From Clostridioides sp. ES-S-0010-02 (GTDB lineage: Bacteria > Bacillota > Clostridia > Peptostreptococcales > Peptostreptococcaceae): DNA of 64,000 bases. Within the stretch, counting starts at the first letter, position 1. Every line of letters starts with the position of its first letter. Location of the stretch: NCBI GenBank assembly GCA_020641055.1, contig CP067345.1, positions 3,093,317 through 3,157,316 of the forward strand, written 5' to 3'. The notes under the pieces were generated by a model. It did not search any database, was not told where the DNA came from, and saw only the letters and a list, made by a program, of their open reading frames with translations. Positions 1 through 64,000 of the stretch are shown here, in pieces. Both the position numbers and the translations under genes were made by a program.

Positions 1-767
1 TCAGCAATCTTTGGTAAAACTTCACATGCTCCTGGAGTACAGTCAAGTACTCTTCCTCCATGATTTGATACAACAATTGCATCTACACCTGCTTCAACTG
101 CCATTAACGCATCTTCTACAGTCATTATTCCCTTTAATATAAATGGTAATTTAGTAGATTTAACTAATTCTTTTATTTGGTCAACATTTTTAGGAAGTAC
201 CGGTTTTCCATGTAGTGATAAAGTTACTAAACCACAAGCATCTATATCAACTCCAACTGCAAACGCTCCAGCTTCTTCAGCCAATCTTATTTTTTTTATA
301 ATATTTTCATTGTCCCAAGGTTTAATAAATACAATTCCAGCACCATTATACTTTTTAACTACATCTAAATTTTCCATTAAAAATGCATCTACTGCTGTAT
401 CTCCAACCATTGCATAGATACCACTATTGACACATCCTGCAACTACTGGTTCTATGTAATCTCTTTCATTTATTTTTCCACCCATATTTAAAGTAGTTCC
501 TGTTACTGGAGCTGCAAATATAGGAGCACTCATTTTTTTTCCGAACATTTCTATAGATGTATCAGGATTTGAAACATCATGTATTACTCTCATATTTACT
601 TTTACTTTTTCTAAACTCTTGCTATTTTCTATAAAAGAAGAACCACTTCCTTTACCTCCCATACCAGGTACTTCACCTGCACAGACAACTCCATTACAAA
701 CTTTACAAACTTTACAACTTCCATTTAAATTTTCTCTAGCATTTTTTAATAGTTCATTATAATCCAT
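1..767 (-). CDS. FMN-dependent alpha-hydroxy-acid oxidising protein (partial, 3' end off window)
   Basis: About 255 N-terminal residues are visible; the gene runs off the left edge of the window. The start is an ATG at 767 preceded by a GGGGGATTAG Shine-Dalgarno. The reading frame gives a (beta/alpha)8 flavoenzyme of the glycolate oxidase/lactate oxidase/L-lactate dehydrogenase family. An SNHGGR motif lies near the visible end, preceded by a VEAGVDAIVV strand, and these are FMN-phosphate and substrate-binding elements of that family. Near residues 18-28 there is a CKVCKVCNGVVC cysteine cluster, which is unusual for aerobic family members and may suit an anaerobe. The exact hydroxy acid cannot be named from sequence. 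It precedes rnhB on the opposite side of a roughly 60-bp gap. Confidence 0.8.
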   Translation of the reverse strand, partial: MDYNELLKNARENLNGSCKVCKVCNGVVCAGEVPGMGGKGSGSSFIENSKSLEKVKVNMRVIHDVSNPDTSIEMFGKKMSAPIFAAPVTGTTLNMGGKINERDYIEPVVAGCVNSGIYAMVGDTAVDAFLMENLDVVKKYNGAGIVFIKPWDNENIIKKIRLAEEAGAFAVGVDIDACGLVTLSLHGKPVLPKNVDQIKELVKSTKLPFILKGIMTVEDALMAVEAGVDAIVVSNHGGRVLDCTPGACEVLPKIA

Positions 768-824
768 CTCTAATCCCCCATTAATTATAGTAATTTATAT
801 AATATATATTATATCATATTATGT

Positions 825-1592
825 TTATAGTATATTTTTCAAGAAGCTTTTTCTATGTATAGGAGTTATCCCATGTTTTTCAATAGCTTCATAGTGTTCT
901 TTTGTTCCATATCCCTTATGAGATTTAAATCCATATTCTGGATATACTCTATCATATTGATACATTATACTATCCCTAGTAACTTTCGCTAATATACTTG
1001 CTGCTGCTATTGATATAGATTTTGAATCTCCTTTTATAATTGGATTTTGAACTATATCAATTCCTGGTATTGTCGCTGCATCAACAAGTAAGTAATCTGG
1101 TGTTTGTTTTAAACAATTTATTGCTTTTTTCATTGCCATATACGTGGCATTTAATATGTTAAATTCATCTATTTCTTCGTTATTTACTATCCCTATTCCA
1201 TAATCTAATGCTTCTTTTTTTATTACTTCAAAAAGCTCATCTCTTTTTGCTTCACTTACTTTCTTAGAATCATTTACGCCTTCTATTTTTGTATTTTTCT
1301 TAAACACTACAACAGAAGCTACAACAGGACCTGCAAGTGGTCCTCTTCCAGCTTCATCAATTCCTCCAATATATAAATATCCTTTACTATATCCTTCATT
1401 TTCAAACGTATTTATGGTTTCTAATCTTTCTGCTTCTTTTCTAATATTATCTAGTTTCTTAGCAAGTTTTATAGCCAAACTTTGAACAGATTTTCTTTCG
1501 TCCACTCTTAATATTTCTATATATTCCATATACTTTTCAACTTCTAAAGCCTCAATTATTTCTTTAATCTCCCTCACACTCTTGTTCTGCAT
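825..1592 (-). CDS. rnhB: Ribonuclease HII
   Basis: 255 aa, the usual length for Firmicute RNase HII. It cleaves the RNA strand of RNA-DNA hybrids, removing misincorporated ribonucleotides and primers. The signature GIDEAGRGPLAGP sits at residues 77-89. The acidic catalytic residues are D79, E80, D171 (LLVDAA) and D189 (IKGDS), matching the DEDD set of E. coli RnhB (D16, E17, D108, D126). The first 60-70 residues are a helical extension found in Gram-positive members. The ATG at 1592 follows a GAGGGG Shine-Dalgarno. In many clostridia rnhB lies near rplS/rbgA; here nrdJ and two brnQ genes intervene, which suggests local rearrangement or insertion. Confidence 0.95.
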   Translation of the reverse strand: MQNKSVREIKEIIEALEVEKYMEYIEILRVDERKSVQSLAIKLAKKLDNIRKEAERLETINTFENEGYSKGYLYIGGIDEAGRGPLAGPVVASVVVFKKNTKIEGVNDSKKVSEAKRDELFEVIKKEALDYGIGIVNNEEIDEFNILNATYMAMKKAINCLKQTPDYLLVDAATIPGIDIVQNPIIKGDSKSISIAAASILAKVTRDSIMYQYDRVYPEYGFKSHKGYGTKEHYEAIEKHGITPIHRKSFLKNIL

Positions 1593-1663
1593 GCTATCCC
1601 CTCATCTTTCACCTGTAAAAATATTCTTCTCTTAAATATATTAAAAACTCACTAACTTAGAAT

Positions 1664-3856
1664 TTAATTGCATCCACTATATCCACATTTTAAACATATA
1701 CTACATCCACCTGTATGTGCTATTCCTTCACTACCACACTCAGGGCATACAAACTTTTCATCTTCTTCAAAATTTTTACTTTTTAATTCTTTGGCTTTTT
1801 CTTCTTTATTATCTTTTTCTTCTTTATTATTTTTATGAGACTCTTTTTTATTATCTTCTTTTTTGTTATTTTCTTTTTTATTATCTTCTTTTTTTTCATT
1901 TATTAAGATTCCACTCCTTTTGCATCCATCTCTAAATATTGTTACTCCCTTAAGACCAGCTTCCCATGCCTTAACATATATGTTGAAAACATCTTCAATT
2001 GTAGTTTCAAAAGGTATATTTATTGTAGATGATATAGAAGCATCAATATACTTTTGCCATACTTTTTGCATATTTATTCTTTCTTCATATCCTATATTCA
2101 TAGCAGTAACAAAAAAATCTGGTAAACATTCTTCATCTGTAATGCCTTTTTTATCCATATATTCTTTAACTATTGGAGTATATACTTTATAATACACATC
2201 TTCATCATGCAAACTTTCAGTTTTTCTTATATATGAAAGATTAAATATAGGTTCTATTCCTCCACTAATACCTATCATTGTAGATATAGAACCTGTAGGA
2301 GGTATAGTTAAAAGTTGTGAGTTTCTAAGCCCATACTTTTCAACCATCTCTTTAATATCATCATTTAGGTTTTCTATAAAGAATCTAGATTTAGAAATAT
2401 TTTCATATTTATACTCACTAAATGTGCCATATTCTTTAGCAATCAAAGCTGATTGTTTTACAGCTTCGTTAAGCATAGTTTTACCAATTAAATCACACAA
2501 TTCTAAAGATTTATCAGAACCATATCTTATCCCCATCTTTATAAGCATGTCAGCAATACCCATTACACCTAATCCTATTTGTCTATATTTATAGACACTA
2601 TCCCTTTGTTCTTGTAATGGATGTAAATTTAATCCCTCATCTAATACATCATTTAAAGCTACCACAGCTTCTCTAACACAAGATTTTAACTTATTAATAT
2701 CAAAGGTAGCATGTTCCCCAAATGGTTGTATTACAAACTCTGATAAGTTTATTGAGCCAAGCAAACAGCTTCCTCCACTTGGAAGTGGCTCTTCTGCACA
2801 AGGATTTACACCTGAAAAACAAAAAGACTTATCTTCACTCATAAGGTTATATGTTTTTATTTTGTCCCAAAATAATATTCCTGGTTCTGCATAATCCCAG
2901 TTATTTTTAACAAACTTATTAAACAAATCATATGCATTTACTATTTTGACTATTTTTTCTCCAGTAGTTTCAACTTCAAAAGTACAATTATACAGCTTTT
3001 TTTCCTTTACAGCTTGCATAAACTCATCTGTTACTCTTACAGAAATATTTGCTTTAGTAACCTTCTCCAAATCAGTTTTTATATCTATAAATTCCTCTAT
3101 TTCTGGATGATTTACATCCATAGAAATCATAAGAGCTCCTCTTCTACCTCTTTGACCAATCAAACCTGTCGTCATGCTATAAAGTTCCATAAAAGACACT
3201 GCTCCAGTTGTATATTTTGCAGCATTATTTACTTTTGCACCTTTGGGTCTTAATTTTGAAATATCAATTCCAACCCCTCCACCATAACTAAAAGTTCTAG
3301 CAAGTTTTTTTGCAGTGTCAAAAATATCTTCTATACTGTCTTTTGGTGGCTCTATTACATAACAATTAGAGTAAGTTACTTTTTTACCTTCTTTATGTAA
3401 ACCTCTATTTGCTAAAATTCTACCTGCAAATAAAAATCTCTTTTGTCTTATTAACTTTGATATTCTTGGACTATTATTTGAAATTCTCTTTATCCATTCA
3501 TCAAAACTTTCTCCATCGTGTCTATACTTATTTTTCCATATTGATTTTTGTAATTCATCAAACTCCCAAGCCTTATGTCTTATTTCTGAACGTCTTTCTC
3601 TATATAATATGTAGTGTTTTGCTATATCTTTTCTATTTGATTCCATAAGTAATACTTCAACTATATCTTGGATTTCTTCTACAGATAAACATTTTTCCAT
3701 AGAATTATAATCATTAGCAATTTTTCTTGATATATCATATGCTAAATCTCTATCTACTCCACCTTCACTATTTATACTAGCTTTATAGACAGCATCTTCA
3801 ATCTTACTTTTACTAAAAAGTTCTTTTGTCCCATCTCTTTTTATTATGTACTTCAT
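1664..3856 (-). CDS. nrdJ: Adenosylcobalamin-dependent ribonucleoside-diphosphate reductase (class II)
   Basis: 730 aa. It reduces ribonucleotides to deoxyribonucleotides using a thiyl radical generated from adenosylcobalamin, which works without oxygen. Residues 1-90 resemble an ATP-cone allosteric domain (IIKRDGTKELFSKSKI). The catalytic barrel contains YSNCYV, NPCAEEPLPSGG with the presumed thiyl cysteine, and PPTGSIS, all typical of class II enzymes. A lysine/glutamate/asparagine-rich linker of about 40 residues (near 655-695) leads to a C-terminal cysteine cluster (CPECG...CSICLKCGYSGC) likely to shuttle disulfides. No cobalamin riboswitch is visible upstream. The gene stands alone, with 536 bp before the next gene. 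Confidence 0.94.
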   Translation of the reverse strand: MKYIIKRDGTKELFSKSKIEDAVYKASINSEGGVDRDLAYDISRKIANDYNSMEKCLSVEEIQDIVEVLLMESNRKDIAKHYILYRERRSEIRHKAWEFDELQKSIWKNKYRHDGESFDEWIKRISNNSPRISKLIRQKRFLFAGRILANRGLHKEGKKVTYSNCYVIEPPKDSIEDIFDTAKKLARTFSYGGGVGIDISKLRPKGAKVNNAAKYTTGAVSFMELYSMTTGLIGQRGRRGALMISMDVNHPEIEEFIDIKTDLEKVTKANISVRVTDEFMQAVKEKKLYNCTFEVETTGEKIVKIVNAYDLFNKFVKNNWDYAEPGILFWDKIKTYNLMSEDKSFCFSGVNPCAEEPLPSGGSCLLGSINLSEFVIQPFGEHATFDINKLKSCVREAVVALNDVLDEGLNLHPLQEQRDSVYKYRQIGLGVMGIADMLIKMGIRYGSDKSLELCDLIGKTMLNEAVKQSALIAKEYGTFSEYKYENISKSRFFIENLNDDIKEMVEKYGLRNSQLLTIPPTGSISTMIGISGGIEPIFNLSYIRKTESLHDEDVYYKVYTPIVKEYMDKKGITDEECLPDFFVTAMNIGYEERINMQKVWQKYIDASISSTINIPFETTIEDVFNIYVKAWEAGLKGVTIFRDGCKRSGILINEKKEDNKKENNKKEDNKKESHKNNKEEKDNKEEKAKELKSKNFEEDEKFVCPECGSEGIAHTGGCSICLKCGYSGCN
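1790..1905 (-). repeat. Low-complexity K/E/N-coding repeat inside nrdJ
   Basis: This stretch is made of repeated ttattatcttc/tttttt blocks and encodes the KKEDNKKENNKKEDN type of linker in NrdJ between the catalytic domain and the C-terminal cysteine tail. The units are imperfect multiples of about 15-18 bp, so it could vary in length between strains by slippage without breaking the frame. Confidence 0.7.
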
Positions 3857-4074
3857 TTTTAGACCTCCAATAAATTAGTATTACATTAATACACCTATTA
3901 GTTGTAATTCTAAACAAACTTTTTTCTATATTTGCATGTTTTCATATTAATTATCTTACACAATATATATTATACTATTTTATATTCAATATAACACGCT
4001 TTATAGTTTTCTCAATTAAGTAAATGAATTTTTTATATTCTAAATATCTTCTATTAAAAACTTAAAAATAACAT

Positions 4075-4122
4075 AAAAAAGTATATAAAAGTGTAATTAT
4101 ACTCTTATATACTTTATTTTTT
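4075..4122. terminator. Symmetric hairpin with U-tracts on both sides
   Basis: AAGTATATAAAAGTGTA pairs with ATACTCTTATATACTT across a three-base loop, with A-runs on the left and T-runs on the right. It could therefore terminate transcription in either direction. No + strand gene ends here, so it most likely acts as a backup terminator between brnQ and nrdJ. Confidence 0.6.
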
Positions 4123-4322
4123 TATAAATTTCATCCTTATTGTTCCATTATTTTCCATTGAAATTATTAATAAATTCTTTATATTTTCCATACAAATATG
4201 CTACATCCCATAAATATTATTTGTAAATATATATAACAAAATTCAACCTAACAATAATCTATCTTTAATCTACTTAATTTAATATCCATTTACATATAAA
4301 TACATATAAAGTTTTACATATC

Positions 4323-4371
4323 AAAAAGGAATTGCCTCCTAAATGATTTTAATCACTTTAAGGCAATTCCT
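4323..4371 (-). terminator. Rho-independent terminator of the downstream brnQ
   Basis: Stem AGGAATTGCCT/AGGCAATTCCT, loop about 23 bases, followed on the minus strand by TTTTTGA. It lies 22 bases after the brnQ stop codon. Confidence 0.85.
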
Positions 4372-4392
4372 ATATGTATGAATTATTCTTTA

Positions 4393-5688
4393 TTATTGTA
4401 CAGCTTTACTACTTTGAGATGGAATAAAGTTTCCTATTATCCCTGCTATTACAACTGGAACTACCCAGTTAAATCCTAATGAAGCTAGTGGTAAGCTATT
4501 AACTAAAGGTATATTTATACCAAAGCTTGTTGCAACTGTTAATACACTTACTAACAATGCCATATATGCAGCGCATTTAAATACGTTATCATTTTTAATT
4601 TTATTACTAAATAATGCTAGTATAACTAGAGTTATAGTTGCTGGATATACCATACTTAATATAGGAGAAGAGAATTTTATTATTGTACTTACTCCAAAGT
4701 TTGATATGATTGCACTAAATACACAAACTACTATAACTATATGCTCATATTTTAATTTTCCATCTGTAAGTGTTGAGAAATATTGACCTGCTGCTGAAGA
4801 AAGACCTATAGCTGTTGTTAAACATGCTAATGCAACTATAATAGCCAATAGAATTTTACCTGTATTTCCAAGTAATGATGCTGTTATTGAAACTATTAAA
4901 GCTGTTTGTTGAACATCTTGTCCATATATCTTAGATACAGTTGCTCCAAGGTAACATAGTCCACCATAAACTAGTGCCATACCTATTACCGCTATAACAC
5001 CTGCACTTACTGTAGCTTTCATCTTTTCTTTTTCACCTGTATAACCTTTAGCTATTACTGACATGATTATAATTGATGCAAATACACTAGCTGCCAATGC
5101 ATCCATTGTTTGATATCCTTGAGTTATACCTTCTGCAAATACATTTTGTATTAAAGAAGTATCTCTTATGTCTCCTAGTGGAGATACAATACCTTTAACT
5201 ATTAATACTGCTAAAGCTATAAGTAAAGCTGGAGTTAAAATTGATCCAACTATATCTACAACTTTTGATGGTCTTATTGTTAAAACCAATACTATAGCAA
5301 AGAATACTATAGAGAATATTACTGGGCTTATTCCTGAACCTATTGTAGGTAATATACCCATTTCATAAGTTGTTGCTGCTGTTCTAGGTATTGCCAAAAG
5401 TGGCCCTATACAGATTACCATTGCACATCCTAATACAATACTTAATCCTTTACCAGCTCTTGAAAACATTTTTGATGTGTCCCCATTAAACTTAGTTGCT
5501 GCTATAACTGCTAATAATGCCAAACCACCATCTGCGAAAAGGAATCCTATGAAAGCTACTAGCCAGCTACCTCCGGATAAAACTCCTAGATATGGAGGGA
5601 ATATTAAGTTCCCAGCACCAAAAAACATTGCAAATAGTGCAAATCCAATTACAATTACATCTTTAAACTTGATTTGTTTCTCACCCAT
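4393..5688 (-). CDS. brnQ: Branched-chain amino-acid carrier BrnQ (copy 1)
   Basis: 431 aa, highly hydrophobic, with about 12 predicted membrane helices; it belongs to the LIVCS family of cation-coupled leucine/isoleucine/valine importers. The N-terminal GFALFAMFFGAGNLIFPPYL stretch and the GYQTMDALAA segment are hallmarks of BrnQ. It is closely similar along its whole length to the gene at 6821-8113, so the two are tandem paralogues, but a 1.1-kb spacer with separate promoters and terminators separates them. Branched-chain amino acids feed Stickland fermentation and signal through CodY, so CodY control would be expected. Two sigma-A promoters and a short leader frame lie upstream (see separate entries). 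Confidence 0.93.
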   Translation of the reverse strand: MGEKQIKFKDVIVIGFALFAMFFGAGNLIFPPYLGVLSGGSWLVAFIGFLFADGGLALLAVIAATKFNGDTSKMFSRAGKGLSIVLGCAMVICIGPLLAIPRTAATTYEMGILPTIGSGISPVIFSIVFFAIVLVLTIRPSKVVDIVGSILTPALLIALAVLIVKGIVSPLGDIRDTSLIQNVFAEGITQGYQTMDALAASVFASIIIMSVIAKGYTGEKEKMKATVSAGVIAVIGMALVYGGLCYLGATVSKIYGQDVQQTALIVSITASLLGNTGKILLAIIVALACLTTAIGLSSAAGQYFSTLTDGKLKYEHIVIVVCVFSAIISNFGVSTIIKFSSPILSMVYPATITLVILALFSNKIKNDNVFKCAAYMALLVSVLTVATSFGINIPLVNSLPLASLGFNWVVPVVIAGIIGNFIPSQSSKAVQ

Positions 5689-5790
5689 TTAAAGCACCCC
5701 CATTTGAATTTTACTACTTTTTATTACATTTTACCAAAAAATAAGTCCAATCTCTTCTTAAATGAAAACCTTTTGACGAGATTTTATTTA

Positions 5791-5819
5791 ATTATACATT
5801 TTTGACTTAAACTTGTCAA
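5791..5819 (-). promoter_or_regulatory. Consensus sigma-A promoter, proximal, for brnQ copy 1
   Basis: On the minus strand TTGACA (5819-5814), a 17-base spacer, then TATAAT (5796-5791): both hexamers are perfect. The predicted transcription start is near 5784, giving a leader of roughly 95 nt. Confidence 0.75.
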
Positions 5820-5957
5820 TTATGTTTCATAATTTATAAAATCTTCGCAATATTTAGTACAACTTTCTTAATTAAATAAAATTAACATGTATACTTTAAA
5901 CATATATGCTTTTTTTATTTTTATTTAATTTTTCTTGACAAAATTAAAACTTTTAAA

Positions 5958-6038
5958 TCATCTTAATTGTGCGACTTTTTCAATTATTTGCATTATTTCC
6001 AATTTATATTGCTTTATAGACAATATTAATGTATACAT
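5958..6038 (-). CDS. Putative 26-aa leader peptide upstream of brnQ copy 1
   Basis: ATG at 6038, 26 codons, TGA at 5958-5960. An AAAGGAGAGTG Shine-Dalgarno ends 4-5 bases before the ATG, and the frame sits about 55 nt after the predicted start of the distal promoter. Ten of 26 residues are Leu, Ile or Val, including an Ile-Ile pair and a Leu-Ile-Leu run near the N-terminus. This fits a leader peptide that senses branched-chain aminoacyl-tRNA, but AT-rich DNA also yields Ile/Leu codons by chance. No convincing terminator follows, so attenuation is only inferred. Confidence 0.4.
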   Translation of the reverse strand: MYTLILSIKQYKLEIMQIIEKVAQLR

Positions 6039-6101
6039 CACTCTCCTTTTTGTTTTGTATAATCTTTTAATTTCAATTTAAATTTTAAATATTTTGTGTT
6101 T

Positions 6102-6130
6102 ATTATATAATCTGAAAAAAAAGCAGTCAA
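6102..6130 (-). promoter_or_regulatory. Sigma-A promoter, distal, ahead of the leader peptide
   Basis: On the minus strand TTGACT (6130-6125), a 17-base spacer, then TATAAT (6107-6102). The predicted start is near 6095, about 400 nt upstream of the brnQ start codon. Confidence 0.65.
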
Positions 6131-6149
6131 TATGATTTTTAATTTTTTT

Positions 6150-6162
6150 AATTTTCAAAATT
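6150..6162. promoter_or_regulatory. CodY-like box upstream of brnQ copy 1
   Basis: AATTTTCAAAATT is a near-palindrome that resembles the CodY consensus AATTTTCWGAAAATT with two central bases missing. It lies about 20 bp upstream of the distal -35. Weak by itself; supported mainly by the similar box at the other brnQ. Confidence 0.35.
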
Positions 6163-6730
6163 ATGATACTTAGAAAATCGTTTTCCTTTTGTCATAACTT
6201 CTATTTACGTTAATTCTTGTAGTATTTTGTATTTATTTTGCTAAATTCACTATTAATTTTACGTAATTCCAATTCTACACTTATAGACTTTTTACTTGCT
6301 AGAGTGCTTCCAAATCATTTTTTCTGAAAATTTTTTATTATGATTTGTTGATTTATTTTTCTTCATAGAAACTATATTATAAGTTCCAACTTGTTAAAAC
6401 TTTGCAGTTGCTAGTATTCATCTTAGTTTACTTATTTTTTAGAATTTACTAAATAATCTTAATATAATCCAATTAAAAAACAATTTAGTAATTTACATAA
6501 GTTATTTATATGTTCAAATGCCTTAAATTTTATTTTATTATTTTATTATTGTCACAATTTTATTTATATAATATTTTTGTAAAAGTCAACTAATACACAT
6601 ATCTGAACTTCTAATATTCCTTTAAATAGCTTTTATAAATACTCATTATTGTTAAAAAATAAACATTATTTTTTTTTAATACTTCTAGCTAATTTTTACT
6701 ATATTAAATGCAAATAATTAGTATATACTC

Positions 6731-6786
6731 AAAAATAAAAAGAGTTATCTATATAAATAGTTTCATTTATTATAGATAACTCTTTT
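6731..6786 (-). terminator. Rho-independent terminator of brnQ copy 2
   Basis: Stem AGAGTTATCTATA/TATAGATAACTCT (13 bp), followed on the minus strand by TTTTTATTTTT. It lies just downstream of the stop codon at 6821. Confidence 0.88.
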
Positions 6787-6820
6787 ATTTTCAGATGCTT
6801 ATATTTCAATTAAATAAGTT

Positions 6821-8113
6821 TTAATTTGTACCAAGTGTATTAGATTGACTCTTTGATGGTATAAAATTACCAATTATTCCAGCTATTATAACTGGAACTA
6901 CCCAGTTAAATCCTAATGTATGAAGAGGTAAAGAATTTACTACTGGAACGCTTACTCCATAACTAGATATAACTGTTAATATACTTACAAGCAATGACAT
7001 ATATACTGCTCCTTTGTATACATTATCATTCTTAATTTTTTCATTAAAGAAAGCCAATATTATTAAAACAATTGATGGTGGATAAACTATACTTAGTATA
7101 GGAGATGCTATCTTTATTATAGTTCCAACACCAAAAGATGCTACTACTGCACTGAATACAGATACGGCTAATACTATTTTTTCATAACTTAACTTACCTT
7201 TTGTAAGTCTAGAAAAATATTGCCCTGTTGCAGATGTAAGACCTATAGATGTAGTTAAACATGCTAGAGATACAACTATTGCTAAAATAACTTTTCCAAC
7301 ATTTCCAAGTAATCCTTGTGTTATATTTACTATTACTTGTGATTGTACTGCATCTGTTCCATACATTGTTGATACAGTTGCTCCAAGGAAACACAATCCA
7401 CCATAAACTAGTGCCAATCCTCCACAAGCAAGAATACCTGCTTTACCAATCATCTTTAACTTTTCACTAATACTAGTATATCCTTTTTCATTTAGAGATA
7501 CTATCAGTACTGATGCAAGTGCTATTGCTGCAAATGCATCCATTGTCTGGTAACCTTGACCAATACCTTCTGCAAATACATTAGGTATCATAGGTTTATC
7601 TATTACCTCTCCAAGAGGAGATATAACACCTTTTATAATTATAAATGCTAAAGCTATTAGAAGAGCTGGAGTTAAAAACTGTCCAACTATATCTACGACC
7701 TTAGATGGTCTTACTGTTAATACATATGATATCGCAAAATAAACTATACAGAATAATAACACTGGAATTGAGCTTCCAAATAAAGGCATCATACCCATCT
7801 CATAAGTTGTTGCACCTGTTCTTGGTATAGCTAAGAATGGTCCTATACATAAAATATCTACACAACCTATAAGAATTCCCAATTTCATACCACATCTTTT
7901 AAACATTTCTACTACGTTTCCATCGAATTTAGCTGTAGCCATTACTGCTAGAAGTGCCAAACCAGCATCGGCAAATGTAAATCCTAAGAAGGCAATTAAC
8001 CATTCTGGACCTGTAATTATTCCCAAGTATGGTGGAAATATTAAGTTACCTGCTCCAAAGAACATTGCGAATAATGCAAATCCAAATACTATTACATCTT
8101 TGGTCTTACCCAT
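6821..8113 (-). CDS. brnQ: Branched-chain amino-acid carrier BrnQ (copy 2)
   Basis: 430 aa, the same fold and length as copy 1, with FGFALFAMFFGAGNLIFPPY at the N-terminus, GYQTMDAFAA mid-protein and the shared C-terminal GFNWVVPVIIAGIIGNFIPS. It is an inner-membrane importer for leucine, isoleucine or valine. The start ATG follows an AAAAAGGGGGATT Shine-Dalgarno. It is monocistronic: its own promoter lies about 150 nt upstream and its own terminator follows. Divergence between the two copies is spread through the protein, which suggests an old duplication with possibly different substrate preference. Confidence 0.93.
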   Translation of the reverse strand: MGKTKDVIVFGFALFAMFFGAGNLIFPPYLGIITGPEWLIAFLGFTFADAGLALLAVMATAKFDGNVVEMFKRCGMKLGILIGCVDILCIGPFLAIPRTGATTYEMGMMPLFGSSIPVLLFCIVYFAISYVLTVRPSKVVDIVGQFLTPALLIALAFIIIKGVISPLGEVIDKPMIPNVFAEGIGQGYQTMDAFAAIALASVLIVSLNEKGYTSISEKLKMIGKAGILACGGLALVYGGLCFLGATVSTMYGTDAVQSQVIVNITQGLLGNVGKVILAIVVSLACLTTSIGLTSATGQYFSRLTKGKLSYEKIVLAVSVFSAVVASFGVGTIIKIASPILSIVYPPSIVLIILAFFNEKIKNDNVYKGAVYMSLLVSILTVISSYGVSVPVVNSLPLHTLGFNWVVPVIIAGIIGNFIPSKSQSNTLGTN

Positions 8114-8266
8114 TATAAAATCCCCCTTTTTAACCTTATTAAATTAACAAAATTTCTCAATTGTTCACGTTTGCATAAATAAATTAACTAAAACAATAAG
8201 AATCTATTATTAAATTAATAAAATTAAATAAATTAAATTTTTAATATATTGTATTTATTTGTGCTT

Positions 8267-8296
8267 ATTATATATTATATGAAACAAGCACGTCAA
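8267..8296 (-). promoter_or_regulatory. Sigma-A promoter of brnQ copy 2
   Basis: Minus strand TTGACG (8296-8291), an 18-base spacer, TATAAT (8272-8267). Predicted start near 8260. Confidence 0.65.
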
Positions 8297-8329
8297 TATA
8301 CCAAAATTGCAAATTATCATACTGATTTT

Positions 8330-8344
8330 AATTTTCAAAAAATT
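8330..8344. promoter_or_regulatory. CodY-like box upstream of brnQ copy 2
   Basis: AATTTTCAAAAAATT matches the 15-base CodY consensus AATTTTCWGAAAATT at 14 positions. It lies about 34 bp upstream of the -35. CodY control of branched-chain amino-acid transporters is well established in Firmicutes; binding here is inferred. Confidence 0.5.
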
Positions 8345-8434
8345 AGGTATATTTGTCTTAAATTAATATTTTTGAAAGTTTTCTAATCTAATTTATACTT
8401 TCATGTGACAATTTTTGTCTATATTTCAGAAAAG

Positions 8435-8466
8435 AAAAAAAACCTTTTAAAAAAAGGTTTTTTTTT
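8435..8466. terminator. Terminator of rbgA
   Basis: AAAAAAACCTTTT/AAAAAGGTTTTTTTT hairpin with U-tracts in both directions. It lies about 37 bases after the rbgA stop codon. Confidence 0.8.
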
Positions 8467-8502
8467 ACTTATAATATTAATTTTTTAACCCAGCTTTAAA
8501 AT

Positions 8503-9399
8503 CTATCTTTTAACACTCTCTGGTACTTCTAGTGTTATATTGCCTATCTTTCCATCTCTAAACTCATTTAAGACAGTTACAGCTATGCGTGTATAATCAA
8601 GTTCTTTCCCACCTGTTATGAATCCTCTTTTATGACCAATCATATCCATTGTTTCAATTGGAGTTTCTCCTAAAGAATCTAATTTATATCTAGCTTTCAA
8701 CTTTTCTGGCTCTATTATCATAAGTTTTTCTATAAGTCTTAAAGCTAAGGTCTCAACGTCTAAAATCTCATCTTTTATAGCTCTACTAAATGCTAAGTTT
8801 AAAGCAACTTCTTGGTCTTCAAACTTTGGCCAAAGTATTCCAGGTGTATCTAAAAGTTCAAGATTTCCCTTTAATCTAACCCATTGCTTACCTTTAGTTA
8901 CTCCTGGTTTATCTCCTGTTTGAGTGCTTTTTCTACCTGTTAATTTGTTTATAAGAGATGATTTTCCTACATTTGGTACACCAACTATCATTATTCTTAT
9001 AGCTCTTTCTTTTCTTCCTTTATCTTTTAAAGAACTCATTTTTTCTCTAGTTACATTCTTACATTCTTCTACTATCTTATTTACACCTACACCTTTTAAT
9101 GTATCTACTGGTATAGCTTTTATGTTATTCTTTTTGTAGTACTCAATCCATTGATTTAACTTATCTCTATCTGCCATATCACTTTTATTTAATACAACTA
9201 CCCTAGGCTTATCTCCTACAAGCATATCTATATCTGGATTTTTGCTACTAAATGGTATTCTAGCATCTAAAAGTTCAACCACTACATCAATTAGTTTTAA
9301 GTTATTTTTTACTAATTCTTTGGTTTTCTTCATATGGCCTGGATACCAGTTTATATGTAGATTATTATCCATAAGATACTCTTCATATTCATTTGACAT
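8503..9399 (-). CDS. rbgA: Ribosome biogenesis GTPase RbgA (YlqF)
   Basis: 298 aa. A circularly permuted GTPase needed for late assembly of the 50S subunit, in particular incorporation of L16 and other late proteins. The permuted order is visible: G4 (LNKSDM) comes first, then G1 (GVPNVGKSS), then G3 (LLDTPG). The N-terminal INWYPGHMKKT motif is characteristic of the family. An in-frame GTG at 9408 exists, but AAAGGAG followed by eight bases points to ATG 9399 as the start. It sits beside rplS as in many Firmicutes, separated by 308 bp. Confidence 0.95.
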   Translation of the reverse strand: MSNEYEEYLMDNNLHINWYPGHMKKTKELVKNNLKLIDVVVELLDARIPFSSKNPDIDMLVGDKPRVVVLNKSDMADRDKLNQWIEYYKKNNIKAIPVDTLKGVGVNKIVEECKNVTREKMSSLKDKGRKERAIRIMIVGVPNVGKSSLINKLTGRKSTQTGDKPGVTKGKQWVRLKGNLELLDTPGILWPKFEDQEVALNLAFSRAIKDEILDVETLALRLIEKLMIIEPEKLKARYKLDSLGETPIETMDMIGHKRGFITGGKELDYTRIAVTVLNEFRDGKIGNITLEVPESVKR

Positions 9400-9408
9400 G
9401 TATATCAC

Positions 9409-9716
9409 TCCTTTAAAATAGTATGTTATTATTACCTAATTTTACTAAAAAATATATCTACTTAAAACCTTACATTGTCACCCTTTTAACATCATACTTT
9501 ACATAATATTATCTTCTTATTTTTAGTATTATTTCAAAATATAATCCAATATTTATTGATTTTATTTTCAATTTTAAAATTCCTAAATCTATCAATAAAT
9601 AGTATATTTTCAACAAATAATCATATCTGCTTACAATTTAATTATTTGTTATGATTTCAGTTAAAATAGAAAGAGGACTGATAAATCAGCCCCCCATTTA
9701 TAAGTAAAGTTTTTAA
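9409..9716. other. Intergenic region between rplS and rbgA
   Basis: About 308 bp with a modest hairpin after rplS and otherwise A/T-rich sequence. No open frame with a ribosome-binding site is seen; it presumably holds the rbgA promoter. Confidence 0.5.
9663..9697 (-). terminator. Possible terminator after rplS
   Basis: On the minus strand GGGGCTGA/TCAGTCCT with two G-U pairs, then TTTCTATTTT. The U-tract is interrupted, so termination may be partial. Confidence 0.55.
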
Positions 9717-10067
9717 TTATCTATTTCTAGCTTCTTTTATCTTAGCAGCTTTACCTACTCTACCTCTTAAGTAGTTTAGTTTAGCTCTTCTTACTTTACC
9801 TTTTCTAGTTACTTCTATTTTTTCTATTTTTGGAGAGTGAACTGGGAAAGTTCTTTCTACACCAACATTGAAAGACATTTTTCTAACTGTAAAAGTCTCT
9901 CTTGCTCCTCCACCTTGTCTCTTTAATACTACACCTTCGAATATTTGTATTCTTTCTCTTTTACCTTCTATAATTCTAACGTGTACTTTAACTGTGTCCC
10001 CAGGTCCAAAATTAGGAACTTCATTTTTTAATTGTTCTTGCTCAATTGCTCTTAGCATTTCATTCAT
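9717..10067 (-). CDS. rplS: 50S ribosomal protein L19
   Basis: 116 aa, the normal length for bacterial L19, which sits at the 30S-50S interface. The family motifs are intact: [35 protein letters not shown] and the basic C-terminal [20 protein letters not shown]. The ATG at 10067 follows a strong AGGAGGAAAG Shine-Dalgarno. It has a structured leader typical of L19 autoregulation, and it follows trmD in the conserved rpsP-rimM-trmD-rplS order. Confidence 0.97.
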
Positions 10068-10090
10068 CTTTCTTCCTCCTAAATATCATA

Positions 10091-10132
10091 GACGTTCTTA
10101 ACTACCCGACCAGTGTAAACAGAGGAACGCCC
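10091..10132 (-). ncRNA. L19 leader (autoregulatory 5' UTR element of rplS)
   Basis: Upstream of rplS on the minus strand, GGGCGTTC and GAACGTC form an outer stem enclosing a GC-richer conserved-looking core. It ends about 20 bases before the Shine-Dalgarno. Position and shape match the Firmicute L19 leader family, where L19 is thought to bind its own mRNA. The assignment is by recognition; a covariance-model search would settle it. Confidence 0.65.
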
Positions 10133-10254
10133 GTATTTTCAACATTTTATATTATACTATACTTCTATAGTTATTACAAGCATTTTTATATTTTTAATTC
10201 CATTTATACCCACTTTATTGTATACATGTATATTAAATTTTATTGTATATGTTT

Positions 10255-10950
10255 TTATTTTTCTTGAGATTTTTTATATAAGTCTAATCGTCTTTCCTTA
10301 GTTATTCTTATAGATTCTTCTCGTCTCCACTCATCTATCTTTTTATGATTTCCTGATAAAAGCACTTCTGGTACTTTTAACTCTTCAAACTCTCTAGGTC
10401 TTGTGTAATGAGGATACTCCAATAGATTATCTTTAAATGACTCCTCTTCAAATGACTCGTCCTGATTTAATACTCCTGGAATTAACCTTGATATAGAATC
10501 TATCATTATAAGTGCAGGCAGTTCTCCTCCAGTTAGTACATAATCTCCAATTGAAATTTCATCAGTTACTATTAAATCAATAATTCTCTCATCTATTCCT
10601 TCATAGTGACCACATAAAAGTATTATATCCTCTTGGATAGACATCTCTTTGACTATAGATTGATTGTATACTTTACCTTTGGGAGTTAAATAAATTACTC
10701 TTGGATTGTTTATATTATGAGTTTTTATTATATGCTTATATGTGTCATATATAGGTTGAGGAGTCATCACCATACCAGCTCCTCCTCCAAATGGATAATC
10801 ATCTACTTTTTTATGTTTATTATTAGAAAAATCTCTTATATTATATATATGCACATCAATTATGCCTTTTTCAACTGCTCTTTTCATTATACTTTCATTC
10901 ATGTATGAATTAAATATTTCTGGAAAAAGCGTCATTATGTGAAATCTCAT
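10255..10950 (-). CDS. trmD: tRNA (guanine-N1)-methyltransferase
   Basis: 231 aa. It methylates G37 of tRNAs reading CNN codons, with S-adenosylmethionine bound in a trefoil-knot (SPOUT) fold, and so prevents +1 frameshifting. The family start MRFHIMTLFPEIF, the DYPFGGGAGMVM loop, the LCGHYEGIDERI motif and SIGDYVLTGGELPA in the knot are all present. It lies eight bases downstream of rimM and is presumably cotranscribed with it. Confidence 0.97.
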   Translation of the reverse strand: MRFHIMTLFPEIFNSYMNESIMKRAVEKGIIDVHIYNIRDFSNNKHKKVDDYPFGGGAGMVMTPQPIYDTYKHIIKTHNINNPRVIYLTPKGKVYNQSIVKEMSIQEDIILLCGHYEGIDERIIDLIVTDEISIGDYVLTGGELPALIMIDSISRLIPGVLNQDESFEEESFKDNLLEYPHYTRPREFEELKVPEVLLSGNHKKIDEWRREESIRITKERRLDLYKKSQEK

Positions 10951-10958
10951 ATTACCAC

Positions 10959-11474
10959 CTAATCTATCATACCCTTAATAGGGTCTATAATCATTTTTCT
11001 TTCATCCATATCTATAGTAGGTACAAATTTTTTTATAGCTGGTATCATAAATTCTTTATCTTCTTCACCTTTTATTACATAGACATCATTTGCAGAATAT
11101 TGAAGTACATCCTCCAAGACTCCTACATACTTTCCTTCTATAGTTAAAACTTCCAAACCAATCATGTCTGCTATAAAAAACTCGCCTTCTTCAAGGTCTC
11201 TACTCTCTTCTCTAGACACATACATAAATTTATTTTTTAGCTTTTCTGCTTTTTCTATAGTGTCTATATCTTTTATCTTCATTATAACCATAGAACCTTT
11301 ATATCTTACATTTTCTACAGTCCACTTGTTGTTTAAATCTTTTCCTAAATAAAAATCTTTCAATTCATCAAATCTATCTATATCATCAGTAAGTGGATAA
11401 ACTCTTACCTCACCTTTTAGACCTTGTGTGTTTACTATTTGCCCTACCTTAAAATGAGTTAATTTTTCATTCAT
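10959..11474 (-). CDS. rimM: 16S rRNA processing protein RimM
   Basis: 171 aa. A maturation factor that binds S19 and helps fold the 30S head. It has an N-terminal RimM domain beginning KVGQIVNTQGLKGEVRVYPLTDD and a C-terminal PRC-barrel containing IGLEVLTIEGKYVGVLEDVL and PAIKKFV. It precedes trmD by eight bases. A terminator between khpA and rimM suggests that upstream transcription only partly reaches it. Confidence 0.95.
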   Translation of the reverse strand: MNEKLTHFKVGQIVNTQGLKGEVRVYPLTDDIDRFDELKDFYLGKDLNNKWTVENVRYKGSMVIMKIKDIDTIEKAEKLKNKFMYVSREESRDLEEGEFFIADMIGLEVLTIEGKYVGVLEDVLQYSANDVYVIKGEEDKEFMIPAIKKFVPTIDMDERKMIIDPIKGMID

Positions 11475-11550
11475 GTTATCACCTTCTCAAAAAAATTTAA
11501 TCTTATGTTACCATATCATCATAAATTCTCAAAACTGTACACAGTTATAC

Positions 11551-11580
11551 AAAAAGGACTAGGCACTATACCTAATCCTC
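11551..11580 (-). terminator. Terminator between khpA and rimM
   Basis: Minus-strand stem AGGATTAGG/CCTAGTCCT with a seven-base loop, followed by TTTTTG. It splits the ribosomal operon into two parts, or attenuates readthrough. Confidence 0.75.
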
Positions 11581-11584
11581 CTCT

Positions 11585-11821
11585 TTACACTATCTCAAGA
11601 GAAACTTTTATGTTTTCTCTATTTGCAACAGATCTTACGACAGTTCTTATAGCTTTAGCTATTCTTCCCTGCTTCCCAATAACCTTACCCATGTCATCTT
11701 GAGCAACTGTAAGCTTTAAGACGATACCGTCATTGTCTTTAAATTCCTCAACAACAACTGAGTCAGGATTATCAACTAGAGCCTTAGCTATATCTACAAC
11801 TAGCTCTTTCATATATTTCAT
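11585..11821 (-). CDS. khpA: KH-domain RNA-binding protein KhpA (YlqC)
   Basis: 78 aa, almost entirely a single KH domain, with the RNA-contacting GKVIGKQGR loop at about residues 45-53. KhpA partners with the Jag/KhpB protein in Firmicutes and is linked to RNA binding and cell elongation. It is usually encoded between rpsP and rimM, exactly as here. Confidence 0.93.
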   Translation of the reverse strand: MKYMKELVVDIAKALVDNPDSVVVEEFKDNDGIVLKLTVAQDDMGKVIGKQGRIAKAIRTVVRSVANRENIKVSLEIV

Positions 11822-11876
11822 CTCCTAAAGTAACCTCAACAATAAGTATTTACTTATACTAATTGCTAAGAGAAAA

Positions 11877-12149
11877 TTATTTTGCTTGTTTAGAAGCTTC
11901 GAATTTTTCTATTACTCCATTTTTTACAAGTAATTTTTTAACTACTTCTGTTGGTTGAGCACCAGTAGCTAACCATTTTATAGCTTTTTCATCATTTATT
12001 CTTACTTGTTTAGGTTCAGAAATTGGATTATAGTATCCTATTTCTTCTATGAATTTTCCATCTCTTGGAGCTCTTGAATCAGCTACTACTATTCTGTAGA
12101 AAGGTTTTTTATTAGCTCCCATTCTTTTTAATCTTATTTTAACTGCCAT
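11877..12149 (-). CDS. rpsP: 30S ribosomal protein S16
   Basis: 90 aa. The protein starts [20 protein letters not shown], the universal S16 N-terminus. A longer frame begins at a GTG at 12158, but GGAGGTGACTGTA immediately precedes ATG 12149, so that is the start. The [19 protein letters not shown] segment is conserved. It follows ffh by about 40 bp. Confidence 0.97.
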
Positions 12150-12188
12150 TACAGTCACCTCCGAATAATTTTTACTATTTTTTATATT

Positions 12189-13541
12189 TTATTTAAAAAA
12201 AGGTAAACCGCCTAAGCCGCCCCTTTTCTTCATACTTTTTTGTGAACCAGCAAACATCTTCATCATTTTTTTCATTTCATTAAGTTGTTTTATAAGTCTA
12301 TTTACATCTTGAACAGTAGTTCCACTACCTCTAGCTATTCTTTTTTTCCTAGAAGCATTTAATATTCCTGGGTTACGTCTCTCATATGTAGTCATTGACT
12401 GAATTATGGCTTTAGTTCTATTCATTTCTTTACCATTCAAGTCTACATCTCCAAGTTGGTCTTTTATATTTCCCATACCAGGCATCATACCAAGTATCTT
12501 GTCTAGAGGTCCCATATTTTGTATTTGTTCCATTTGTTGTAAAAAATCTTCAAAATCTAGTTCTTGTTTTTTGATTTTTTGTTCTAATTCCTTAGCTTTT
12601 TCTAAGTCCATACTTTCTTGTGCTTTTTCTATTAGGCTTAATACATCTCCCATACCTAATATCCTTGATGCCATTCTGTCTGGGTGGAAAGGTTCTATAT
12701 CATCTAGTTTCTCTCCCATACCCATAAACTTTATAGGTTTTTGTGTTACTGCTCTTATTGAAAGTGCAGCTCCACCTCTAGTATCTCCATCTAATTTAGT
12801 TAATACTACTCCATCAACACCAAGTGCTTCATTGAAGCTTTCTGCAACATTTACTGCATCTTGCCCTGTCATAGAGTCTACAACTAAAAGTATTTCATGT
12901 GGCTTAACTTCTGACTTAATTGACTTTAACTCATCCATAAGCACTTCATCTATATGAAGTCTACCAGCAGTATCTATAATAACCAAATCGTTAGCATTTT
13001 TAATTGCATGACTTAAACCTGCCTTGGCAATATTTACTGGACTTTCTTTATCTCCCATATTGAATACAGGTATATCCAATTTTTCACCAACAACTTGAAG
13101 TTGCTTTATAGCTGCTGGTCTATAAATATCACAAGCCACCAATAGAGGCTTCTTGCCTTGCTTTTTAAAATATCCTCCAAGTTTTCCTGCTGTCGTAGTT
13201 TTACCTGCACCTTGCAATCCAACCATCATTAAGATTGTAGGAGGTTTTGAGGAAATCATTACTTTACTTTGTACATCCCCCATTAAACTTGTAAGTTCTT
13301 CATTTACAATTTTTATTACATGTTGAGCTGGTGTCAAACTTTGCATAACCTCTTGTCCAACACATCTCTCTTGAACTTTTTTTATAAAATCTTTAACTAC
13401 TTTAAAGTTAACATCTGCTTCAAGAAGAGCAAGTTTAACTTCTCTCATAGCATTTTTTACATCTGCTTCTGTAAGTTTTCCTTTTGACTTTAACTTACTG
13501 AATGCCCCTTGTAGTTTATCCGACAATCCTTCAAATATCAT
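12189..13541 (-). CDS. ffh: Signal recognition particle protein Ffh (SRP54)
   Basis: 450 aa. It binds signal sequences and SRP RNA and delivers ribosome-nascent chains to FtsY. The order is N domain (1-90), G domain with P-loop GLQGAGKTTTAGKLGGY, DTAGRLH and TKLDGDTRGGAAL, then an M domain with methionine-rich MGPLDKILGMMPGMGN and the RNA-binding SRKKRIARGSGTTVQDVN. It overlaps the ylxM stop by 4 bp, indicating translational coupling. Confidence 0.98.
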   Translation of the reverse strand: MIFEGLSDKLQGAFSKLKSKGKLTEADVKNAMREVKLALLEADVNFKVVKDFIKKVQERCVGQEVMQSLTPAQHVIKIVNEELTSLMGDVQSKVMISSKPPTILMMVGLQGAGKTTTAGKLGGYFKKQGKKPLLVACDIYRPAAIKQLQVVGEKLDIPVFNMGDKESPVNIAKAGLSHAIKNANDLVIIDTAGRLHIDEVLMDELKSIKSEVKPHEILLVVDSMTGQDAVNVAESFNEALGVDGVVLTKLDGDTRGGAALSIRAVTQKPIKFMGMGEKLDDIEPFHPDRMASRILGMGDVLSLIEKAQESMDLEKAKELEQKIKKQELDFEDFLQQMEQIQNMGPLDKILGMMPGMGNIKDQLGDVDLNGKEMNRTKAIIQSMTTYERRNPGILNASRKKRIARGSGTTVQDVNRLIKQLNEMKKMMKMFAGSQKSMKKRGGLGGLPFFK

Positions 13542-13906
13542 TTTATCATCTCCCTACATACATCTTCTATATTTTCTAGCTTAGGGATTAAATTAGCACA
13601 ATCTCTATTGTGCAATAAATCTTCTTTAATGTCAATAATTTTATTTCTTATAAATTTAATATTTTTTTCCTGTTCTTGAAGCTTAGATACTAAATGTAGC
13701 TTTTCTTCATAATCTCTTAGTATCTTTTCTGAACGTTTCAATGTATCATATACACCTTGTCTTGATACACTTAAATTCTCACTGATTTCACCTAAAGAGT
13801 AATCCTCTTCATAGTATAGAGCTACTATCTCTTTTTGCTTATCAGTTAGTAATTCTTTATACTGTTCAAATAACAATCCAATTTCGACCATTTTTTCTAT
13901 ATTCAT
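13538..13906 (-). CDS. ylxM: YlxM/p13 family helix-turn-helix SRP-associated protein
   Basis: 122 aa. It contains a sigma-70 region-4-like helix-turn-helix (LTDKQKEIVALYYEEDYSLGEISENLSVSRQGVYDTLKR) at about residues 18-57, followed by a coiled-coil tail. Members are always linked to ffh and are reported to associate with SRP and modulate its GTPase. The last bases overlap the ffh start. Confidence 0.92.
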   Translation of the reverse strand: MNIEKMVEIGLLFEQYKELLTDKQKEIVALYYEEDYSLGEISENLSVSRQGVYDTLKRSEKILRDYEEKLHLVSKLQEQEKNIKFIRNKIIDIKEDLLHNRDCANLIPKLENIEDVCREMIK

Positions 13907-14008
13907 ATCTTACACTTCCTAGCAGTATACTGTAAAGGTTATTTACTTTACACTATTGTATTTTATATCATATAAACACTCTTGTCAACCATTATTTTTA
14001 AAAGAATA

Positions 14009-15301
14009 CTAGTTACCAAATAATGCATCTGAAAATGATTTTGCATCAAAATCCTGTAAGTCTTCTACTCTTTCTCCAACTCCAATAAGTTTTACAGGTA
14101 CATCTACTTCTGACTTTACTGCAAGCACTACTCCACCTTTTGCTGTTCCATCAAGTTTTGTAAGTACTATACCTGTTATATCTGCAACTTCTTTAAATGT
14201 TTTAGCTTGAACAACTGCATTTTGACCTGTTGTGGCATCTACTACAAGAAGTACCTCACGCTTTGCTTCTGGAAATTCTCTATCTACTATTTTAAATACT
14301 TTTCCAAGTTCATTCATAAGATTAGCTTTGTTGTGTAATCTTCCGGCTGTATCACATATTAATAAATCTGCCTTTCTAGCTTTTGCTGCCTTTATGGCAT
14401 CAAACACTACTGCTCCTGGATCTGCTCCTTCTTGATGCTTTATTATATCTACATTAGTTCTATTTGCCCAGATTTCTAATTGCTCTGTTGCTGCTGCTCT
14501 AAATGTATCTGCTGCTGCTAATAAAACTTTTTTTCCATCTTTTTTATATCTATTTGCCAATTTTCCTATCGTAGTAGTTTTACCTACTCCATTTACACCT
14601 ACCATTAGGATTATACATGGAGCTGGTTCTATGTCTAATGTAGAGTTTTCATTTGTAAGGATATCTTCAACTATAGATTTAAGTTCTTCTCTTACCTTTA
14701 TTGGTTCAGTAATTCCCTTTTGCTTTATCTTATCTCTTAGTTTCTCAATTATGTCCATAGTTGTATTTACACCAACATCTGCTGTTATTAAAATTTCCTC
14801 TAAATCCTCAAGCAATTCTTCATCTATTTTTGTATATGATTTTAAAACCTCATCTATTCTATCAGTTATTCCTTGTTTTGCCTTTGTTAATCCTTGTTTT
14901 AATCTTTCAAACAAATTAACTTTCTTTTCTTCATATTTCTCTTCTTTATTTTCATAATCTTCATGTTCAGTTTCTTCATCATTATTATCATTGTTTAATG
15001 CTTCTATTTCACTATCTAGAGAATCATTATTTATTATCTCTTCTACATCTTGTTCATTAGTATCTATCTTATCTTCTATCTCTCTATCTTCTTCAGCACT
15101 TTCATCAACAACTTCTTCTTCAGTTTTTTCTGGAATATCTTCTACTTTATCTACAACTTCCTCCTCAAACCCTGAAAAAATTGTTTCTTCTACATTTTCT
15201 AAGTTGTCAGCACCAGTTTCTATTTCTTCTTCTGAGCCAACATCTTTTTTTTCTAATTCCTTATCCTTGTCTTTGCCAAAACCAAATAATTTTTTTAACA
15301 C
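14009..15301 (-). CDS. ftsY: Signal recognition particle receptor FtsY
   Basis: 430 aa. The first 125 residues are strongly acidic (Glu/Asp/Asn-rich), the membrane- and translocon-binding A region. The NG domain follows: GVNGVGKTTTIGKLANRY (P-loop), AADTFRAAATEQLE, CDTAGRLHN and TKLDGTAKGG. It receives the Ffh-ribosome complex at the membrane. smc lies 26 bases upstream and ylxM about 100 bases downstream. Confidence 0.97.
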   Translation of the reverse strand: MLKKLFGFGKDKDKELEKKDVGSEEEIETGADNLENVEETIFSGFEEEVVDKVEDIPEKTEEEVVDESAEEDREIEDKIDTNEQDVEEIINNDSLDSEIEALNNDNNDEETEHEDYENKEEKYEEKKVNLFERLKQGLTKAKQGITDRIDEVLKSYTKIDEELLEDLEEILITADVGVNTTMDIIEKLRDKIKQKGITEPIKVREELKSIVEDILTNENSTLDIEPAPCIILMVGVNGVGKTTTIGKLANRYKKDGKKVLLAAADTFRAAATEQLEIWANRTNVDIIKHQEGADPGAVVFDAIKAAKARKADLLICDTAGRLHNKANLMNELGKVFKIVDREFPEAKREVLLVVDATTGQNAVVQAKTFKEVADITGIVLTKLDGTAKGGVVLAVKSEVDVPVKLIGVGERVEDLQDFDAKSFSDALFGN

Positions 15302-15327
15302 TATTCTTCCTCCTATGTCAATCTAAG

Positions 15328-18300
15328 TTATATAATATCAGTTATCTCTTGAGCTTCTTTTAGTTTTAAACTAATAACTTTTGAAATAGCTTTTTCTTGC
15401 ATTGTAACCCCATATATATAATCAGCAGCTTCCATAGTTCCTCTCCTATGAGTTACTGATATAAATTGTGTCTCTTTAGATAAATCTTTTAAAAATTCTC
15501 CAAATCTGAATATATTTGCATCATCAAGTGGAGCCTCAATTTCATCTAATATGCAAAATGGTGTTGGTTTTGTAATTAATATTGCAAATAATATGCTTAT
15601 TGCAGTTAGAGCTTTTTCTCCACCAGACAGTAGATTTAAATTTTTCATTTTTTTACCAGGTGGTTGAGCTGTTATTAGTATATCACTTTCTAATAAATTT
15701 TCTTTATCTAAAATAGTTAATTCTCCACATCCACCACCAAATAGTCTTTTGTACACATACTTAAAGTTTTTACTTATTTCTTCAAATTTAACCTCAAATT
15801 CAGATTTCATATTTTCTTCTAATGTATGTATAAGTTTTTCTATTTCCTCCATAGATTCTTCTAAATCTTGTTTTTGTTCACTATAAAAATCATATCTTTC
15901 TTTTATTTCTTCATATTCTTTGATAGAATCTATATTTATATTCCCAAGACTTCTTATTTCTCTCTTTAAATTTTCTAAGAATTTTCTATCTATCTCTAGA
16001 TTTTCATCTTTGATTTCCAATGCTTGTACTAAAGTCATTTCATATTGTTCAAATAACTTATTTATATATGTGTCTTGACTAGTTTTTAATCTTTCTAATC
16101 TTCCACCAACCTTAAATAAACTTTCTTTAAGTTCTATATGTTGTCTATCTATAATTTTTAACTCTTTACCAATTTCATCAAAGTTATTTTTCAAGTCATC
16201 TTTAGCTATTTTTCTAGTTTCAAGATTTCTATTGCTGTCCCCTAATTGCTTAATTAAGTTTTCTTTTTCTTTTTCTTCAATAGATATAGAGTCTTGTAAC
16301 TTAACTATTTCTTGTTCTTCATAATTTAATGATTCATCTAATTGTTTGGTTTTTTCTTCTAACTCGTAATTTTCACCAGATATTCTTTTTATATCTCTAA
16401 CTATACTATTATAAGCTTCTGTTTTCTTTACTAAAGTTAGGTTTAATTCATCAAATTCAGATTTTTCTTTATCATACAAATCATTATATTTTTTTATTTC
16501 ATCACTTAATATATCAATTTTTTCTTTATTTTGATTGTATGTATTTTCTAATTCTTCCATCTCTTTTTTAACAATATCACTTTTTTCGAGAGTATAATTC
16601 AAGTTAGAACCCAAATCACTTTTCTCATTATCTAATCTAGTAATACTAGATTTTAAAGATTCAATCTCAGATTCGATATTTTCTATACTTGTACTCTTTA
16701 TTATAATGCTTTTTTCTAAATCTTTTACTTCATTTTCAACTAAGTCAATTTCACTTTTTATATTTTTTATATTTTTATTTAGAGATTCTTTTGTAATTTC
16801 TAGACCTGAAATCTCAACCTTAACATCATTTATTTTTTCTGTATATTCGTTAATAAATCTTTTTCTTGATAATATATTTCCGTTAGTTTTTAAACTACCT
16901 CCTGTTAAAGAACCTCCTGGATTTAAGATTTCACCATCTAAAGTTACTATTTTAAATCTATGACCAGTTTCTTTTGCAAATTTTATCCCTTCATCTATAT
17001 TATTTATAAATATCGTTCTTCCAAGTATATTTTCAATTATATTTCTATATTTTTCATCAAACGTAATTAAATCACTTGCTATTCCTATAAATTTAGTATT
17101 TGCTTTTAAATTTCCCAAACTTATTTTATTTGATTTAATTATATTTAATGGCAGAAATGTTACTCTTCCTAAATTATTCTTCTTTAAATAGTTTATTGCA
17201 GATTTAGCACTAAACTCATCATCAGTTATTATATTTTGCATATAAGCACCAAGTGCTGCTTCTACAGATTTCTCATATTTTTCAGGAACATTTATAATCT
17301 GTCCTAGCGCTCCATGAATACCTCTTAAATCCTTATTTTTTAATACTTCTTTTACACCTCTATTAAATCCCTCATAATGGTTTTCCATATCTATATAAAC
17401 ATTTAACTTTGAGTTATATCCATTTAGATTGTATTTACTTTTCTGTATTTCATCTTCTATCTTATTGAGTTCATTAATAGAATATTGTAAATCAGCAGTT
17501 AATTTTTTATTTCTGTTATTCACATTGTTTAAAGTTTCTTTTTTCATATTAAAGTCTTTATTTATACTATCTAATTCAGAAGATTTTGTTTGGACATTTT
17601 GGTTTAACTCTGCTATTTCTGAGTTTATGTTTTCATCTCTGATATTCATATTTTCTTTATTTGCATTTAAAGCAGATAACTTATTACTAAATTCTTGCTT
17701 CTTATTTAATATATCTATTATATTTTCTTTAAATAATTCTATATCATTATTTAAAGATTCCAACTTCATCCTTTGATTTTCTTTACTAGATTCTAACTTT
17801 TTTATATTCTCTTGTAATATCGATAACTCTTCGCTATTTGAAGACTTATTACTTTCTAATTCTTTTATGTATACCTTATTTTCATTTAGCTTTTCTTTTA
17901 TATTGTTTATTTCAGAATTTTTTCTATGAATTTCATTTGTAAAGTTTTTTATTCTTTCTTTAATTAAATTTATCTGTGACTCTTTTTTTGATATAACACC
18001 TTTAATTGAATTTATATAATCTACAGATTTTTCAATTACATCTTGTAGTACCTCTATCTCCTTATCAACATCTTCTTGTTTTTTCTCTACAACATTTTTT
18101 TGTTCTTCTTTTTCTTTAAGTTCTTTTTCAAGAACTTTACTATGCTCATCAACTTCACTCAGTTCTTTTTCTATTCCTTCAATTTCTCTTATAAAATTAT
18201 TGACTTCTAATATTTTTAATTTTTCACTTATTTCTAAATACTTTTTTGCTTTTGTTTGTTGATTAAAAAGAGGTTTTAATTGATTTTCAATTTCTATATA

Positions 18301-18882
18301 TATATCATCTATTCTTTCTAAATTTTCTTTTGTATTACTTAAATTTCTTTCTGCTTCCTGTTTTTTATATCTATATTTTGATATACCACAAGCTTCATCA
18401 AAAACTTTTCTTCTACTTAAAGGATTATTACTCAATATTTCATCTACTTTTCCTTGCTCTATGATTGAATAACCATCTTTTCCAATACCAGTATCTAAAA
18501 AGACTTCTTTTATATCCTTTAATCTGCAACTCTTATTATTTAGAAAAAATTCACTTTCTCCATTTCTATAAGCTCTTCTTCTTATAGTCACTTCTGTAAA
18601 GTCTAATTCTAATTGATTCTCAGAATTGTCAATAGTAAGAGCTACTTCACAGTAATTCATGGGTTTTTTTGTATCTGTACCTGCAAATATTACATCTTCA
18701 AGTTTGTCTCCTCTAAGACTTTTGATACTTTGTTCTCCTAATACCCATCTTACGGCATCAGATATGTTACTTTTTCCACTTCCATTTGGTCCTACTATCG
18801 CTGTTATTCCTTCTTTAAAAATAATATCTGTCTTTACTGGAAAGGATTTAAATCCCTTTAACTCTAGTCTCTTTAAATACAA
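15328..18882 (-). CDS. smc: Chromosome partition protein SMC
   Basis: 1184 aa, full length. N-terminal Walker A (GPNGSGKSNISDAVRWVLGE), long coiled coil, a hinge at roughly residues 500-670 (YMQNIITDDEFSAKSAINYL and GGSLTGGS), a second coiled coil, and C-terminal signature LNLLSGGEKALTAISILFAI with Walker B FCILDEIEAPLDDAN. With ScpA/ScpB it condenses and segregates the chromosome. It lies between a radical SAM gene and ftsY, a common Firmicute order (rnc-smc-ftsY). Confidence 0.98.
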   Translation of the reverse strand: MYLKRLELKGFKSFPVKTDIIFKEGITAIVGPNGSGKSNISDAVRWVLGEQSIKSLRGDKLEDVIFAGTDTKKPMNYCEVALTIDNSENQLELDFTEVTIRRRAYRNGESEFFLNNKSCRLKDIKEVFLDTGIGKDGYSIIEQGKVDEILSNNPLSRRKVFDEACGISKYRYKKQEAERNLSNTKENLERIDDIYIEIENQLKPLFNQQTKAKKYLEISEKLKILEVNNFIREIEGIEKELSEVDEHSKVLEKELKEKEEQKNVVEKKQEDVDKEIEVLQDVIEKSVDYINSIKGVISKKESQINLIKERIKNFTNEIHRKNSEINNIKEKLNENKVYIKELESNKSSNSEELSILQENIKKLESSKENQRMKLESLNNDIELFKENIIDILNKKQEFSNKLSALNANKENMNIRDENINSEIAELNQNVQTKSSELDSINKDFNMKKETLNNVNNRNKKLTADLQYSINELNKIEDEIQKSKYNLNGYNSKLNVYIDMENHYEGFNRGVKEVLKNKDLRGIHGALGQIINVPEKYEKSVEAALGAYMQNIITDDEFSAKSAINYLKKNNLGRVTFLPLNIIKSNKISLGNLKANTKFIGIASDLITFDEKYRNIIENILGRTIFINNIDEGIKFAKETGHRFKIVTLDGEILNPGGSLTGGSLKTNGNILSRKRFINEYTEKINDVKVEISGLEITKESLNKNIKNIKSEIDLVENEVKDLEKSIIIKSTSIENIESEIESLKSSITRLDNEKSDLGSNLNYTLEKSDIVKKEMEELENTYNQNKEKIDILSDEIKKYNDLYDKEKSEFDELNLTLVKKTEAYNSIVRDIKRISGENYELEEKTKQLDESLNYEEQEIVKLQDSISIEEKEKENLIKQLGDSNRNLETRKIAKDDLKNNFDEIGKELKIIDRQHIELKESLFKVGGRLERLKTSQDTYINKLFEQYEMTLVQALEIKDENLEIDRKFLENLKREIRSLGNINIDSIKEYEEIKERYDFYSEQKQDLEESMEEIEKLIHTLEENMKSEFEVKFEEISKNFKYVYKRLFGGGCGELTILDKENLLESDILITAQPPGKKMKNLNLLSGGEKALTAISILFAILITKPTPFCILDEIEAPLDDANIFRFGEFLKDLSKETQFISVTHRRGTMEAADYIYGVTMQEKAISKVISLKLKEAQEITDII

Positions 18883-18909
18883 ATCGTTTCTCTCCCTTCA
18901 TTGTTAAAA

Positions 18910-19980
18910 CTAAAGGTTATAAATGTCATACAATTTTCTATGGATGTCTCTCATATTAGCAATAATTAAACTTTTCCCATCTAACACAATTTCTAATTGA
19001 TTTATATCTAAATCTGATTCTTGTGTTTTTAAAATCACACCAAAATTTTCTTTCATATATTTAATATTTGTTTTTTTATTTCCTATTATTTTAGAAATAT
19101 TCTTTTTATTAGACTTCACCAACACGTTATTTATATTTTTATTTTGTAAAATAAGAAATTCTAAATAATCTTTTATCATCTCAGCTTCTACTAATTCTCT
19201 AAAAGCAGGGTGATATGGACCCGCTAAGACAGCTTTTCCCATTTGTATATCATCAGTAGCTTGAAGCCCGACTCTTATTACATTTATATCATTAACATAA
19301 AATAATACAAGTACTTTTTTTACTATTCTTATACTCTCGTCAAGTGTAAATGGCTTATATTCGTTTTGCTCCATCAATTTTTCCAGACCAGTCTCTTTTA
19401 CCACTAAAGTTGGATAAATTCTTACACAATCTGGTCTAAGCTCTACAAATTTTTTGGCTGTAAATATGCATTTTTCTTCTGTATCAGCTGGAAGCCCAAC
19501 CATCATTTGTAAACCAAGTTTAATTCCACTATTTTTTATCAACTTTGAACTCTTATATACAATTTCTGACTGATGACCTCTAATACTATCTAACAATACT
19601 TTTTCATCTAAGGATTGTACTCCAAGCTCTATTATACTTGTCTTATATTCTTTTAACATTTCCAATATTTCTTCACTAATACAATCTGGCCTTGTGGACA
19701 TTCTAATATCTTTTATAAAACCTTTTTCTACATATTCTTTGGCAACAGCTAATAAACTTTTTTGTATATCTACATCTATGGCAGTAAAACTTCCACCAAA
19801 AAATGCTATTTCTACATCAGCATCCTTATCTATAGTCTTTAGACATTCTTCAATTATATTTCTTGCATCTTCACTAGTAACATCAGTACTCACACCTGTT
19901 ATTTTTTTTTGATTACAAAATATACAATCATGAGGACAACCTTTGTGAGGAACAAATATAGGTATAATTCTCTTTTTCAT
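18910..19980 (-). CDS. Elp3-like radical SAM protein
   Basis: 356 aa. The radical SAM cluster motif is GCPHDCIFCNQ near residues 14-24, with Cys-x3-Cys-x2-Cys. Other features are FFGGSFTAID (SAM-binding GGE-like motif) and a GLQMMVGLPADTEE segment found in the Elp3/HemN-like group. There is no C-terminal acetyltransferase domain, so it is not a full Elp3; the substrate is unknown. It lies between rnc and smc in several clostridia, which suggests an RNA-modification role, but that is inference. Confidence 0.85.
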   Translation of the reverse strand: MKKRIIPIFVPHKGCPHDCIFCNQKKITGVSTDVTSEDARNIIEECLKTIDKDADVEIAFFGGSFTAIDVDIQKSLLAVAKEYVEKGFIKDIRMSTRPDCISEEILEMLKEYKTSIIELGVQSLDEKVLLDSIRGHQSEIVYKSSKLIKNSGIKLGLQMMVGLPADTEEKCIFTAKKFVELRPDCVRIYPTLVVKETGLEKLMEQNEYKPFTLDESIRIVKKVLVLFYVNDINVIRVGLQATDDIQMGKAVLAGPYHPAFRELVEAEMIKDYLEFLILQNKNINNVLVKSNKKNISKIIGNKKTNIKYMKENFGVILKTQESDLDINQLEIVLDGKSLIIANMRDIHRKLYDIYNL

Positions 19981-20033
19981 CTACAACATCCTTCTAATCT
20001 AAATATTTCTTTTTATATTTTTACATATTATAT

Positions 20034-20744
20034 TTATTTTTCCCATAATTTTTTCTTTAAAGCTACTTTAGCAGCCAATTGTTCTGCTTCTTTTTTACTT
20101 TTACCTTCTCCTATCCCCAAAACACCTTCATTAATTCCCACTTCCATAACAAACCTTTTATTATGGTCTGGTCCTTTTTCTTCTATAAGCCTATACCAAA
20201 TATTATTTTCTCCATTTCCTTGTAATACTTCTTGAAGATGTGTTTTATAGTCTCTAAATATATTTCCCTTTCTTGAATCGTAAATTATATTTTCCATATG
20301 GTGTAATATAAATTGTCTTGCACTTTCAAATCCTCCATCAAGATATATTGCTGCTATTACAGCCTCAAATGCATCTGCTAATATTGAAGTTCTATGTCTA
20401 CCTCCAGTAGCTTCTTCACCTCTACCCAGTAACATATGAACCCCTAAATTTATATCATTTGCAACTTCACTTAATGAATCCTCACAAACTATATTTGCTC
20501 TAAGCTTAGTCAATTCCCCTTCGGGCAGATTAGATTCTTCATTAAATAAATAATCACTTATCACTATGCCTAAAACTGAATCTCCTAAAAATTCTAATCT
20601 TTCATTAAAATTATATCTCTTATTTTCATTAGAATATGAACTATGTGTAAGAGCTTCTAGTATATATTCTTTATTTTTAAATTTATAATTTATAACATCT
20701 TCAAATCTTTGTATATTATCTAGTAATTTTTTACTTATCTTCAT
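20034..20744 (-). CDS. rnc: Ribonuclease III
   Basis: 236 aa. It cleaves double-stranded RNA for rRNA maturation and antisense control. The catalytic signature ERLEFLGDS is at residues 48-56, and a second acidic site is in ADAFEAVIAAIYLDGG. A double-stranded-RNA-binding domain occupies the C-terminal 75 residues (DYKTHLQEVLQG to KKEAEQLAAKVAL). RNase III is also the likely processor of the toxin/antitoxin duplex in this window. Confidence 0.97.
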   Translation of the reverse strand: MKISKKLLDNIQRFEDVINYKFKNKEYILEALTHSSYSNENKRYNFNERLEFLGDSVLGIVISDYLFNEESNLPEGELTKLRANIVCEDSLSEVANDINLGVHMLLGRGEEATGGRHRTSILADAFEAVIAAIYLDGGFESARQFILHHMENIIYDSRKGNIFRDYKTHLQEVLQGNGENNIWYRLIEEKGPDHNKRFVMEVGINEGVLGIGEGKSKKEAEQLAAKVALKKKLWEK

Positions 20745-20836
20745 TATTACATCCCTCCAAAATCCTATTCTATAAATTCTAGTGTACTATTTTTGTGCAA
20801 CTATTGCAAAACCAAAATCTAAAATACTTGTCCTCA

Positions 20837-20891
20837 TAAAAATAAAACTACCTATGAAACAAAATATCTCATAGGCATCATAGGCAGTTTT
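20837..20891 (-). terminator. Terminator after the CD1247-like gene
   Basis: Long inverted repeat AAAACTACCTATGA/TCATAGGCAGTTTT with a 20-base loop, then TTTTATTTTT on the minus strand. It lies about 15 bases after the stop codon at 20907. Confidence 0.8.
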
Positions 20892-20906
20892 ATTTCTTAT
20901 GAATTT

Positions 20907-21368
20907 TTATTCTCTATCATCACAATTCGAACAACCACCACATGTACAATCATCATCATCATAATCATCTTCTGATGATAATATTACAGCCTTACAATCA
21001 GGACAAACAACATCTACGTCATCATCATATAACAAATCTTCGTCTATTTCTACTAATTCTCCACAATTTGGGCATTCCATTTCTATATAGCTGAAGTCCT
21101 CATCGTCATCATTTTCTTCATCTTCTTCGTAAAGGTCATCTTCCATGTCAGCAATATCTTCTTCTAAATCTGCTAAATCTTCGTCTATAGATTCAACAAA
21201 ATCTTGAAGTTCTTCCTGTTCTTCATCCAATGTTACAATAGCTTCTGCAAATACTTCTAATGCATCAACTATTTTATGTATCATTTTCCCTTCTTTACTT
21301 TCAGTGCTTATTTCTAAACCTTCTGCTAAACCTTTTAAGTATGCAACTTCTTCATATAAATGTTTCAT
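20907..21368 (-). CDS. CD1247-type acidic zinc-ribbon protein
   Basis: 153 aa. The first 60 residues form a helical domain (LYEEVAYLKGLAEGLEISTESKEGKMIHKIVDAL), which I recognise as the CD1247 N-terminal domain found in clostridia. A very acidic stretch follows (EDLADLEEDIADMEDDLYEE). The C-terminal half contains CPNCGELVEIDE...CPDCKAVI and ends CTCGGCSNC, a likely zinc ribbon plus extra cysteines. Function is unknown. Placed between efp and rnc, it may belong to the translation/RNA block. Confidence 0.75.
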   Translation of the reverse strand: MKHLYEEVAYLKGLAEGLEISTESKEGKMIHKIVDALEVFAEAIVTLDEEQEELQDFVESIDEDLADLEEDIADMEDDLYEEDEENDDDEDFSYIEMECPNCGELVEIDEDLLYDDDVDVVCPDCKAVILSSEDDYDDDDCTCGGCSNCDDRE

Positions 21369-21403
21369 GTAACACCCCTCGCTTTCTTTTTAATATATAA
21401 ACT

Positions 21404-21445
21404 AAAAGCTCATATATCTTATATTATTAAGACATATAAGCTTTT
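21404..21445 (-). terminator. Terminator of efp
   Basis: Minus-strand AAAAGCTTATATGTCTTA pairs with TAAGATATATGAGCTTTT, followed by AGTTT. It sits about 15 bases after the efp stop. Confidence 0.7.
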
Positions 21446-21459
21446 ATATACATAAATTT

Positions 21460-22017
21460 TTATACTCTTGATAAATATTCACCTGTTCTAGTATCTATCT
21501 TCACTTTATCTCCAGTATTTATAAATAATGGAACTTGAACAACTGCTCCAGTTTCAACTGTAGCTGCTTTAGTTACATTACTTGCTGTATCACCCTTTAT
21601 TCCTGGCTCTGTATCTACAACTTCTAGTTCTGCAAAGTTTGGAGCTTCCACTTGGAATGGTTGTCCTTGATAAAATCTTATTGTAGCAACTTCATTTTCT
21701 TTTAAGAATTTAATTGCATCTTCAACTTGATCATAGTTTAATGGTATTTGTTCAAAATTTTCTTGGTCCATAAAATAATATAACTCACCATCATTGTATA
21801 GATATTGCATTTGTCTTGTATCTATTACAGCTTTAGGGAATTTTTCACTTGGATTAAAACTTTCTTCTCTTATAGCTCCTGTTTTTAAATTTCTGTATTT
21901 AGTCCTAACGAAAGCAGCTCCTTTACCTGGCTTAACGTGTTGAAAATCAACTACTAAACATGGTTGTCCATCTTTTTCAAATGTAACACCTTTTCTAAAA
22001 TCACCTGCTGATACCAT
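21460..22017 (-). CDS. efp: Translation elongation factor P
   Basis: 185 aa from ATG 22017. A longer frame starts at ATG 22032, but its codons contain the GGAGGAAC Shine-Dalgarno of the internal start. EF-P relieves ribosome stalling at polyproline. The three beta-barrel domains are intact. The modifiable lysine lies in the [10 protein letters not shown] loop at K32, the same position as the 5-aminopentanolylated lysine in B. subtilis. The ending [13 protein letters not shown] is canonical. Confidence 0.97.
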
Positions 22018-22415
22018 TTTTTGTTCCTCCATATTAAAATAAATTTCTTATTTTTTAGTAAATTTTACATTACTATGCCTTTAAAATTATATCTCTTACT
22101 TGAATTCTGTCAAGTCAGGATTACAAATTTTTACTAATATCATAATATCATAAGTTATACAATATAAACAAGTATTTGGCAGATTACTTATCCTATATTT
22201 TTATTATTTACATCTATAATCACACTTTATACATTTTATATGTTGATATTATTTATCTCTACAACTATACTTTCCACTATTACTCATTACTTTTTATTTA
22301 AAAACAATGGATAAACATAATTTTTTAGATTTTTACAGAATAACTTTTATGAAAATTTAAAACATTTTTCTTCATTAATAATACTGTTACTTAAAAATTA
22401 TACTGTTACTTAAAA
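22018..22415. other. Intergenic region upstream of efp
   Basis: About 400 bp, A/T-rich, with the efp promoter region. Near its left end there is a two-copy direct repeat (22380-22421). No RNA element or open frame with a Shine-Dalgarno was recognised. Confidence 0.5.
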
Positions 22416-22421
22416 TTATAC
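22380..22421. repeat. Short tandem duplication at the end of the pilin operon
   Basis: ATACTGTTACTTAAAA occurs twice, 18-19 bp apart, the second copy just before the stop codon of the last pilin gene. It looks like a local slippage duplication. Confidence 0.6.
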
Positions 22422-22946
22422 ATTTTTAATAAAATTCCATATTTTTACTTTAAACTCAGTTTCATATCTTTGATTACGTTTTGATAATTTCAAGATTATA
22501 TTAATATATTCTCCATTATTAGACATTGAGACATACATTTCATCTACATAATCACCAATTTCATATCCACCAGCTTGACTACTTTCACCATTTAAAGAAT
22601 TTACAAACAACTTATTTCGTCTCTCATTTAATATAATTTCTTTGTTGCTTGTATATTCTTCATTATAAGTTGTATTTTCATCTATATATCTACATTTTAT
22701 GGATGTCATTTTTTTTAAACCTTCATCATTAGAAGATAAGTTTATTATCCCCTTAGAATTACCAATGATTCCTTCTATAGATTTTGTAATTTCAATACTT
22801 TGTTGTTGTAACTCTATTTTATCTTCTATTTTAACTTTTAAATTCATTGTAAGTATAAATATAGAATATAAAGTTATCACCAGTACTACAATTACAGTTA
22901 AAGATACTGCACTTTCTAAAAGTAAATATCCACATTTACGTTTCAT
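22416..22946 (-). CDS. Pilin-like protein, GspJ/ComGF type
   Basis: 176 aa. A type III prepilin signal is visible: MKRKCG, then YLLLESAVSLTVIVVLVIT with the conserved Glu at +5 and a hydrophobic helix. The C-terminal 140 residues form a beta-rich soluble domain. Cleavage after G6 by a prepilin peptidase is predicted. Its start overlaps the upstream pilin gene by 11 bp. It is the last of four overlapping pilin genes; assignment to the J-type rests on length and order only. Confidence 0.75.
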   Translation of the reverse strand: MKRKCGYLLLESAVSLTVIVVLVITLYSIFILTMNLKVKIEDKIELQQQSIEITKSIEGIIGNSKGIINLSSNDEGLKKMTSIKCRYIDENTTYNEEYTSNKEIILNERRNKLFVNSLNGESSQAGGYEIGDYVDEMYVSMSNNGEYINIILKLSKRNQRYETEFKVKIWNFIKNV

Positions 22947-23382
22947 ATTTTCCCTCTTTCAAAAGTACTCTTCCACTTACAGGTGTTATTGTTATAGTTT
23001 TATTTAATCTACCATTATATATCTCTATTGTAGTTGCTCTTTGAGGTGAGCCATCAGATTTAAATTTTATAGTTTCAATACTTCTTGCGATTCTTACATT
23101 TCTAGGCAGTACTATGGATTTAACATCTTTGCCATCTTTTCTCAATACATATCCTTCTTGTTCCTTTTGCTTTATATAGTATATATATGTATTGTAGTTG
23201 CTAAACATATTAATTCGTCTAACATACCTTATATCTGAACAAAGTTGACGTGCAAATAAATTTATTTTATGATTTTCAAGATTATCTTTTGGAAAACATA
23301 TTGTAGTTATCAATAGTATTATACTTATGGATACTACTAATTCTATTACAGTCACATTCCTTCTTTTTTCAAAGTTATACAC
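22936..23382 (-). CDS. Pilin-like protein, GspH type
   Basis: 148 aa. The N-terminus MYNFEKRRN-VTVIELVVSISIILLIT is a prepilin signal with Glu at +5, but the residue before cleavage is Asn rather than Gly, which could weaken processing. The remainder resembles the small GspH/FimT pseudopilins (IKFKSDGSPQRATTIEIYN near the C-terminus). It overlaps its neighbours by 8 and 11 bp. Confidence 0.72.
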   Translation of the reverse strand: MYNFEKRRNVTVIELVVSISIILLITTICFPKDNLENHKINLFARQLCSDIRYVRRINMFSNYNTYIYYIKQKEQEGYVLRKDGKDVKSIVLPRNVRIARSIETIKFKSDGSPQRATTIEIYNGRLNKTITITPVSGRVLLKEGKYET

Positions 23383-24067
23383 CCCTATACTTATATATAT
23401 ATACTAAGTTTTTTTCATCAAAGTTCTTTTTTATATTTTCTATTATCTCTTGGTCGATTTCTTCTTCTCCATTAGTGTTTTGATTATCAAAATCTTTACT
23501 GTCAGTCTCAAATATAGTTGAAAGTTCTATTTGGTCAAACGATTTAGACTCATCAGATGTTTCAATAAAATCTTTATCACTATAATCAGCCTCTGTATAA
23601 TCTTTAATATCAACTCCTACCCATGGATTTTTAATTTTCACGCTCACTTTTATTACTTTTAAAAAGTCTTTCTCTCTAGCTGTACTTGTTATGTCAAATT
23701 CAAAAAAATCTCCTTTGTCATATATAGTATTGTTTTCTATTTTTAAATGAACTTCTTCTAAATTACTATAAGATATATCTTTTATTTTTTTTATACAATC
23801 AATCATATTATTTCCTAAGAAATAGTCTCTAAATTCTTCTTCATTATTAGATATATTAATAGCTTCTTCCACACAGCAAAGAACATTACTTATTGATATT
23901 TCTATACCACTTAAAGAAACTTCCCTTAACTTAGCATCTTTATATTCTAATTCAAATAAGTTATCATTACTATAAATTAAACCTATACACATAATACATA
24001 CAGTGCTTATAATAGAAAATATTATCAATGCTATTATTAATATAGAACCTTTATTATTTCGTAACAT
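23375..24067 (-). CDS. Pilin-like protein, PilX/GspK type
   Basis: 230 aa. MLRNNKG is followed by SILIIALIIFSIISTVCIMC, a prepilin-like hydrophobic helix with no Glu at +5. Loss of Glu5 is the hallmark of GspK/PilX tip pilins. The domain downstream is acidic and unusually rich in Asp/Glu/Ser, with an SDESKSFDQ region. As the largest protein in the set, it is a good candidate for the pilus tip. Confidence 0.7.
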   Translation of the reverse strand: MLRNNKGSILIIALIIFSIISTVCIMCIGLIYSNDNLFELEYKDAKLREVSLSGIEISISNVLCCVEEAINISNNEEEFRDYFLGNNMIDCIKKIKDISYSNLEEVHLKIENNTIYDKGDFFEFDITSTAREKDFLKVIKVSVKIKNPWVGVDIKDYTEADYSDKDFIETSDESKSFDQIELSTIFETDSKDFDNQNTNGEEEIDQEIIENIKKNFDEKNLVYIYKYRGV

Positions 24068-24431
24068 AACTCTTAAATCTTAATTGTTTTAAATCACTCT
24101 TAATTTCCATATTTATCTCATAACATTGATAATAGTTTAAAATTTGTTTCACTGTGCTATTTATCTCATAACCTTTTATGTAGTTTTTATTTATTTCATC
24201 CTCAGTCAATTGATATTCATTATTTTTTATTTTATATTTCTCATCTTCCAAGTATTTCTTTGCAATATTTAACATTTCTCTATTGGATACATTTTTACTA
24301 ATAAAACTATAGCAGTTATATAAAGATGTAGATACCAAATACACAGCTACATATAATATGGCGATACTCATTATACATTCAATTGATATAAAACCACTCT
24401 TTTTCATTTTCAATAATAAAAAACCTCTCAT
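24054..24431 (-). CDS. Pilin-like protein, GspI/PilV type
   Basis: 125 aa from the first ATG. The prepilin motif is KKSG-FISIECIMSIAILYV, with Glu at +5. There are two possible starts, M1 and M9 (ATG near 24407); neither has an ideal Shine-Dalgarno, although GAGAGG lies 17 bases ahead of the second, and M9 would give a short leader typical of prepilins. It is first in the four-gene pilin operon and overlaps the next gene by 14 bp. Confidence 0.72.
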   Translation of the reverse strand: MRGFLLLKMKKSGFISIECIMSIAILYVAVYLVSTSLYNCYSFISKNVSNREMLNIAKKYLEDEKYKIKNNEYQLTEDEINKNYIKGYEINSTVKQILNYYQCYEINMEIKSDLKQLRFKSYVTK

Positions 24432-24470
24432 TAATATTTTTATTCTATAGATTAAATCTTAAGGATTTAG

Positions 24471-25322
24471 TTATAAATTCTTTTCATAAAGCTCTTTTAT
24501 ACAACTATTTTCATTACTATCTAACTTTATTCCAGTCCATATACAAAATGCACTTAGACCTTGATTTATTAACATATCAATTCCAAATATAACATCTAAA
24601 TTGTATTTTCTCGCCCATTTTATAAGGCTTGTTTCATGAGGCTTGTATACTATATTACATACTAGTATTTTTTTGCTTGGAATCAATGATTCATCTATTG
24701 GACATAAGTTATTCCCCATACCTATTGGTGTAGTATTTATAAGTATATCAATTTTGCTTAAATCATTTTTATCAACTTCTTTAGTGCTATAGACTACATC
24801 TAATTTAAAACTGGATTTTATTATATTTGATATTTCCCTTGCTTTATCTATACTTCTATTTCTTATTTCTATAGATTTTACATTGTTAAATGCAAGTTCA
24901 ATAGCAATACTTCTACACGAACCTCCACAACCTAATATCATGACCTTTTTGTCTTTTAGGTCAAACCCATTTTCAATTACAGCTTTTACAAATCCAACTC
25001 CATCAGTATTATATCCTTTTAATCTACCTCCTTCATTCTTAATCGTATTAACTGCTCCAACTAATTTTGCTTTGTAATCAATATAATCCAAGTATTTAAT
25101 TATATTTACCTTATGAGGTATTGTCACATTACAACCCTCTACACCCATACTTTTTATGGACTCTACTGTTTTCCATAAGTCTTTTGACTCTACATCAAAG
25201 CATACATAAACATTATTTTGTTTGTATTTTTCAAATAAGTAATTATGCATGATTGGTGAAAAACTTTGTTTCACTGGATGTCCTAAAAGACATATAAGCT
25301 TTGTTTCGCTATTTATAATCAT
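24471..25322 (-). CDS. aroE: Shikimate dehydrogenase
   Basis: 283 aa from ATG 25322, which follows an AAGGGAGAAAGAT Shine-Dalgarno; an in-frame ATG at 25349 lacks one. It reduces 3-dehydroshikimate with NADPH in aromatic amino-acid synthesis. Diagnostic segments are GHPVKQSFSPIMHN (substrate serines), NVTIPHK (catalytic lysine), GYNTDGVGF, the NADP-binding GCGGSCRSIAIEL and NTTPIGMGN. The pilin operon follows 40 bases downstream. Confidence 0.95.
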   Translation of the reverse strand: MIINSETKLICLLGHPVKQSFSPIMHNYLFEKYKQNNVYVCFDVESKDLWKTVESIKSMGVEGCNVTIPHKVNIIKYLDYIDYKAKLVGAVNTIKNEGGRLKGYNTDGVGFVKAVIENGFDLKDKKVMILGCGGSCRSIAIELAFNNVKSIEIRNRSIDKAREISNIIKSSFKLDVVYSTKEVDKNDLSKIDILINTTPIGMGNNLCPIDESLIPSKKILVCNIVYKPHETSLIKWARKYNLDVIFGIDMLINQGLSAFCIWTGIKLDSNENSCIKELYEKNL

Positions 25323-25580
25323 ATCTTTCTCCCTTTTATTTATTGACATCTAAAATTCAATTTATACCAAATAAACTAATAATTTATCCGTCTTATTTTT
25401 TATATATTCAACAAAAAATCAAACTTAAATTCTTCTTTTTAATGTTATATTACAGCCAAAAGTTTGTAAATATATGTTTTAAATTCTAACAGTATACATA
25501 TTATTTTATTGAATAACAGTCAACTTGGATAAGTCTCCTTCATATAATTTAAAGTGACCGTTAAAAAGGGGGGTGACTTA

Positions 25581-25973
25581 TTGGCAGCGCTTAAATCTTT
25601 TGAAAAACCCTTAACCCCTGAAGAAGAGATTGAGTATTTAACTAAATTTAAAATAGAAAATGATAAAAGTGCAAAAGATATATTGATTGAAAGAAACATG
25701 AGATTAGTAGCTTATATCGCAAAAAAATATAACAATTCGACAGAAGATCAAGATGATTTAATATCTATAGGTACAATAGGATTAATAAAAGCTATAGAAA
25801 CTTATAATATAGATAAAGGAACTCGATTGGCAACATACGCTTCTAGATGTATTGAAAATGAAATTTTAATGAATATCAGATCTAACAAAAAAAACAAATC
25901 ACAAGTATCTCTACAAGACCCTATCGGAACAGATAAAGAAGGTAATGAAATAAACACTATTCTTTATATGTAA
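25581..25973 (+). CDS. sigK: sigK, 5' part (interrupted by the skin element)
   Basis: N-terminal part of the late mother-cell sigma factor. It carries regions 1.2-2.4: [43 protein letters not shown] and [19 protein letters not shown] choose TTG 25581, which follows a strong GGGGGGTGA; an in-frame GTG at 25554 lies upstream of that Shine-Dalgarno. There is no pro-peptide, unlike B. subtilis pro-SigK. Sequence homologous to SigK stops at the att core (25942-25953), after which the frame runs 20 bases into the element and ends. Excision joins it in frame to 33407-33675. Confidence 0.95.
25942..25953 (+). other. Left attachment site core of the skin element
   Basis: GTAATGAAATAA occurs here and again at 33395-33406 as a direct repeat. 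Crossing over within it restores codons Gly-Asn-Glu-Ile-Ser-Leu-Leu-Asp of SigK without a frameshift. Confidence 0.92.
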
Positions 25974-25974
25974 T
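25954..25974 (+). repeat. Left inverted arm of the skin element
   Basis: These 21 bases directly inside the left core match the reverse complement of 33374-33394 at 18 positions, sharing the TCTTTATATGT block. They are probably recombinase-binding half-sites that flank the core in the excised circle. Confidence 0.75.
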
Positions 25975-26364
25975 TTTTTATTATCTATTATTTTGTTTTC
26001 ACCTATCTTAGGCTTTGGTTACAAAGTAGTATTTTCACCTCTTTTGAATGTCAAATATGGTTCTAAACTATGCACATGAGAATTTTAGATTCTACAATAA
26101 ATCCATAAAATATCATATAAATAAAGAATTATTAAAAAATTAGTATAAAGCTTTTTAAAAAACTAAGTGTATGAATTAAGATCTGTTATCTAGATACAAG
26201 TTATTGATAAATAAGTATTATAGATATAAAAAATATGAAAAAAGTATCTCAGGTTTAAAGAGATACTTTTTTGTAGTTAAATTATGATTTTTTTTAAAAC
26301 ATAACTGATGAATTTTAATATATATTTTTAATTTAAAAGTTGGTACATTAATATTTTAATGTCA
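25974..26364. other. Left-end non-coding region of the skin element
   Basis: About 390 bp. Apart from the inverted arm and the cysteine-synthase terminator at 26238-26272 I see no gene. It could be a remnant of deleted cargo, but nothing recognisable remains. Confidence 0.5.
26238..26272 (-). terminator. Terminator of the skin PLP-enzyme gene
   Basis: AAAAAAGTATCTC/GAGATACTTTTTT stem with a nine-base loop and U-tracts on both strands. It lies about 90 bases after the stop codon at 26365. Confidence 0.8.
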
Positions 26365-27327
26365 TTATAATTCTTCATATAAATCAGTACTCAAGTATTT
26401 TAAGCCACTATCATTAAGAGTAAGAACTATATTTTTACCTTTTTCTGAACTCTCTAATAATTTAATTGCTGCGCATACATTTGCTCCAGAAGAAAAACCT
26501 GCAAATACGCCTTCTAATTTAGCCAATTTTCTAGCTACATTAGTTGCTTCATCATCTGTTACCTGAATATAACCATCAATAAACTTTTTATCTACTAATG
26601 GTAAATCCATAGAATAACCTCCACCTTGTATTTTATGCCCTTGATCAGTTATTTCTTTGCCTGAATAAATTGCTGCTGTTGAAGGTTCAACCACATAGCA
26701 TTTAATAGAAGAATTGTGCTTTTTAAGTGTTTTCGAACAACCAGCAAAAGTACTACCACTTCCAAGGAAATCTACAAATACATCAATATTCCCATCTAAT
26801 TGTTTCCACATTTCTTCTGCTGTATAATATTCATGTGCATGATTACAAGCTTCTAAATTAAATTGATCTGCTCTAAATGCATTTCTTTCTTTTGCAATTT
26901 TTTGAGCCTCAACTTCTACAAGTGCTAAATCTTCTCCAGAAACTTGTCCATGAACTGAATTAGGCATTTGGTCTACAAGAACTACTTCTGCTCCTAAAGC
27001 TTTCATCATTCTTGCTCTTTCCATAGAATTTCCTTTTGACATGCATGCAATAAACTTATAACCCTTACATGCACAAGCTATTGCCAATCCTGTACCTGTA
27101 TTTCCACTTGTCAATTCTACAACTGCTTGTCCATGAACTAATAGCCCTGCATTTTCTGCTTCTGTAATCATTTGTAATGCTACACGGTCCTTTTTACTAA
27201 ATCCTGGATTTAAATACTCCATCTTTGCATAAATATTACCATCTACTCCAAATTCCTTCACTATTTTAGATAAGTGTAACATTGGAGTATTTCCTATTGC
27301 TTCTGTAACATTATTAAGTACATGCAT
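26365..27327 (-). CDS. Cysteine synthase-family PLP enzyme
   Basis: 320 aa from ATG 27327, seven bases after a GGGGG Shine-Dalgarno; a GTG at 27330 directly precedes it. Fold type II PLP enzyme of the CysK/CBS-like family. The PLP lysine is K46 in FSKKDR, the phosphate- and substrate-binding loop is TSGNTGTG at 73-80, there is a glycine/serine loop GSGSTFAG, and the C-terminal serine contacting the pyridine nitrogen is in LTLNDSGLKYLST. It probably makes cysteine from O-acetylserine or performs a related beta-replacement. It diverges from the XRE-cupin regulator and is an unusual cargo for a skin element. Confidence 0.85.
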   Translation of the reverse strand: MHVLNNVTEAIGNTPMLHLSKIVKEFGVDGNIYAKMEYLNPGFSKKDRVALQMITEAENAGLLVHGQAVVELTSGNTGTGLAIACACKGYKFIACMSKGNSMERARMMKALGAEVVLVDQMPNSVHGQVSGEDLALVEVEAQKIAKERNAFRADQFNLEACNHAHEYYTAEEMWKQLDGNIDVFVDFLGSGSTFAGCSKTLKKHNSSIKCYVVEPSTAAIYSGKEITDQGHKIQGGGYSMDLPLVDKKFIDGYIQVTDDEATNVARKLAKLEGVFAGFSSGANVCAAIKLLESSEKGKNIVLTLNDSGLKYLSTDLYEEL

Positions 27328-27377
27328 CACAATTCCCCCTTAATCGATTAACTATCATCTGTTGAAAAACAATTATT

Positions 27378-27395
27378 TATACATTATAATGTATA
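27378..27395. promoter_or_regulatory. 18-bp perfect palindrome in the cysK-like/regulator divergent promoter
   Basis: TATACATTATAATGTATA is perfectly symmetrical and lies about 50 bp from the PLP-enzyme start. It is a likely operator for the adjacent XRE-cupin regulator. Confidence 0.55.
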
Positions 27396-27429
27396 TTACG
27401 GATGTACAGTATATTTAACATTTAATCTA

Positions 27430-27483
27430 TTATGCATTCATAAATTAGAAATAATGTTAAATAAATTATACATTCGTAAATTA
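27430..27483. repeat. Pair of direct operator-like repeats
   Basis: TTATGCATTCATAAATTA (27430-27447) and TTATACATTCGTAAATTA (27466-27483) differ at two bases and are 36 bp apart start to start. They lie 35-90 bp upstream of the regulator start and share TATRCATT with the palindrome at 27378. Confidence 0.6.
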
Positions 27484-27517
27484 TATTTGTCAATAATTTA
27501 CAATTTAAGGAGTACAT

Positions 27518-28069
27518 ATGAGTATTAATACTATTATTGCAAAAAATTTAAATCGATTACGTAATGAACGTAATTTAAGTTTAGGTCAACTTGCTGAATT
27601 ATCTGGTGTAAGTAAAGTAATGCTATCACAAATTGAAAAGGGTGATTCTAATCCTACAGTAAACACAATTTGGAAGATTGCAAATGGACTAAATGTACCA
27701 TACACTGCAATACTTGACCAACCACAAGATAAAACTTTTATTGTTTCAAAATCTGACATAGATGTTCAAATTTCAGAAAGTGAAGACTATCGTCTTTATT
27801 GTTATTATCCTAATACACCAACTAGAAATTTTGAATTATTTCAAATGGAATTAGAGGAAGGTCACAGTTATACATCTATTGGTCATTCTGAAAAATCTCA
27901 AGAATATATTATGATTCTAGAAGGTCAGTTAGGATTAGAAGTAAATGATTCTGTTTATCAACTTAAAGAAAATGACTCTATCTGTTTTTCAGCCGAATCA
28001 ACACATACATACCATAATCAAGGAAAAAAAACATTGAAAACAGTGATAATAAATTACTATCCAGTTTAA
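27518..28069 (+). CDS. XRE-family regulator with C-terminal cupin domain
   Basis: 183 aa. A helix-turn-helix covers residues 9-62 (LNRLRNERNLSLGQLAELSG, then SQIEKGDSNPTVNTIWKIA), typical of the SutR/PuuR-like group. Residues 105-180 form a cupin barrel (EGHSYTSIGHSEKSQEYIMILEGQLG) that probably binds a small metabolite. The Shine-Dalgarno AAGGAG precedes ATG 27518. It is transcribed divergently from the cysteine-synthase-like gene and most likely controls it; regulators of this kind often govern sulfur or amino-acid genes. Confidence 0.88.
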   Translation: MSINTIIAKNLNRLRNERNLSLGQLAELSGVSKVMLSQIEKGDSNPTVNTIWKIANGLNVPYTAILDQPQDKTFIVSKSDIDVQISESEDYRLYCYYPNTPTRNFELFQMELEEGHSYTSIGHSEKSQEYIMILEGQLGLEVNDSVYQLKENDSICFSAESTHTYHNQGKKTLKTVIINYYPV

Positions 28070-28371
28070 AGATATTGATTCAAAATTAGGATGATGATTT
28101 TCTCATATAAAAAGGTGAATCTTCATAGATATGATTTATCTTTTTTGTTTTCTTACACTCTTTTTCATAATTTATTGATGATGTTACATAAATATTATTG
28201 CTACCTAACTTCTAAAACCTTGAACTCCAATGAACTATTTTTTAACTGAATAACTAAGGCTCTAATTATTAGGTATTATATACTTTACAAAAATGTTATC
28301 AAAACTCTATGAAAATACTTGTCCAATTTCTTTACAGCGAAGTGCTAAGTATTAGCAACTTCTCTATTTTT
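28070..28371. other. Region between the regulator and the small skin protein
   Basis: About 300 bp, with two + strand hairpins (28112-28148 and 28339-28372) and otherwise featureless A/T-rich sequence. Confidence 0.5.
28112..28148 (+). terminator. Terminator of the XRE-cupin regulator
   Basis: AAGGTGAATC/GATTTATCTT stem with G-U pairs, followed by TTTTTTG. It lies 42 bases after the stop codon. Confidence 0.7.
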
Positions 28372-28372
28372 T
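28339..28372 (+). terminator. Second + strand terminator, facing the small skin gene
   Basis: GAAGTGCTAA/TTAGCAACTTC stem with a three-base loop, followed by a run of seven T on the + strand. No + strand gene lies directly before it; it may insulate the minus-strand gene at 28372-28590. Confidence 0.65.
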
Positions 28373-28590
28373 TAACTTTCAACTGTCTCAGCTTTTTTCA
28401 TTGCTATATTAATAGCTATTTCTTTAGCTACAGCATCAAGTTCATTCCATCTTCTTTTGTTTTCTTCATCAGAGATACGTGGATATATTATATAAACTTC
28501 TGTATTTTGATTAGCTATGATTTTCTCATCATATTCTATATCTTTTTCAGCATCATATTTAAATGGTTTAAATTGTTGTAGTATTTTCAC
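28372..28590 (-). CDS. Small skin-element protein (possibly CD1234-like)
   Basis: 72 aa, starting at a GTG with an AAGGGGTGATATT Shine-Dalgarno. It is charged, lacks membrane segments and cysteines, and contains a helical second half (RWNELDAVAKEIAINIAMKKA). Its place in the skin element, beside the toxin-antitoxin module, matches that of the small CD1234 protein of strain 630, which I recall as a sporulation-controlled factor needed for skin excision. That identity is an inference from position and size, not from alignment. It would make sense as a recombination directionality factor. Confidence 0.6.
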   Translation of the reverse strand: MKILQQFKPFKYDAEKDIEYDEKIIANQNTEVYIIYPRISDEENKRRWNELDAVAKEIAINIAMKKAETVES

Positions 28591-28724
28591 AATATCACCC
28601 CTTATTATAAAATATGAGGCTATAAACTTGTCTTATACTTAATATTTTAAGATGTATTTAATTTTAAAATTCTATATTAAAAAATTGAATATAATAAAAT
28701 CAATGTAAAGTGTAGTTCATAAAT

Positions 28725-28752
28725 AAAAATAGAGTAGTTTAACCTACTCTAT
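28725..28752 (-). terminator. Terminator of the type I toxin mRNA
   Basis: Minus-strand ATAGAGTAG/CTACTCTAT hairpin followed by TTTTTAT. It lies about 120 bases beyond the toxin stop codon. Confidence 0.7.
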
Positions 28753-28786
28753 CCTTCTCTAATTAATAAATATAAAATTATTATTT

Positions 28787-28816
28787 TTGAATATTTATAC
28801 CAACTTGTGATATAAT
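28787..28816 (+). promoter_or_regulatory. Promoter of the antitoxin RNA
   Basis: TTGAAT (28787-28792), an 18-base spacer, TATAAT (28811-28816). The predicted start is near 28823, at the beginning of the left copy of an inverted repeat. Confidence 0.7.
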
Positions 28817-28822
28817 AAAAGC

Positions 28823-28949
28823 AAGAAGAACTACAATCTATTTAGCAGTAGAGTGGAGTTCATCATAAATGATATTATTTGAATTTATGGAATTTGATTT
28901 TTAAATCAAACTCCCAACCACTCTTAGTGCCAGCTTTGAGTGGTTTTTT
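28823..28949 (+). ncRNA. Antitoxin antisense RNA (RCd type) of the type I module
   Basis: Predicted transcript of about 127 nt from the promoter at 28787-28816 to the terminator at 28916-28949. It is complementary to the 3' part of the toxin gene and to the toxin mRNA tail. Convergent overlap with a terminator inside the toxin coding region matches the RCd antitoxins described for C. difficile. Boundaries are predicted, not mapped. Confidence 0.8.
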
Positions 28950-29033
28950 ACATTTTCTAAATAACTTACTTATTAAGTAAACTATATAGCTAGCTAGAAT
29001 ACTAGCTAATATGCTCAGTAAAAAATTATCCAT
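28875..29033 (-). CDS. Type I toxin, small membrane protein (52 aa)
   Basis: ATG at 29033, preceded by the strong GGAGGGAGGTGATT Shine-Dalgarno, TAA at 28875-28877. The product begins MDNFLLSILASILASYIVYL, a single membrane helix, followed by the basic KLFRKCKKPLKAG region and ends WEFDLKIKFHKFK. This architecture and wording match the C. difficile type I toxins exemplified by CD2517.1, CD0956.2 and CD2907.1, which damage membrane function when the antisense RNA is lost. A related module is, from memory, reported in the strain 630 skin element. It would stabilise the element against loss. Confidence 0.9.
   Translation of the reverse strand: MDNFLLSILASILASYIVYLISKLFRKCKKPLKAGTKSGWEFDLKIKFHKFK
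28916..28949 (+). terminator. Antitoxin RNA terminator inside the toxin gene
   Basis: AACCACTC/GAGTGGTT stem, 14-base loop, followed by TTTT. It overlaps toxin codons for the KKPLKAGTKSGW segment, so the coding sequence and the terminator constrain each other. Confidence 0.85.
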
Positions 29034-29129
29034 ACATAATCACCTCCCTCCATTTTTGTTGGGAGGATAATCTTTTGTTTGTATGAACTCCACTCTATAA
29101 ATTGTAGATTACATCTTCTTGCTAAAAAT

Positions 29130-29135
29130 ATTATA
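29130..29135 (-). promoter_or_regulatory. -10 box of the toxin promoter
   Basis: TATAAT on the minus strand, with a poor -35 (TTAGAT-like) about 17 bases upstream. Transcription would begin near 29123, at the right inverted-repeat arm. Confidence 0.55.
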
Positions 29136-29187
29136 ACATAATTTGGTAATCTATCTAATAAAAAATGTACACTTAGATATTCTAATT

Positions 29188-30615
29188 TTAGTTATAAATT
29201 TTTCCAGTTTTTATATCTATAAAAAACCAGCCAAAAGTTCCATTGCTATTTTTTGAATTGATTTTAACAGCATAAACATTACCACTATATATATCATCTC
29301 TAAAATCTATCATATCAACTATTAAGTTATTGATATTGATTTTATGTCTCTTCGCACATTCTTTTAATGCTATCTGTTTTGCTTGTTCCTCTGTTATACT
29401 TTCTTTATTTTTATAATCATCAGGATTACATACTTTCATATTACCATTAACATCATATGTATAAACTTTACTCATATCATTTTTTTCTACACAATATCTA
29501 ACATCACCCTCTGCGCCTTGTTTGATATAAGCAAATGCATAGTACTCTTTTCCTGAAAAAGCAAAGTTTTTATCTAGTATAAATATTAAATCTTCATCTT
29601 CTGAATAATTAGGTTCATAGTAAAACTTATTTACACCTAACAATTTTTTTACTGCATTAGCAGCATCTTCTACTTTATATTGTCTTCCAGTATTAGAATC
29701 TCCTATATTTTTTGTCACATTTAAACACTGTTGTAATATACTATCACTCAAATTTCCTATAGCAGTTAATTTAGTTGTACTTTTCAATACACTTTTATTA
29801 CTATCATTATCAACTAACACAATAGCATTATTTTTAGCAATAGTAGAGCCAACAAGCGCATACACTAAATCAGTACCACTTGCTATATAAAATTCTTTTA
29901 CTCCACTATAAAATTTATTTATTATTTTTTCATTAGTATCATATCTATCAGTCCCGCCCAATCTAGTTGAATTAGTATCATTAACTAGTTTGTCATTCAT
30001 TGATGAATTGCCACCTATTACATAACTTTCCACACCAGTTGTATTAAATGATACACTTTTTCCATCAGTTAATACTATAGCTGCTTTATCTCTAACAGCT
30101 ACAGGTGCAGCACTCATTGCATCAGGTTCTCCTTTAAAAGCATTAGTCAATATTACTTTATTTACTTTGTTAATTGAATTTATTTCTTTTGCAACATCAT
30201 AGCTTGTCTTAATTCTATCACTACCTTGAAGTCTTTTAATCTCTATCCCTTTATCTTTTAGAACAGTTTCTGTTGCTTTATCAATAGAGTTTTCTCCTCC
30301 GATTATATATACTTTTTTTGCCTTTTCTACTCTTTTAAGTGTAGCATTTGGTATACTATTTTTCTTAGTTAAAAGAATAGGTGCATTTGTACTACCTGCA
30401 AGCCCACTTGCAGATAATCCATCTGCCATTGTACTATCTGCATTAATCAGTATAGCTGTTGTATAGTTTTGCTTATCTGCGATAAGTCCAGCAGTTTCAT
30501 ATTTATCTACACCTTTAATTGTATCAATCTTATCAAGTGCATTTGCAGATATAGGGCAACTAGCAATAAACATAGATAAAGATAACCCTATTGTTAATAA
30601 TTTTTTAATTTTCAT
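29188..30615 (-). CDS. cwp26: Cell-wall protein with CWB2 repeats and PepSY-like C-terminus
   Basis: 475 aa. A signal peptide (MKIKKLLTIGLSLSMFIASC, cleavage near ANA) is followed by three CWB2 domains over residues about 35-310, with markers KVYIIGGENSID, SYVIGGNSSMN and ASGTDLVYAL. These anchor the protein to the polysaccharide PSII beneath the S-layer. The last 150 residues look PepSY-like (ITEEQAKQIALKECAKR, FIDIKTGKIYN), often protease-inhibitory. Location in the skin element fits Cwp26 of strain 630, but the symbol is from memory. It lies downstream of the toxin module, on the same strand as the lipoprotein gene. Confidence 0.85.
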   Translation of the reverse strand: MKIKKLLTIGLSLSMFIASCPISANALDKIDTIKGVDKYETAGLIADKQNYTTAILINADSTMADGLSASGLAGSTNAPILLTKKNSIPNATLKRVEKAKKVYIIGGENSIDKATETVLKDKGIEIKRLQGSDRIKTSYDVAKEINSINKVNKVILTNAFKGEPDAMSAAPVAVRDKAAIVLTDGKSVSFNTTGVESYVIGGNSSMNDKLVNDTNSTRLGGTDRYDTNEKIINKFYSGVKEFYIASGTDLVYALVGSTIAKNNAIVLVDNDSNKSVLKSTTKLTAIGNLSDSILQQCLNVTKNIGDSNTGRQYKVEDAANAVKKLLGVNKFYYEPNYSEDEDLIFILDKNFAFSGKEYYAFAYIKQGAEGDVRYCVEKNDMSKVYTYDVNGNMKVCNPDDYKNKESITEEQAKQIALKECAKRHKININNLIVDMIDFRDDIYSGNVYAVKINSKNSNGTFGWFFIDIKTGKIYN

Positions 30616-30857
30616 AATATCTTCCCCTCCTAAATATTTTCACTTAAATTATATAACACTTTATAGAAAAAAGTTGTCATAAATTAGGAAAATTATTACT
30701 TAATATAAATATTAACTAAATTAACATTGATTATTATACATCCTTTTCATGTAGCTGAATTAATATAAAATAGTTATATAGTCTTACTAAAAATAGACTA
30801 AAAATCTATCCTCTTAAATTAGCTAATACTTTCTATATATTTTTAGATATAAATTAT

Positions 30858-31670
30858 CTATTCAGTTATACTATAATTGTTTGCAGAATAATGAGGCGTC
30901 CACTCTATTTTTTCAAAATCCTTATCTGTATTAAACTCAAGTCTAACTTTTTGACCTTTCTTCCAAGTTCCATTTACTGATGTTGATGTTTGTGTCTCAA
31001 TTATTACACCATCTTTGTCTATTAAATTTATATCTAAGTAAAAGTCTTGAAGATCTAAATCACCTGTATTTTCTACAGTAGCTTGATAAGTCTTCCAATC
31101 ATATTCATCTTTTACTTTTTCAAATTTTATACCTTTTACCATAGCATCAATTTTTTCTTTTGAATCGTTTTCTTCATTTACAACTTGTGCATTGTCTTTT
31201 AATACCTTAAACTCTTTTTCATCTACTTTCAAACCAAACTTGTCAACTAAAGTCAACAATATTGTACTTCTCTCATTATAAGGCTTTTCCCAAAGTTCTG
31301 AAAACTTCAATGGGTCGTTTGAATAATATTTTATGGCTTCCTTTGAATCTTCAAGAGCTTTTATATAATCTTTTGCCAATTTACCAAGTTCTGGGCTGTC
31401 AAACTCAGCATCTTTATATTTTGATACAGCATCCATTTCTGCTTCTACAAATTTTTCATAAGCTTCATTCTGCTCTAAGTTTAATGTTCCAGCTTCTTCT
31501 TTAGATGCCAAATCCCATCTTTTTTTTAAACCTTTTCCTAAATCCTCGATAAATTGCTTGTCCTTACCTTTGCTTTCATCTTTTGAATCTCCCCCACTAG
31601 AGCATGCTACCACAGAAACTGATAACATAATTATCATAAACAAGCCTAGTATTTTTTTGAAATTACACAT
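30858..31670 (-). CDS. Skin-element lipoprotein with FxLYD-like domain
   Basis: 270 aa. Lipobox VVAC at about residues 20-23 (ILGLFMIIMLSVSVVACSSG), so it is anchored to the outer face of the membrane. A helical region spans 40-150. The C-terminal 85 residues (DLDLQDFYLDINLIDKDGVI, TWKKGQKVRLEF) resemble FxLYD beta-sandwiches. The start follows AAGGGGGAATT. Its function is unknown. It faces away from the recombinase gene with 180 bp between them. Confidence 0.8.
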   Translation of the reverse strand: MCNFKKILGLFMIIMLSVSVVACSSGGDSKDESKGKDKQFIEDLGKGLKKRWDLASKEEAGTLNLEQNEAYEKFVEAEMDAVSKYKDAEFDSPELGKLAKDYIKALEDSKEAIKYYSNDPLKFSELWEKPYNERSTILLTLVDKFGLKVDEKEFKVLKDNAQVVNEENDSKEKIDAMVKGIKFEKVKDEYDWKTYQATVENTGDLDLQDFYLDINLIDKDGVIIETQTSTSVNGTWKKGQKVRLEFNTDKDFEKIEWTPHYSANNYSITE

Positions 31671-31850
31671 ATAATTCCCCCTTAAAAATTGTTTTCAATT
31701 GAATTATACTATATTTACCTACTGAATGCTGTCGATTCATGCGAAATTTTCATACTATTTTTACAATTATATCAAGTTTTAATTATCATAAATTATACCC
31801 TTATATACTTAATATAATATATAATATATTCAAGGAGTGTGATTATTTAT

Positions 31851-33368
31851 ATGAGTGTTGCTATATACTTAAGAAAATCTCGTGCTGATGAAGAGGCAGA
31901 AAAACAAGGAGAATTTGAAACTTTAAGTAGACATAAATCAACCCTACTAAAACTAGCAAAAGAACAAAACTTGGATGTATCTGAGATAAAAGAAGAGCTA
32001 GTTTCTGGTGAAAGTATAATACATAGACCTAAAATGATTGAACTCCTAAAGGAAGTTGAAGAAAATAAATACGATTCCGTCTTAGTTATGGACTTAGACA
32101 GACTTGGTCGTGGGGATATGAAAGACCAAGGTATAATATTAGAAACTTTTAAAGAAAGTAAAACCAAAATTATAACACCTAGAAAAACATATGACCTAAC
32201 AGATGAATTTGATGAAGAATATTCAGAATTTGAAGCCTTTATGGCAAGAAAAGAGCTAAAACTTATATCTAGACGTATGCAAAGAGGAAGAATAAAATCA
32301 GTTGAAGAAGGTAATTTCATAGGAACTTCTGCTCCATTTGGATATGATGCTGTAACAACAGGCAGAAAAGAAAGAATACTTATACCAAATAATGATGCTG
32401 ATGTAGTTAGGACTATCTTTGACTTATATATTAATGAGGATATGGGTTGTAGTAAAATATCAAAATATCTAAATAACTTGGGCATTAAAACTGCTACAGG
32501 TGCTAACTGGTATAACTCTGCAATCACAAATATAATAAAAAATAAAGTTTATTGTGGATATATTCAATGGCAAAAAAAGGACTATAAAAAATCTAAAAAT
32601 CCAAACAAAATAAAAACAGTTAAGCTAAGACCTAAAGATGAATGGATTGAGGCAAAAGGAAAGCATGAACCTTTAATAAGTGAATTAACATGGAAAAAGG
32701 CTCAAACTATACTCAAAAAAAATGGTCACATCAGCTATGGTAATCAAATAAAAAATCCACTTGCAGGAATAATAATTTGCAAAAACTGTGGTAGACCATT
32801 AGTACATAGACCATATGCAGACCACGACTATATAATTTGTTATCATCCTGGTTGTAATAAAAGTTCTCGCTTTGAATTTATTGAAGCTGCCATTTTAAAA
32901 TCTTTGGAAGACACTGTAAAAAAATATCAATTAAAAGCATCTGATATAGACTTAGATAAAAATAATAAAGACAGCAATATAGAATTTCAAAAGCGAGTAT
33001 TAAAAAGCTTAGAAACTGAATTAAAAGAATTGAGTAAGCAAAAAAATAAGTTATATGATTTATTGGAGCGAGGAATATATGATGAAGATACATTTATTGA
33101 AAGGTCTAATAATATAAGTTCAAGAACTGAGGAAATTAAAGATTCAATCAAGACAGTAAAAAATAAATTAAATACTGTTAAAAAAGATAATGCTAAAATG
33201 ATAGAAGATATTAAAACTGTACTATCACTTTACCACGATTCAGATTTACTTGGAAAAAATAAACTCCTAAAATCTGTAATTGATAAAGCAGTTTATTACA
33301 AATCTAAAGAACAAAAACTAGATTCTTTTGAATTAATGGTTCATTTGAAATTACATGAAGACCAGTAA
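31851..33368 (+). CDS. Large serine recombinase of the skin element
   Basis: 505 aa from ATG 31851; a GTG at 31839 would start inside the AAGGAG region. The N-terminal resolvase domain carries the catalytic serine in VAIYLRKSRADEE (about residue 10) and arginines in LVMDLDRLGRGDMKDQG. The recombinase domain and the zinc-ribbon (IICKNCGRPLVHRP, ICYHPGCNKSSR) follow, then a long coiled coil near residues 370-460. Large serine integrases need a directionality factor for excision. It ends 26 bp before the right att core and is the product expected to rejoin sigK. Confidence 0.95.
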   Translation: MSVAIYLRKSRADEEAEKQGEFETLSRHKSTLLKLAKEQNLDVSEIKEELVSGESIIHRPKMIELLKEVEENKYDSVLVMDLDRLGRGDMKDQGIILETFKESKTKIITPRKTYDLTDEFDEEYSEFEAFMARKELKLISRRMQRGRIKSVEEGNFIGTSAPFGYDAVTTGRKERILIPNNDADVVRTIFDLYINEDMGCSKISKYLNNLGIKTATGANWYNSAITNIIKNKVYCGYIQWQKKDYKKSKNPNKIKTVKLRPKDEWIEAKGKHEPLISELTWKKAQTILKKNGHISYGNQIKNPLAGIIICKNCGRPLVHRPYADHDYIICYHPGCNKSSRFEFIEAAILKSLEDTVKKYQLKASDIDLDKNNKDSNIEFQKRVLKSLETELKELSKQKNKLYDLLERGIYDEDTFIERSNNISSRTEEIKDSIKTVKNKLNTVKKDNAKMIEDIKTVLSLYHDSDLLGKNKLLKSVIDKAVYYKSKEQKLDSFELMVHLKLHEDQ

Positions 33369-33373
33369 TACCA

Positions 33374-33394
33374 ATAACATATAAAGAGTAGTAT
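33374..33394 (-). repeat. Right inverted arm of the skin element
   Basis: Reverse complement matches 25954-25974 at 18 of 21 positions (shared TCTTTATATGT). It abuts the right att core. Confidence 0.75.
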
Positions 33395-33406
33395 GTAATG
33401 AAATAA
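33395..33406 (+). other. Right attachment site core of the skin element
   Basis: GTAATGAAATAA, identical to 25942-25953. Immediately afterwards the SigK reading frame resumes (GTCTTTTGGATATACTTGG). Confidence 0.92.
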
Positions 33407-33675
33407 GTCTTTTGGATATACTTGGTACAGATGTCAACTATGTTCTTGACGAAGTTGAGTTAAAAGTTCAAGTTGGAAAACTATATGAACAACTTAACAA
33501 AATCCTTACTCCTAGAGAAAGAGAAATTGTCCAGTTAAGATACGGGTTAACTCCTTATGGGTATAAAACTCAAAGAGAAATAGCACAAAGACTTGATATC
33601 TCTAGATCATATGTGTCCAGAATCGAAAAAAAAGCTCTTAAAAAACTAGAAAAAGAGCTTGTTCAAGAAAATTAA
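33407..33675 (+). CDS. sigK: sigK, 3' part
   Basis: C-terminal part of SigK with regions 3 and 4: LLDILGTDVNYVLDEVELKV, TPREREIVQLRYGL and the -35-recognition helix-turn-helix TQREIAQRLDISRSYVSRIE. Together with 25581-25953, excision gives 642 nt: 213 codons plus stop, with the junction codon AGT (Ser). Standing alone it lacks a proper start and is not expected to be functional. Confidence 0.95.
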
Positions 33676-33689
33676 TATTATATTTTTAG

Positions 33690-33754
33690 AAGGATATATC
33701 GTATAACATTAGACAAAACAACTTGCCTAAAAATTAAAATTACGATATATCCTT
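33690..33754. terminator. Convergent hairpin between sigK and the PBP gene
   Basis: Perfect 14-bp arms AAGGATATATCGTA (33690-33703) and TACGATATATCCTT (33741-33754), with a 37-base loop. U-tracts are weak, so it may act as a bidirectional terminator or mRNA-end protector. Confidence 0.6.
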
Positions 33755-33774
33755 AAATTTTATAATACATGACT

Positions 33775-35439
33775 TTATTTTATACTTTCACATATTTCTT
33801 TAAATATAGGTATTGCTGATTTACTTTCCTTTTGAGTTCCTTCTACTAGCACAGTTATTACATACTTAGGTCTTTTCTCTGGATAAAATCCAGTTATCCA
33901 ACCATGATCTATTGGCTTTTTATTCAGACTACTTTGAGCTGTACCAGTTTTTACCCCACATCCTCCTTCTAAATCCTTTAGGACTTTAGCTGTTCCAACT
34001 TTAGAAACAGATTTCATAATTTCTTTTACTTGTGTGCATACATAAGGAGAAATAATTTCTTCTTTTTTTGAAGACTTATAGGTTTTTACTGTCTCCATAT
34101 CATTATTTACAAGACTTTTATATAAATATAATGGTTCAAATGTTCCATTATTAGCTATTATCTGGGTCATTTGATTTATTTGGAGTGGTGTAAATTCTAT
34201 ATTTTCTTGACCTATAGCTAAATTACGTATTGATATATTTTTTGGAGCTTCTCTAATTCGTTCTTCATCAAGACCAATATCAACCTTTTCAAATAAATGT
34301 AATTTTTCAGCAGATTTTAATATCTTCTCTTTACCAACTTTCATTGCTATATCTAAAAATGCTGGATTACATGAATTAGAAAAAGTTTGCTGTAAGGATT
34401 GAAGACCATGTCCATCTAGTTTATTGCATCGCAATATTTCATTACTATTTCCAACTTTAGTTTTACCTTTGCAATTATAGGTATAATTCTCATCTACAAC
34501 TCCATTTTCAAGCGCAGAAAATAGCACTACCATCTTAAACACAGAACCTGGCGGATATGTCGATTTTATGACTCTATTCTCAAATTCTCCATTTTTACTC
34601 TTTAAACTCTTTGCTATGTTATTTTGGTCAAAATTAGGTCTAGAACACATAGCAAGAATTTCACCTGTAGATACGTCTGAAATCACTGCTGCTGTTGGAT
34701 TTTCTTCTTTATTTAGTATTTGCTCTAAATTTTTTTGAATATCATAATCAATAGTAGTTTTTAAATGTTTATCTTTATCTTTTTCATCAATTGTTTTTAC
34801 ACTTCCCTTTAAAATATTTAGAGATTTTTCGTTTCCCGCATCTCCTGCTTTAAAGGCACTTATATATTTTTCATTTGAGTTTCTAAGCACACTATCCATA
34901 CTTTTTTCTATCCCCAATTGACCTGATTTATCATCATCTTTTATATAACCTATTGTATGTGATAATAAACCATCCTGTGAATATCGCATAGTCTTTTCTT
35001 CTAACATTATACCATTCTTCTCAAGTTGTTTTTTCATGCTCTTATCAATATTTTCGGTCTGAATTTGTATTATAGGATGTGCCAATTGTTCTTGTATAAT
35101 TTTATATATTTCCAAATCATCCATCTTCGTAGCCTTCTTAACAAGTTCCAGTATTTTATAGTTGTTATTTAATTTTTCTTTCTCAACAACTAAAATCTGA
35201 ACTTTACTTGTATCTGTAAGTTTCTTATTATTTCTATCATAAATTATGCCTCGTCCACTATTTAACTCTACTTTCTCAACACTCTGAGATTCAACATTTT
35301 TTTTGTACTTATCACCTTTTAATACCTGTATATCAACTAGCCTATATATTAAACCACTATAAATTATTAAAATTATAGTAAATATATACCAGCTTCTCTT
35401 TCCCACTTTTTTAAAAAATGGAGTCTTTTTTTTTGACAT
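33775..35439 (-). CDS. Penicillin-binding transpeptidase (class B PBP)
   Basis: 554 aa. A short cytoplasmic tail, one membrane helix (about 17-35), a dimerisation/pedestal domain, then a transpeptidase domain. Active-site motifs: SVFK (Ser299, Lys302), SCN (356-358) and KTG (497-499). No PASTA domains. It crosslinks peptidoglycan. I recall this locus as PBP3 of C. difficile (CD1229 in strain 630); whether it serves division, growth or spore wall is not clear from sequence. The Shine-Dalgarno AAGGGGTGA is buried in a hairpin. Confidence 0.9.
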   Translation of the reverse strand: MSKKKTPFFKKVGKRSWYIFTIILIIYSGLIYRLVDIQVLKGDKYKKNVESQSVEKVELNSGRGIIYDRNNKKLTDTSKVQILVVEKEKLNNNYKILELVKKATKMDDLEIYKIIQEQLAHPIIQIQTENIDKSMKKQLEKNGIMLEEKTMRYSQDGLLSHTIGYIKDDDKSGQLGIEKSMDSVLRNSNEKYISAFKAGDAGNEKSLNILKGSVKTIDEKDKDKHLKTTIDYDIQKNLEQILNKEENPTAAVISDVSTGEILAMCSRPNFDQNNIAKSLKSKNGEFENRVIKSTYPPGSVFKMVVLFSALENGVVDENYTYNCKGKTKVGNSNEILRCNKLDGHGLQSLQQTFSNSCNPAFLDIAMKVGKEKILKSAEKLHLFEKVDIGLDEERIREAPKNISIRNLAIGQENIEFTPLQINQMTQIIANNGTFEPLYLYKSLVNNDMETVKTYKSSKKEEIISPYVCTQVKEIMKSVSKVGTAKVLKDLEGGCGVKTGTAQSSLNKKPIDHGWITGFYPEKRPKYVITVLVEGTQKESKSAIPIFKEICESIK

Positions 35440-35446
35440 GAAATCA

Positions 35447-35484
35447 CCCCTTAGATAATTTCATTATTGACAATTTCTAAGGGG
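35447..35484 (-). promoter_or_regulatory. Hairpin covering the ribosome-binding site of the PBP gene
   Basis: Perfect 9-bp arms CCCCTTAGA and TCTAAGGGG with a 20-base loop; the distal arm contains the Shine-Dalgarno of the gene starting at 35439. Without melting, initiation should be poor. Confidence 0.6.
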
Positions 35485-35510
35485 CTAATACTATTTTTAT
35501 TAAATTTTTA

Positions 35511-36758
35511 TTACTCTTCAACTTTTTCTTCTATAACTTTTCTAAGCATATAATCTTTCTCAACTTTTACAGATAGTTTTAACTTAACTATCTGTCTAGG
35601 GTGAGGAGCTGATTCTATAGGCTCTCCTTCTTCGTTGTACATTTTTTCTATTTTAGTAAACATAGTTTCTTTATAAGGTCCCATAACTTCTATTTCATCA
35701 CCAACACACATTTTATTTCTCTGTTCAACTACAATAAGCCCATTTTCATCCTCTGTCTCTCTAACTATACCTATAAAATCATAGTTTCTAACATATGATG
35801 CTGATTGATAATTTTGGTCTTCTGTTGTTGGCTTATTCAAGTAAAAACCTGATGTGAAATGTCTATGACTCCCTTTCTTCAACTCTTCCATCCACATAGG
35901 ATTAAATTTCCAGTTCTCAGGGTCCTTATAAAATTCATCTATTGCCATTCTATATGCTCTTACAACTGTTGCTACGTAATACGATGTCTTCATTCTTCCT
36001 TCTATTTTTAAGCTTGTTATACCAGATTTAATTAATTCTGGTATGTATTCTATCATACACAAATCTTTTGAGTTAAAAAAGAATGTACCTCTTTCATCCT
36101 CATATATAGGGAAATATTCACCAGGTCTTTTTTCTTCAACTAAATGATATTGCCATCTGCAAGATTGAGCACAAGAACCTTTGTTTGCATCTCTTCCAGT
36201 CATATAATTACTTATCAAACATCTTCCTGAGTAAGAGATACACATAGCTCCATGCATAAAAGCTTCTATATCCATATCTAAAGGTGTTTTAGCTCTTATT
36301 TCAGATATTTCATCAAATGATAATTCTCTTGCCACTACAACTCTTTTTATTCCATGTTCATACCAAAAATTGGCACTAAGATAATTAGTTGTATTTGCTT
36401 GTGTACTTAAATGTATTTCCATATTTGGAATTACTTTTTTAATTACACTAAGAACACCTGGGTCAGCTATTATAACTGCATCTATTCCTATCTCTTCTAA
36501 CTCCAATAAATAAGCTTCTAATTGTAGGAAATCTTCATTGTGAGGTATTATATTTACTGTTACAAAGACTTTCTTCCCTCTCTCATGTGCAAAAGCTACA
36601 CCTTCTGCCATATCTTCTTTACTAAAGTTTTTTGCAGCAGACCTCATTCCAAAGATTTCTCCACCTATATAGACAGCGTCTGCTCCATATGTTATAGCTA
36701 TTTTTAATCTCTCCAAATCACCTGCTGGAGCTAAAAGTTCAACTTTATTTAATTCCAT
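35511..36758 (-). CDS. Peptidase U32 family protein
   Basis: 415 aa. Starts MELNKVELLAPAGDLERLK, with AVYIGG and GMRSAAKNF close by, and the U32 signature EAFMHGAMCISYSGRCLISN with conserved cysteines near residues 168-196. C-terminal residues 330-400 form the collagenase-like beta-barrel. U32 members include TrhP-type tRNA hydroxylation factors and collagenase-like enzymes; which applies cannot be decided here. It overlaps the O-methyltransferase stop by 14 bp. Confidence 0.9.
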   Translation of the reverse strand: MELNKVELLAPAGDLERLKIAITYGADAVYIGGEIFGMRSAAKNFSKEDMAEGVAFAHERGKKVFVTVNIIPHNEDFLQLEAYLLELEEIGIDAVIIADPGVLSVIKKVIPNMEIHLSTQANTTNYLSANFWYEHGIKRVVVARELSFDEISEIRAKTPLDMDIEAFMHGAMCISYSGRCLISNYMTGRDANKGSCAQSCRWQYHLVEEKRPGEYFPIYEDERGTFFFNSKDLCMIEYIPELIKSGITSLKIEGRMKTSYYVATVVRAYRMAIDEFYKDPENWKFNPMWMEELKKGSHRHFTSGFYLNKPTTEDQNYQSASYVRNYDFIGIVRETEDENGLIVVEQRNKMCVGDEIEVMGPYKETMFTKIEKMYNEEGEPIESAPHPRQIVKLKLSVKVEKDYMLRKVIEEKVEE

Positions 36759-37419
36759 CTACGTCACCTCTTTTACTTTCTTTATAACTTAATGCCACAC
36801 CATCTCCGATTGGTATCAATGATGTACTCAAATAATCACAATTACATATATAATCTAAATAATTTCTCATTCTTTTTACTATGGTTTTCTTTCTTCTTAC
36901 AACAAAATCATCATGTGCAACCATTCCTTTATATAAAATATTATCAGAAACTAATAGTCCACCATCTTTTAGCTTATCTATAACTAAATCAAAAAATAGC
37001 TTGTATTGACCTTTTGCTGCATCTATAAATATAAGGTCAAATTCACCTTGGATTTGACTCAATTTTTCTTCTGCATCTCCTTCTAGTATAGTTATGTTAT
37101 TTTCAAATCCAGCTAATTTTATATTTTCTTTTGCTTTTTCTATCATTTTTTCGCTTCTTTCAACAGTTATTATATCTGCACCTTTTCCTATGATTGTTGC
37201 AAAGAAAATAGAAGAATAACCAATTGCACATCCTACTTCTAAAACTCTTTTCGGCTTTTGAATCTTTAATAAAACTTTTAACAAGTCTGAAACTTCTTTG
37301 TGTATTATAGGAACACTATTTTCTTCAGCATAAATTTCCAAATCTTTTAAAAGTCCTTCTTTTTCTTTTAATGTTACTCTTATATAATCTTCAACCAAGT
37401 CATTAACTATATTACTCAT
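36745..37419 (-). CDS. SAM-dependent O-methyltransferase (TrmR/YrrM-like)
   Basis: 224 aa from ATG 37419, which follows AGGGAGTGTTTTT; longer in-frame starts exist up to 37449. Rossmann methyltransferase with the SAM motif VLEVGCAIGYSSIF, FDLIFIDAAKGQY and SDNILYKGMV, typical of the catechol O-methyltransferase-like family 3. B. subtilis TrmR of this family methylates 5-hydroxyuridine at tRNA position 34, and its gene also pairs with U32 peptidases. That pairing here supports a tRNA wobble modification role. Confidence 0.85.
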   Translation of the reverse strand: MSNIVNDLVEDYIRVTLKEKEGLLKDLEIYAEENSVPIIHKEVSDLLKVLLKIQKPKRVLEVGCAIGYSSIFFATIIGKGADIITVERSEKMIEKAKENIKLAGFENNITILEGDAEEKLSQIQGEFDLIFIDAAKGQYKLFFDLVIDKLKDGGLLVSDNILYKGMVAHDDFVVRRKKTIVKRMRNYLDYICNCDYLSTSLIPIGDGVALSYKESKRGDVDGIK

Positions 37420-37541
37420 AAAAACACTCCCTAAAATAATAAACATCAAAATTTTGTCTTAATTTATTATTTTTTAAATTCATATTGCTCTGTATATTTA
37501 CACTTTCTTTATTATAAATCTAAGAATAACAATTTTCAATA

Positions 37542-37579
37542 AAAAAGCCCAACATTATTCTTACCCTGTTAGACTTTTT
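37542..37579 (-). terminator. Terminator of mltG
   Basis: Minus-strand AAAAAGTCTAACA/TGTTGGGCTTTTT, 12-base loop, then further T. About 12 bases after the mltG stop codon. Confidence 0.88.
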
Positions 37580-37590
37580 ATAATCATTGT

Positions 37591-38670
37591 TTATTTTGTG
37601 GTATTTTCATTATTTGTTGTTTTTGTATCTTTACCTTGTTTATCTCTCGCTTCCTTGTACTCTTTAACATATTTTAAATGGTCTTGATAGTTTGTACTAT
37701 AGTTATTTCCTCCATCAATCTTTGCTACAAAATACAAGTAATCTGTTTTATCTGGATAAAGTGCTGCCTCAATAGATTTTATACCAGGATTTGATATTGG
37801 TGTAGGAGGTAATCCTTTATTTTTGTAACTATTATATGGTGAATCAATTTTTAAATCATTATAAGTTACAATTTTCTTTCTTTCTTCAAATATATATTGT
37901 ATTGTTGCATCTGATTGAAGAGGCATACCTACTTTAAGTCTATTGTAAAATACACTTGCAATTATTGGTCTATCTTTATCAAGTACAGCTTCTTTTTCAA
38001 TTATTGAAGCCATCTCCATTACTTCTTGAAGAGTCATCTTTGATTCTTTTTGTTTCTTTTTAAATTTGTCTGTATATTTACTATCAAATACGTTTAACAT
38101 TTCATTTAAAATATCTTCCTCTGATTGTTTCTTTGAATTAAAATAATATGTTTCTGGATACAAAAATCCCTCTAAAGAAGTTATTCCATCTTCTTTTAAG
38201 AATGTAAACTTGTCATAAAACTCTTGAGGTTTTTTTATTAGATTTTCAAAGGTAGTTTTATCTCCTAAGTTTTTATTTACTAATATTGATATAATTTCTT
38301 TAGATGTAGACCCTTCTGGAATAGTTACTTTTACACCATCATGATATATTTTTCCTGAAGCTAAAAGGCTTATTATATCATTATTTGAATACGATTGATT
38401 AAGTAAATATGTTCCTGATTTTATAGATGGTGCCTTATTACTTATTTTTACTATCAATTTAAACAATAATTCATTTTTTATTAATTTATTTTCATATAGT
38501 GTGTCAGATATTTTTCCAACTGATGCTCCACTTGGAATGTCAATAATTACATCTTCTTTGTTATTTTTGTCATAAGGACCTATTTGCATAGACACAAATA
38601 TACCTACCACAACAATTAAAATAACAACTATTAATGCTACTATTTTCAATCTATTTTTTTTAAAATTCAT
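37591..38670 (-). CDS. mltG: Endolytic murein transglycosylase MltG (YceG-like)
   Basis: 359 aa. N-terminal membrane anchor (IVALIVVILIVVVGIFVSM, residues 10-28), a LysM-like subdomain and the YceG catalytic domain. The catalytic glutamate is in ASIIEKEAVLDKDRP; GMPLQSDATIQY and PYNSYKNKGLPPTPISNPG are the family hallmarks. It cuts nascent glycan strands at the membrane and sets their length. A Lys/Thr/Asn-rich tail ends the protein. Confidence 0.94.
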   Translation of the reverse strand: MNFKKNRLKIVALIVVILIVVVGIFVSMQIGPYDKNNKEDVIIDIPSGASVGKISDTLYENKLIKNELLFKLIVKISNKAPSIKSGTYLLNQSYSNNDIISLLASGKIYHDGVKVTIPEGSTSKEIISILVNKNLGDKTTFENLIKKPQEFYDKFTFLKEDGITSLEGFLYPETYYFNSKKQSEEDILNEMLNVFDSKYTDKFKKKQKESKMTLQEVMEMASIIEKEAVLDKDRPIIASVFYNRLKVGMPLQSDATIQYIFEERKKIVTYNDLKIDSPYNSYKNKGLPPTPISNPGIKSIEAALYPDKTDYLYFVAKIDGGNNYSTNYQDHLKYVKEYKEARDKQGKDTKTTNNENTTK

Positions 38671-38835
38671 AATATAATCTACTCCTTATGTATATTTGTC
38701 CATTTTCTATTATAAAACTAAGCACTGTAATTTTCAATCATCTTGTCGAATAAACTTATTTATATTATAAAAAAATACTTTAAAATATATTTTTATTATT
38801 ATATATTTAATACTTCTCAAACTTTTCAAAAAAAT

Positions 38836-38873
38836 AAAAAACCTAACACTATTTTTAACATGTTAGGCTTTTT
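38836..38873 (-). terminator. Terminator of pdp
   Basis: Minus-strand AAAAAGCCTAACA/TGTTAGGTTTTTT with a 12-base loop. Its arms are almost the same as those of the mltG terminator 1.3 kb away. Confidence 0.9.
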
Positions 38874-38886
38874 ATAATCACTTTTT

Positions 38887-40212
38887 CTAAAATTTTTTAA
38901 TTTCATCTTTAGTTACAATACCATATACTAATTTATTTTTTTCTATTTCTTCATCTACAATAGAATATGAATTGACGAATCTATCCTTTGCTAATGTAAG
39001 TTTTTTCTCATCATCATAGTGCATATGTGCTAAAACTTCACCCTTTTTTACATAATCTCCAACTTTTTTTTCTAAAATTATTCCTGCTGATAAATCTAAA
39101 ATATCATCTTTAGTTTCTCTACCAGCTCCAAGAATCATAGCTGATATGCCTATATCTTCTGCCTTAATCTTACTTATATACCCAGATTTATCTGATTTGA
39201 TTGGATACTTATACTTTGATTCTTTAAATAGAGAATAATCATCAACTATATCTTTATTTCCACCTTGATTTTCTATGAACTCTTTAAGTTTATCTATAGC
39301 TCTACCAGATTTTATTGATTCTTGTATCTTTTCAATACCATCATTAAAGTTACATGCAACTTTTGCTAAAACCAGCATATATGCTCCTAAAACTTCACAT
39401 AATTCAACAAGGTCTTTTGGTCCATTTCCTTTTAAGGTTTCAATTGCTTCTATAACCTCTAAAGAGTTCCCAACAGCAAAGCCTAGAGGTTCATCCATAT
39501 CTGTCACAATTCCTATGGTATCTTTATTCATACCAACACCTATATCAACCATAGCTTTTGCCAATTCAAAAGACTCCTCTAAAGTCTTCATAAATGCCCC
39601 ATTTCCAGTTTTCACATCTAATACGATTGCATCAGCTCCGGAAGCTAGCTTTTTAGACATTACACTAGATGCTATCAATGATATATTGTCTACAGTTGCT
39701 GTAACATCCCTAAGAGCATAGATTTTTTTATCTGCAATTGCTACCTTTGCACTTTGACCACAAACTGCTATTTTATGCTTGTTTACAGAATCAATAAATT
39801 TATTTATATCCATTTCTGTAGAAAAACCTGGTATAGCTTCCAATTTATCAATAGTTCCTCCAGTATGTCCGAGACCTCTTCCAGACATTTTTGCAACTGG
39901 TGCTCCACATGAAGCAACTAAAGGAATAAGAGCTATTGTAGTCTTATCTCCGACACCACCTGTACTGTGTTTATCTACTTTTATACCCTCGATATCTGAA
40001 AGCTCTATCATATCACCAGAGTGCATCATTGCCTCTGTAAGATATACAGTTTCTTGTCTATTCATCTTATTTAAATAAATAGACATTAATAGTGCAGAAG
40101 CTTGATAGTCAGGTATATCTCCTTTAGAATAGTTTTCTATAAAGTAATTTATCTCTTCTTTGCTAAGTTCTAAATTATCTCTCTTTTTTTTTATAATATC
40201 ATACATTCTCAT
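38887..40212 (-). CDS. pdp: Pyrimidine-nucleoside phosphorylase
   Basis: 441 aa from ATG 40212, nine bases after GGAG; longer in-frame codons reach 40263. It cleaves uridine and thymidine to the base and (deoxy)ribose-1-phosphate. The thymidine/pyrimidine phosphorylase signature SGRGLGHTGGTIDKLEAIPG is intact, with KHSTGGVGDKTT phosphate-binding before it and a C-terminal alpha/beta hammerhead domain (GVLAHMHYDD at the end). It forms a nucleoside salvage cluster with punA and deoB. Confidence 0.95.
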   Translation of the reverse strand: MRMYDIIKKKRDNLELSKEEINYFIENYSKGDIPDYQASALLMSIYLNKMNRQETVYLTEAMMHSGDMIELSDIEGIKVDKHSTGGVGDKTTIALIPLVASCGAPVAKMSGRGLGHTGGTIDKLEAIPGFSTEMDINKFIDSVNKHKIAVCGQSAKVAIADKKIYALRDVTATVDNISLIASSVMSKKLASGADAIVLDVKTGNGAFMKTLEESFELAKAMVDIGVGMNKDTIGIVTDMDEPLGFAVGNSLEVIEAIETLKGNGPKDLVELCEVLGAYMLVLAKVACNFNDGIEKIQESIKSGRAIDKLKEFIENQGGNKDIVDDYSLFKESKYKYPIKSDKSGYISKIKAEDIGISAMILGAGRETKDDILDLSAGIILEKKVGDYVKKGEVLAHMHYDDEKKLTLAKDRFVNSYSIVDEEIEKNKLVYGIVTKDEIKKF

Positions 40213-40286
40213 ACTTGAAATCTCCATTCTAACCTGTAATAATGTAAATAAATTTATAAACATATTTATATATTATAATATTATAA

Positions 40287-40330
40287 AAAACTGTCTCTTA
40301 TTAGAAATACTTTTCTATATCAAGACAGCT
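40287..40330 (-). terminator. Terminator of punA
   Basis: Minus-strand AAGACAG...CTGTCTT-type arms (40322-40330 with 40289-40296) with internal A/U pairing, followed by TTTTTTATAATA. It separates punA from pdp. Confidence 0.65.
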
Positions 40331-40390
40331 CCTTATTAATTATTTTCAAATTGTACATTATCTATTTTATAATAAATTTACTTAAATCCT

Positions 40391-41203
40391 CTATAAATTC
40401 TTAACTGTACTCTTAACTAAGTTCAAAAACTCTGATTTGACTTTTTGAGTAGTTTGTATAACTTCTTCATGACTTAATGGTTGATTTAAGATACCAGCAG
40501 CCATATTAGTTATACAAGATATACCAATAACATCAATATTAGAATGTGCTGCTACTATAACTTCTGGAACTGTTGACATTCCAACTGCATCAGCCCCCAA
40601 TATTTGAGCCATTCTTACTTCTGCTGGTGTTTCATAATTGGGTCCACTAAAGAACATATATACACCTTCTTTTACATCTATATTGTATTCTTTAGCACAC
40701 TCTTTAACTATATCTATATATTTACATGAATATGCATCTGACATATCTGGAAATCTATCTCCAAGTCTATCATCATTTTTTCCTACTAATGGATTACTAC
40801 CACTAAAATTTATATGGTCTCTTATAATCATCAAATCCCCTGGTTTAAATTGCTTATTTACACCACCAGCAGCATTAGTTACTACAATAATTTCGACTCC
40901 AAGAGCTTTCATAACTCTAACTGGAAAAGTGGCTTCTTTTTGAGAATAACCTTCATAGTAATGAAATCTTCCTTGCATAGCAATTACTTCTTTTCCTGCA
41001 AGCTTTCCAATAACAAGTTGCCCAGCATGTCCTTCTACTGTTGAAACAGGGAAATTTGGAATTTCGCTATATTTAATTATGACAGAATCTTCTATATCAT
41101 TTGCTAAATCACCAAGCCCAGAACCTAATATTAGACCAACTTTAGGCTTTATATTAATTTTAGAATTTATAAATTTACTACTTTGTTCTATCTTTTCAAA
41201 CAT
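40391..41203 (-). CDS. punA: Purine-nucleoside phosphorylase
   Basis: 270 aa from ATG 41203, preceded by GGAGGGATTGGA; an ATG at 41221 lacks a site. Phosphorolysis of (deoxy)inosine and guanosine. Motifs: LILGSGLGDLAN (phosphate site), GRFHYYEGY, VVTNAAGGVN, the substrate-binding FFSGPNYETPAEVRMAQILGADAVGMSTVPEV. It follows deoB; the release of ribose-1-phosphate feeds DeoB. Confidence 0.95.
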   Translation of the reverse strand: MFEKIEQSSKFINSKINIKPKVGLILGSGLGDLANDIEDSVIIKYSEIPNFPVSTVEGHAGQLVIGKLAGKEVIAMQGRFHYYEGYSQKEATFPVRVMKALGVEIIVVTNAAGGVNKQFKPGDLMIIRDHINFSGSNPLVGKNDDRLGDRFPDMSDAYSCKYIDIVKECAKEYNIDVKEGVYMFFSGPNYETPAEVRMAQILGADAVGMSTVPEVIVAAHSNIDVIGISCITNMAAGILNQPLSHEEVIQTTQKVKSEFLNLVKSTVKNL

Positions 41204-41271
41204 TCCAATCCCTCCATTCATTCTATTAAGATAATTTTTATTAGCTTATATATTTATCTTCTATTTAATAT

Positions 41272-42444
41272 TTAAAATAAATCTTTTTTAAAACTCGTTC
41301 CATGTTTAGACAGTTTTACATCCAATATATCTGCAACAGTTGCTCCAATATCAGCAAAAGTATCTTTTATTCCTAAATTAAATCCTTTTTTAATCTTACT
41401 ACCATAAATCATTACTGGAATATATTCTCTTGTATGGTCTGTACCTTTATATGTTGGGTCATTTCCATGGTCTGCATTAATTATAAGAATATCATCTTCC
41501 CTCATATTGCTCATTATCTCAGGAAGCCTATTATCAAACTCTTCAAGTGCTTTCTTATATCCTTCTGGGTCTCTTCTATGACCATATTTTGAATCAAAAT
41601 CAACAAGGTTTGAATATATCAAGCCTTTATTATCTTGTTTCATATATTTTAAAGTTTCATCTACTCCATCCATATTACTTTTAGTATGAATAGCTTCTGT
41701 AATTCCTTTACCATTAAAAATATCTTCTATTTTTCCAACAGCTAATACTTCAAGACCTGATTCTTTTATATTATCAAGTACAGTTGGTTCAAATGGGTCC
41801 AGTGAATAATCTCTTCTATTTGAAGTTCTAACAAATTCACCTGTTTTTTTACCTATAAATGGTCTGGCAATTACTCTAGCCACTGCATTATCACCCATCA
41901 TTATTTCTCTAGCTATTTTACACATACTATACAACTCTTCTAGTGGAATCACCTCTTCATTAGCTGCTATTTGAAATACACTATCAGCTGAAGTATATAC
42001 TATTACATCTCCAGTTTTTATTTGATGTTCTCCATATTCATCAATTATCACAGTCCCTGAAGCTGGCTTATTTCCTACTACTTTTCTTCCAGTTTTTTTC
42101 TCAAACTCTTCTATAATTTCTTTTGAAAATCCATGTTCAAATGTTTTAAAAGGTTTATCAACTATTATCCCAGTCATTTCCCAGTGACCAGTAGTAGTAT
42201 CTTTTCCTTGAGACATTTCTTTACATTTTCCAAAGCATCCTATTGGCTCTTTTTCATCTTCAAAAAAATCTACACCATCTATATTTCCTATACCTAATTT
42301 TCTCATATTAGGAATTTGTATTTCTGGATATTCTTTAAATATATTTCCAAGAGTACTTACATCCTTACTGTCTCCAAAATTTTCAGCATCAGGTAATGCT
42401 CCTATTCCAACACTATCAATTACAATCCAAATTACTCTGCTCAT
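41272..42444 (-). CDS. deoB: Phosphopentomutase
   Basis: 390 aa. It converts (deoxy)ribose-1-phosphate to the 5-phosphate. Alkaline-phosphatase-superfamily metal ligands are visible: IVIDSVGIGALPDA (first Asp), QGKDTTTGHWEM (phosphorylated Thr), and DILIINADHGNDPTYKGTDHTRE (metal site Asp/His). The start follows AAAAGGAGCATATTT. In B. subtilis drm-pupG sits after ripX, as here. Confidence 0.96.
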   Translation of the reverse strand: MSRVIWIVIDSVGIGALPDAENFGDSKDVSTLGNIFKEYPEIQIPNMRKLGIGNIDGVDFFEDEKEPIGCFGKCKEMSQGKDTTTGHWEMTGIIVDKPFKTFEHGFSKEIIEEFEKKTGRKVVGNKPASGTVIIDEYGEHQIKTGDVIVYTSADSVFQIAANEEVIPLEELYSMCKIAREIMMGDNAVARVIARPFIGKKTGEFVRTSNRRDYSLDPFEPTVLDNIKESGLEVLAVGKIEDIFNGKGITEAIHTKSNMDGVDETLKYMKQDNKGLIYSNLVDFDSKYGHRRDPEGYKKALEEFDNRLPEIMSNMREDDILIINADHGNDPTYKGTDHTREYIPVMIYGSKIKKGFNLGIKDTFADIGATVADILDVKLSKHGTSFKKDLF

Positions 42445-42485
42445 ATAAATATGCTCCTTTTAAATTATAAAATTTGCTATATAGT

Positions 42486-43400
42486 CTATTTAGCTTCTAC
42501 TTTTTGTAACTCTATATCAATATCATTTCTAGGATGTTTTTCTTTTATTTCTCTTCTCACGTTTTTATCTATGTGGTTTAAATATACTTGTAAACTAGAC
42601 AAATTAACATTTCCTAAGATTTTACTTACAACAGCAATGTTAGCACCTTCATTCAAAAGATGAATAGCAAATGAATGTCTAAGCATTGTAGGATTTATGT
42701 TTTTATCTATATTAGCTAAATTAGAATATTTTTTTATAACTTTCCAAAGACCTTGTCGTGTGAATCTTTGTCCTAATGAACTTACAAATAATGACTTTTC
42801 ACCTTCTACAGCTATTTTAGGTCTTGCTTCTTTTAAATATTTATCTAAATAAAGTTTTGTAATATCACAAAGAGGTATCACTCTTTGGCTTTTACAGCAT
42901 GAACTACAATATATATAGTCAATATCCAAGTCAACATCGTCTACATTCATATCTACTAGCTCTGATACTTTTATACCTGTACCATATAATACTTCAAAAA
43001 TAGCCTTGTCCCTAATTAATTTAGGTGTTGTTAACTTAGGAAAATTTAATAATCTTTCAATTTCTTCTTCTGTAAGTATATTTATATTTTCTTTTTTTAC
43101 CTTAGGTTTTTTTATATCCTTTGCAGGATTATTTGTACATACATGATTTAAAAATAAATAATCATGAAAAGATTTTATAGATGATATCATCCTTGCTATT
43201 GTAGCTATTGATACATTATCTTTTTCCAACTTTATTAAATAACTTATAATATCATTTTCTACTATATCTACTAGTTTAATGCTTTTTTGATTTATATATT
43301 CCATATATTTTTTTATATCCATAAAGTATGATGCCACTGTGTTCTCTGATAATTTTTTTTTATCTTTTATGTAATCTATATATCCCTCTATAATATCCAT
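42486..43400 (-). CDS. XerD-like tyrosine recombinase with degraded active site
   Basis: 304 aa, with a SAM-like N-terminal core-binding domain (1-95) and a C-terminal catalytic domain, in the xerD/ripX position beside deoB. Aligned with E. coli XerD, residues R148, K172, H244 and H270 are replaced by K144, C168, T238 and N264; only the second arginine (R241) and the tyrosine (Y273, in QVYLNH) remain. It is thus probably inactive in strand cleavage or much altered. The reading frame is intact, so it may still bind DNA or a partner. Confidence 0.85.
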   Translation of the reverse strand: MDIIEGYIDYIKDKKKLSENTVASYFMDIKKYMEYINQKSIKLVDIVENDIISYLIKLEKDNVSIATIARMISSIKSFHDYLFLNHVCTNNPAKDIKKPKVKKENINILTEEEIERLLNFPKLTTPKLIRDKAIFEVLYGTGIKVSELVDMNVDDVDLDIDYIYCSSCCKSQRVIPLCDITKLYLDKYLKEARPKIAVEGEKSLFVSSLGQRFTRQGLWKVIKKYSNLANIDKNINPTMLRHSFAIHLLNEGANIAVVSKILGNVNLSSLQVYLNHIDKNVRREIKEKHPRNDIDIELQKVEAK

Positions 43401-43411
43401 TATAAACTCCT

Positions 43412-44017
43412 TTATTTAACTAGGAACTTAATAATACCAATACTTACAGTATTTAATATTAATTGCAACCCCAATGATAGTGCTATTATAATTATAATAT
43501 TTAGTATGTACCTCTTAATTAAAAACTGCATATTTCTTCTATTTTTCTTTTTAAATTCATAAACCATCTCTTTAAAATAGCTTAAACTAATTAATGTTAA
43601 TATGATTGCACATGGAATAATAATCAAATTTTTAAATAATATTATCAAAATCATTTTTGCACTCTTAAATTTTAATGCCAATATAAAACTATTTATTGTA
43701 TATCCAATTGACATTCCCTTTAATACAAAAATTACTAATACTGCTGGAATTGTTACTACAAATAGACTTAATAGAGCTATCGAGCCCATAAAGATTGTAT
43801 CTGACTTTAAATTTTGTAGAACGGTATCTTTTACATTTATATTCAGATTATAATACTCTACAGCAGGATTTATATTGTTTAATATATTATCATTAGAACC
43901 TGGTAATATTTTATTTATATAGGACCCAATAACAATAGACATCATAAACAACAATCCTATAATAATTATTTGTCTATTTAATTCTCTAAAATCATTTTTT
44001 CTATATGTTTTTCTCAA
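43412..44017 (-). CDS. spoIIM: Stage II sporulation protein M
   Basis: 201 aa from TTG 44017, which follows AAGGGGGAATAAAA; longer in-frame codons up to 44074 lie on the wrong side of that site. A polytopic membrane protein with about five helices (IIIIGLLFMMSIVIGSYI, IFMGSIALLSLFVVTIPAVL, MILIILFKNLIIIPCAIILT). With SpoIID and SpoIIP it drives septal peptidoglycan hydrolysis and engulfment. It overlaps no gene but sits 11 bp before xerD. Confidence 0.9.
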   Translation of the reverse strand: MRKTYRKNDFRELNRQIIIIGLLFMMSIVIGSYINKILPGSNDNILNNINPAVEYYNLNINVKDTVLQNLKSDTIFMGSIALLSLFVVTIPAVLVIFVLKGMSIGYTINSFILALKFKSAKMILIILFKNLIIIPCAIILTLISLSYFKEMVYEFKKKNRRNMQFLIKRYILNIIIIIALSLGLQLILNTVSIGIIKFLVK

Positions 44018-44022
44018 TTTTA

Positions 44023-44066
44023 TTCCCCCTTGTCCTTTATAAAATAATATGCTGTAGGACAAGGGG
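44023..44066 (-). promoter_or_regulatory. Hairpin covering the spoIIM ribosome-binding site
   Basis: Perfect 10-bp arms CCCCTTGTCC and GGACAAGGGG (44026-44035 and 44057-44066 on the + strand), 21-base loop. The Shine-Dalgarno AAGGGGGAA lies within the distal arm, six bases from the TTG start. No U-tract follows, so it is not a terminator. Confidence 0.65.
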
Positions 44067-44085
44067 TTATTCATTTTTATAAATA

Positions 44086-44622
44086 TTAATTTTTAAACAT
44101 ATCTTTTACTAATAATAATCCAATAGAAGTTTTTGCATCTTCAACATCATTTTTTAATACCATATTATAGGCTTCTTCAAGTTCAACTTCGTAAACATCT
44201 AAAAATTCATCTGCATCTAGATTATTTTCTCCTGGAGTAAGACCTGTTGCCAAATATACAAACATTATCTCATTAGAAAAACCTGCTGAAGTGAAAAATT
44301 TATGTATTAGCTTAATATTTTTTGCACTATAACCAGTTTCTTCTTTTAGCTCCCTCTCAGCACATTCTTTAGGACTTTCATTTTTTTCTAGCTTACCAGC
44401 TGGAATTTCAAAAATTGGTTTTTCTATAGGTTTTCTAAATTGCTTCACTAATACAACTTTATTATCATCTGTAATTGCAACTATTCCTACTGCACCACCA
44501 ACTTCTACTAATTCCCTCTTTTGATATCCTTGTCCTGGAATTTCAACAGTATCGACCTTTAAAGTAATTACCTTACCTGTATAAACTCTATCACTACTAA
44601 TAGTTTTTTCTTCTAATACCAT
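44086..44622 (-). CDS. nudF: NUDIX hydrolase, ADP-ribose pyrophosphatase type
   Basis: 178 aa. The Nudix box is complete: GKLEKNESPKECAERELKEE plus TGY, preceded by KPIFEIPAG and VVLVKQFRKP, typical of ADP-ribose pyrophosphatases. It hydrolyses ADP-ribose to AMP and ribose-5-phosphate, which connects with the nearby pentose genes. It follows the DUF3866 gene by one base. Confidence 0.92.
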   Translation of the reverse strand: MVLEEKTISSDRVYTGKVITLKVDTVEIPGQGYQKRELVEVGGAVGIVAITDDNKVVLVKQFRKPIEKPIFEIPAGKLEKNESPKECAERELKEETGYSAKNIKLIHKFFTSAGFSNEIMFVYLATGLTPGENNLDADEFLDVYEVELEEAYNMVLKNDVEDAKTSIGLLLVKDMFKN

Positions 44623-44623
44623 C

Positions 44624-45691
44624 TTAAACCTCCATTAAGTAATATGCTGCTGTACTTGCAGCTTTGAAAAATGCCTCATCTTGCTCATAATTTCTTCCCA
44701 TACTTTTTACTTTTAGATTAAAATAGTCTAAATCCTCTTTCGTTTTATTATTATCTATATAAATTATATTATGCTTTTTATCTAAACCACTAGTTTTAAC
44801 TTGTTCTTTTATAAATTTTAATTTTTCATCATCATATATAGTTATTGGTATATCTATATTTACATTTACAATTTCTTCAAATACAGTCATACTGTGATGT
44901 GAAATACCTTGATGCCTTTCTCGTTTGTCAGCAAAACTAATTCTTGGAATTGCTATTGCTTGTCCTCCAAGCTTTATTACAGCATCAAGAATTGGACCTT
45001 GTTCAATTCCTGTAAATCCATATTTAGTACCTGTACCAGCAATTCCTGGTCCCATACTTACAAATACTACATCGGCTTTTAATATTTCTTTTGCTGTAAT
45101 CAATGCAGTGTATATATTTATACACTCATAGTCTCCCCCAAATGCATTTCCTATAGTTATTGTACTATCTATTAATTTTTTTTCTTTTAAAGTATCTACA
45201 TTTTTACTTAAATAAATTGGAAGAGATGCTCCATCAGTCATTATATATACTAGTTTCTTATTAGGGTTATTTCTTTTAAATGAAGCTACAAATGGAGTTA
45301 ACATACTATGAAGAGTTCCTACTACAACAGGAAGGCCTTCTAACTCTGTAAAATCATCAAATTTATCATGATAAATGCTTTCTTGTTCCTCAACAGCGTC
45401 TACCTTTATTTGAAGTGGTGTATATCTAAGTTTCATTATATGACCACCTTCAATTAAACTAGATTCCAAATTGTTTAAATTAGTTATTACAAAATGGTAT
45501 CCACCAGTTCCTAGACTTAGTTCTACTGCTGTTGTATTTAAAACTACTTCATCCCCTATATCTACTACTCCAGACAGTTTTGGATAATTGTATGCTCTTT
45601 GTATTTCTCCATTTATATTTACTCTTATATCATCCAACGTTTCAGTTTGACTTACAATTGACTCAACAATCCCCACTCTTTTGCTTATCAT
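44624..45691 (-). CDS. DUF3866 family protein
   Basis: 355 aa. I recognise the family by MISKRVGIVESIVSQTETLDDIRV at the start and by the Rossmann-like IMTDGASLPIYLSKNV and VVFVSMGPGIAGTGTKYGFTGIEQGP segments, but its function is unknown. It contains no membrane segment. It is always found in Firmicutes and Actinobacteria next to NUDIX, SpoIIM or XerD genes, as here, suggesting a shared role in cell-envelope or nucleotide metabolism (inferred). Confidence 0.8.
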   Translation of the reverse strand: MISKRVGIVESIVSQTETLDDIRVNINGEIQRAYNYPKLSGVVDIGDEVVLNTTAVELSLGTGGYHFVITNLNNLESSLIEGGHIMKLRYTPLQIKVDAVEEQESIYHDKFDDFTELEGLPVVVGTLHSMLTPFVASFKRNNPNKKLVYIMTDGASLPIYLSKNVDTLKEKKLIDSTITIGNAFGGDYECINIYTALITAKEILKADVVFVSMGPGIAGTGTKYGFTGIEQGPILDAVIKLGGQAIAIPRISFADKRERHQGISHHSMTVFEEIVNVNIDIPITIYDDEKLKFIKEQVKTSGLDKKHNIIYIDNNKTKEDLDYFNLKVKSMGRNYEQDEAFFKAASTAAYYLMEV

Positions 45692-45695
45692 AATG

Positions 45696-46520
45696 CTACC
45701 TTCCCAACTTATCTATAAAATTTAATAATTTATTTTTTTCTATTATTTTAGTCAATGAGTATTTTTCGGTAAATATATGCATAATAACTACAAATATTAA
45801 CCATCCCAGTCTGATATTAAATGGATATCCAAAAGAAATTAGAATTCCAATAGACATTCCAAGAACATTTGAACCAGTATCTCCCATCATTGCTCTTGCC
45901 TTTAAATCATAATTAAAGTATGCAAGTACATTTGGAACTATAAGCAGTGGAAGAACTTGAACAAATCCTGTCAATGTTAAAAATACAATCACCATTATAA
46001 ATAAATATGCTTTTATTGCTCTTCCTGGTCTTAAATCTAAAAGATTCATTAAATTGGTTGATAGAGCTATTATTAATGTATTTACTATTATATCTATTAT
46101 GTCTTTTGATATAGACACAGAAACTATAAGTCCTACAAATCCACCAAACAACGCCTTAAAGCCTCCAGTTGTAAGACTTCCTTTAAATAAACTTTTAAAG
46201 TGACCTTTTAGACCACTTACATTTCTATTTCCAATAATATCGTCTAGTATTCCTGCAAAAAACATGGATATCATACCAAACATAAACATAAATATATATG
46301 CTAAATCTCTATATTCTGTAGTAAAAAATGCAAGTATTATTCCATTAATCACAAGCATAGGTAAAAATACAATTCCCATACTTACTGGTATCATATCTTT
46401 TTTGTAGTTTGGTCTAAGTATATTTCCATTTATCAATAAATTTTTAAATAGTGGTATTGCAGCATAGGTTCCAAATAATCCTGTTAATAATAAAATGGTA
46501 TAAAGTATATAATCTTTCAC
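45696..46520 (-). CDS. MraY/WecA-like phosphosugar transferase family membrane protein
   Basis: 274 aa with about nine hydrophobic segments. The family DD motif is in FAGILDDIIGNRNVSG, the second acidic motif in LLDLRPGRAIKAY, and MMGDTGSNVLGMSIG is the GDTGS signature. These enzymes transfer sugar-phosphate to undecaprenyl phosphate. It is shorter than MraY (about 320 aa) and its substrate is unknown. It sits between a family 2 glycosyltransferase and DUF3866. Confidence 0.78.
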   Translation of the reverse strand: MKDYILYTILLLTGLFGTYAAIPLFKNLLINGNILRPNYKKDMIPVSMGIVFLPMLVINGIILAFFTTEYRDLAYIFMFMFGMISMFFAGILDDIIGNRNVSGLKGHFKSLFKGSLTTGGFKALFGGFVGLIVSVSISKDIIDIIVNTLIIALSTNLMNLLDLRPGRAIKAYLFIMVIVFLTLTGFVQVLPLLIVPNVLAYFNYDLKARAMMGDTGSNVLGMSIGILISFGYPFNIRLGWLIFVVIMHIFTEKYSLTKIIEKNKLLNFIDKLGR

Positions 46521-46527
46521 TAAGATA

Positions 46528-47220
46528 CTACCTCCATTCTTTCTTTTTTTGTCCTAAAACCTTTTTTATATGATAATACTGCTTGCCTCTATGAATAAAT
46601 CCTTTTAAATTTCTGCCAGTTTCATTATGAGTCATGTTTACTAATACTTCTTTAATTTTAAAACCATACTTTAGTATATCAATCGTCATTCCAACTTCAA
46701 CACCATATCCAAAAGGTATTTCATCAAATTTTTCTAAAACTTCTCTTTTAAATATTCTTTGACCTGACAGAGTTGCATCTAGTTCAACTCCTGTCATCTC
46801 AAAAACAGAATTTTTAGCTAAACCTTTTACAAATCCCAGACCTCCTTTTTTCTTTGCAGGAGGAAACTTTGCTATAGTAACATCAGCTTCACCATTTAAT
46901 ATTGGTACAATTAATTTTTCAATTTCTTTAGCTGAATTACCTAGATCTCCATCCAAAAATCCTATAATATTTGCGCTTTTCATTGATACTTTAAGCCCAT
47001 AGTTTAAAGCATATCCTTTACCTCTGTTTTTATCTAACTTAAAAAATTTAATTTTTTCATTCTTTAATTCAGATACAACCTTAGCAGTATTATCTGTTGA
47101 ACCATCATCTACAACTACTATTTCATTTATTTCTTTAATTCCAACTATACTTTCTAATGTATAGTTTATTCTACTTTCTTCATTATAAGCTGGTATTATT
47201 ATACTTATATAAGAATCCAT
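46528..47220 (-). CDS. Family 2 glycosyltransferase
   Basis: 230 aa, GT-A fold. VVDDGSTDNTAKV (nucleotide-binding) near residue 36, the DxD-like motif in GFLDGDLGN near residue 90, LSGQRIFKREV acceptor-side, and a C-terminal basic RGKQYYHIKKVLGQKKKE that may lie on the membrane. It probably works with the MraY-like protein and SteA/SteB-like proteins in an envelope polymer step. Substrate unknown. Confidence 0.85.
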   Translation of the reverse strand: MDSYISIIIPAYNEESRINYTLESIVGIKEINEIVVVDDGSTDNTAKVVSELKNEKIKFFKLDKNRGKGYALNYGLKVSMKSANIIGFLDGDLGNSAKEIEKLIVPILNGEADVTIAKFPPAKKKGGLGFVKGLAKNSVFEMTGVELDATLSGQRIFKREVLEKFDEIPFGYGVEVGMTIDILKYGFKIKEVLVNMTHNETGRNLKGFIHRGKQYYHIKKVLGQKKKEWR

Positions 47221-47243
47221 TTTTTCTCTCCTTAAAATTATTT

Positions 47244-48119
47244 CTATTTTATAGATGGCAACAATGAAGTTGCAGTATCTAATCTACCAAAATTACCAAC
47301 TATATTACCTTGTTGTAAAAGCATAGCTAGAGATACACTTCCTACACCTTCATCAATATTATCTATAGTTGCAACTTTATTTTTAGAATATAATTCTACA
47401 TAAGAAGTTTTAACTCCTGTATTTTGAACTTCTACTAAATATTTATTTTCTGATTTTATTTTTGAAACTACAAATTTTTCTATTTTGTCAAATTGTTTTG
47501 TATTATCTTTTGCATCATTTCCACCAGCTATTACAACAGATTCATATTTTAGATATGTGTCACCAATAGAGTTAAATTTTATTACATCTAGTTCTTGAAG
47601 ATATGTCAAAATGTCACTTGCATCTTCCTTTTTCAAGGTATCAATTATATAATTAACTGCATCATTTGTATTTTTAATTTCTGTACCTAATTTACTTGAG
47701 ATTTCTTTTAATTTTTCTGGATTTGTTATATTTTCTTTTAACACTATGTTAAATGCAACACTACCATTAGATTTGTTTATTATATCTTCTATATTTTTTG
47801 TATAATCATCATTTTCATTAGCTGATATTATTCCTATACTTTTTCCACTTAATGAACCAATTAAAACCTTGTCCACATTTTTATTTATAAAATTAATTGC
47901 TTCTTCATAATCTTTATTTACCTTTGCTAAATCTACATCAAGTTTATCATTTTTTTCTTTTAAAATATTAAATTTATCATCCAAGTCATTTATTATATTT
48001 GCTTGCTGCTCGCTTAATTGTTGATTATTATTTAAATTAAATCCTACTAACATGCCTATACCCAAAGCTATAAATATAGCCCCAATAGTGACTATATAAT
48101 ATTTCATATTAATATGCAT
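47244..48119 (-). CDS. SteB/MctB-like single-pass membrane protein (DUF3186)
   Basis: 291 aa. One N-terminal membrane helix (YYIVTIGAIFIALGIGMLVGF), then a coiled coil (residues 30-70) and an extracytoplasmic domain with IGIISANENDD. It resembles the copper transporter MctB/DUF3186 family, whose actinobacterial relative SteB pairs with SteA in cell separation. The steA-like gene lies directly upstream by 17 bp. A copper role seems unlikely from context. Confidence 0.8.
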   Translation of the reverse strand: MHINMKYYIVTIGAIFIALGIGMLVGFNLNNNQQLSEQQANIINDLDDKFNILKEKNDKLDVDLAKVNKDYEEAINFINKNVDKVLIGSLSGKSIGIISANENDDYTKNIEDIINKSNGSVAFNIVLKENITNPEKLKEISSKLGTEIKNTNDAVNYIIDTLKKEDASDILTYLQELDVIKFNSIGDTYLKYESVVIAGGNDAKDNTKQFDKIEKFVVSKIKSENKYLVEVQNTGVKTSYVELYSKNKVATIDNIDEGVGSVSLAMLLQQGNIVGNFGRLDTATSLLPSIK

Positions 48120-48136
48120 ATTTATCCTCCTAAAAT

Positions 48137-49258
48137 TTACATCTGTAATAGTACCTTAAATTTCAATTGCATTAACTGTATAAATTGTTGAACTCCTGGT
48201 GACAATGATGCAACTACCAACACAGGAAATAATGCTGTTGCTATTAACGCCCATATGTACTTTATCTTTAGCTTACTTCTATATAACAAGTTAACTCCTT
48301 TAGCATCTATAAGCTTAGAACCTATCTTTAGTCTAACTAGAAAAGTACTTGCCATTCCCTTTCTTCCTTTTTCAAGGAAATCAATCATATTTGAATGTGT
48401 CCCCACTGCTACTATTAACTCTGCTTTATACTCATACGCAATAAGCATAGCTATATCTTCACTAGTTCCTGGTGCAGGAAATACAACTGCATCCAAACCT
48501 AGTTCTTGAACTCTCTTAAGACCTGGTGCTCTACCATCTGTATAAGCATGTACTACTATTTCACTAGCTTTTTTTAAAGCTTCATCGCTTACACTATCCA
48601 TATCTCCCACAATTACATCTGGAGTATATCCAAACTCAATTAAAGCATCTGCGCCTCCATCAACACCAACTAGAACAGGTTTTACCTCTTCTATGTATGA
48701 AAGCATTGTACTTAAATCCTCTTTATAGTCCTGACCTCTTACAACTATTAATACATGCTTATTTGCATAATTAGTTTGTACTTTTGGAATTTCTACTTCA
48801 CCAAGTATAAATCCTTTTTCTTTTTTAGCATAATCTATAGTATTGTCTATAAATCTATCTAATTCTACGGCTAAGTTTTCATAAGCAGCCTTTATTTGAT
48901 ACGAAACTTCATACTTATCTAAAACTTCACCTGCACCTAAAAACTCTCCTTCTCTATATATCTTTCCATCTATAACTTCTATAGTCTGTCCTTCTTTTAA
49001 TTCTTCAAATAATTCTTCTCCAATATTATCAATTATCAAGATATTATTCTCAGTCAATATTCCTGGACCTTTATTAGGATATCTACCACTTATAGAAGGA
49101 ACCGCATTTATGACAAGTTTTATTTTGGCTTCTACCAAAGAGTTTGCAGCAACTTCATCTATGTCTATATGATTTATAACTGCTATTTCCCCACTTTCAA
49201 CTCTTTTAGCAAGCTTTTTAGTTTTTCGATCTACTTTTATAGGGGCCTCGACTCTCAT
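48137..49258 (-). CDS. SteA-like protein with thiamine pyrophosphokinase-like domain
   Basis: 373 aa. A central Rossmann-like region (VDGGADALIEFGYTPDVIVGDMDSVSDEAL) is the thiamin-pyrophosphokinase-like signature shared with SteA cytokinetic-ring proteins, preceded by an N-terminal beta domain. A membrane segment near the C-terminus (IWALIATALFPVLVVASLS) may anchor it. I infer a role in division or envelope assembly, from pairing with the SteB-like gene. No start ambiguity: ATG follows GGAGGTTT. Confidence 0.82.
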   Translation of the reverse strand: MRVEAPIKVDRKTKKLAKRVESGEIAVINHIDIDEVAANSLVEAKIKLVINAVPSISGRYPNKGPGILTENNILIIDNIGEELFEELKEGQTIEVIDGKIYREGEFLGAGEVLDKYEVSYQIKAAYENLAVELDRFIDNTIDYAKKEKGFILGEVEIPKVQTNYANKHVLIVVRGQDYKEDLSTMLSYIEEVKPVLVGVDGGADALIEFGYTPDVIVGDMDSVSDEALKKASEIVVHAYTDGRAPGLKRVQELGLDAVVFPAPGTSEDIAMLIAYEYKAELIVAVGTHSNMIDFLEKGRKGMASTFLVRLKIGSKLIDAKGVNLLYRSKLKIKYIWALIATALFPVLVVASLSPGVQQFIQLMQLKFKVLLQM

Positions 49259-49489
49259 TTTTAAACCTCCACTATCATTATTAAAATCACATTATATTAT
49301 AGCATTACTTAAGAATAAAATAAATGTTTTAAGTTGGTCTTACATCTTTAATCATTATAACACTATATTTTATGATTTTTTTATTTAATACTTTTTGTAA
49401 TATACTTTAAAAATTAATGTTTCGACTTGTTAAAGTATATTTTTATATTAAAAAACAAATCAACATTAATCTACAACTGACAAAGGTAC

Positions 49490-49507
49490 ATAATATGGCC
49501 ATATTAT
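49490..49507. promoter_or_regulatory. 18-bp perfect palindrome ATAATATGG/CCATATTAT
   Basis: ATAATATGGCCATATTAT has no mismatches and a central GGCC, uncommon in this A/T-rich stretch. It lies upstream of the putative steA-like promoter and could bind a dimeric regulator. Confidence 0.4.
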
Positions 49508-49562
49508 AATAAAATTATATTAAATAAATAATAAAGAAAAAATAAAGCTTTTATTATATATT

Positions 49563-49611
49563 AAAACAGCAAAACGGTATAACCCTATTGGTTATACCGT
49601 TTTGCTGTTTG
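49563..49611 (-). terminator. Terminator of spo0A
   Basis: Perfect 21-bp stem (arms 49564-49584 and 49590-49610) with a five-base loop, followed on the minus strand by TTTTAATATA. It is the strongest hairpin in the window. Confidence 0.9.
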
Positions 49612-49666
49612 TAATGCATATTTATTGCCAATACCTTCATTAAAAGGTCTTACTTTTTCTGTCTAT

Positions 49667-50476
49667 TTATTTAACCATACTATGTTCTAATCTTAATTTA
49701 TCAGCAATCATTGCTATAAATTCTGAATTAGTTGGTTTTCCTTTAGTATTGTGTACCGTATATCCAAATAATTGATTTATTGTGTCAACTTTGCCTCTAC
49801 TCCATGCAACTTCTATGGCATGTCTTATTGCTCTCTCAACTCTACTTGGTGTTGTATTGAATTTTTTAGCTATACTTGGATATAACTCTTTTGTTACTGC
49901 ACCTAAAAGTTCAACATTATCAATGACCATTTTTATAGCTTCTCTTAGATATAAATACCCTTTTATATGAGCTGGTACTCCTATTTCGTGTATTATATTT
50001 GTGATTTCTGTTTCTATATTACCTACATTTTTAACGAAATCACTTCTTGTCATTTGAGTTTCTTGAACTGGTCTAGGCTTTGGCTCTACTTGAGTAACTC
50101 TATTAGAAACTAGTTCTCTAATTCTGTTTATAAACACAACAAAATCAAACGGCTTTACTATGTAGTAATCTGCCCCTAGATTTATTGCGCTTTGAGTTAT
50201 CTTATCTTGACCTACTGCTGATAGTACTATTATTTTTGGCATTTTAGGTATATCCATAGTATTTAATTTTTCAATTACACCTAATCCATCCAGATGTGGC
50301 ATTATTACGTCTAATATTAATAAATCTGGTTGTGTCTTTTTTACTAAATCTAATGCTTCAATCCCATCTTTAGCTATGCCTAATATATCGATATCATCCT
50401 CATTAGACAAATACTCTTTTAATACCTGACAAAAATCCTTATTGTCGTCTGCTAAAACTATTTTGATTTTTTCCAC
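49667..50476 (-). CDS. spo0A: Sporulation master regulator Spo0A
   Basis: A longer frame starts at ATG 50491, but its codons include the GGGGGGA Shine-Dalgarno, so I place the start at GTG 50476, giving 269 aa starting (V/M)[13 protein letters not shown]. That choice puts the phosphorylated aspartate at residue 56 (LLILDVIMP), as in B. subtilis. The receiver has D10/D11 and the K-P-F motif; the C-terminal sigma-A-contacting DNA-binding domain starts near residue 150 and has [18 protein letters not shown]. It controls entry into sporulation. Neighbouring spoIVB lies 140 bp upstream. Confidence 0.96.
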
Positions 50477-50564
50477 TAAAAATCCCCCCATTAAAAAACA
50501 TCTTCTTATTACAGAAAACTAAACTTTTTACACAAATTGTTCCTAATTATCTACTCTAAAGCAT

Positions 50565-50592
50565 ATTCGACACTTCAAAATTATATTCCTCC
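50565..50592 (-). promoter_or_regulatory. SigH promoter of spo0A with overlapping 0A box
   Basis: On the minus strand GGAGGAATA (50592-50584), a 12-base spacer, GTCGAAT (50571-50565); this fits the SigH consensus RNAGGAWWW-N12-RNNGAAT at every position. TGTCGAA (50572-50566), a perfect 0A box, overlaps the -10. The start would lie about 80 nt upstream of the start codon. It suggests Spo0A~P feedback on its own promoter. Confidence 0.8.
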
Positions 50593-50632
50593 TAGATAAG
50601 TGATAAAATAATAAATTTTTTTAATGCCTCAC

Positions 50633-51694
50633 CTACAATTTTATCATTTCATCTATAAAAATACCATATCCTTTTTTCGGATTATCTCTAAAAACATGAG
50701 TTATTGCACCAATAATTTTATTATTTTGTATTATTGGAGCCCCACTCATCCCTTGTACAATCCCCCCTGTGTATTCCAATAACTTATCATCTACAACTTT
50801 TATTACCATATCTCTATAATTTCCTTTATCATATACTATACTTTCTATTTTTATATCATAGCTTGTTATATTTTTGTTTTTGTCTTCAAAAAGAATTATT
50901 GCATCCCCTATTTTTACATCTTGAGGTCTTCCAACTTCGATTAATTGTAATTCTTTATTTGCTAAATTAAATTCTTTATTTTGTTTTTCTGTAATATTAC
51001 CACTTATACCTAATTTTGAGTTATTCGAAAAATTTCCCATCAGATTACTATCATTAAAATCACCTTTTATTCTGCCTACTTTTTCATTACTAGCTTTTAA
51101 TATTTTTAGTTTTTCTGGTTTATATATATACCCTTGCTTAATCTTTAATAGTTCATTAGTGTCCGAATCTTTTATAGCATGACCAATTGCTTTAAATTTT
51201 TCCATATTAGGGTCATAAAAAGTCATAGTTCCAATTCCAGATATCTTATCTCTCACCCATAATCCAAGTTTATAATTACCATTTTCTTTTTTAGTTTCTA
51301 TTGTCTCTGTTTTATATTTATTTTTTCTTTCAAAAGTCACTTCTACTTTACTTTTTTTAGCTTCATTTAAAATTTTTGATACATCCTGACTATCTTTTAT
51401 TTTTTTATTATCTATTTTTACTATATTGTCGCCAATCTGTATGCCTCCAATATAATCTACATCCTCTTCCTCATATCCTAAAACCAATACACCATCTGTA
51501 TTTGCTTTCACTCCAATTATATTTCCAAGTGGATATACATATTTTTTATCATGATTCTTAATTGTAAAAGTTTCTATTGGGGTCTCCTTATTCGTATTAC
51601 AATTTTTATTTTGAAAAATTATAACCATCATAAAAATCGATACAGCTCCTAATATTATCCAAATATTTTTGAAATTCTTATTTATTTTGTTCAT
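50633..51694 (-). CDS. spoIVB: SpoIVB, PDZ-containing serine peptidase (S55)
   Basis: 353 aa. N-terminal membrane anchor (residues 10-26), a PDZ domain around 65-135 (VLGYEEEDVDYIGGIQIGDN), and a S55 catalytic domain with the nucleophile S317 in GMSGAPIIQNNK. In B. subtilis SpoIVB signals across to activate pro-SigK processing by SpoIVFB; the SigK in this window has no pro-peptide, so the protease must have another role here, such as SpoIIQ or coat-related processing (inferred). It lies next to spo0A, the conserved Firmicute arrangement. Confidence 0.93.
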   Translation of the reverse strand: MNKINKNFKNIWIILGAVSIFMMVIIFQNKNCNTNKETPIETFTIKNHDKKYVYPLGNIIGVKANTDGVLVLGYEEEDVDYIGGIQIGDNIVKIDNKKIKDSQDVSKILNEAKKSKVEVTFERKNKYKTETIETKKENGNYKLGLWVRDKISGIGTMTFYDPNMEKFKAIGHAIKDSDTNELLKIKQGYIYKPEKLKILKASNEKVGRIKGDFNDSNLMGNFSNNSKLGISGNITEKQNKEFNLANKELQLIEVGRPQDVKIGDAIILFEDKNKNITSYDIKIESIVYDKGNYRDMVIKVVDDKLLEYTGGIVQGMSGAPIIQNNKIIGAITHVFRDNPKKGYGIFIDEMIKL

Positions 51695-51854
51695 ATATTC
51701 ATCTACTCCTATGCTGTATTATTATGTATTTATAATTCCTTTTTCGTAAAAATTTATTCATTTAAAAACCTCGTTGTATATCTTACTAAGTGCTTTTTAT
51801 CCTATAATATGGTAGTATTATATTGTGGTAAAAAGTTTGAAGGGCGGTAATATT

Positions 51855-52295
51855 TTGAAATTAAATGTAAGAATTGCAGATATAAATAATTGGCATGATT
51901 TAGTTAATTTGTCTGTAGATAAGAATCAATTAGATTATATAGAAAGCAATGCACTTTCTATTGCTGAGTCTAAGTTTATAACAGCTTGGATACCTGTTGG
52001 AATATATGATGACAATATACTGATAGGATTTGCTATGTACGGTCGCCTAGAAGATGACAGAGTTTGGCTTGATAGATTCATGATTGACTCAAAGTATCAA
52101 GGTAAAGGATATGGAAAAGCATCCTTAGATTTCCTTATAAATCATCTTAAAAATGAATATAATTGCAATGAGTTATACATTAGTATATTCGATAACAACA
52201 AAATGGCTATTGGACTTTACAAAAGCTTTGGATTTGAGTTTAATGGAGAACTTGACTATGGTGGAGAAAAGGTCATGGTATTAAAATCTAATTGA
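51855..52295 (+). CDS. GNAT acetyltransferase, Bltd/PaiA-like
   Basis: 146 aa from TTG 51855, seven bases after AGGGCGG; a GTG at 51825 has no site. The acetyl-CoA-binding loop is YQGKGYGKASLDFLI (Q/R-x-x-G-x-G/A motif), with LYKSFGFEFNG near the C-terminus. Similar in order of motifs to BltD/PaiA polyamine acetyltransferases (NKMAIGLYKSFGF). The substrate is not certain. A second GNAT gene follows 30 bp away on the same strand. Confidence 0.82.
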   Translation: MKLNVRIADINNWHDLVNLSVDKNQLDYIESNALSIAESKFITAWIPVGIYDDNILIGFAMYGRLEDDRVWLDRFMIDSKYQGKGYGKASLDFLINHLKNEYNCNELYISIFDNNKMAIGLYKSFGFEFNGELDYGGEKVMVLKSN

Positions 52296-52333
52296 TATTA
52301 ATAAAAATATATATCTATCAAGGAGGTGAAATC

Positions 52334-52357
52334 ATTATATAAATATATTTATATAAT
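52334..52357 (+). promoter_or_regulatory. Perfect 24-bp palindrome between Shine-Dalgarno and ATG
   Basis: The palindrome ATTATATAAATA/TATTTATATAAT follows AAGGAGGTGAAATC and ends at the ATG of 52356. Folding it would bring the Shine-Dalgarno close to the start codon; an open stem would leave it too far. Confidence 0.55.
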
Positions 52358-52847
52358 GATAAATAAAATGACTCAAAATGTAATTTTAAAATTTGTTGAA
52401 GAAAATGATTTAGAAAATCTTGAAAATGTAAAGATTTTATTCACTGAATACTCAAATTCATTGAATATAGATTTGTGTTTCCAGGACTTTAATAATGAAT
52501 TAAAAACACTTCCAGGAAAGTATAAAAAACCTTCAGGCTCATTAATACTAGCATTTGTTGATGAAAATTTAGCAGGTTGTGTTGCATTAAAAAAACTTGA
52601 AAATGATGTATGTGAATTAAAAAGGTTATATGTAAGAGATAAATTTAGAGGACTTAAAATAGGAAAAATATTATTAGAAGAAATCGTAAAAGAAGCCAAA
52701 AAGATTGGATATACATATATGAGACTAGATACTCTTCCAAGCATGAAAAGCGCTCAAGGTTTATACGAAAAAATTGGTTTTTATGATATAAATCCTTATA
52801 CTTATAATCCAATTGAAGGGGCTAGATATATGGAGCTAAAATTATAA
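52356..52847 (+). CDS. GNAT acetyltransferase
   Basis: About 163 aa from ATG 52356, with GTG 52326 and ATG 52368 as alternatives. The acetyl-CoA loop is [18 protein letters not shown], and [14 protein letters not shown] closes the fold. [12 protein letters not shown] indicates a general amino-acid-type N-acetyltransferase, but the substrate is unknown. The start is odd: the AGGAGGTGA is separated from any ATG by a palindrome of 24 bp. A convergent terminator follows. Confidence 0.75.
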
Positions 52848-52851
52848 ATAA

Positions 52852-52903
52852 AAAAATAGAGTATAAATAAAATTATAGATGTTTTATTTATACTCTATTT
52901 TAT
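52852..52903. terminator. Bidirectional terminator between the GNAT gene and the membrane protein
   Basis: AAATAGAGTATAAATAAAA pairs with TTTTATTTATACTCTATTT, with A/T runs on both sides. Confidence 0.85.
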
Positions 52904-52926
52904 TGATTAAATTATTTTAAATATAT

Positions 52927-53793
52927 TTATTTCTCTAAATCTTCCAAACCAACACTTATATCTTCAGTTATATCTTTTATATATTCTATTCCATTATTGT
53001 ATGTAAGCTTTGCTTTAATATAAATTATATCATTAATATCCTTTTTAGGAAAATTAGCCTCATAATTTACTTGCTCTCTATCTATATTATCATCTTTACT
53101 ACCATTTGATAATTTAGCAGACTTAGCTTTATATACAGTATCACCTTTACCTTCATTTACAATAATATCTACATTTTCTAACTTTATATCATCATAAACT
53201 TTATTTTTTGATTTTTCACTTTCATGATTAAATAAATTGCTGTTTTCCAATATTTCAATAAAGTATTCCTTATTGTCCCTTATTCCATAATTAAATACAG
53301 GTGGTTCAGGCATATAATCAGACTTAGTCAATTTTTGAACATCTGAACTTTCAGATATTGTACCACTTGTAACTACTTTATAATCATATTCACTACCTGT
53401 AGTTATTTTTATTTCACAAGTATATGATAATTCCCCATGCTTTGTCATCTCAGTCTCATTCCATTTATCACTATCTGCTTTATACATAAAGATTACTTTT
53501 CCATCCTTGCCAAGTTTGCTCAATTGTGTATCTACATCAATTACACATTCGTCTTTTTCTAATTTTTTAACTTTTAAATCAATACTTTTTGTTATATAAC
53601 TTTTTGACATTTCTTCATTAATTATATTGCTAATATCTGACTTAGTATTCATAATTTCTTGTGATAAATAATCTAATTTATCATTAGAAGTGTCAAGATT
53701 ATTCTTGATACTATTAATAGTTAATAAAATATACCCTAATACTATAATAACTATGATTATAAAAATTAAGTGCATAGTATTTTTTTTATTCAT
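52927..53793 (-). CDS. Single-pass membrane protein of unknown function
   Basis: 288 aa. One N-terminal membrane helix (MHLIFIIIVIIVLGYILLTI), then a heptad-rich segment (residues 25-70, SIKNNLDTSNDKLDYLSQEI) and a large beta-rich extracytoplasmic part with two similar halves near residues 72-160 and 190-280. I do not recognise the family. It lies alone between the GNAT pair and recN. Confidence 0.7.
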   Translation of the reverse strand: MNKKNTMHLIFIIIVIIVLGYILLTINSIKNNLDTSNDKLDYLSQEIMNTKSDISNIINEEMSKSYITKSIDLKVKKLEKDECVIDVDTQLSKLGKDGKVIFMYKADSDKWNETEMTKHGELSYTCEIKITTGSEYDYKVVTSGTISESSDVQKLTKSDYMPEPPVFNYGIRDNKEYFIEILENSNLFNHESEKSKNKVYDDIKLENVDIIVNEGKGDTVYKAKSAKLSNGSKDDNIDREQVNYEANFPKKDINDIIYIKAKLTYNNGIEYIKDITEDISVGLEDLEK

Positions 53794-53945
53794 TTAATAC
53801 CCCCCCACTACTACTTTAATACATAATATTATACTCAAAAACTTAAATTTTTTACAGTTACAAGTCTATACAAGATTTATTTAAATTATAATTTTTATTT
53901 ATTTTTGATATCCAGATAAAATATTTTAAAATATTTTCATCATAA

Positions 53946-53991
53946 AAAATAGATGTAAAGTATCTAGATTAAATATTCTCTACATCTATTT
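53946..53991 (-). terminator. Terminator of recN
   Basis: Minus-strand AAATAGATGTA/TACATCTATTT arms, 23-base loop, then TTTATG. Confidence 0.7.
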
Positions 53992-54007
53992 AAAATAAGC
54001 TCTTTCA

Positions 54008-55687
54008 CTAACACTTTTTAGCCATTTCAATAATTTCGCTTGCATGTTCTATAGTTTTTTCTGTTATATTATTACCTGCTATAAGTCTTGCAATTTCATT
54101 TTTTCTTTGAGATTGATTTAATTTCTTAACATTTGTAAATGTTCTATTATTTGAAGTATCTTTTTCTATACAATAATGGGTATCTGCATTTGCAGCAATT
54201 TGAGGTAAATGAGTTATACATATTATTTGTTTTTTCTTTGCTATATCACTCAATTTCTCACCAACAATTTGTGCAGCTATGCCACTTATCCCTGTATCTA
54301 TTTCATCAAATACTAAAGTATCTATATCATCTATATCAGCTAATATAGTCTTAAATGCCAACATAAATCTAGACATTTCACCACCTGATGCAACTTTATA
54401 TATAGGTTTGATATCTTCTCCTAAATTAAAAGATATCATAAATTCAATATCATCTATTCCATTTAAAGTAAATGAACTTTCTTCAAAATTGACTTTGAAC
54501 ATTACATTTTTCATATTTAGACTCTTTAATTCATCAAGAAGTACTTCCTCTAATTGAATTGCCACTTTATTTCTTGCTTTAGTCAGTTTGCTAGCTTTTA
54601 CTTTTAGCTCTTCTTCTATTTTTATTAATTGATTTTTTAATTGTTCAACTCTTTCATCTCTATTTAATATCTCATCTAGTCTATCTTTTGTCTTTTCATA
54701 ATATTCAAATATAGCTTCTATACTATCTCCATATTTTCTTCTTAAGTTATTAATCTCATCAATTCTAAGTTCAATCTGTTCTAATTCATAAGGTTCAAAA
54801 TCTATATTATCTTTGTAATTTCTTATATCACTAGATATATCTTGTAGTTCATACATTATTCTTTCTATAGTTTCACTATATTCACTTAAAACACTGTCAT
54901 ATTTAGATATATCATTAAGCTCTTTAGATGCAATACCTATCAAGTCAATAACATTATATTCACCATTATGTAATTTACTGTAACTTAAGTTTAAATTATT
55001 ATATATCTTTTCACTATTTCTATAGACATCTCTTTGTTTTAATAAATCTTCATATTCATTTTTATTTAAATTTGCAGCCTCAATTTCATTTATTTGAAAC
55101 CTTAATAAATCTATTTCTCGTTGAATCTGCATATCATCTTTATTTTCTGTTAAAGAGTTCAAAGCTCTCTTTACTTCGCTGTATTTGTAATAAATTTTTC
55201 TATAATCATCTTTAAACTTATCTAGTTCATTTTCTCCAAATAAGTCTAAAAATTTTAAGTGTGTATCCTTATTGAATAAAGCTTGATTTTGATGTTGACC
55301 ATGTATATCTATAAGTGTAGATGCAATTTCCTTTAGAAAAGATACTTTAACAGTCCTTCCATTTACTCTAGCAGTACTTTTCCCATCTGAATATATCAAT
55401 CTAGTTATAACCAATAAATTATCATCTTCTATACTTATATCATTTTCATCTAATATCTTTTTTAGATACACGTTATCTGAGAAAAATATAGCTTCAACAA
55501 GTCCCTTATCTGTACCTTTTCTTAGAAAAGACCTGTCATATTTCTCACCTAGACAAAGTCCAAGCGCATCTATTATTATAGATTTTCCTGAACCAGTTTC
55601 TCCCGTAAGTATATTTAAGTTTTTATCAATACCCAGCCTTAGTTCTTCAACTAAGGCACAATTTTTCATATATAATTCGAGGATCAA
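54008..55687 (-). CDS. recN: DNA repair protein RecN
   Basis: 559 aa. SMC-like ATPase in double-strand-break repair. Walker A in NILTGETGSGKSIIIDALGL (residues 25-45), coiled-coil arms, ABC signature in KVASGGEMSRFMLAFK, Walker B in TLVFDEIDTGISG, and QIICITHLPQIAA after it. The gene directly follows tlyA, 19 bp away, without the argR gene that lies between them in Bacillus. Confidence 0.97.
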   Translation of the reverse strand: MILELYMKNCALVEELRLGIDKNLNILTGETGSGKSIIIDALGLCLGEKYDRSFLRKGTDKGLVEAIFFSDNVYLKKILDENDISIEDDNLLVITRLIYSDGKSTARVNGRTVKVSFLKEIASTLIDIHGQHQNQALFNKDTHLKFLDLFGENELDKFKDDYRKIYYKYSEVKRALNSLTENKDDMQIQREIDLLRFQINEIEAANLNKNEYEDLLKQRDVYRNSEKIYNNLNLSYSKLHNGEYNVIDLIGIASKELNDISKYDSVLSEYSETIERIMYELQDISSDIRNYKDNIDFEPYELEQIELRIDEINNLRRKYGDSIEAIFEYYEKTKDRLDEILNRDERVEQLKNQLIKIEEELKVKASKLTKARNKVAIQLEEVLLDELKSLNMKNVMFKVNFEESSFTLNGIDDIEFMISFNLGEDIKPIYKVASGGEMSRFMLAFKTILADIDDIDTLVFDEIDTGISGIAAQIVGEKLSDIAKKKQIICITHLPQIAANADTHYCIEKDTSNNRTFTNVKKLNQSQRKNEIARLIAGNNITEKTIEHASEIIEMAKKC

Positions 55688-55706
55688 GTCTAAGCCCCCT
55701 TTTATT

Positions 55707-56519
55707 CTATTTATCTAAATTATGAGAAGCCTCAACGACTTCCACTATTTTTTTGTCATACATATCACTATCAAATTCATATCCTTCATTTCCATTCTTT
55801 AAATGAATTAGATATTCTATATTTCCTTCTGGACCCTTAATTGGAGAAAAATCTAATCCTAAAATTTCAAATCCATTTTGCACTGAAAAATCAGAAATCA
55901 TTTTTATAACTTCTATATGTGTAGATTTTTCTCTAACTACACCTTTTTTACCTACCTTTTCTCTTCCTGCTTCAAATTGAGGTTTTATCAAGGCTACAAT
56001 TTCTCCATTATTAATAACTAATTCTTTTGCTTTTGGAAGTACTAGTTTCAATGATATAAAAGATACATCAATTGATGCAAAATCTGCAAATTGCTTTGTA
56101 TCTTCTATTGTTACATTCCTTATGTTTGTTCTTTCCATACACACAACTCTATCATCTTGTCTCAATTTCCACGCAAGCTGACCATAACCAACATCTATGG
56201 AAAATACTTTTATAGCTCCATTTTTTAGCATACAGTCTGTAAAACCACCCGTAGATGCTCCTATATCCATACATACTTTTCCATCAATAGTTAAGTCGAA
56301 GTTCTTCATTGCTTTTTCAAGCTTTAATCCACCCCTACTAACATATGGTATTGGGTTTCCTTTTACTTCTATAGCACAATCCTCTTTTACTTCTGTACCT
56401 GCCTTATCACATCTTTGATTATCAACAAAAACTAATCCAGCCATTATTGCTTTTTTAGCTCTTTCTCTACTTTCAAAATGCCCTTGCTCTACTAACAATA
56501 AATCTATTCTTTTCTTCAT
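55707..56519 (-). CDS. tlyA: TlyA-family rRNA methyltransferase (hemolysin A homologue)
   Basis: 270 aa. An S4 RNA-binding domain (KRIDLLLVEQGHFESRERAK, 2-60) followed by a Rossmann methyltransferase with CMDIGASTGGFTDCML as the SAM site and VSFISLKLVLPKAKEL. TlyA 2'-O-methylates rRNA in mycobacteria, and the similar protein here likely does so too; hemolysin naming is historical. It ends 19 bp before recN begins. Confidence 0.92.
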   Translation of the reverse strand: MKKRIDLLLVEQGHFESRERAKKAIMAGLVFVDNQRCDKAGTEVKEDCAIEVKGNPIPYVSRGGLKLEKAMKNFDLTIDGKVCMDIGASTGGFTDCMLKNGAIKVFSIDVGYGQLAWKLRQDDRVVCMERTNIRNVTIEDTKQFADFASIDVSFISLKLVLPKAKELVINNGEIVALIKPQFEAGREKVGKKGVVREKSTHIEVIKMISDFSVQNGFEILGLDFSPIKGPEGNIEYLIHLKNGNEGYEFDSDMYDKKIVEVVEASHNLDK

Positions 56520-56538
56520 AAAATTACCTTTCTGTTAA

Positions 56539-56568
56539 AAGCTACTTTAATATTGACTAAAGTAGCTT
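56539..56568 (-). terminator. Hairpin between dxs and tlyA
   Basis: Perfect arms AAGCTACTTTA/TAAAGTAGCTT with an eight-base loop, then TTTTAAC on the minus strand. It may attenuate transcription into tlyA. Confidence 0.6.
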
Positions 56569-56638
56569 GAAGTAACACACTCGATATTTATTCTAAGTGA
56601 CAAATTTTAAATTTTATATTAAATCTAATCCATATTAT

Positions 56639-58498
56639 TTATATTAACTCTCTTACTTTATCAGCAATGCACTTTGGCGATAATCCTACAAAATTATATA
56701 GTTCATCTGCATTGCCATGTTTTATAAACTCTTCTGGTATTGCTATATTAAGTATATTTACTTTATATCCATTATCTATAATAAATTTACTTATTCTACT
56801 TCCAAATCCGCCAGTAATAACATTATCTTCTACTGTAACTACATTTTTATGATTCTTAAATAAAGTATGCAACATATCTTCATCCATAGGCTTTAAAAAT
56901 CTAGCATTAACTATTGTTGGATTTATACCTTCTTCTAACAATATTTCTTTAGCTTCTAGAGCATGTTTCACCATATTCCCAATAGAAAGTATGACTGTAT
57001 CTTGTCCATCATCTAATATCTCATATTTTCCTAACTTAATTTCTTTGTATTCTCCTTTATTTAGGTAATAACTATTTCCTCTTGGATATCTAATTGCCAA
57101 TGGAGAATCCAATTTTAATGATAAATCCATCATAAGTTCCATTTCTCTTGTATCTTTTGGAGCCATCACTACAATATTTGGAATAGAATTTAAGTAACTT
57201 AAATCAAACATACCATGATGAGTTTCACCATCATTTCCAACTAGACCAGCTCTATCTATAAGAAAAGTAACTGGTTTTTTTGTTATACATACATCATGAA
57301 TAACTTGGTCATATGCTCTTTGTAAAAATGATGAATATACAGCAAAATAAGGCTTCATACCATTTTTTGCAAGACCTGCCGCAAACCCTGTTGCATGTTG
57401 TTCAGCTATACCAACATCATAATATCTTTTTGGGTAAGCACTTTCAAATAAGTTTAATCCTGTTCCAGATGGCATTGCAGCTGTTATAGCTACTATTTCT
57501 TCGTTTTTGCTAGCCATCTCAACCAATTTTTCACCAACACTAACCGACATAGACTTAACTTTAGAAGATGTTACACCTGTCTTTATATCAAACTTTGATA
57601 CTCCATGATATTTATCAGGTTGTTCCTCTGCAAATTTATATCCTTTTCCTTTTTTTGTAATAACATGTAAAAGCACAGGGCCTTTTTTATGTTTAGCTTT
57701 TCTAAGTGTTTCTATTAATTCTTTAGTATTATGACCATCTATAGGACCATAATATTTTATACCTAATGAATCAAAAAATGAACAATCTTGAGGAGAAAAA
57801 CTATATATTAATTTGTCCTTAAATCTATGTGCAGTCTTAGATAAAATTTCACCTGTTGATGTAACATTTAAAATCTTATCAACTTCATCTGTCATTTTAA
57901 CAACTGTTGAATTTCTTATAATACTTGATAGATATTTAGACATTCCGCCAACATTTTTATCTATAGACATCTCATTATCATTAAGAATTACTATCATATT
58001 AGTATTTATATATCCCAATTGATTTAAAGCTTCAAGTGCCATACCTCCAGTTATAGAACCATCTCCAATTACAGATATAACACTATAGCTTTCTTTTTTT
58101 ATATCTCTAGCACAGGCAATACCTGTTGCCACAGAAATAGATGTACTGCTATGTCCTGTGTCGAAAATATCATGAGGACTTTCACTCTCCTTTGGAAAAC
58201 CACTTAGTCCGTTGAATTGTCTTAAAGATACAAAACAATCTTTTCTTCCAGTAACCATTTTGTGAACATAAGACTGATGTCCTACATCCCATACAAATTT
58301 ATCTTTAGGGCTGTCAAACACTTTATGAAGTGCTAATGTTAACTCAACTACACCTAAGTTAGAAGCTAAGTGTCCTCCTGTCTTGGAAACAGATTTTACT
58401 AAAAACTTTCTTATATCCTTTGCAAGTAAATCCATTTCTTCTATGCTCATATTTTTTATATCTTTTGGAGAATTTACTTTATCTAAATATTTATACAT
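56639..58498 (-). CDS. dxs: 1-deoxy-D-xylulose-5-phosphate synthase
   Basis: 619 aa. A TPP-dependent enzyme that condenses pyruvate and glyceraldehyde-3-phosphate in the MEP isoprenoid route. TPP motif [19 protein letters not shown] with [22 protein letters not shown] early on, the transketolase signature and a C-terminal [13 protein letters not shown] swivel domain. It precedes the ispA-type gene as in many Firmicutes, with a PAP2-like gene between. Confidence 0.97.
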
Positions 58499-58532
58499 AT
58501 TATCCTCACCTTTTATTTTGTAAATTTTAAAT

Positions 58533-58970
58533 TTACATCAATATTAAAGCTGTTACTATACCAAGTAAAGCTCCAAACCAAACCTCTAGTGGTGTGTGAC
58601 CTATTAATTCTTTTAATTTCTTCTGCTCTATATGCTTTCCATGTTGAAGGTCTGCTACCATCTGATTCAATATAGTAGCTTGTTTCCCAACAGCACGTCT
58701 AACACCTGCTGCATCATACATTATAATCAGTGCAAGCACAGTAATTATAGCAAAATCAGTAGAATTAAACCCTTTTTCAATGCCTACCACTGTAGCTAAA
58801 CTTGTAACAAAAGAACTATGAGAACTAGGCATACCTCCTGAAATGAGTATTCTTGAAAACTCAATTCTCTTTCCCTTCCCAGTAAATATCTTTATAAATT
58901 GTGCTAAGAAACAAGCAATAAGACTTATTCCCAAAGCCCCATTGTTAAAAATCTCCGAAAAAAAGTTCAT
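58533..58970 (-). CDS. Divergent PAP2 family protein (YuiD-like)
   Basis: 145 aa, about four hydrophobic segments. The conserved [20 protein letters not shown] segment corresponds to the DUF212/divergent PAP2 phosphatase-like signature with a histidine motif. It probably acts on polyprenyl or lipid phosphates, in line with its place between dxs and ispA; the activity is not demonstrated by sequence alone. Confidence 0.82.
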
Positions 58971-58999
58971 TTTTCCCTCCTCGATTTTAGCTGTATATT

Positions 59000-59887
59000 T
59001 TAATATTCTCTATCTATTATATATTCAGCCAATCCCTTTAAAAAATCTACATTGTCAGATAATTTTTCTATACTCTTCTTTGCCTCATCTATTAAATTAT
59101 GTGCAATTTCTTTAGATTTATCTAATCCTAAAAGAGATGGATATGTTGATTTATGATTCTCTATATCACTGCCAACTTTTTTCCCTAATTTTATTTCATC
59201 TCCCACTATATCTAGTATATCATCTACTATCTGGAATGATAATCCGATATTTTTTGCATATTTAGTTATTTCTTCCATTTGTTCTGAATTTGCTCCACCT
59301 ATAGTTGCTCCTGCTCTCATACATCCAACCATCATTGCAGCAGTTTTATTCATATGTATATAATCTAATTTTTCTTTTTCAATTTGTTTATTTTCACTTT
59401 CTACATCTACCACTTGCCCACCTATCATTCCATATATTCCAGCACCTTTAGCAATTTCATTTATAGCTTTTAGATATTTTTCTGGATTTTCTTTATTTAT
59501 TGAACCTGCAAGCATAACTTCAAAAGCATAGTTCAGTAAAGCATCTCCTGCTAAAATTCCCATTGCCTCTCCATATACTTTATGGTTTGTTGGTCTTCCT
59601 CTTCTTAAATCATCATTGTCAAGAGCTGGTAAGTCATCATGTATAAGTGAGTATGTATGTATCATTTCAATTGCAATAGCAAAAGGTATAGCTTCTTCTT
59701 CATTTCCTCCAACTACCTTACAGGCTTCTAGTGTAAGTATTGGTCTTAATCTCTTACCTCCAGCGCTCAAGCTGTAGTTCATAGCCTCAATAACAGTTTT
59801 TTGATAACCTTCTTCTTTTGGCATATATTCTTTAAGTATATCTTCTATAAAACTTGCTTTTTCTTTTAAATGTTGTTTAAATTCCAC
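59000..59887 (-). CDS. ispA: Farnesyl/geranyl diphosphate synthase
   Basis: 295 aa. Head-to-tail prenyltransferase that condenses IPP with DMAPP/GPP. First Asp-rich motif DDLPALDNDDLRRGRPTNH, second motif in LSFQIVDDILDIVGD, and GGKRLRPILTLEA at the substrate site. The motif spacing is that of bacterial FPP synthases. It is transcribed with xseB two bases upstream. Confidence 0.95.
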   Translation of the reverse strand: MEFKQHLKEKASFIEDILKEYMPKEEGYQKTVIEAMNYSLSAGGKRLRPILTLEACKVVGGNEEEAIPFAIAIEMIHTYSLIHDDLPALDNDDLRRGRPTNHKVYGEAMGILAGDALLNYAFEVMLAGSINKENPEKYLKAINEIAKGAGIYGMIGGQVVDVESENKQIEKEKLDYIHMNKTAAMMVGCMRAGATIGGANSEQMEEITKYAKNIGLSFQIVDDILDIVGDEIKLGKKVGSDIENHKSTYPSLLGLDKSKEIAHNLIDEAKKSIEKLSDNVDFLKGLAEYIIDREY

Positions 59888-59889
59888 TT

Positions 59890-60105
59890 TTATTCCTCCT
59901 CTATTCTAAAATCCTCTTCTATTCCTAATTGATTAAATTTACTTATTTTTAATTTTGCATCATCCAAAAGCTTATTACAATGTTTATAAAGACTAATTCC
60001 TTCTTCATATAAGCTTAAAGATTCATCTAAGCTAGCATTTTTAGATTCTAACTCATTTAAAATGCTCTCCAATCTTTTGTAAGCTTCTTCATAGGTTAAG
60101 TTCAT
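59890..60105 (-). CDS. xseB: Exodeoxyribonuclease VII small subunit
   Basis: 71 aa from ATG 60105, preceded by AGAGGTATAAT; the longer frame to 60126 starts inside xseA. A helical hairpin typical of XseB ([32 protein letters not shown]). It binds XseA in multiple copies. There is a one-base gap to xseA. Confidence 0.93.
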
Positions 60106-60106
60106 A

Positions 60107-61312
60107 TTATACCTCTTTATTTTCAATTTTATCTATTATACATTCTAAATTTCCATCTTTTAATACTATATCTATGTTATCTTCAGTTTTCAATCTTTTT
60201 ATACTATTTATTACTTTTCCGTTTTTTTGAACTATACTATAACCTCTGTCCATAGTGGCTAATGGACTTAGGTTATGAAGTAATGCTCCAACCTTTATTA
60301 ATTTTTCATCTTCTAATTTTAAATTATTTTCTATTCCAAAAATTATTTTATCATATATTTTATCCAATTGTATAACTTTATCTTTTATTATGTAAGAATC
60401 TAAATAGTTATTTATTTTATTAAACACTGATTCTAACTTGTATTGGTCTAATTCAACTTGATTTATAAGAGACTTGTTAAGTCTGCTTTTTATATTCCCA
60501 AGTTTATATTTTATGTCATCTAATGATGGAGTTGCAATCTCAGCTGCTGCTGATGGTGTTGGTGCTCTCATATCAGACACAAAATCACAAATAGTAAAAT
60601 CAGTTTCATGACCAACTGCTGATATTATTGGAATTTGAGAGTTAAAAACTTCTCTTGCTACCATTTCATCATTAAAAGACCAAAGTTCTTCTATTGAACC
60701 CCCACCTCTACCAACTATAATTGTATCCACATTCTTCATATGATTAAAAAATCTAATTGCTTCACATATTTCTTCTGCTGACCTATCTCCTTGAACAGTT
60801 ACTGGATAAAGCTTTATATTGACCTTTGGATATCTTCTTTTTATTACATTTATTATATCTCTTATAACAGCTCCTGTTGGAGATGTTATAACTCCAATTG
60901 AATTTGGCATTCTAGGGATAGGTATTTTGTATTTGGAATCAAACAAACCTTCTTTATTAAGTTTTTCTTTTAATTTGTTAAATTCTATGTGTAAATTCCC
61001 AATTCCCTCTATTTCAATTTCATTAATATATAATTGATATGCACCATCTCTTTCATAAACTGATATATATCCACTAGCTACAACCTTTACTCCATTGTCT
61101 AATTTTAGATTACGATTAAAATTACTTTTAAAAATTACACAGTTTAGCTTTGAAGTTTCATCCTTTAACGATAAATAAACATTTCCACTGCTATGTATTT
61201 TAAAATTAGAAATTTCTCCCTTAACTTTAAGATTAGAAAGTATTGGGTCATTTATTAAAATTCTTTTAATATATGAATTTGCTTCACTTATATCTAAAGC
61301 TCTTAGTTTCAT
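60107..61312 (-). CDS. xseA: Exodeoxyribonuclease VII large subunit
   Basis: 401 aa. An N-terminal OB fold (residues 1-100, [20 protein letters not shown]) and a catalytic domain with [38 protein letters not shown] and [28 protein letters not shown]. It degrades single-stranded DNA to short oligonucleotides. It overlaps the TsaD-like gene by 4 bp. Confidence 0.96.
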
Positions 61313-62421
61313 ATTTTTTCTCCTAAAAAGTTATTCAATCCTATTATAGCACACCCAACAGCATTATCAGTTGAATATTGTGGCTCTGTAAAATGAGCTT
61401 TTATACAGTTTTTACTTAGTTTTAAACTTAATTCTTTGAGGATATACTTACTTGCAGAAACTCCACCTGCAAAAACTACTTCTTCTACATTGTAAGCTTC
61501 ACATAAATATATTAAAGATTTAAACATGTTTCTAACTACTGAATCCAGTACTAATTTAGATATATATTCTTTTTTATTTTTACTAATATTATCTCTATTG
61601 TCATCTATAATTTTATTCACCTGATTTTCTAATCCAGATAAATTCATATATCCCTCTCTTACAGAAGTTTTTAGACCACTTTCTATTTTAAGATTACAAT
61701 TTAAAGCATTTTCATCTAGATATTTTCCTGAAGGAAATTTATATCCTAGCTTGACACCTATTCTATCTATAAGTTGCCCAAAGCTAATATCTTTACTTCC
61801 TCCAATTATATCTATATTATATCCAAAATTATTGTATAACTTACTTTTATCATCTTTTTTAGTATTTATTTTAGCTATTGCATCTAAGTTTTTTTTATTG
61901 CTTATTTTAGTTATTACATCTAAATCTTTGTTATTTGCATCATAATTATTATCATGCTTAGTTATTAAAAGTATCTCTGTAGTGCCACCTGACATATGAA
62001 CAGAAATAAATTTGTTATTATTTTTTAATTTACTATTTAATAAACTAGCCTCAATATGATTTTCCTGATGAGTCGTTTCATAAAATTTACATCCATGTAT
62101 ACTTGATAATAACTTTCCAAAATTGTACCCAACATTAAATACAGGCATGTATGAATTTTCAACTGGTCTAGGCTTAATAGATGAACAAACTCCCTCTATG
62201 ACAAATTTGTCCCCAAATGATTTTATCCTATCACTAAGTAATCCTAAATTATTTATGTGTTGAAACACAGCTTCACTTTGTCTCAATCCTTTTGAATTTT
62301 CCTTTACTTCTAGCATTATTTTTTCATTAAAAATAACTTTTTTATCTAAAGAGATAGCTGCTATAGAAGTAGTATAGCAGCTAGTATCAATTCCAATTAT
62401 TATATTATTGTTCAATTTCAT
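61309..62421 (-). CDS. TsaD/Kae1-like O-sialoglycoprotease family paralogue
   Basis: 370 aa from ATG 62421, inside nusB. ASKHA-fold protein beginning [20 protein letters not shown], with a phosphate loop [18 protein letters not shown] and the Kae1-like [13 protein letters not shown] near the end. The metal-binding HxxxH motif appears as [10 protein letters not shown]. It is distinct from the universal TsaD and typical of Firmicutes beside nusB. Residues 150-195 are a Lys/Asn/Asp-rich insertion with a 12-aa tandem repeat. Function unknown. Confidence 0.78.
61868..61939 (-). repeat. 36-bp tandem repeat in the TsaD-like gene
   Basis: ATTTTAG occurs at 61868 and 61904, and the two 36-bp units agree at most positions (TTATT/CATCTAA in each). 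They encode 12-residue units with the LDxIxKIxxKK pattern. Confidence 0.7.
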
Positions 62422-62914
62422 CAACAACACTTCCTAATATTCCATTTATAAATTTAGGAGATTTATCATCACAATATATCTTTGCAAGTTCCACAGCTTC
62501 ATTTATTGATACTTTATTAGGAGTGTCTAAATAAACTATTTCACACACGGATAATCTAAGTATAGACACATCTACCTTTGGCATTCTATCTACTGTCCAA
62601 TTTTTAGCATGCTTATTTATTAATTCATCTATCTCATCATGATTCTCTCTTAGTGCTTTACATACTGTATTTATATATTCTCTATCTACTATATCTTCAA
62701 GTTTAGTATCTTCTAATTTTAATTTTGCATTATTTGAGTACTTAAGTGTAAGTTCTTCATATCTATTTATAATATGTTCTGAATTATCTTTTAAGAAAGA
62801 ATCCACTTTATAGTCTAAACCTTCAAACTCCTCTTTATTAATATTTATTTGGTATATAAGTTTCATTATATATTCCCTTGTTGTACTTTTTTGTGCCCTA
62901 TCTTTTTTCATCAA
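62405..62914 (-). CDS. nusB: Transcription antitermination factor NusB
   Basis: 169 aa. All-helical; N-terminal [15 protein letters not shown] and C-terminal [50 protein letters not shown] fit NusB, which binds boxA with S10. Slightly longer than usual (about 140 aa) because of an extra helical stretch between residues 45 and 80. It lies between asp23 and the TsaD-like gene. Confidence 0.94.
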
Positions 62915-62963
62915 TTAAAATTCTCCTTTAAGTTTAATTATCTATATAAAATCAAATGCCAAC

Positions 62964-62989
62964 AAAAAACCCTCTGACTTTTCAGAGGG
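62964..62989 (-). terminator. Terminator of the Asp23 gene
   Basis: CCCTCTGA/TCAGAGGG arms, four-base loop, followed by TTTTTTG on the minus strand. Confidence 0.9.
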
Positions 62990-62995
62990 CTAATA

Positions 62996-63358
62996 TTAAT
63001 TTTTCTTAGTTGCTTTTACTTCTTCTTTATCAACTTTATCTTTCTTAAAGCTGATTCCTTGAATGTGTATATTTACTTGAGAAACCTTCAGTCCTGTCAT
63101 TGTCTCAACAGTATTTTTTACATTTTCTTGAACTTTAAAAGCTGTATCTGGTATTGACATGCCATATTTTATCATAACCATTACGTCTAAATTAACATCC
63201 TCTTCTTCTATTTGTATCTTTACTCCATTATTTTTTAACAACTTATCTGTTAATGTTGCTGTAGTTTCTATGCCCTCAACTTCTAATGCTGCTAAACCAG
63301 CTATTGTAGCTATTACATCATTAGATATTTTTACTTGTCCAAATTTATTATCTTCCAT
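62996..63358 (-). CDS. Asp23/Gls24 family envelope-stress protein
   Basis: 120 aa. The family core is visible: KISNDVIATIAGLAALEVEGIE, VMVMIKYGMSIPDTAFKVQENVKNTVETMTGLKVSQVNIHIQGI. Such proteins associate with the membrane in Firmicutes. It sits between spoIIIA and nusB as usual for clostridia. Confidence 0.92.
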   Translation of the reverse strand: MEDNKFGQVKISNDVIATIAGLAALEVEGIETTATLTDKLLKNNGVKIQIEEEDVNLDVMVMIKYGMSIPDTAFKVQENVKNTVETMTGLKVSQVNIHIQGISFKKDKVDKEEVKATKKN

Positions 63359-63435
63359 ATTAAAACTTACCTCCTGATTTTAAGGAACTATTTTTATAAG
63401 TATAATAATACCAAATACAACTCTACTTTGCAAGA

Positions 63436-63461
63436 AAATAACCTCAGTTAATTCTGAGGTT
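63436..63461 (-). terminator. Terminator of the spoIIIA operon
   Basis: AACCTCAG/CTGAGGTT arms, six-base loop, then ATTTTC on the minus strand. About seven bases after the spoIIIAH stop. Confidence 0.75.
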
Positions 63462-63467
63462 TATATT

Positions 63468-64000
63468 TTACTTAGTATTATTATTTGTAAGTTTAATATT
63501 TTCATACTTTACATTAGCCTGTTCTGCAACCAAATCAAATATTTTTGCTGCATCTTTCTTATCTAATTTAGCTTCATTTACAACAACATTGACTTTGCTA
63601 TCACTTATATAAACTAATGCTTCTTCATATCCCTTTGTACTCAAAAGATTTTCTATTTGAAGCTCCTTTTCTTGAGTTTTAACTATATTTAATTTCATAT
63701 TAGAAGCTTCTTTTCTAGATTCCTCTGTTGTAGATGGATTATTTATCATTTCATTTAAATCCTGAACTAATTCATTTCTTTGTTTTTCTCTGTTCATTTT
63801 CATATCTAAAATATAAGATGCTTTTTTCATATTCTTTTCAGATGATAATTGAGCTTTTATTTCTTTACTTGTTTCAGTTACTTTTTCCTTAACCTTACTA
63901 GCCTTACTATCAACTATATCAATGTCAGCACTCTCTTTGCTATTTTGTTTATCTGTAGCATCTGAGTCTTCTTTATTGCTACTATCACTATCATCAGTAG
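63468..64000 (-). CDS. spoIIIAH: Stage III sporulation protein AH (partial, 5' end off window)
   Basis: The frame stays open to the window edge, so about 177 C-terminal residues are visible. They include a Ser/Asp/Lys-rich linker (SDSSNKEDSDATDK), an amphipathic helix (KEKVTETSKEIKAQL) and the compact C-terminal ring-building domain ending KVNVVVNEAKLDKKDAAKIF. SpoIIIAH interacts with SpoIIQ to form the feeding channel between mother cell and forespore. The missing N-terminus should carry a membrane anchor. Confidence 0.9.
   Translation of the reverse strand, partial: TDDSDSSNKEDSDATDKQNSKESADIDIVDSKASKVKEKVTETSKEIKAQLSSEKNMKKASYILDMKMNREKQRNELVQDLNEMINNPSTTEESRKEASNMKLNIVKTQEKELQIENLLSTKGYEEALVYISDSKVNVVVNEAKLDKKDAAKIFDLVAEQANVKYENIKLTNNNTK

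Follow-up and report, generated by a model that had tools for sequence, protein, structure and literature searches.

In the sequenced chromosome of the strain studied here the sigK gene is cut, which raises the question of what kind of element lies between the two halves, whether it can leave again and what it carries. Haraldsen and Sonenshein reportedly described such an element, skinCd, in C. difficile 630. Our analysis of the window, the 64,000-nucleotide stretch of chromosome around the locus, indicates that an element of the skinCd family very probably splits sigK in a Clostridioides species, is excised in sporulation to restore the gene, and here carries the only copy of a cysK-like/XRE-cupin gene pair. 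Excision in the window strain itself and the role of the pair are predictions from sequence.

The interrupted sigK gene and its recombination module

The interruption lies between two copies of a 12-bp core.

25581..25953, + strand: sigK 5' fragment, left core included (ORF 25554-25973)
25942..25953, + strand: attL 12-bp core GTAATGAAATAA, from the core scan
25954..25971, + strand: element-side attL arm, 16/18 complementary to the attR arm
33377..33394, + strand: element-side attR arm, from the arm comparison
33395..33406, + strand: attR 12-bp core, from the core scan
33395..33675, + strand: sigK 3' fragment, from frame joining

The window has exactly two copies of the core, each on the + strand, at a core-to-core distance of 7453 bp, which gives a 7.45-kb element. 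A 12-bp repeat alone is weak evidence, because the 8.2-kb neighbourhood has 26 different 12-mers in two copies each and the core pattern with at most one mismatch occurs six times against 3.65 expected, a count reached by 15 of 100 shuffles. The repeat is significant because of its position, as joining the halves there gives an in-frame SigK (213 aa from the TTG at 25581, or 222 aa from the GTG at 25554) like that of uncut relatives. The 213-residue product shares 207, 208 and 206 identical residues with the uncut sigK products of genomes G001, G003 and G007, respectively. In these three genes the core is present with the same left neighbour, and at every attL, attR and uncut sigK found by a scan tolerating two mismatches it is mismatch-free. 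A chance repeat is therefore rejected, since the join point is the same place as in the relatives' uncut gene. The preliminary description had located the split at a core at 25942 and 33395, with a joined SigK of 213 codons in frame and AGT as the junction codon; all of this holds, the last because the joined junction reads GGT AAT GAA ATA AGT.

The 16/18 complementarity of the arms was reached by none of 20,000 random pairs of 18-mers from the element. The published description of skinCd of 630, with which we compared the arms, likewise has a 12-bp motif flanked by inverted repeats in both att sites at sigK, and it includes the two recombination proteins whose counterparts we find here (PMC5025042).

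31851..33368, + strand: large serine recombinase of the CD1231 type, 505 aa (Pfam Resolvase and Recombinase; PHROG 95 integrase; serine at position 10)
28372..28590, - strand: 72-aa homologue of the excision factor (RDF) CD1234, from homologues and length (PHROG 9018, function unknown)
28591..28638, - strand: conserved block upstream of the RDF gene, with a sigmaE-like CATATTTTA (10 sequences aligned; promoter read by eye)

Ser10 is described as the catalytic residue of CD1231, and CD1234 as 72 aa long (PMC5025042). The window recombinase is 96.4% identical to the copies on three IMG/VR skin-type contigs. Its putative partner, likened to CD1234 of 630 by length, place and skin-type homologues, shares 85-90% identity with 14 relatives from contigs of skins or skin-type prophages. 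The block upstream of the RDF gene holds a sigmaE-like -10 and a KRTAACARK-like site, which is imperfect in the window and its sister genome G005, reading TATAATAAG and thus one base off, and reads TATAACAAG in the 8 other aligned sequences. The SpoIIID site of 630 (TGTAACAAT, ~46 bp upstream of the transcription start) was found in none of the 10 aligned RDF upstream stretches.

During sporulation, the 72-aa directionality factor would be made in the mother cell from the sigmaE-like promoter and would partner the serine recombinase of the element, so that attL and attR are recombined at the 12-bp core. By analogy with 630 and from the junctions in relatives, sigK would then be restored in frame and the element would leave as an attP circle. 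The forespore would keep the element, as is established for 630, and the element would thus be inherited. Evidence for excision comes from assembly-level junctions in relatives only. In the draft assembly of genome G006, attR lies on contig C332 and the joined sigK at the end of contig C220, and the two contigs overlap by exactly 127 bp, starting at core base 1; on the attL side the contig ends before attL, and no other G006 contig overlaps its end. The presence of joined and split junctions in one relative's draft assembly is new here.

It is very improbable that the window element is a dead relic that no longer excises, with sigK a pseudogene in this strain. Such a reading could draw on the imperfect SpoIIID-type site upstream of the RDF gene and on the fact that excision in this strain is a sequence-based prediction, but both recombination genes have open frames with signs of purifying selection (window-G005 dN/dS 0.064 for the recombinase and 0.123 for the RDF), both halves of sigK are intact and join in frame, and the arms and core are retained.

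Host species, cargo and comparison with known skins

The flank of the window shares 95.9% identity with that of G005, 87.9% with that of G001 and 88.0% with that of IMG/VR contig L038. The flanks of the latter two are 99.6% identical to each other, and we take both for C. difficile. With a flank about 88% identical to theirs, the host strain is probably a close relative rather than C. difficile sensu stricto, contrary to the earlier assignment to C. difficile. The remainder of the element is cargo, carried on a backbone that resembles an eroded prophage.

26365..27330, - strand: cysK-like PLP enzyme, 321 aa (Pfam PALP; below the NCBIfam cysK cut-off; best PDB match beta-cyanoalanine synthase 6pmu)
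27518..28069, + strand: XRE-cupin regulator, 183 aa (HTH_3 and Cupin_2), divergent partner of the cysK-like gene
28875..29033, - strand: type I toxin gene, 52 aa (NCBIfam CD_typeI_toxin 93.6 bits, cut-off 60), flanked by inverted repeats by eye
29188..30615, - strand: Cwp26-like cell-wall-binding protein (three CWB2 stretches, PepSY), 92.8% to the annotated Cwp26 of NZ_CP149754.1
30858..31670, - strand: lipoprotein-like FxLYD-domain protein, cargo (NCBIfam FxLYD domain above cut-off)

No phage structural genes were recognised between the cores, either in the ORF list or by Pfam and NCBIfam on seven proteins, so that the packaging, head and tail genes of an intact temperate phage were not recognised inside the element; PHROGs was run on two element proteins only, the recombinase and the 72-aa protein. 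Rfam returned nothing at gathering scores on the window.

The skin of 630 is 14 kb long (PMC4430133) and, like the window element, contains a type I toxin gene (PMC6563280). The window element differs from it in being about half its size, in carrying the cysK-like/XRE-cupin pair and in probably belonging to another species; unlike in 630, neither vanZ1 (by Pfam) nor a CRISPR array was found in it. The skinCd of the RT078/RT033 lineages is likewise a compact skin at sigK with the recombinase, but is described as 10 kb with 12 ORFs, vanZ1 and a CRISPR element (PMC9050547). The skin of Bacillus subtilis is excised from sigK in the mother cell by a serine recombinase, SpoIVCA, as predicted for the window element, and also carries type I toxin genes (PMC6563280), but it has another insertion site and orientation, an independent origin and a SigK with a pro-sequence (PMC5025042). 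The preliminary description thus rightly reported an element about half the size of that of 630, free of phage structural genes and with a cargo unlike that known from C. difficile, whereas its proposal of a minimal skin is not supported. We compared four complete skins (6.4-8.1 kb) and one incomplete one, alongside larger prophages with the same recombination module. Core-to-core lengths in relatives are 6.44 kb (6441 bp, G004), 7.20 kb (7201 bp, G005) and 8.10 kb, and all five skins share an even smaller set of parts, namely the recombinase, the excision factor, a type I toxin gene and the att sites, to which the comparison of skins and prophages narrows what is conserved. By its sequence, the window element belongs to the known skinCd family as a slim member, not a minimal one.

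Probable sigK prophages and the history of the recombinase

A far larger phage-like circle with the same recombination parts, from C. difficile, is new here. NZ_CP149754.1, a circular 57-kb C. difficile 'plasmid', holds the recombinase (96.6% to the window), the excision factor (84.7%), Cwp26, an attP and myovirus structural genes, and its portal-to-capsid stretch shares 96.1% identity over 5.9 kb with phiC2. The attP has arms 18/18 complementary around the same core. In one IMG/VR contig a similar prophage has its attR at sigK, in the order PBP, sigK 3' half, attR, recombinase, RDF, terminase, portal, capsid and tail. Of 50,697 phage records none matched the RDF, and the best recombinase among them was 52.9% identical. 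An attP pattern scan of viral contigs found none; attP was seen in one record only, NZ_CP149754.1. Three viral contigs matched the left sigK-core junction, but the genes they carry there are unrelated, and we judged this to be a chance codon match.

The 57-kb circle was deposited as a plasmid and is a single record, without the strain's chromosome in the collections used, which would suit an assembly chimera or an ordinary plasmid rather than an excised sigK prophage. We consider this improbable, since its attP is exactly right-end, core and left-end, a search of the circle turned up no sigK sequence, and the separate IMG/VR contig places the sigK 3' half, attR, recombinase and RDF before phage structural genes. 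The combination of attP and a structural cassette on one circle suggests that a phage still uses the sigK developmental switch. We give even odds to the wider proposal that a phiC2-like myovirus of ~57 kb still uses the skinCd recombinase, RDF and att sites to lysogenise sigK in C. difficile, that sigK prophages of this type have eroded to 6-8 kb in related Clostridioides species, and that the one in the window became the sole home of the pair, so that its permanent loss would cost the cell.

Exchange of the recombinase end of the skin between species is likely, though not proven, from distances over the same six rows for recombinase and flank (1000 bootstraps). The L038 recombinase is closer to that of the window (6.5% different) than to those of G002, G004 and G006 (12.3-12.8%) in 1000/1000 bootstraps, whereas its flank differs by 11.7% from the window and by 6.4-7.5% from these three, being closer to the window in 0/1000. 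For the 72-aa RDF gene L038 is closer to the window in 628/1000, which favours neither arrangement. The case rests on distances and therefore on roughly equal rates, as the unrooted recombinase and flank trees do not contradict each other; a sister relation of window and G005 in the recombinase is neither supported (373/1000 bootstraps) nor rejected (p-AU 0.18). A first tree test (p-AU 0.0009 on the flank) was dropped, as the skin-less rows G003 and G007 could cause the rejection.

The cysK-like/XRE-cupin pair across the genus

Each of the eight genus genomes has one close orthologue of the pair. In six it lies outside the skin; in the window genome and G005 it is inside the skin only and missing from the other locus. 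The pair in a skin as the cell's only copy is new here and had escaped the preliminary description. Its dN/dS between window and G005 is 0.082 and 0.098, and its tree separates these two from the rest, the same split as in the flank tree. As the sole copy is inside the skin, it follows from the sequence that permanent loss of the skin would also delete the pair; that this might stabilise the element is a guess. Some C. difficile strains keep the skin, and others are described as having none (PMC5025042). Where the skin holds the sole copy of a conserved pair, its loss should be rarer and should carry a cost if the cell is not given the pair in trans.

Since the genus divides only once between the two states, a single move in either direction fits, and the pair may have left an ancestral skin for the chromosome in the six remaining species instead of entering the skin here. 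A close cysK-like relative in just one of 63 further family genomes would suit that order of events, which we nevertheless regard as unlikely: in this one outgroup, G064 (65% identity), a comparable divergent pair stands next to selA/selB-looking genes (by eye), away from sigK, and the enzyme of the pair was not found in 12 IMG/VR skin-type stretches, the 57-kb circle, the G002 and G004 elements or the examined part of the G006 element. Nor was a cysK-like protein found in the viral contigs. Separately, a lipoprotein gene at the pair-less locus of G005 is 63% identical to one in the G005 skin, a hint of exchange between the two loci that is too old to read.

The sigK element and its control region

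The preliminary description had reported a 12-bp core, GTAATGAAATAA, at both ends of the element, and two exact copies are indeed present on the + strand of the window, at 25942 and 33395. Repeated 12-mers are not rare, with 26 different ones present twice in the 8.2-kb neighbourhood, so the significance of this repeat comes from the join, which restores SigK as claimed: the flanks joined at the core encode 213 aa from a TTG at 25581. The joined protein is identical at 207/213, 208/213 and 206/213 residues to the products of the uncut sigK genes of three other Clostridioides genomes, G001, G003 and G007, which have the same core and the same left neighbour as the window. The features located here are as follows.

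25942, + strand: first copy of the core
26365..27330, - strand: cysK-like gene
27518..28069, + strand: XRE-cupin regulator gene
28372-28590: 72-aa ORF, homologue of the directionality factor CD1234 (RDF)
33395, + strand: second copy of the core

The other genes between the cores encode a 52-aa type I toxin (an NCBIfam equivalog, score over the cut-off), a Cwp26-like protein, an FxLYD lipoprotein and a large serine recombinase. According to the available text of PMC5025042, in strain 630 the recombinase CD1231 is constitutively made, the 72-aa directionality factor CD1234 is expressed under sigmaE and SpoIIID, excision requires both, and recombination takes place inside the 12-bp motifs. The 630 skin also contains the type I pair CD1233.1-SQ808 (PMC6563280, in the part available). 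Each of these protein parts has a counterpart in the window element. The element is a genuine skin of a known type, and its excision in the window strain, with mother-cell timing, would be expected. The RDF gene is preceded by a block of ~48 bp that contains CATATTTTA and is conserved in 10/10 sequences aligned; farther upstream the sequences diverge between groups. The SpoIIID motif reported for 630 is not seen upstream of the RDF gene in these 10 sequences, and a site that matches the KRTAACARK of PMC5025042 in the 8 others, where it reads TATAACAAG, is TATAATAAG in the window and in genome G005. The missing motif and the altered site speak against the 630 control applying here unchanged.

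Skins across the genus and the host species

Both sigK halves are present in 8/8 genus genomes; the gene is split in the window's genome (G000), G005, G002 and G004, uncut in G001, G003 and G007, and found in both states in G006, whose element is incomplete.

Core-to-core sizes of the skin elements
window: 7453 bp
G005: 7201 bp
G002: 8104 bp
G004: 6441 bp

RDF homologues occur in 5/71 family genomes, the same five that have a skin, and all five skins have the recombinase, the RDF and the type I toxin gene in common, the remaining genes being variable. Because of these sizes and shared parts, the window element is compact, as proposed, but not minimal. Contig C220 of G006 passes directly from the 5' half of sigK into the 3' half, and contig C332 from the element through the core into the 3' half. 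Their overlap is exactly 127 bp, starting at core base 1, the pattern expected in the assembly graph of DNA with both sigK states; the attL side is not represented, C332 ending before reaching it.

The host had been taken as C. difficile, which is not borne out by the right-hand flanking sequence, made up of the sigK 3' half and PBP: here the window is 87.9% identical to G001, 88.0% to L038, a stretch of an IMG/VR contig, and 95.9% to G005, and G001 and L038 share 99.6% identity. The genome collection holds one genome per species, and the window's species would therefore be other than those of G001-G007. G001 and L038 are presumably C. difficile sensu stricto, partly because the 50-aa toxin of L038 matches the length reported for CD1233.1 (PMC6563280, part available) and also because C. 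difficile is the likely identity of an IMG isolate that carries a skin of this type.

A prophage at sigK and a probable excised form

The contig that includes L038 and L135, IMG/VR 2879523602_000004 (33,550 bp), starts with PBP, the sigK 3' half, attR, the recombinase (96.4%), a toxin, repressor-type genes and the RDF, followed by replication, terminase, portal, head and tail genes. PHROGs supported the assignments of all eight proteins run against it (large terminase, portal, minor head, scaffold, major head, sheath, tail protein and tape measure), the other gene names being assigned by eye. Of 12 RDF-bearing IMG/VR contigs, four were inspected and all four have tail-type genes by eye, the PHROGs test covering 2879523602_000004 only; among the 12, this contig alone extends to the sigK 3' half and none contains the 5' half. 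Four weak 5'-half matches in these 12 records (31-32%) are other sigma-like proteins.

Among 72,556 plasmid records, the RDF (84.7%) occurs in one alone, NZ_CP149754.1, a circular record of 57,443 bp named C. difficile. This record also carries the recombinase (96.6%), Cwp26, a partial toxin match and an attP in which 18-bp arms, 18/18 complementary, surround the same core, and has no sigK match. Its annotation lists terminase, portal, scaffold, capsid, sheath, tail tube, tape measure, baseplate, holin, amidase and vanZ1, the last a gene that C. difficile skins are known to carry (PMC9050547 and PMC11983580, in the parts available). Over 5.9 kb its portal-capsid stretch matches phiC2 at 96.1% identity, and none of the phage records spans more than 37% of the 18.9 kb compared. 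Filed as a plasmid, this record (L144, L145) has the appearance of a sigK prophage that has excised as a circle and carries attP, vanZ1, Cwp26 and phiC2-like structural genes, and the 57-kb circle may be a live phage.

The C. difficile skin has been described as degenerate, with the recombinase alone retained (PMC4430133, part available), and a prophage integrated in sigK has been published for Alicyclobacillus (PMC13141910, part available). We found no report of a sigK prophage with structural genes in C. difficile, in a search with most subscription journals and preprints outside its coverage; none appears in the available parts of PMC11222575 and PMC12122855, and neither "skin" nor "sigK" occurs in PMC10993401 or PMC10778935. 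Nor did we find a report of the skin's link to larger prophages or of the twist in its cargo, which is not proof of novelty.

Recombinase, flank and RDF distances were compared on the same six rows and bootstrapped. L038 is nearer to the window than to G002/G004/G006 in 1000/1000 bootstraps for the recombinase, 0/1000 for the flank and an undecided 628/1000 for the RDF gene. The unrooted trees show no conflict, and therefore the mosaic case rests on distances, which suggest that the recombinase end of the skin has probably passed between species.

Elsewhere in the window's genome (L071 1047-10935; G000:C1:2252046-2261934), a segment of ~8.8 kb splits an NMT1-type substrate-binding protein gene, present as an uncut 349-aa gene in G001 and G007. 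The segment, a second gene-splitting element, has a paralogous serine recombinase (53-56% to that of the skin) at its end, a very short common core with inverted arms at its ends (by eye), and no relative of the skin RDF. The paralogue occurs in 6/8 genus genomes, and the split was checked in three of these six (G000, G005 and G003).

The cysK-like and XRE-cupin gene pair

Each gene of the divergent pair has one close orthologue in 8/8 genus genomes, at 93-97% aa identity to the window for the cysK-like gene (next match 36-37%) and 90-97% for XRE-cupin (next 40%). Six genomes have the pair in one setting, with the right neighbourhood common to 6/6 and a left-hand amidohydrolase in the 4/4 whose stretch extends that far; G000 and G005 keep both neighbours of that locus and lack the pair there. 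The shared stretch of ~1.84 kb comprises the two genes and short flanks. Since the pair tree, with 100/100 support, places the window and G005 apart from the six remaining genomes, the same split as in the flank tree, the pair looks inherited rather than newly acquired. Outside the genus, a close relative of the enzyme is found in 1/63 family genomes, where it adjoins a divergent XRE-type gene and is not at sigK. The move was likely into the skin, though this is not proven.

The pair is under purifying selection, with window-G005 dN/dS of 0.082 for the cysK-like gene and 0.098 for XRE-cupin. Three comparisons between outside copies give 0.033-0.058 and 0.075-0.107, respectively, and because the former range lies below 0.082, selection on the enzyme may be slightly weaker when its gene is in the skin. 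We speculate that the pair could stabilise the skin. The closest solved relatives of the enzyme are beta-cyanoalanine synthases, then cysteine synthases; as its score falls under the NCBIfam cysK cut-off, any reaction assigned to it would be putative.

In G001, a CRISPR-like array of 18 repeat units at ~66-bp spacing adjoins the chromosomal home of the pair (L106 5602-6770). In G005, the locus that lost the pair has a lipoprotein gene (L129 8721-9542) that shares 63% identity with one of the cargo genes in the G005 skin.
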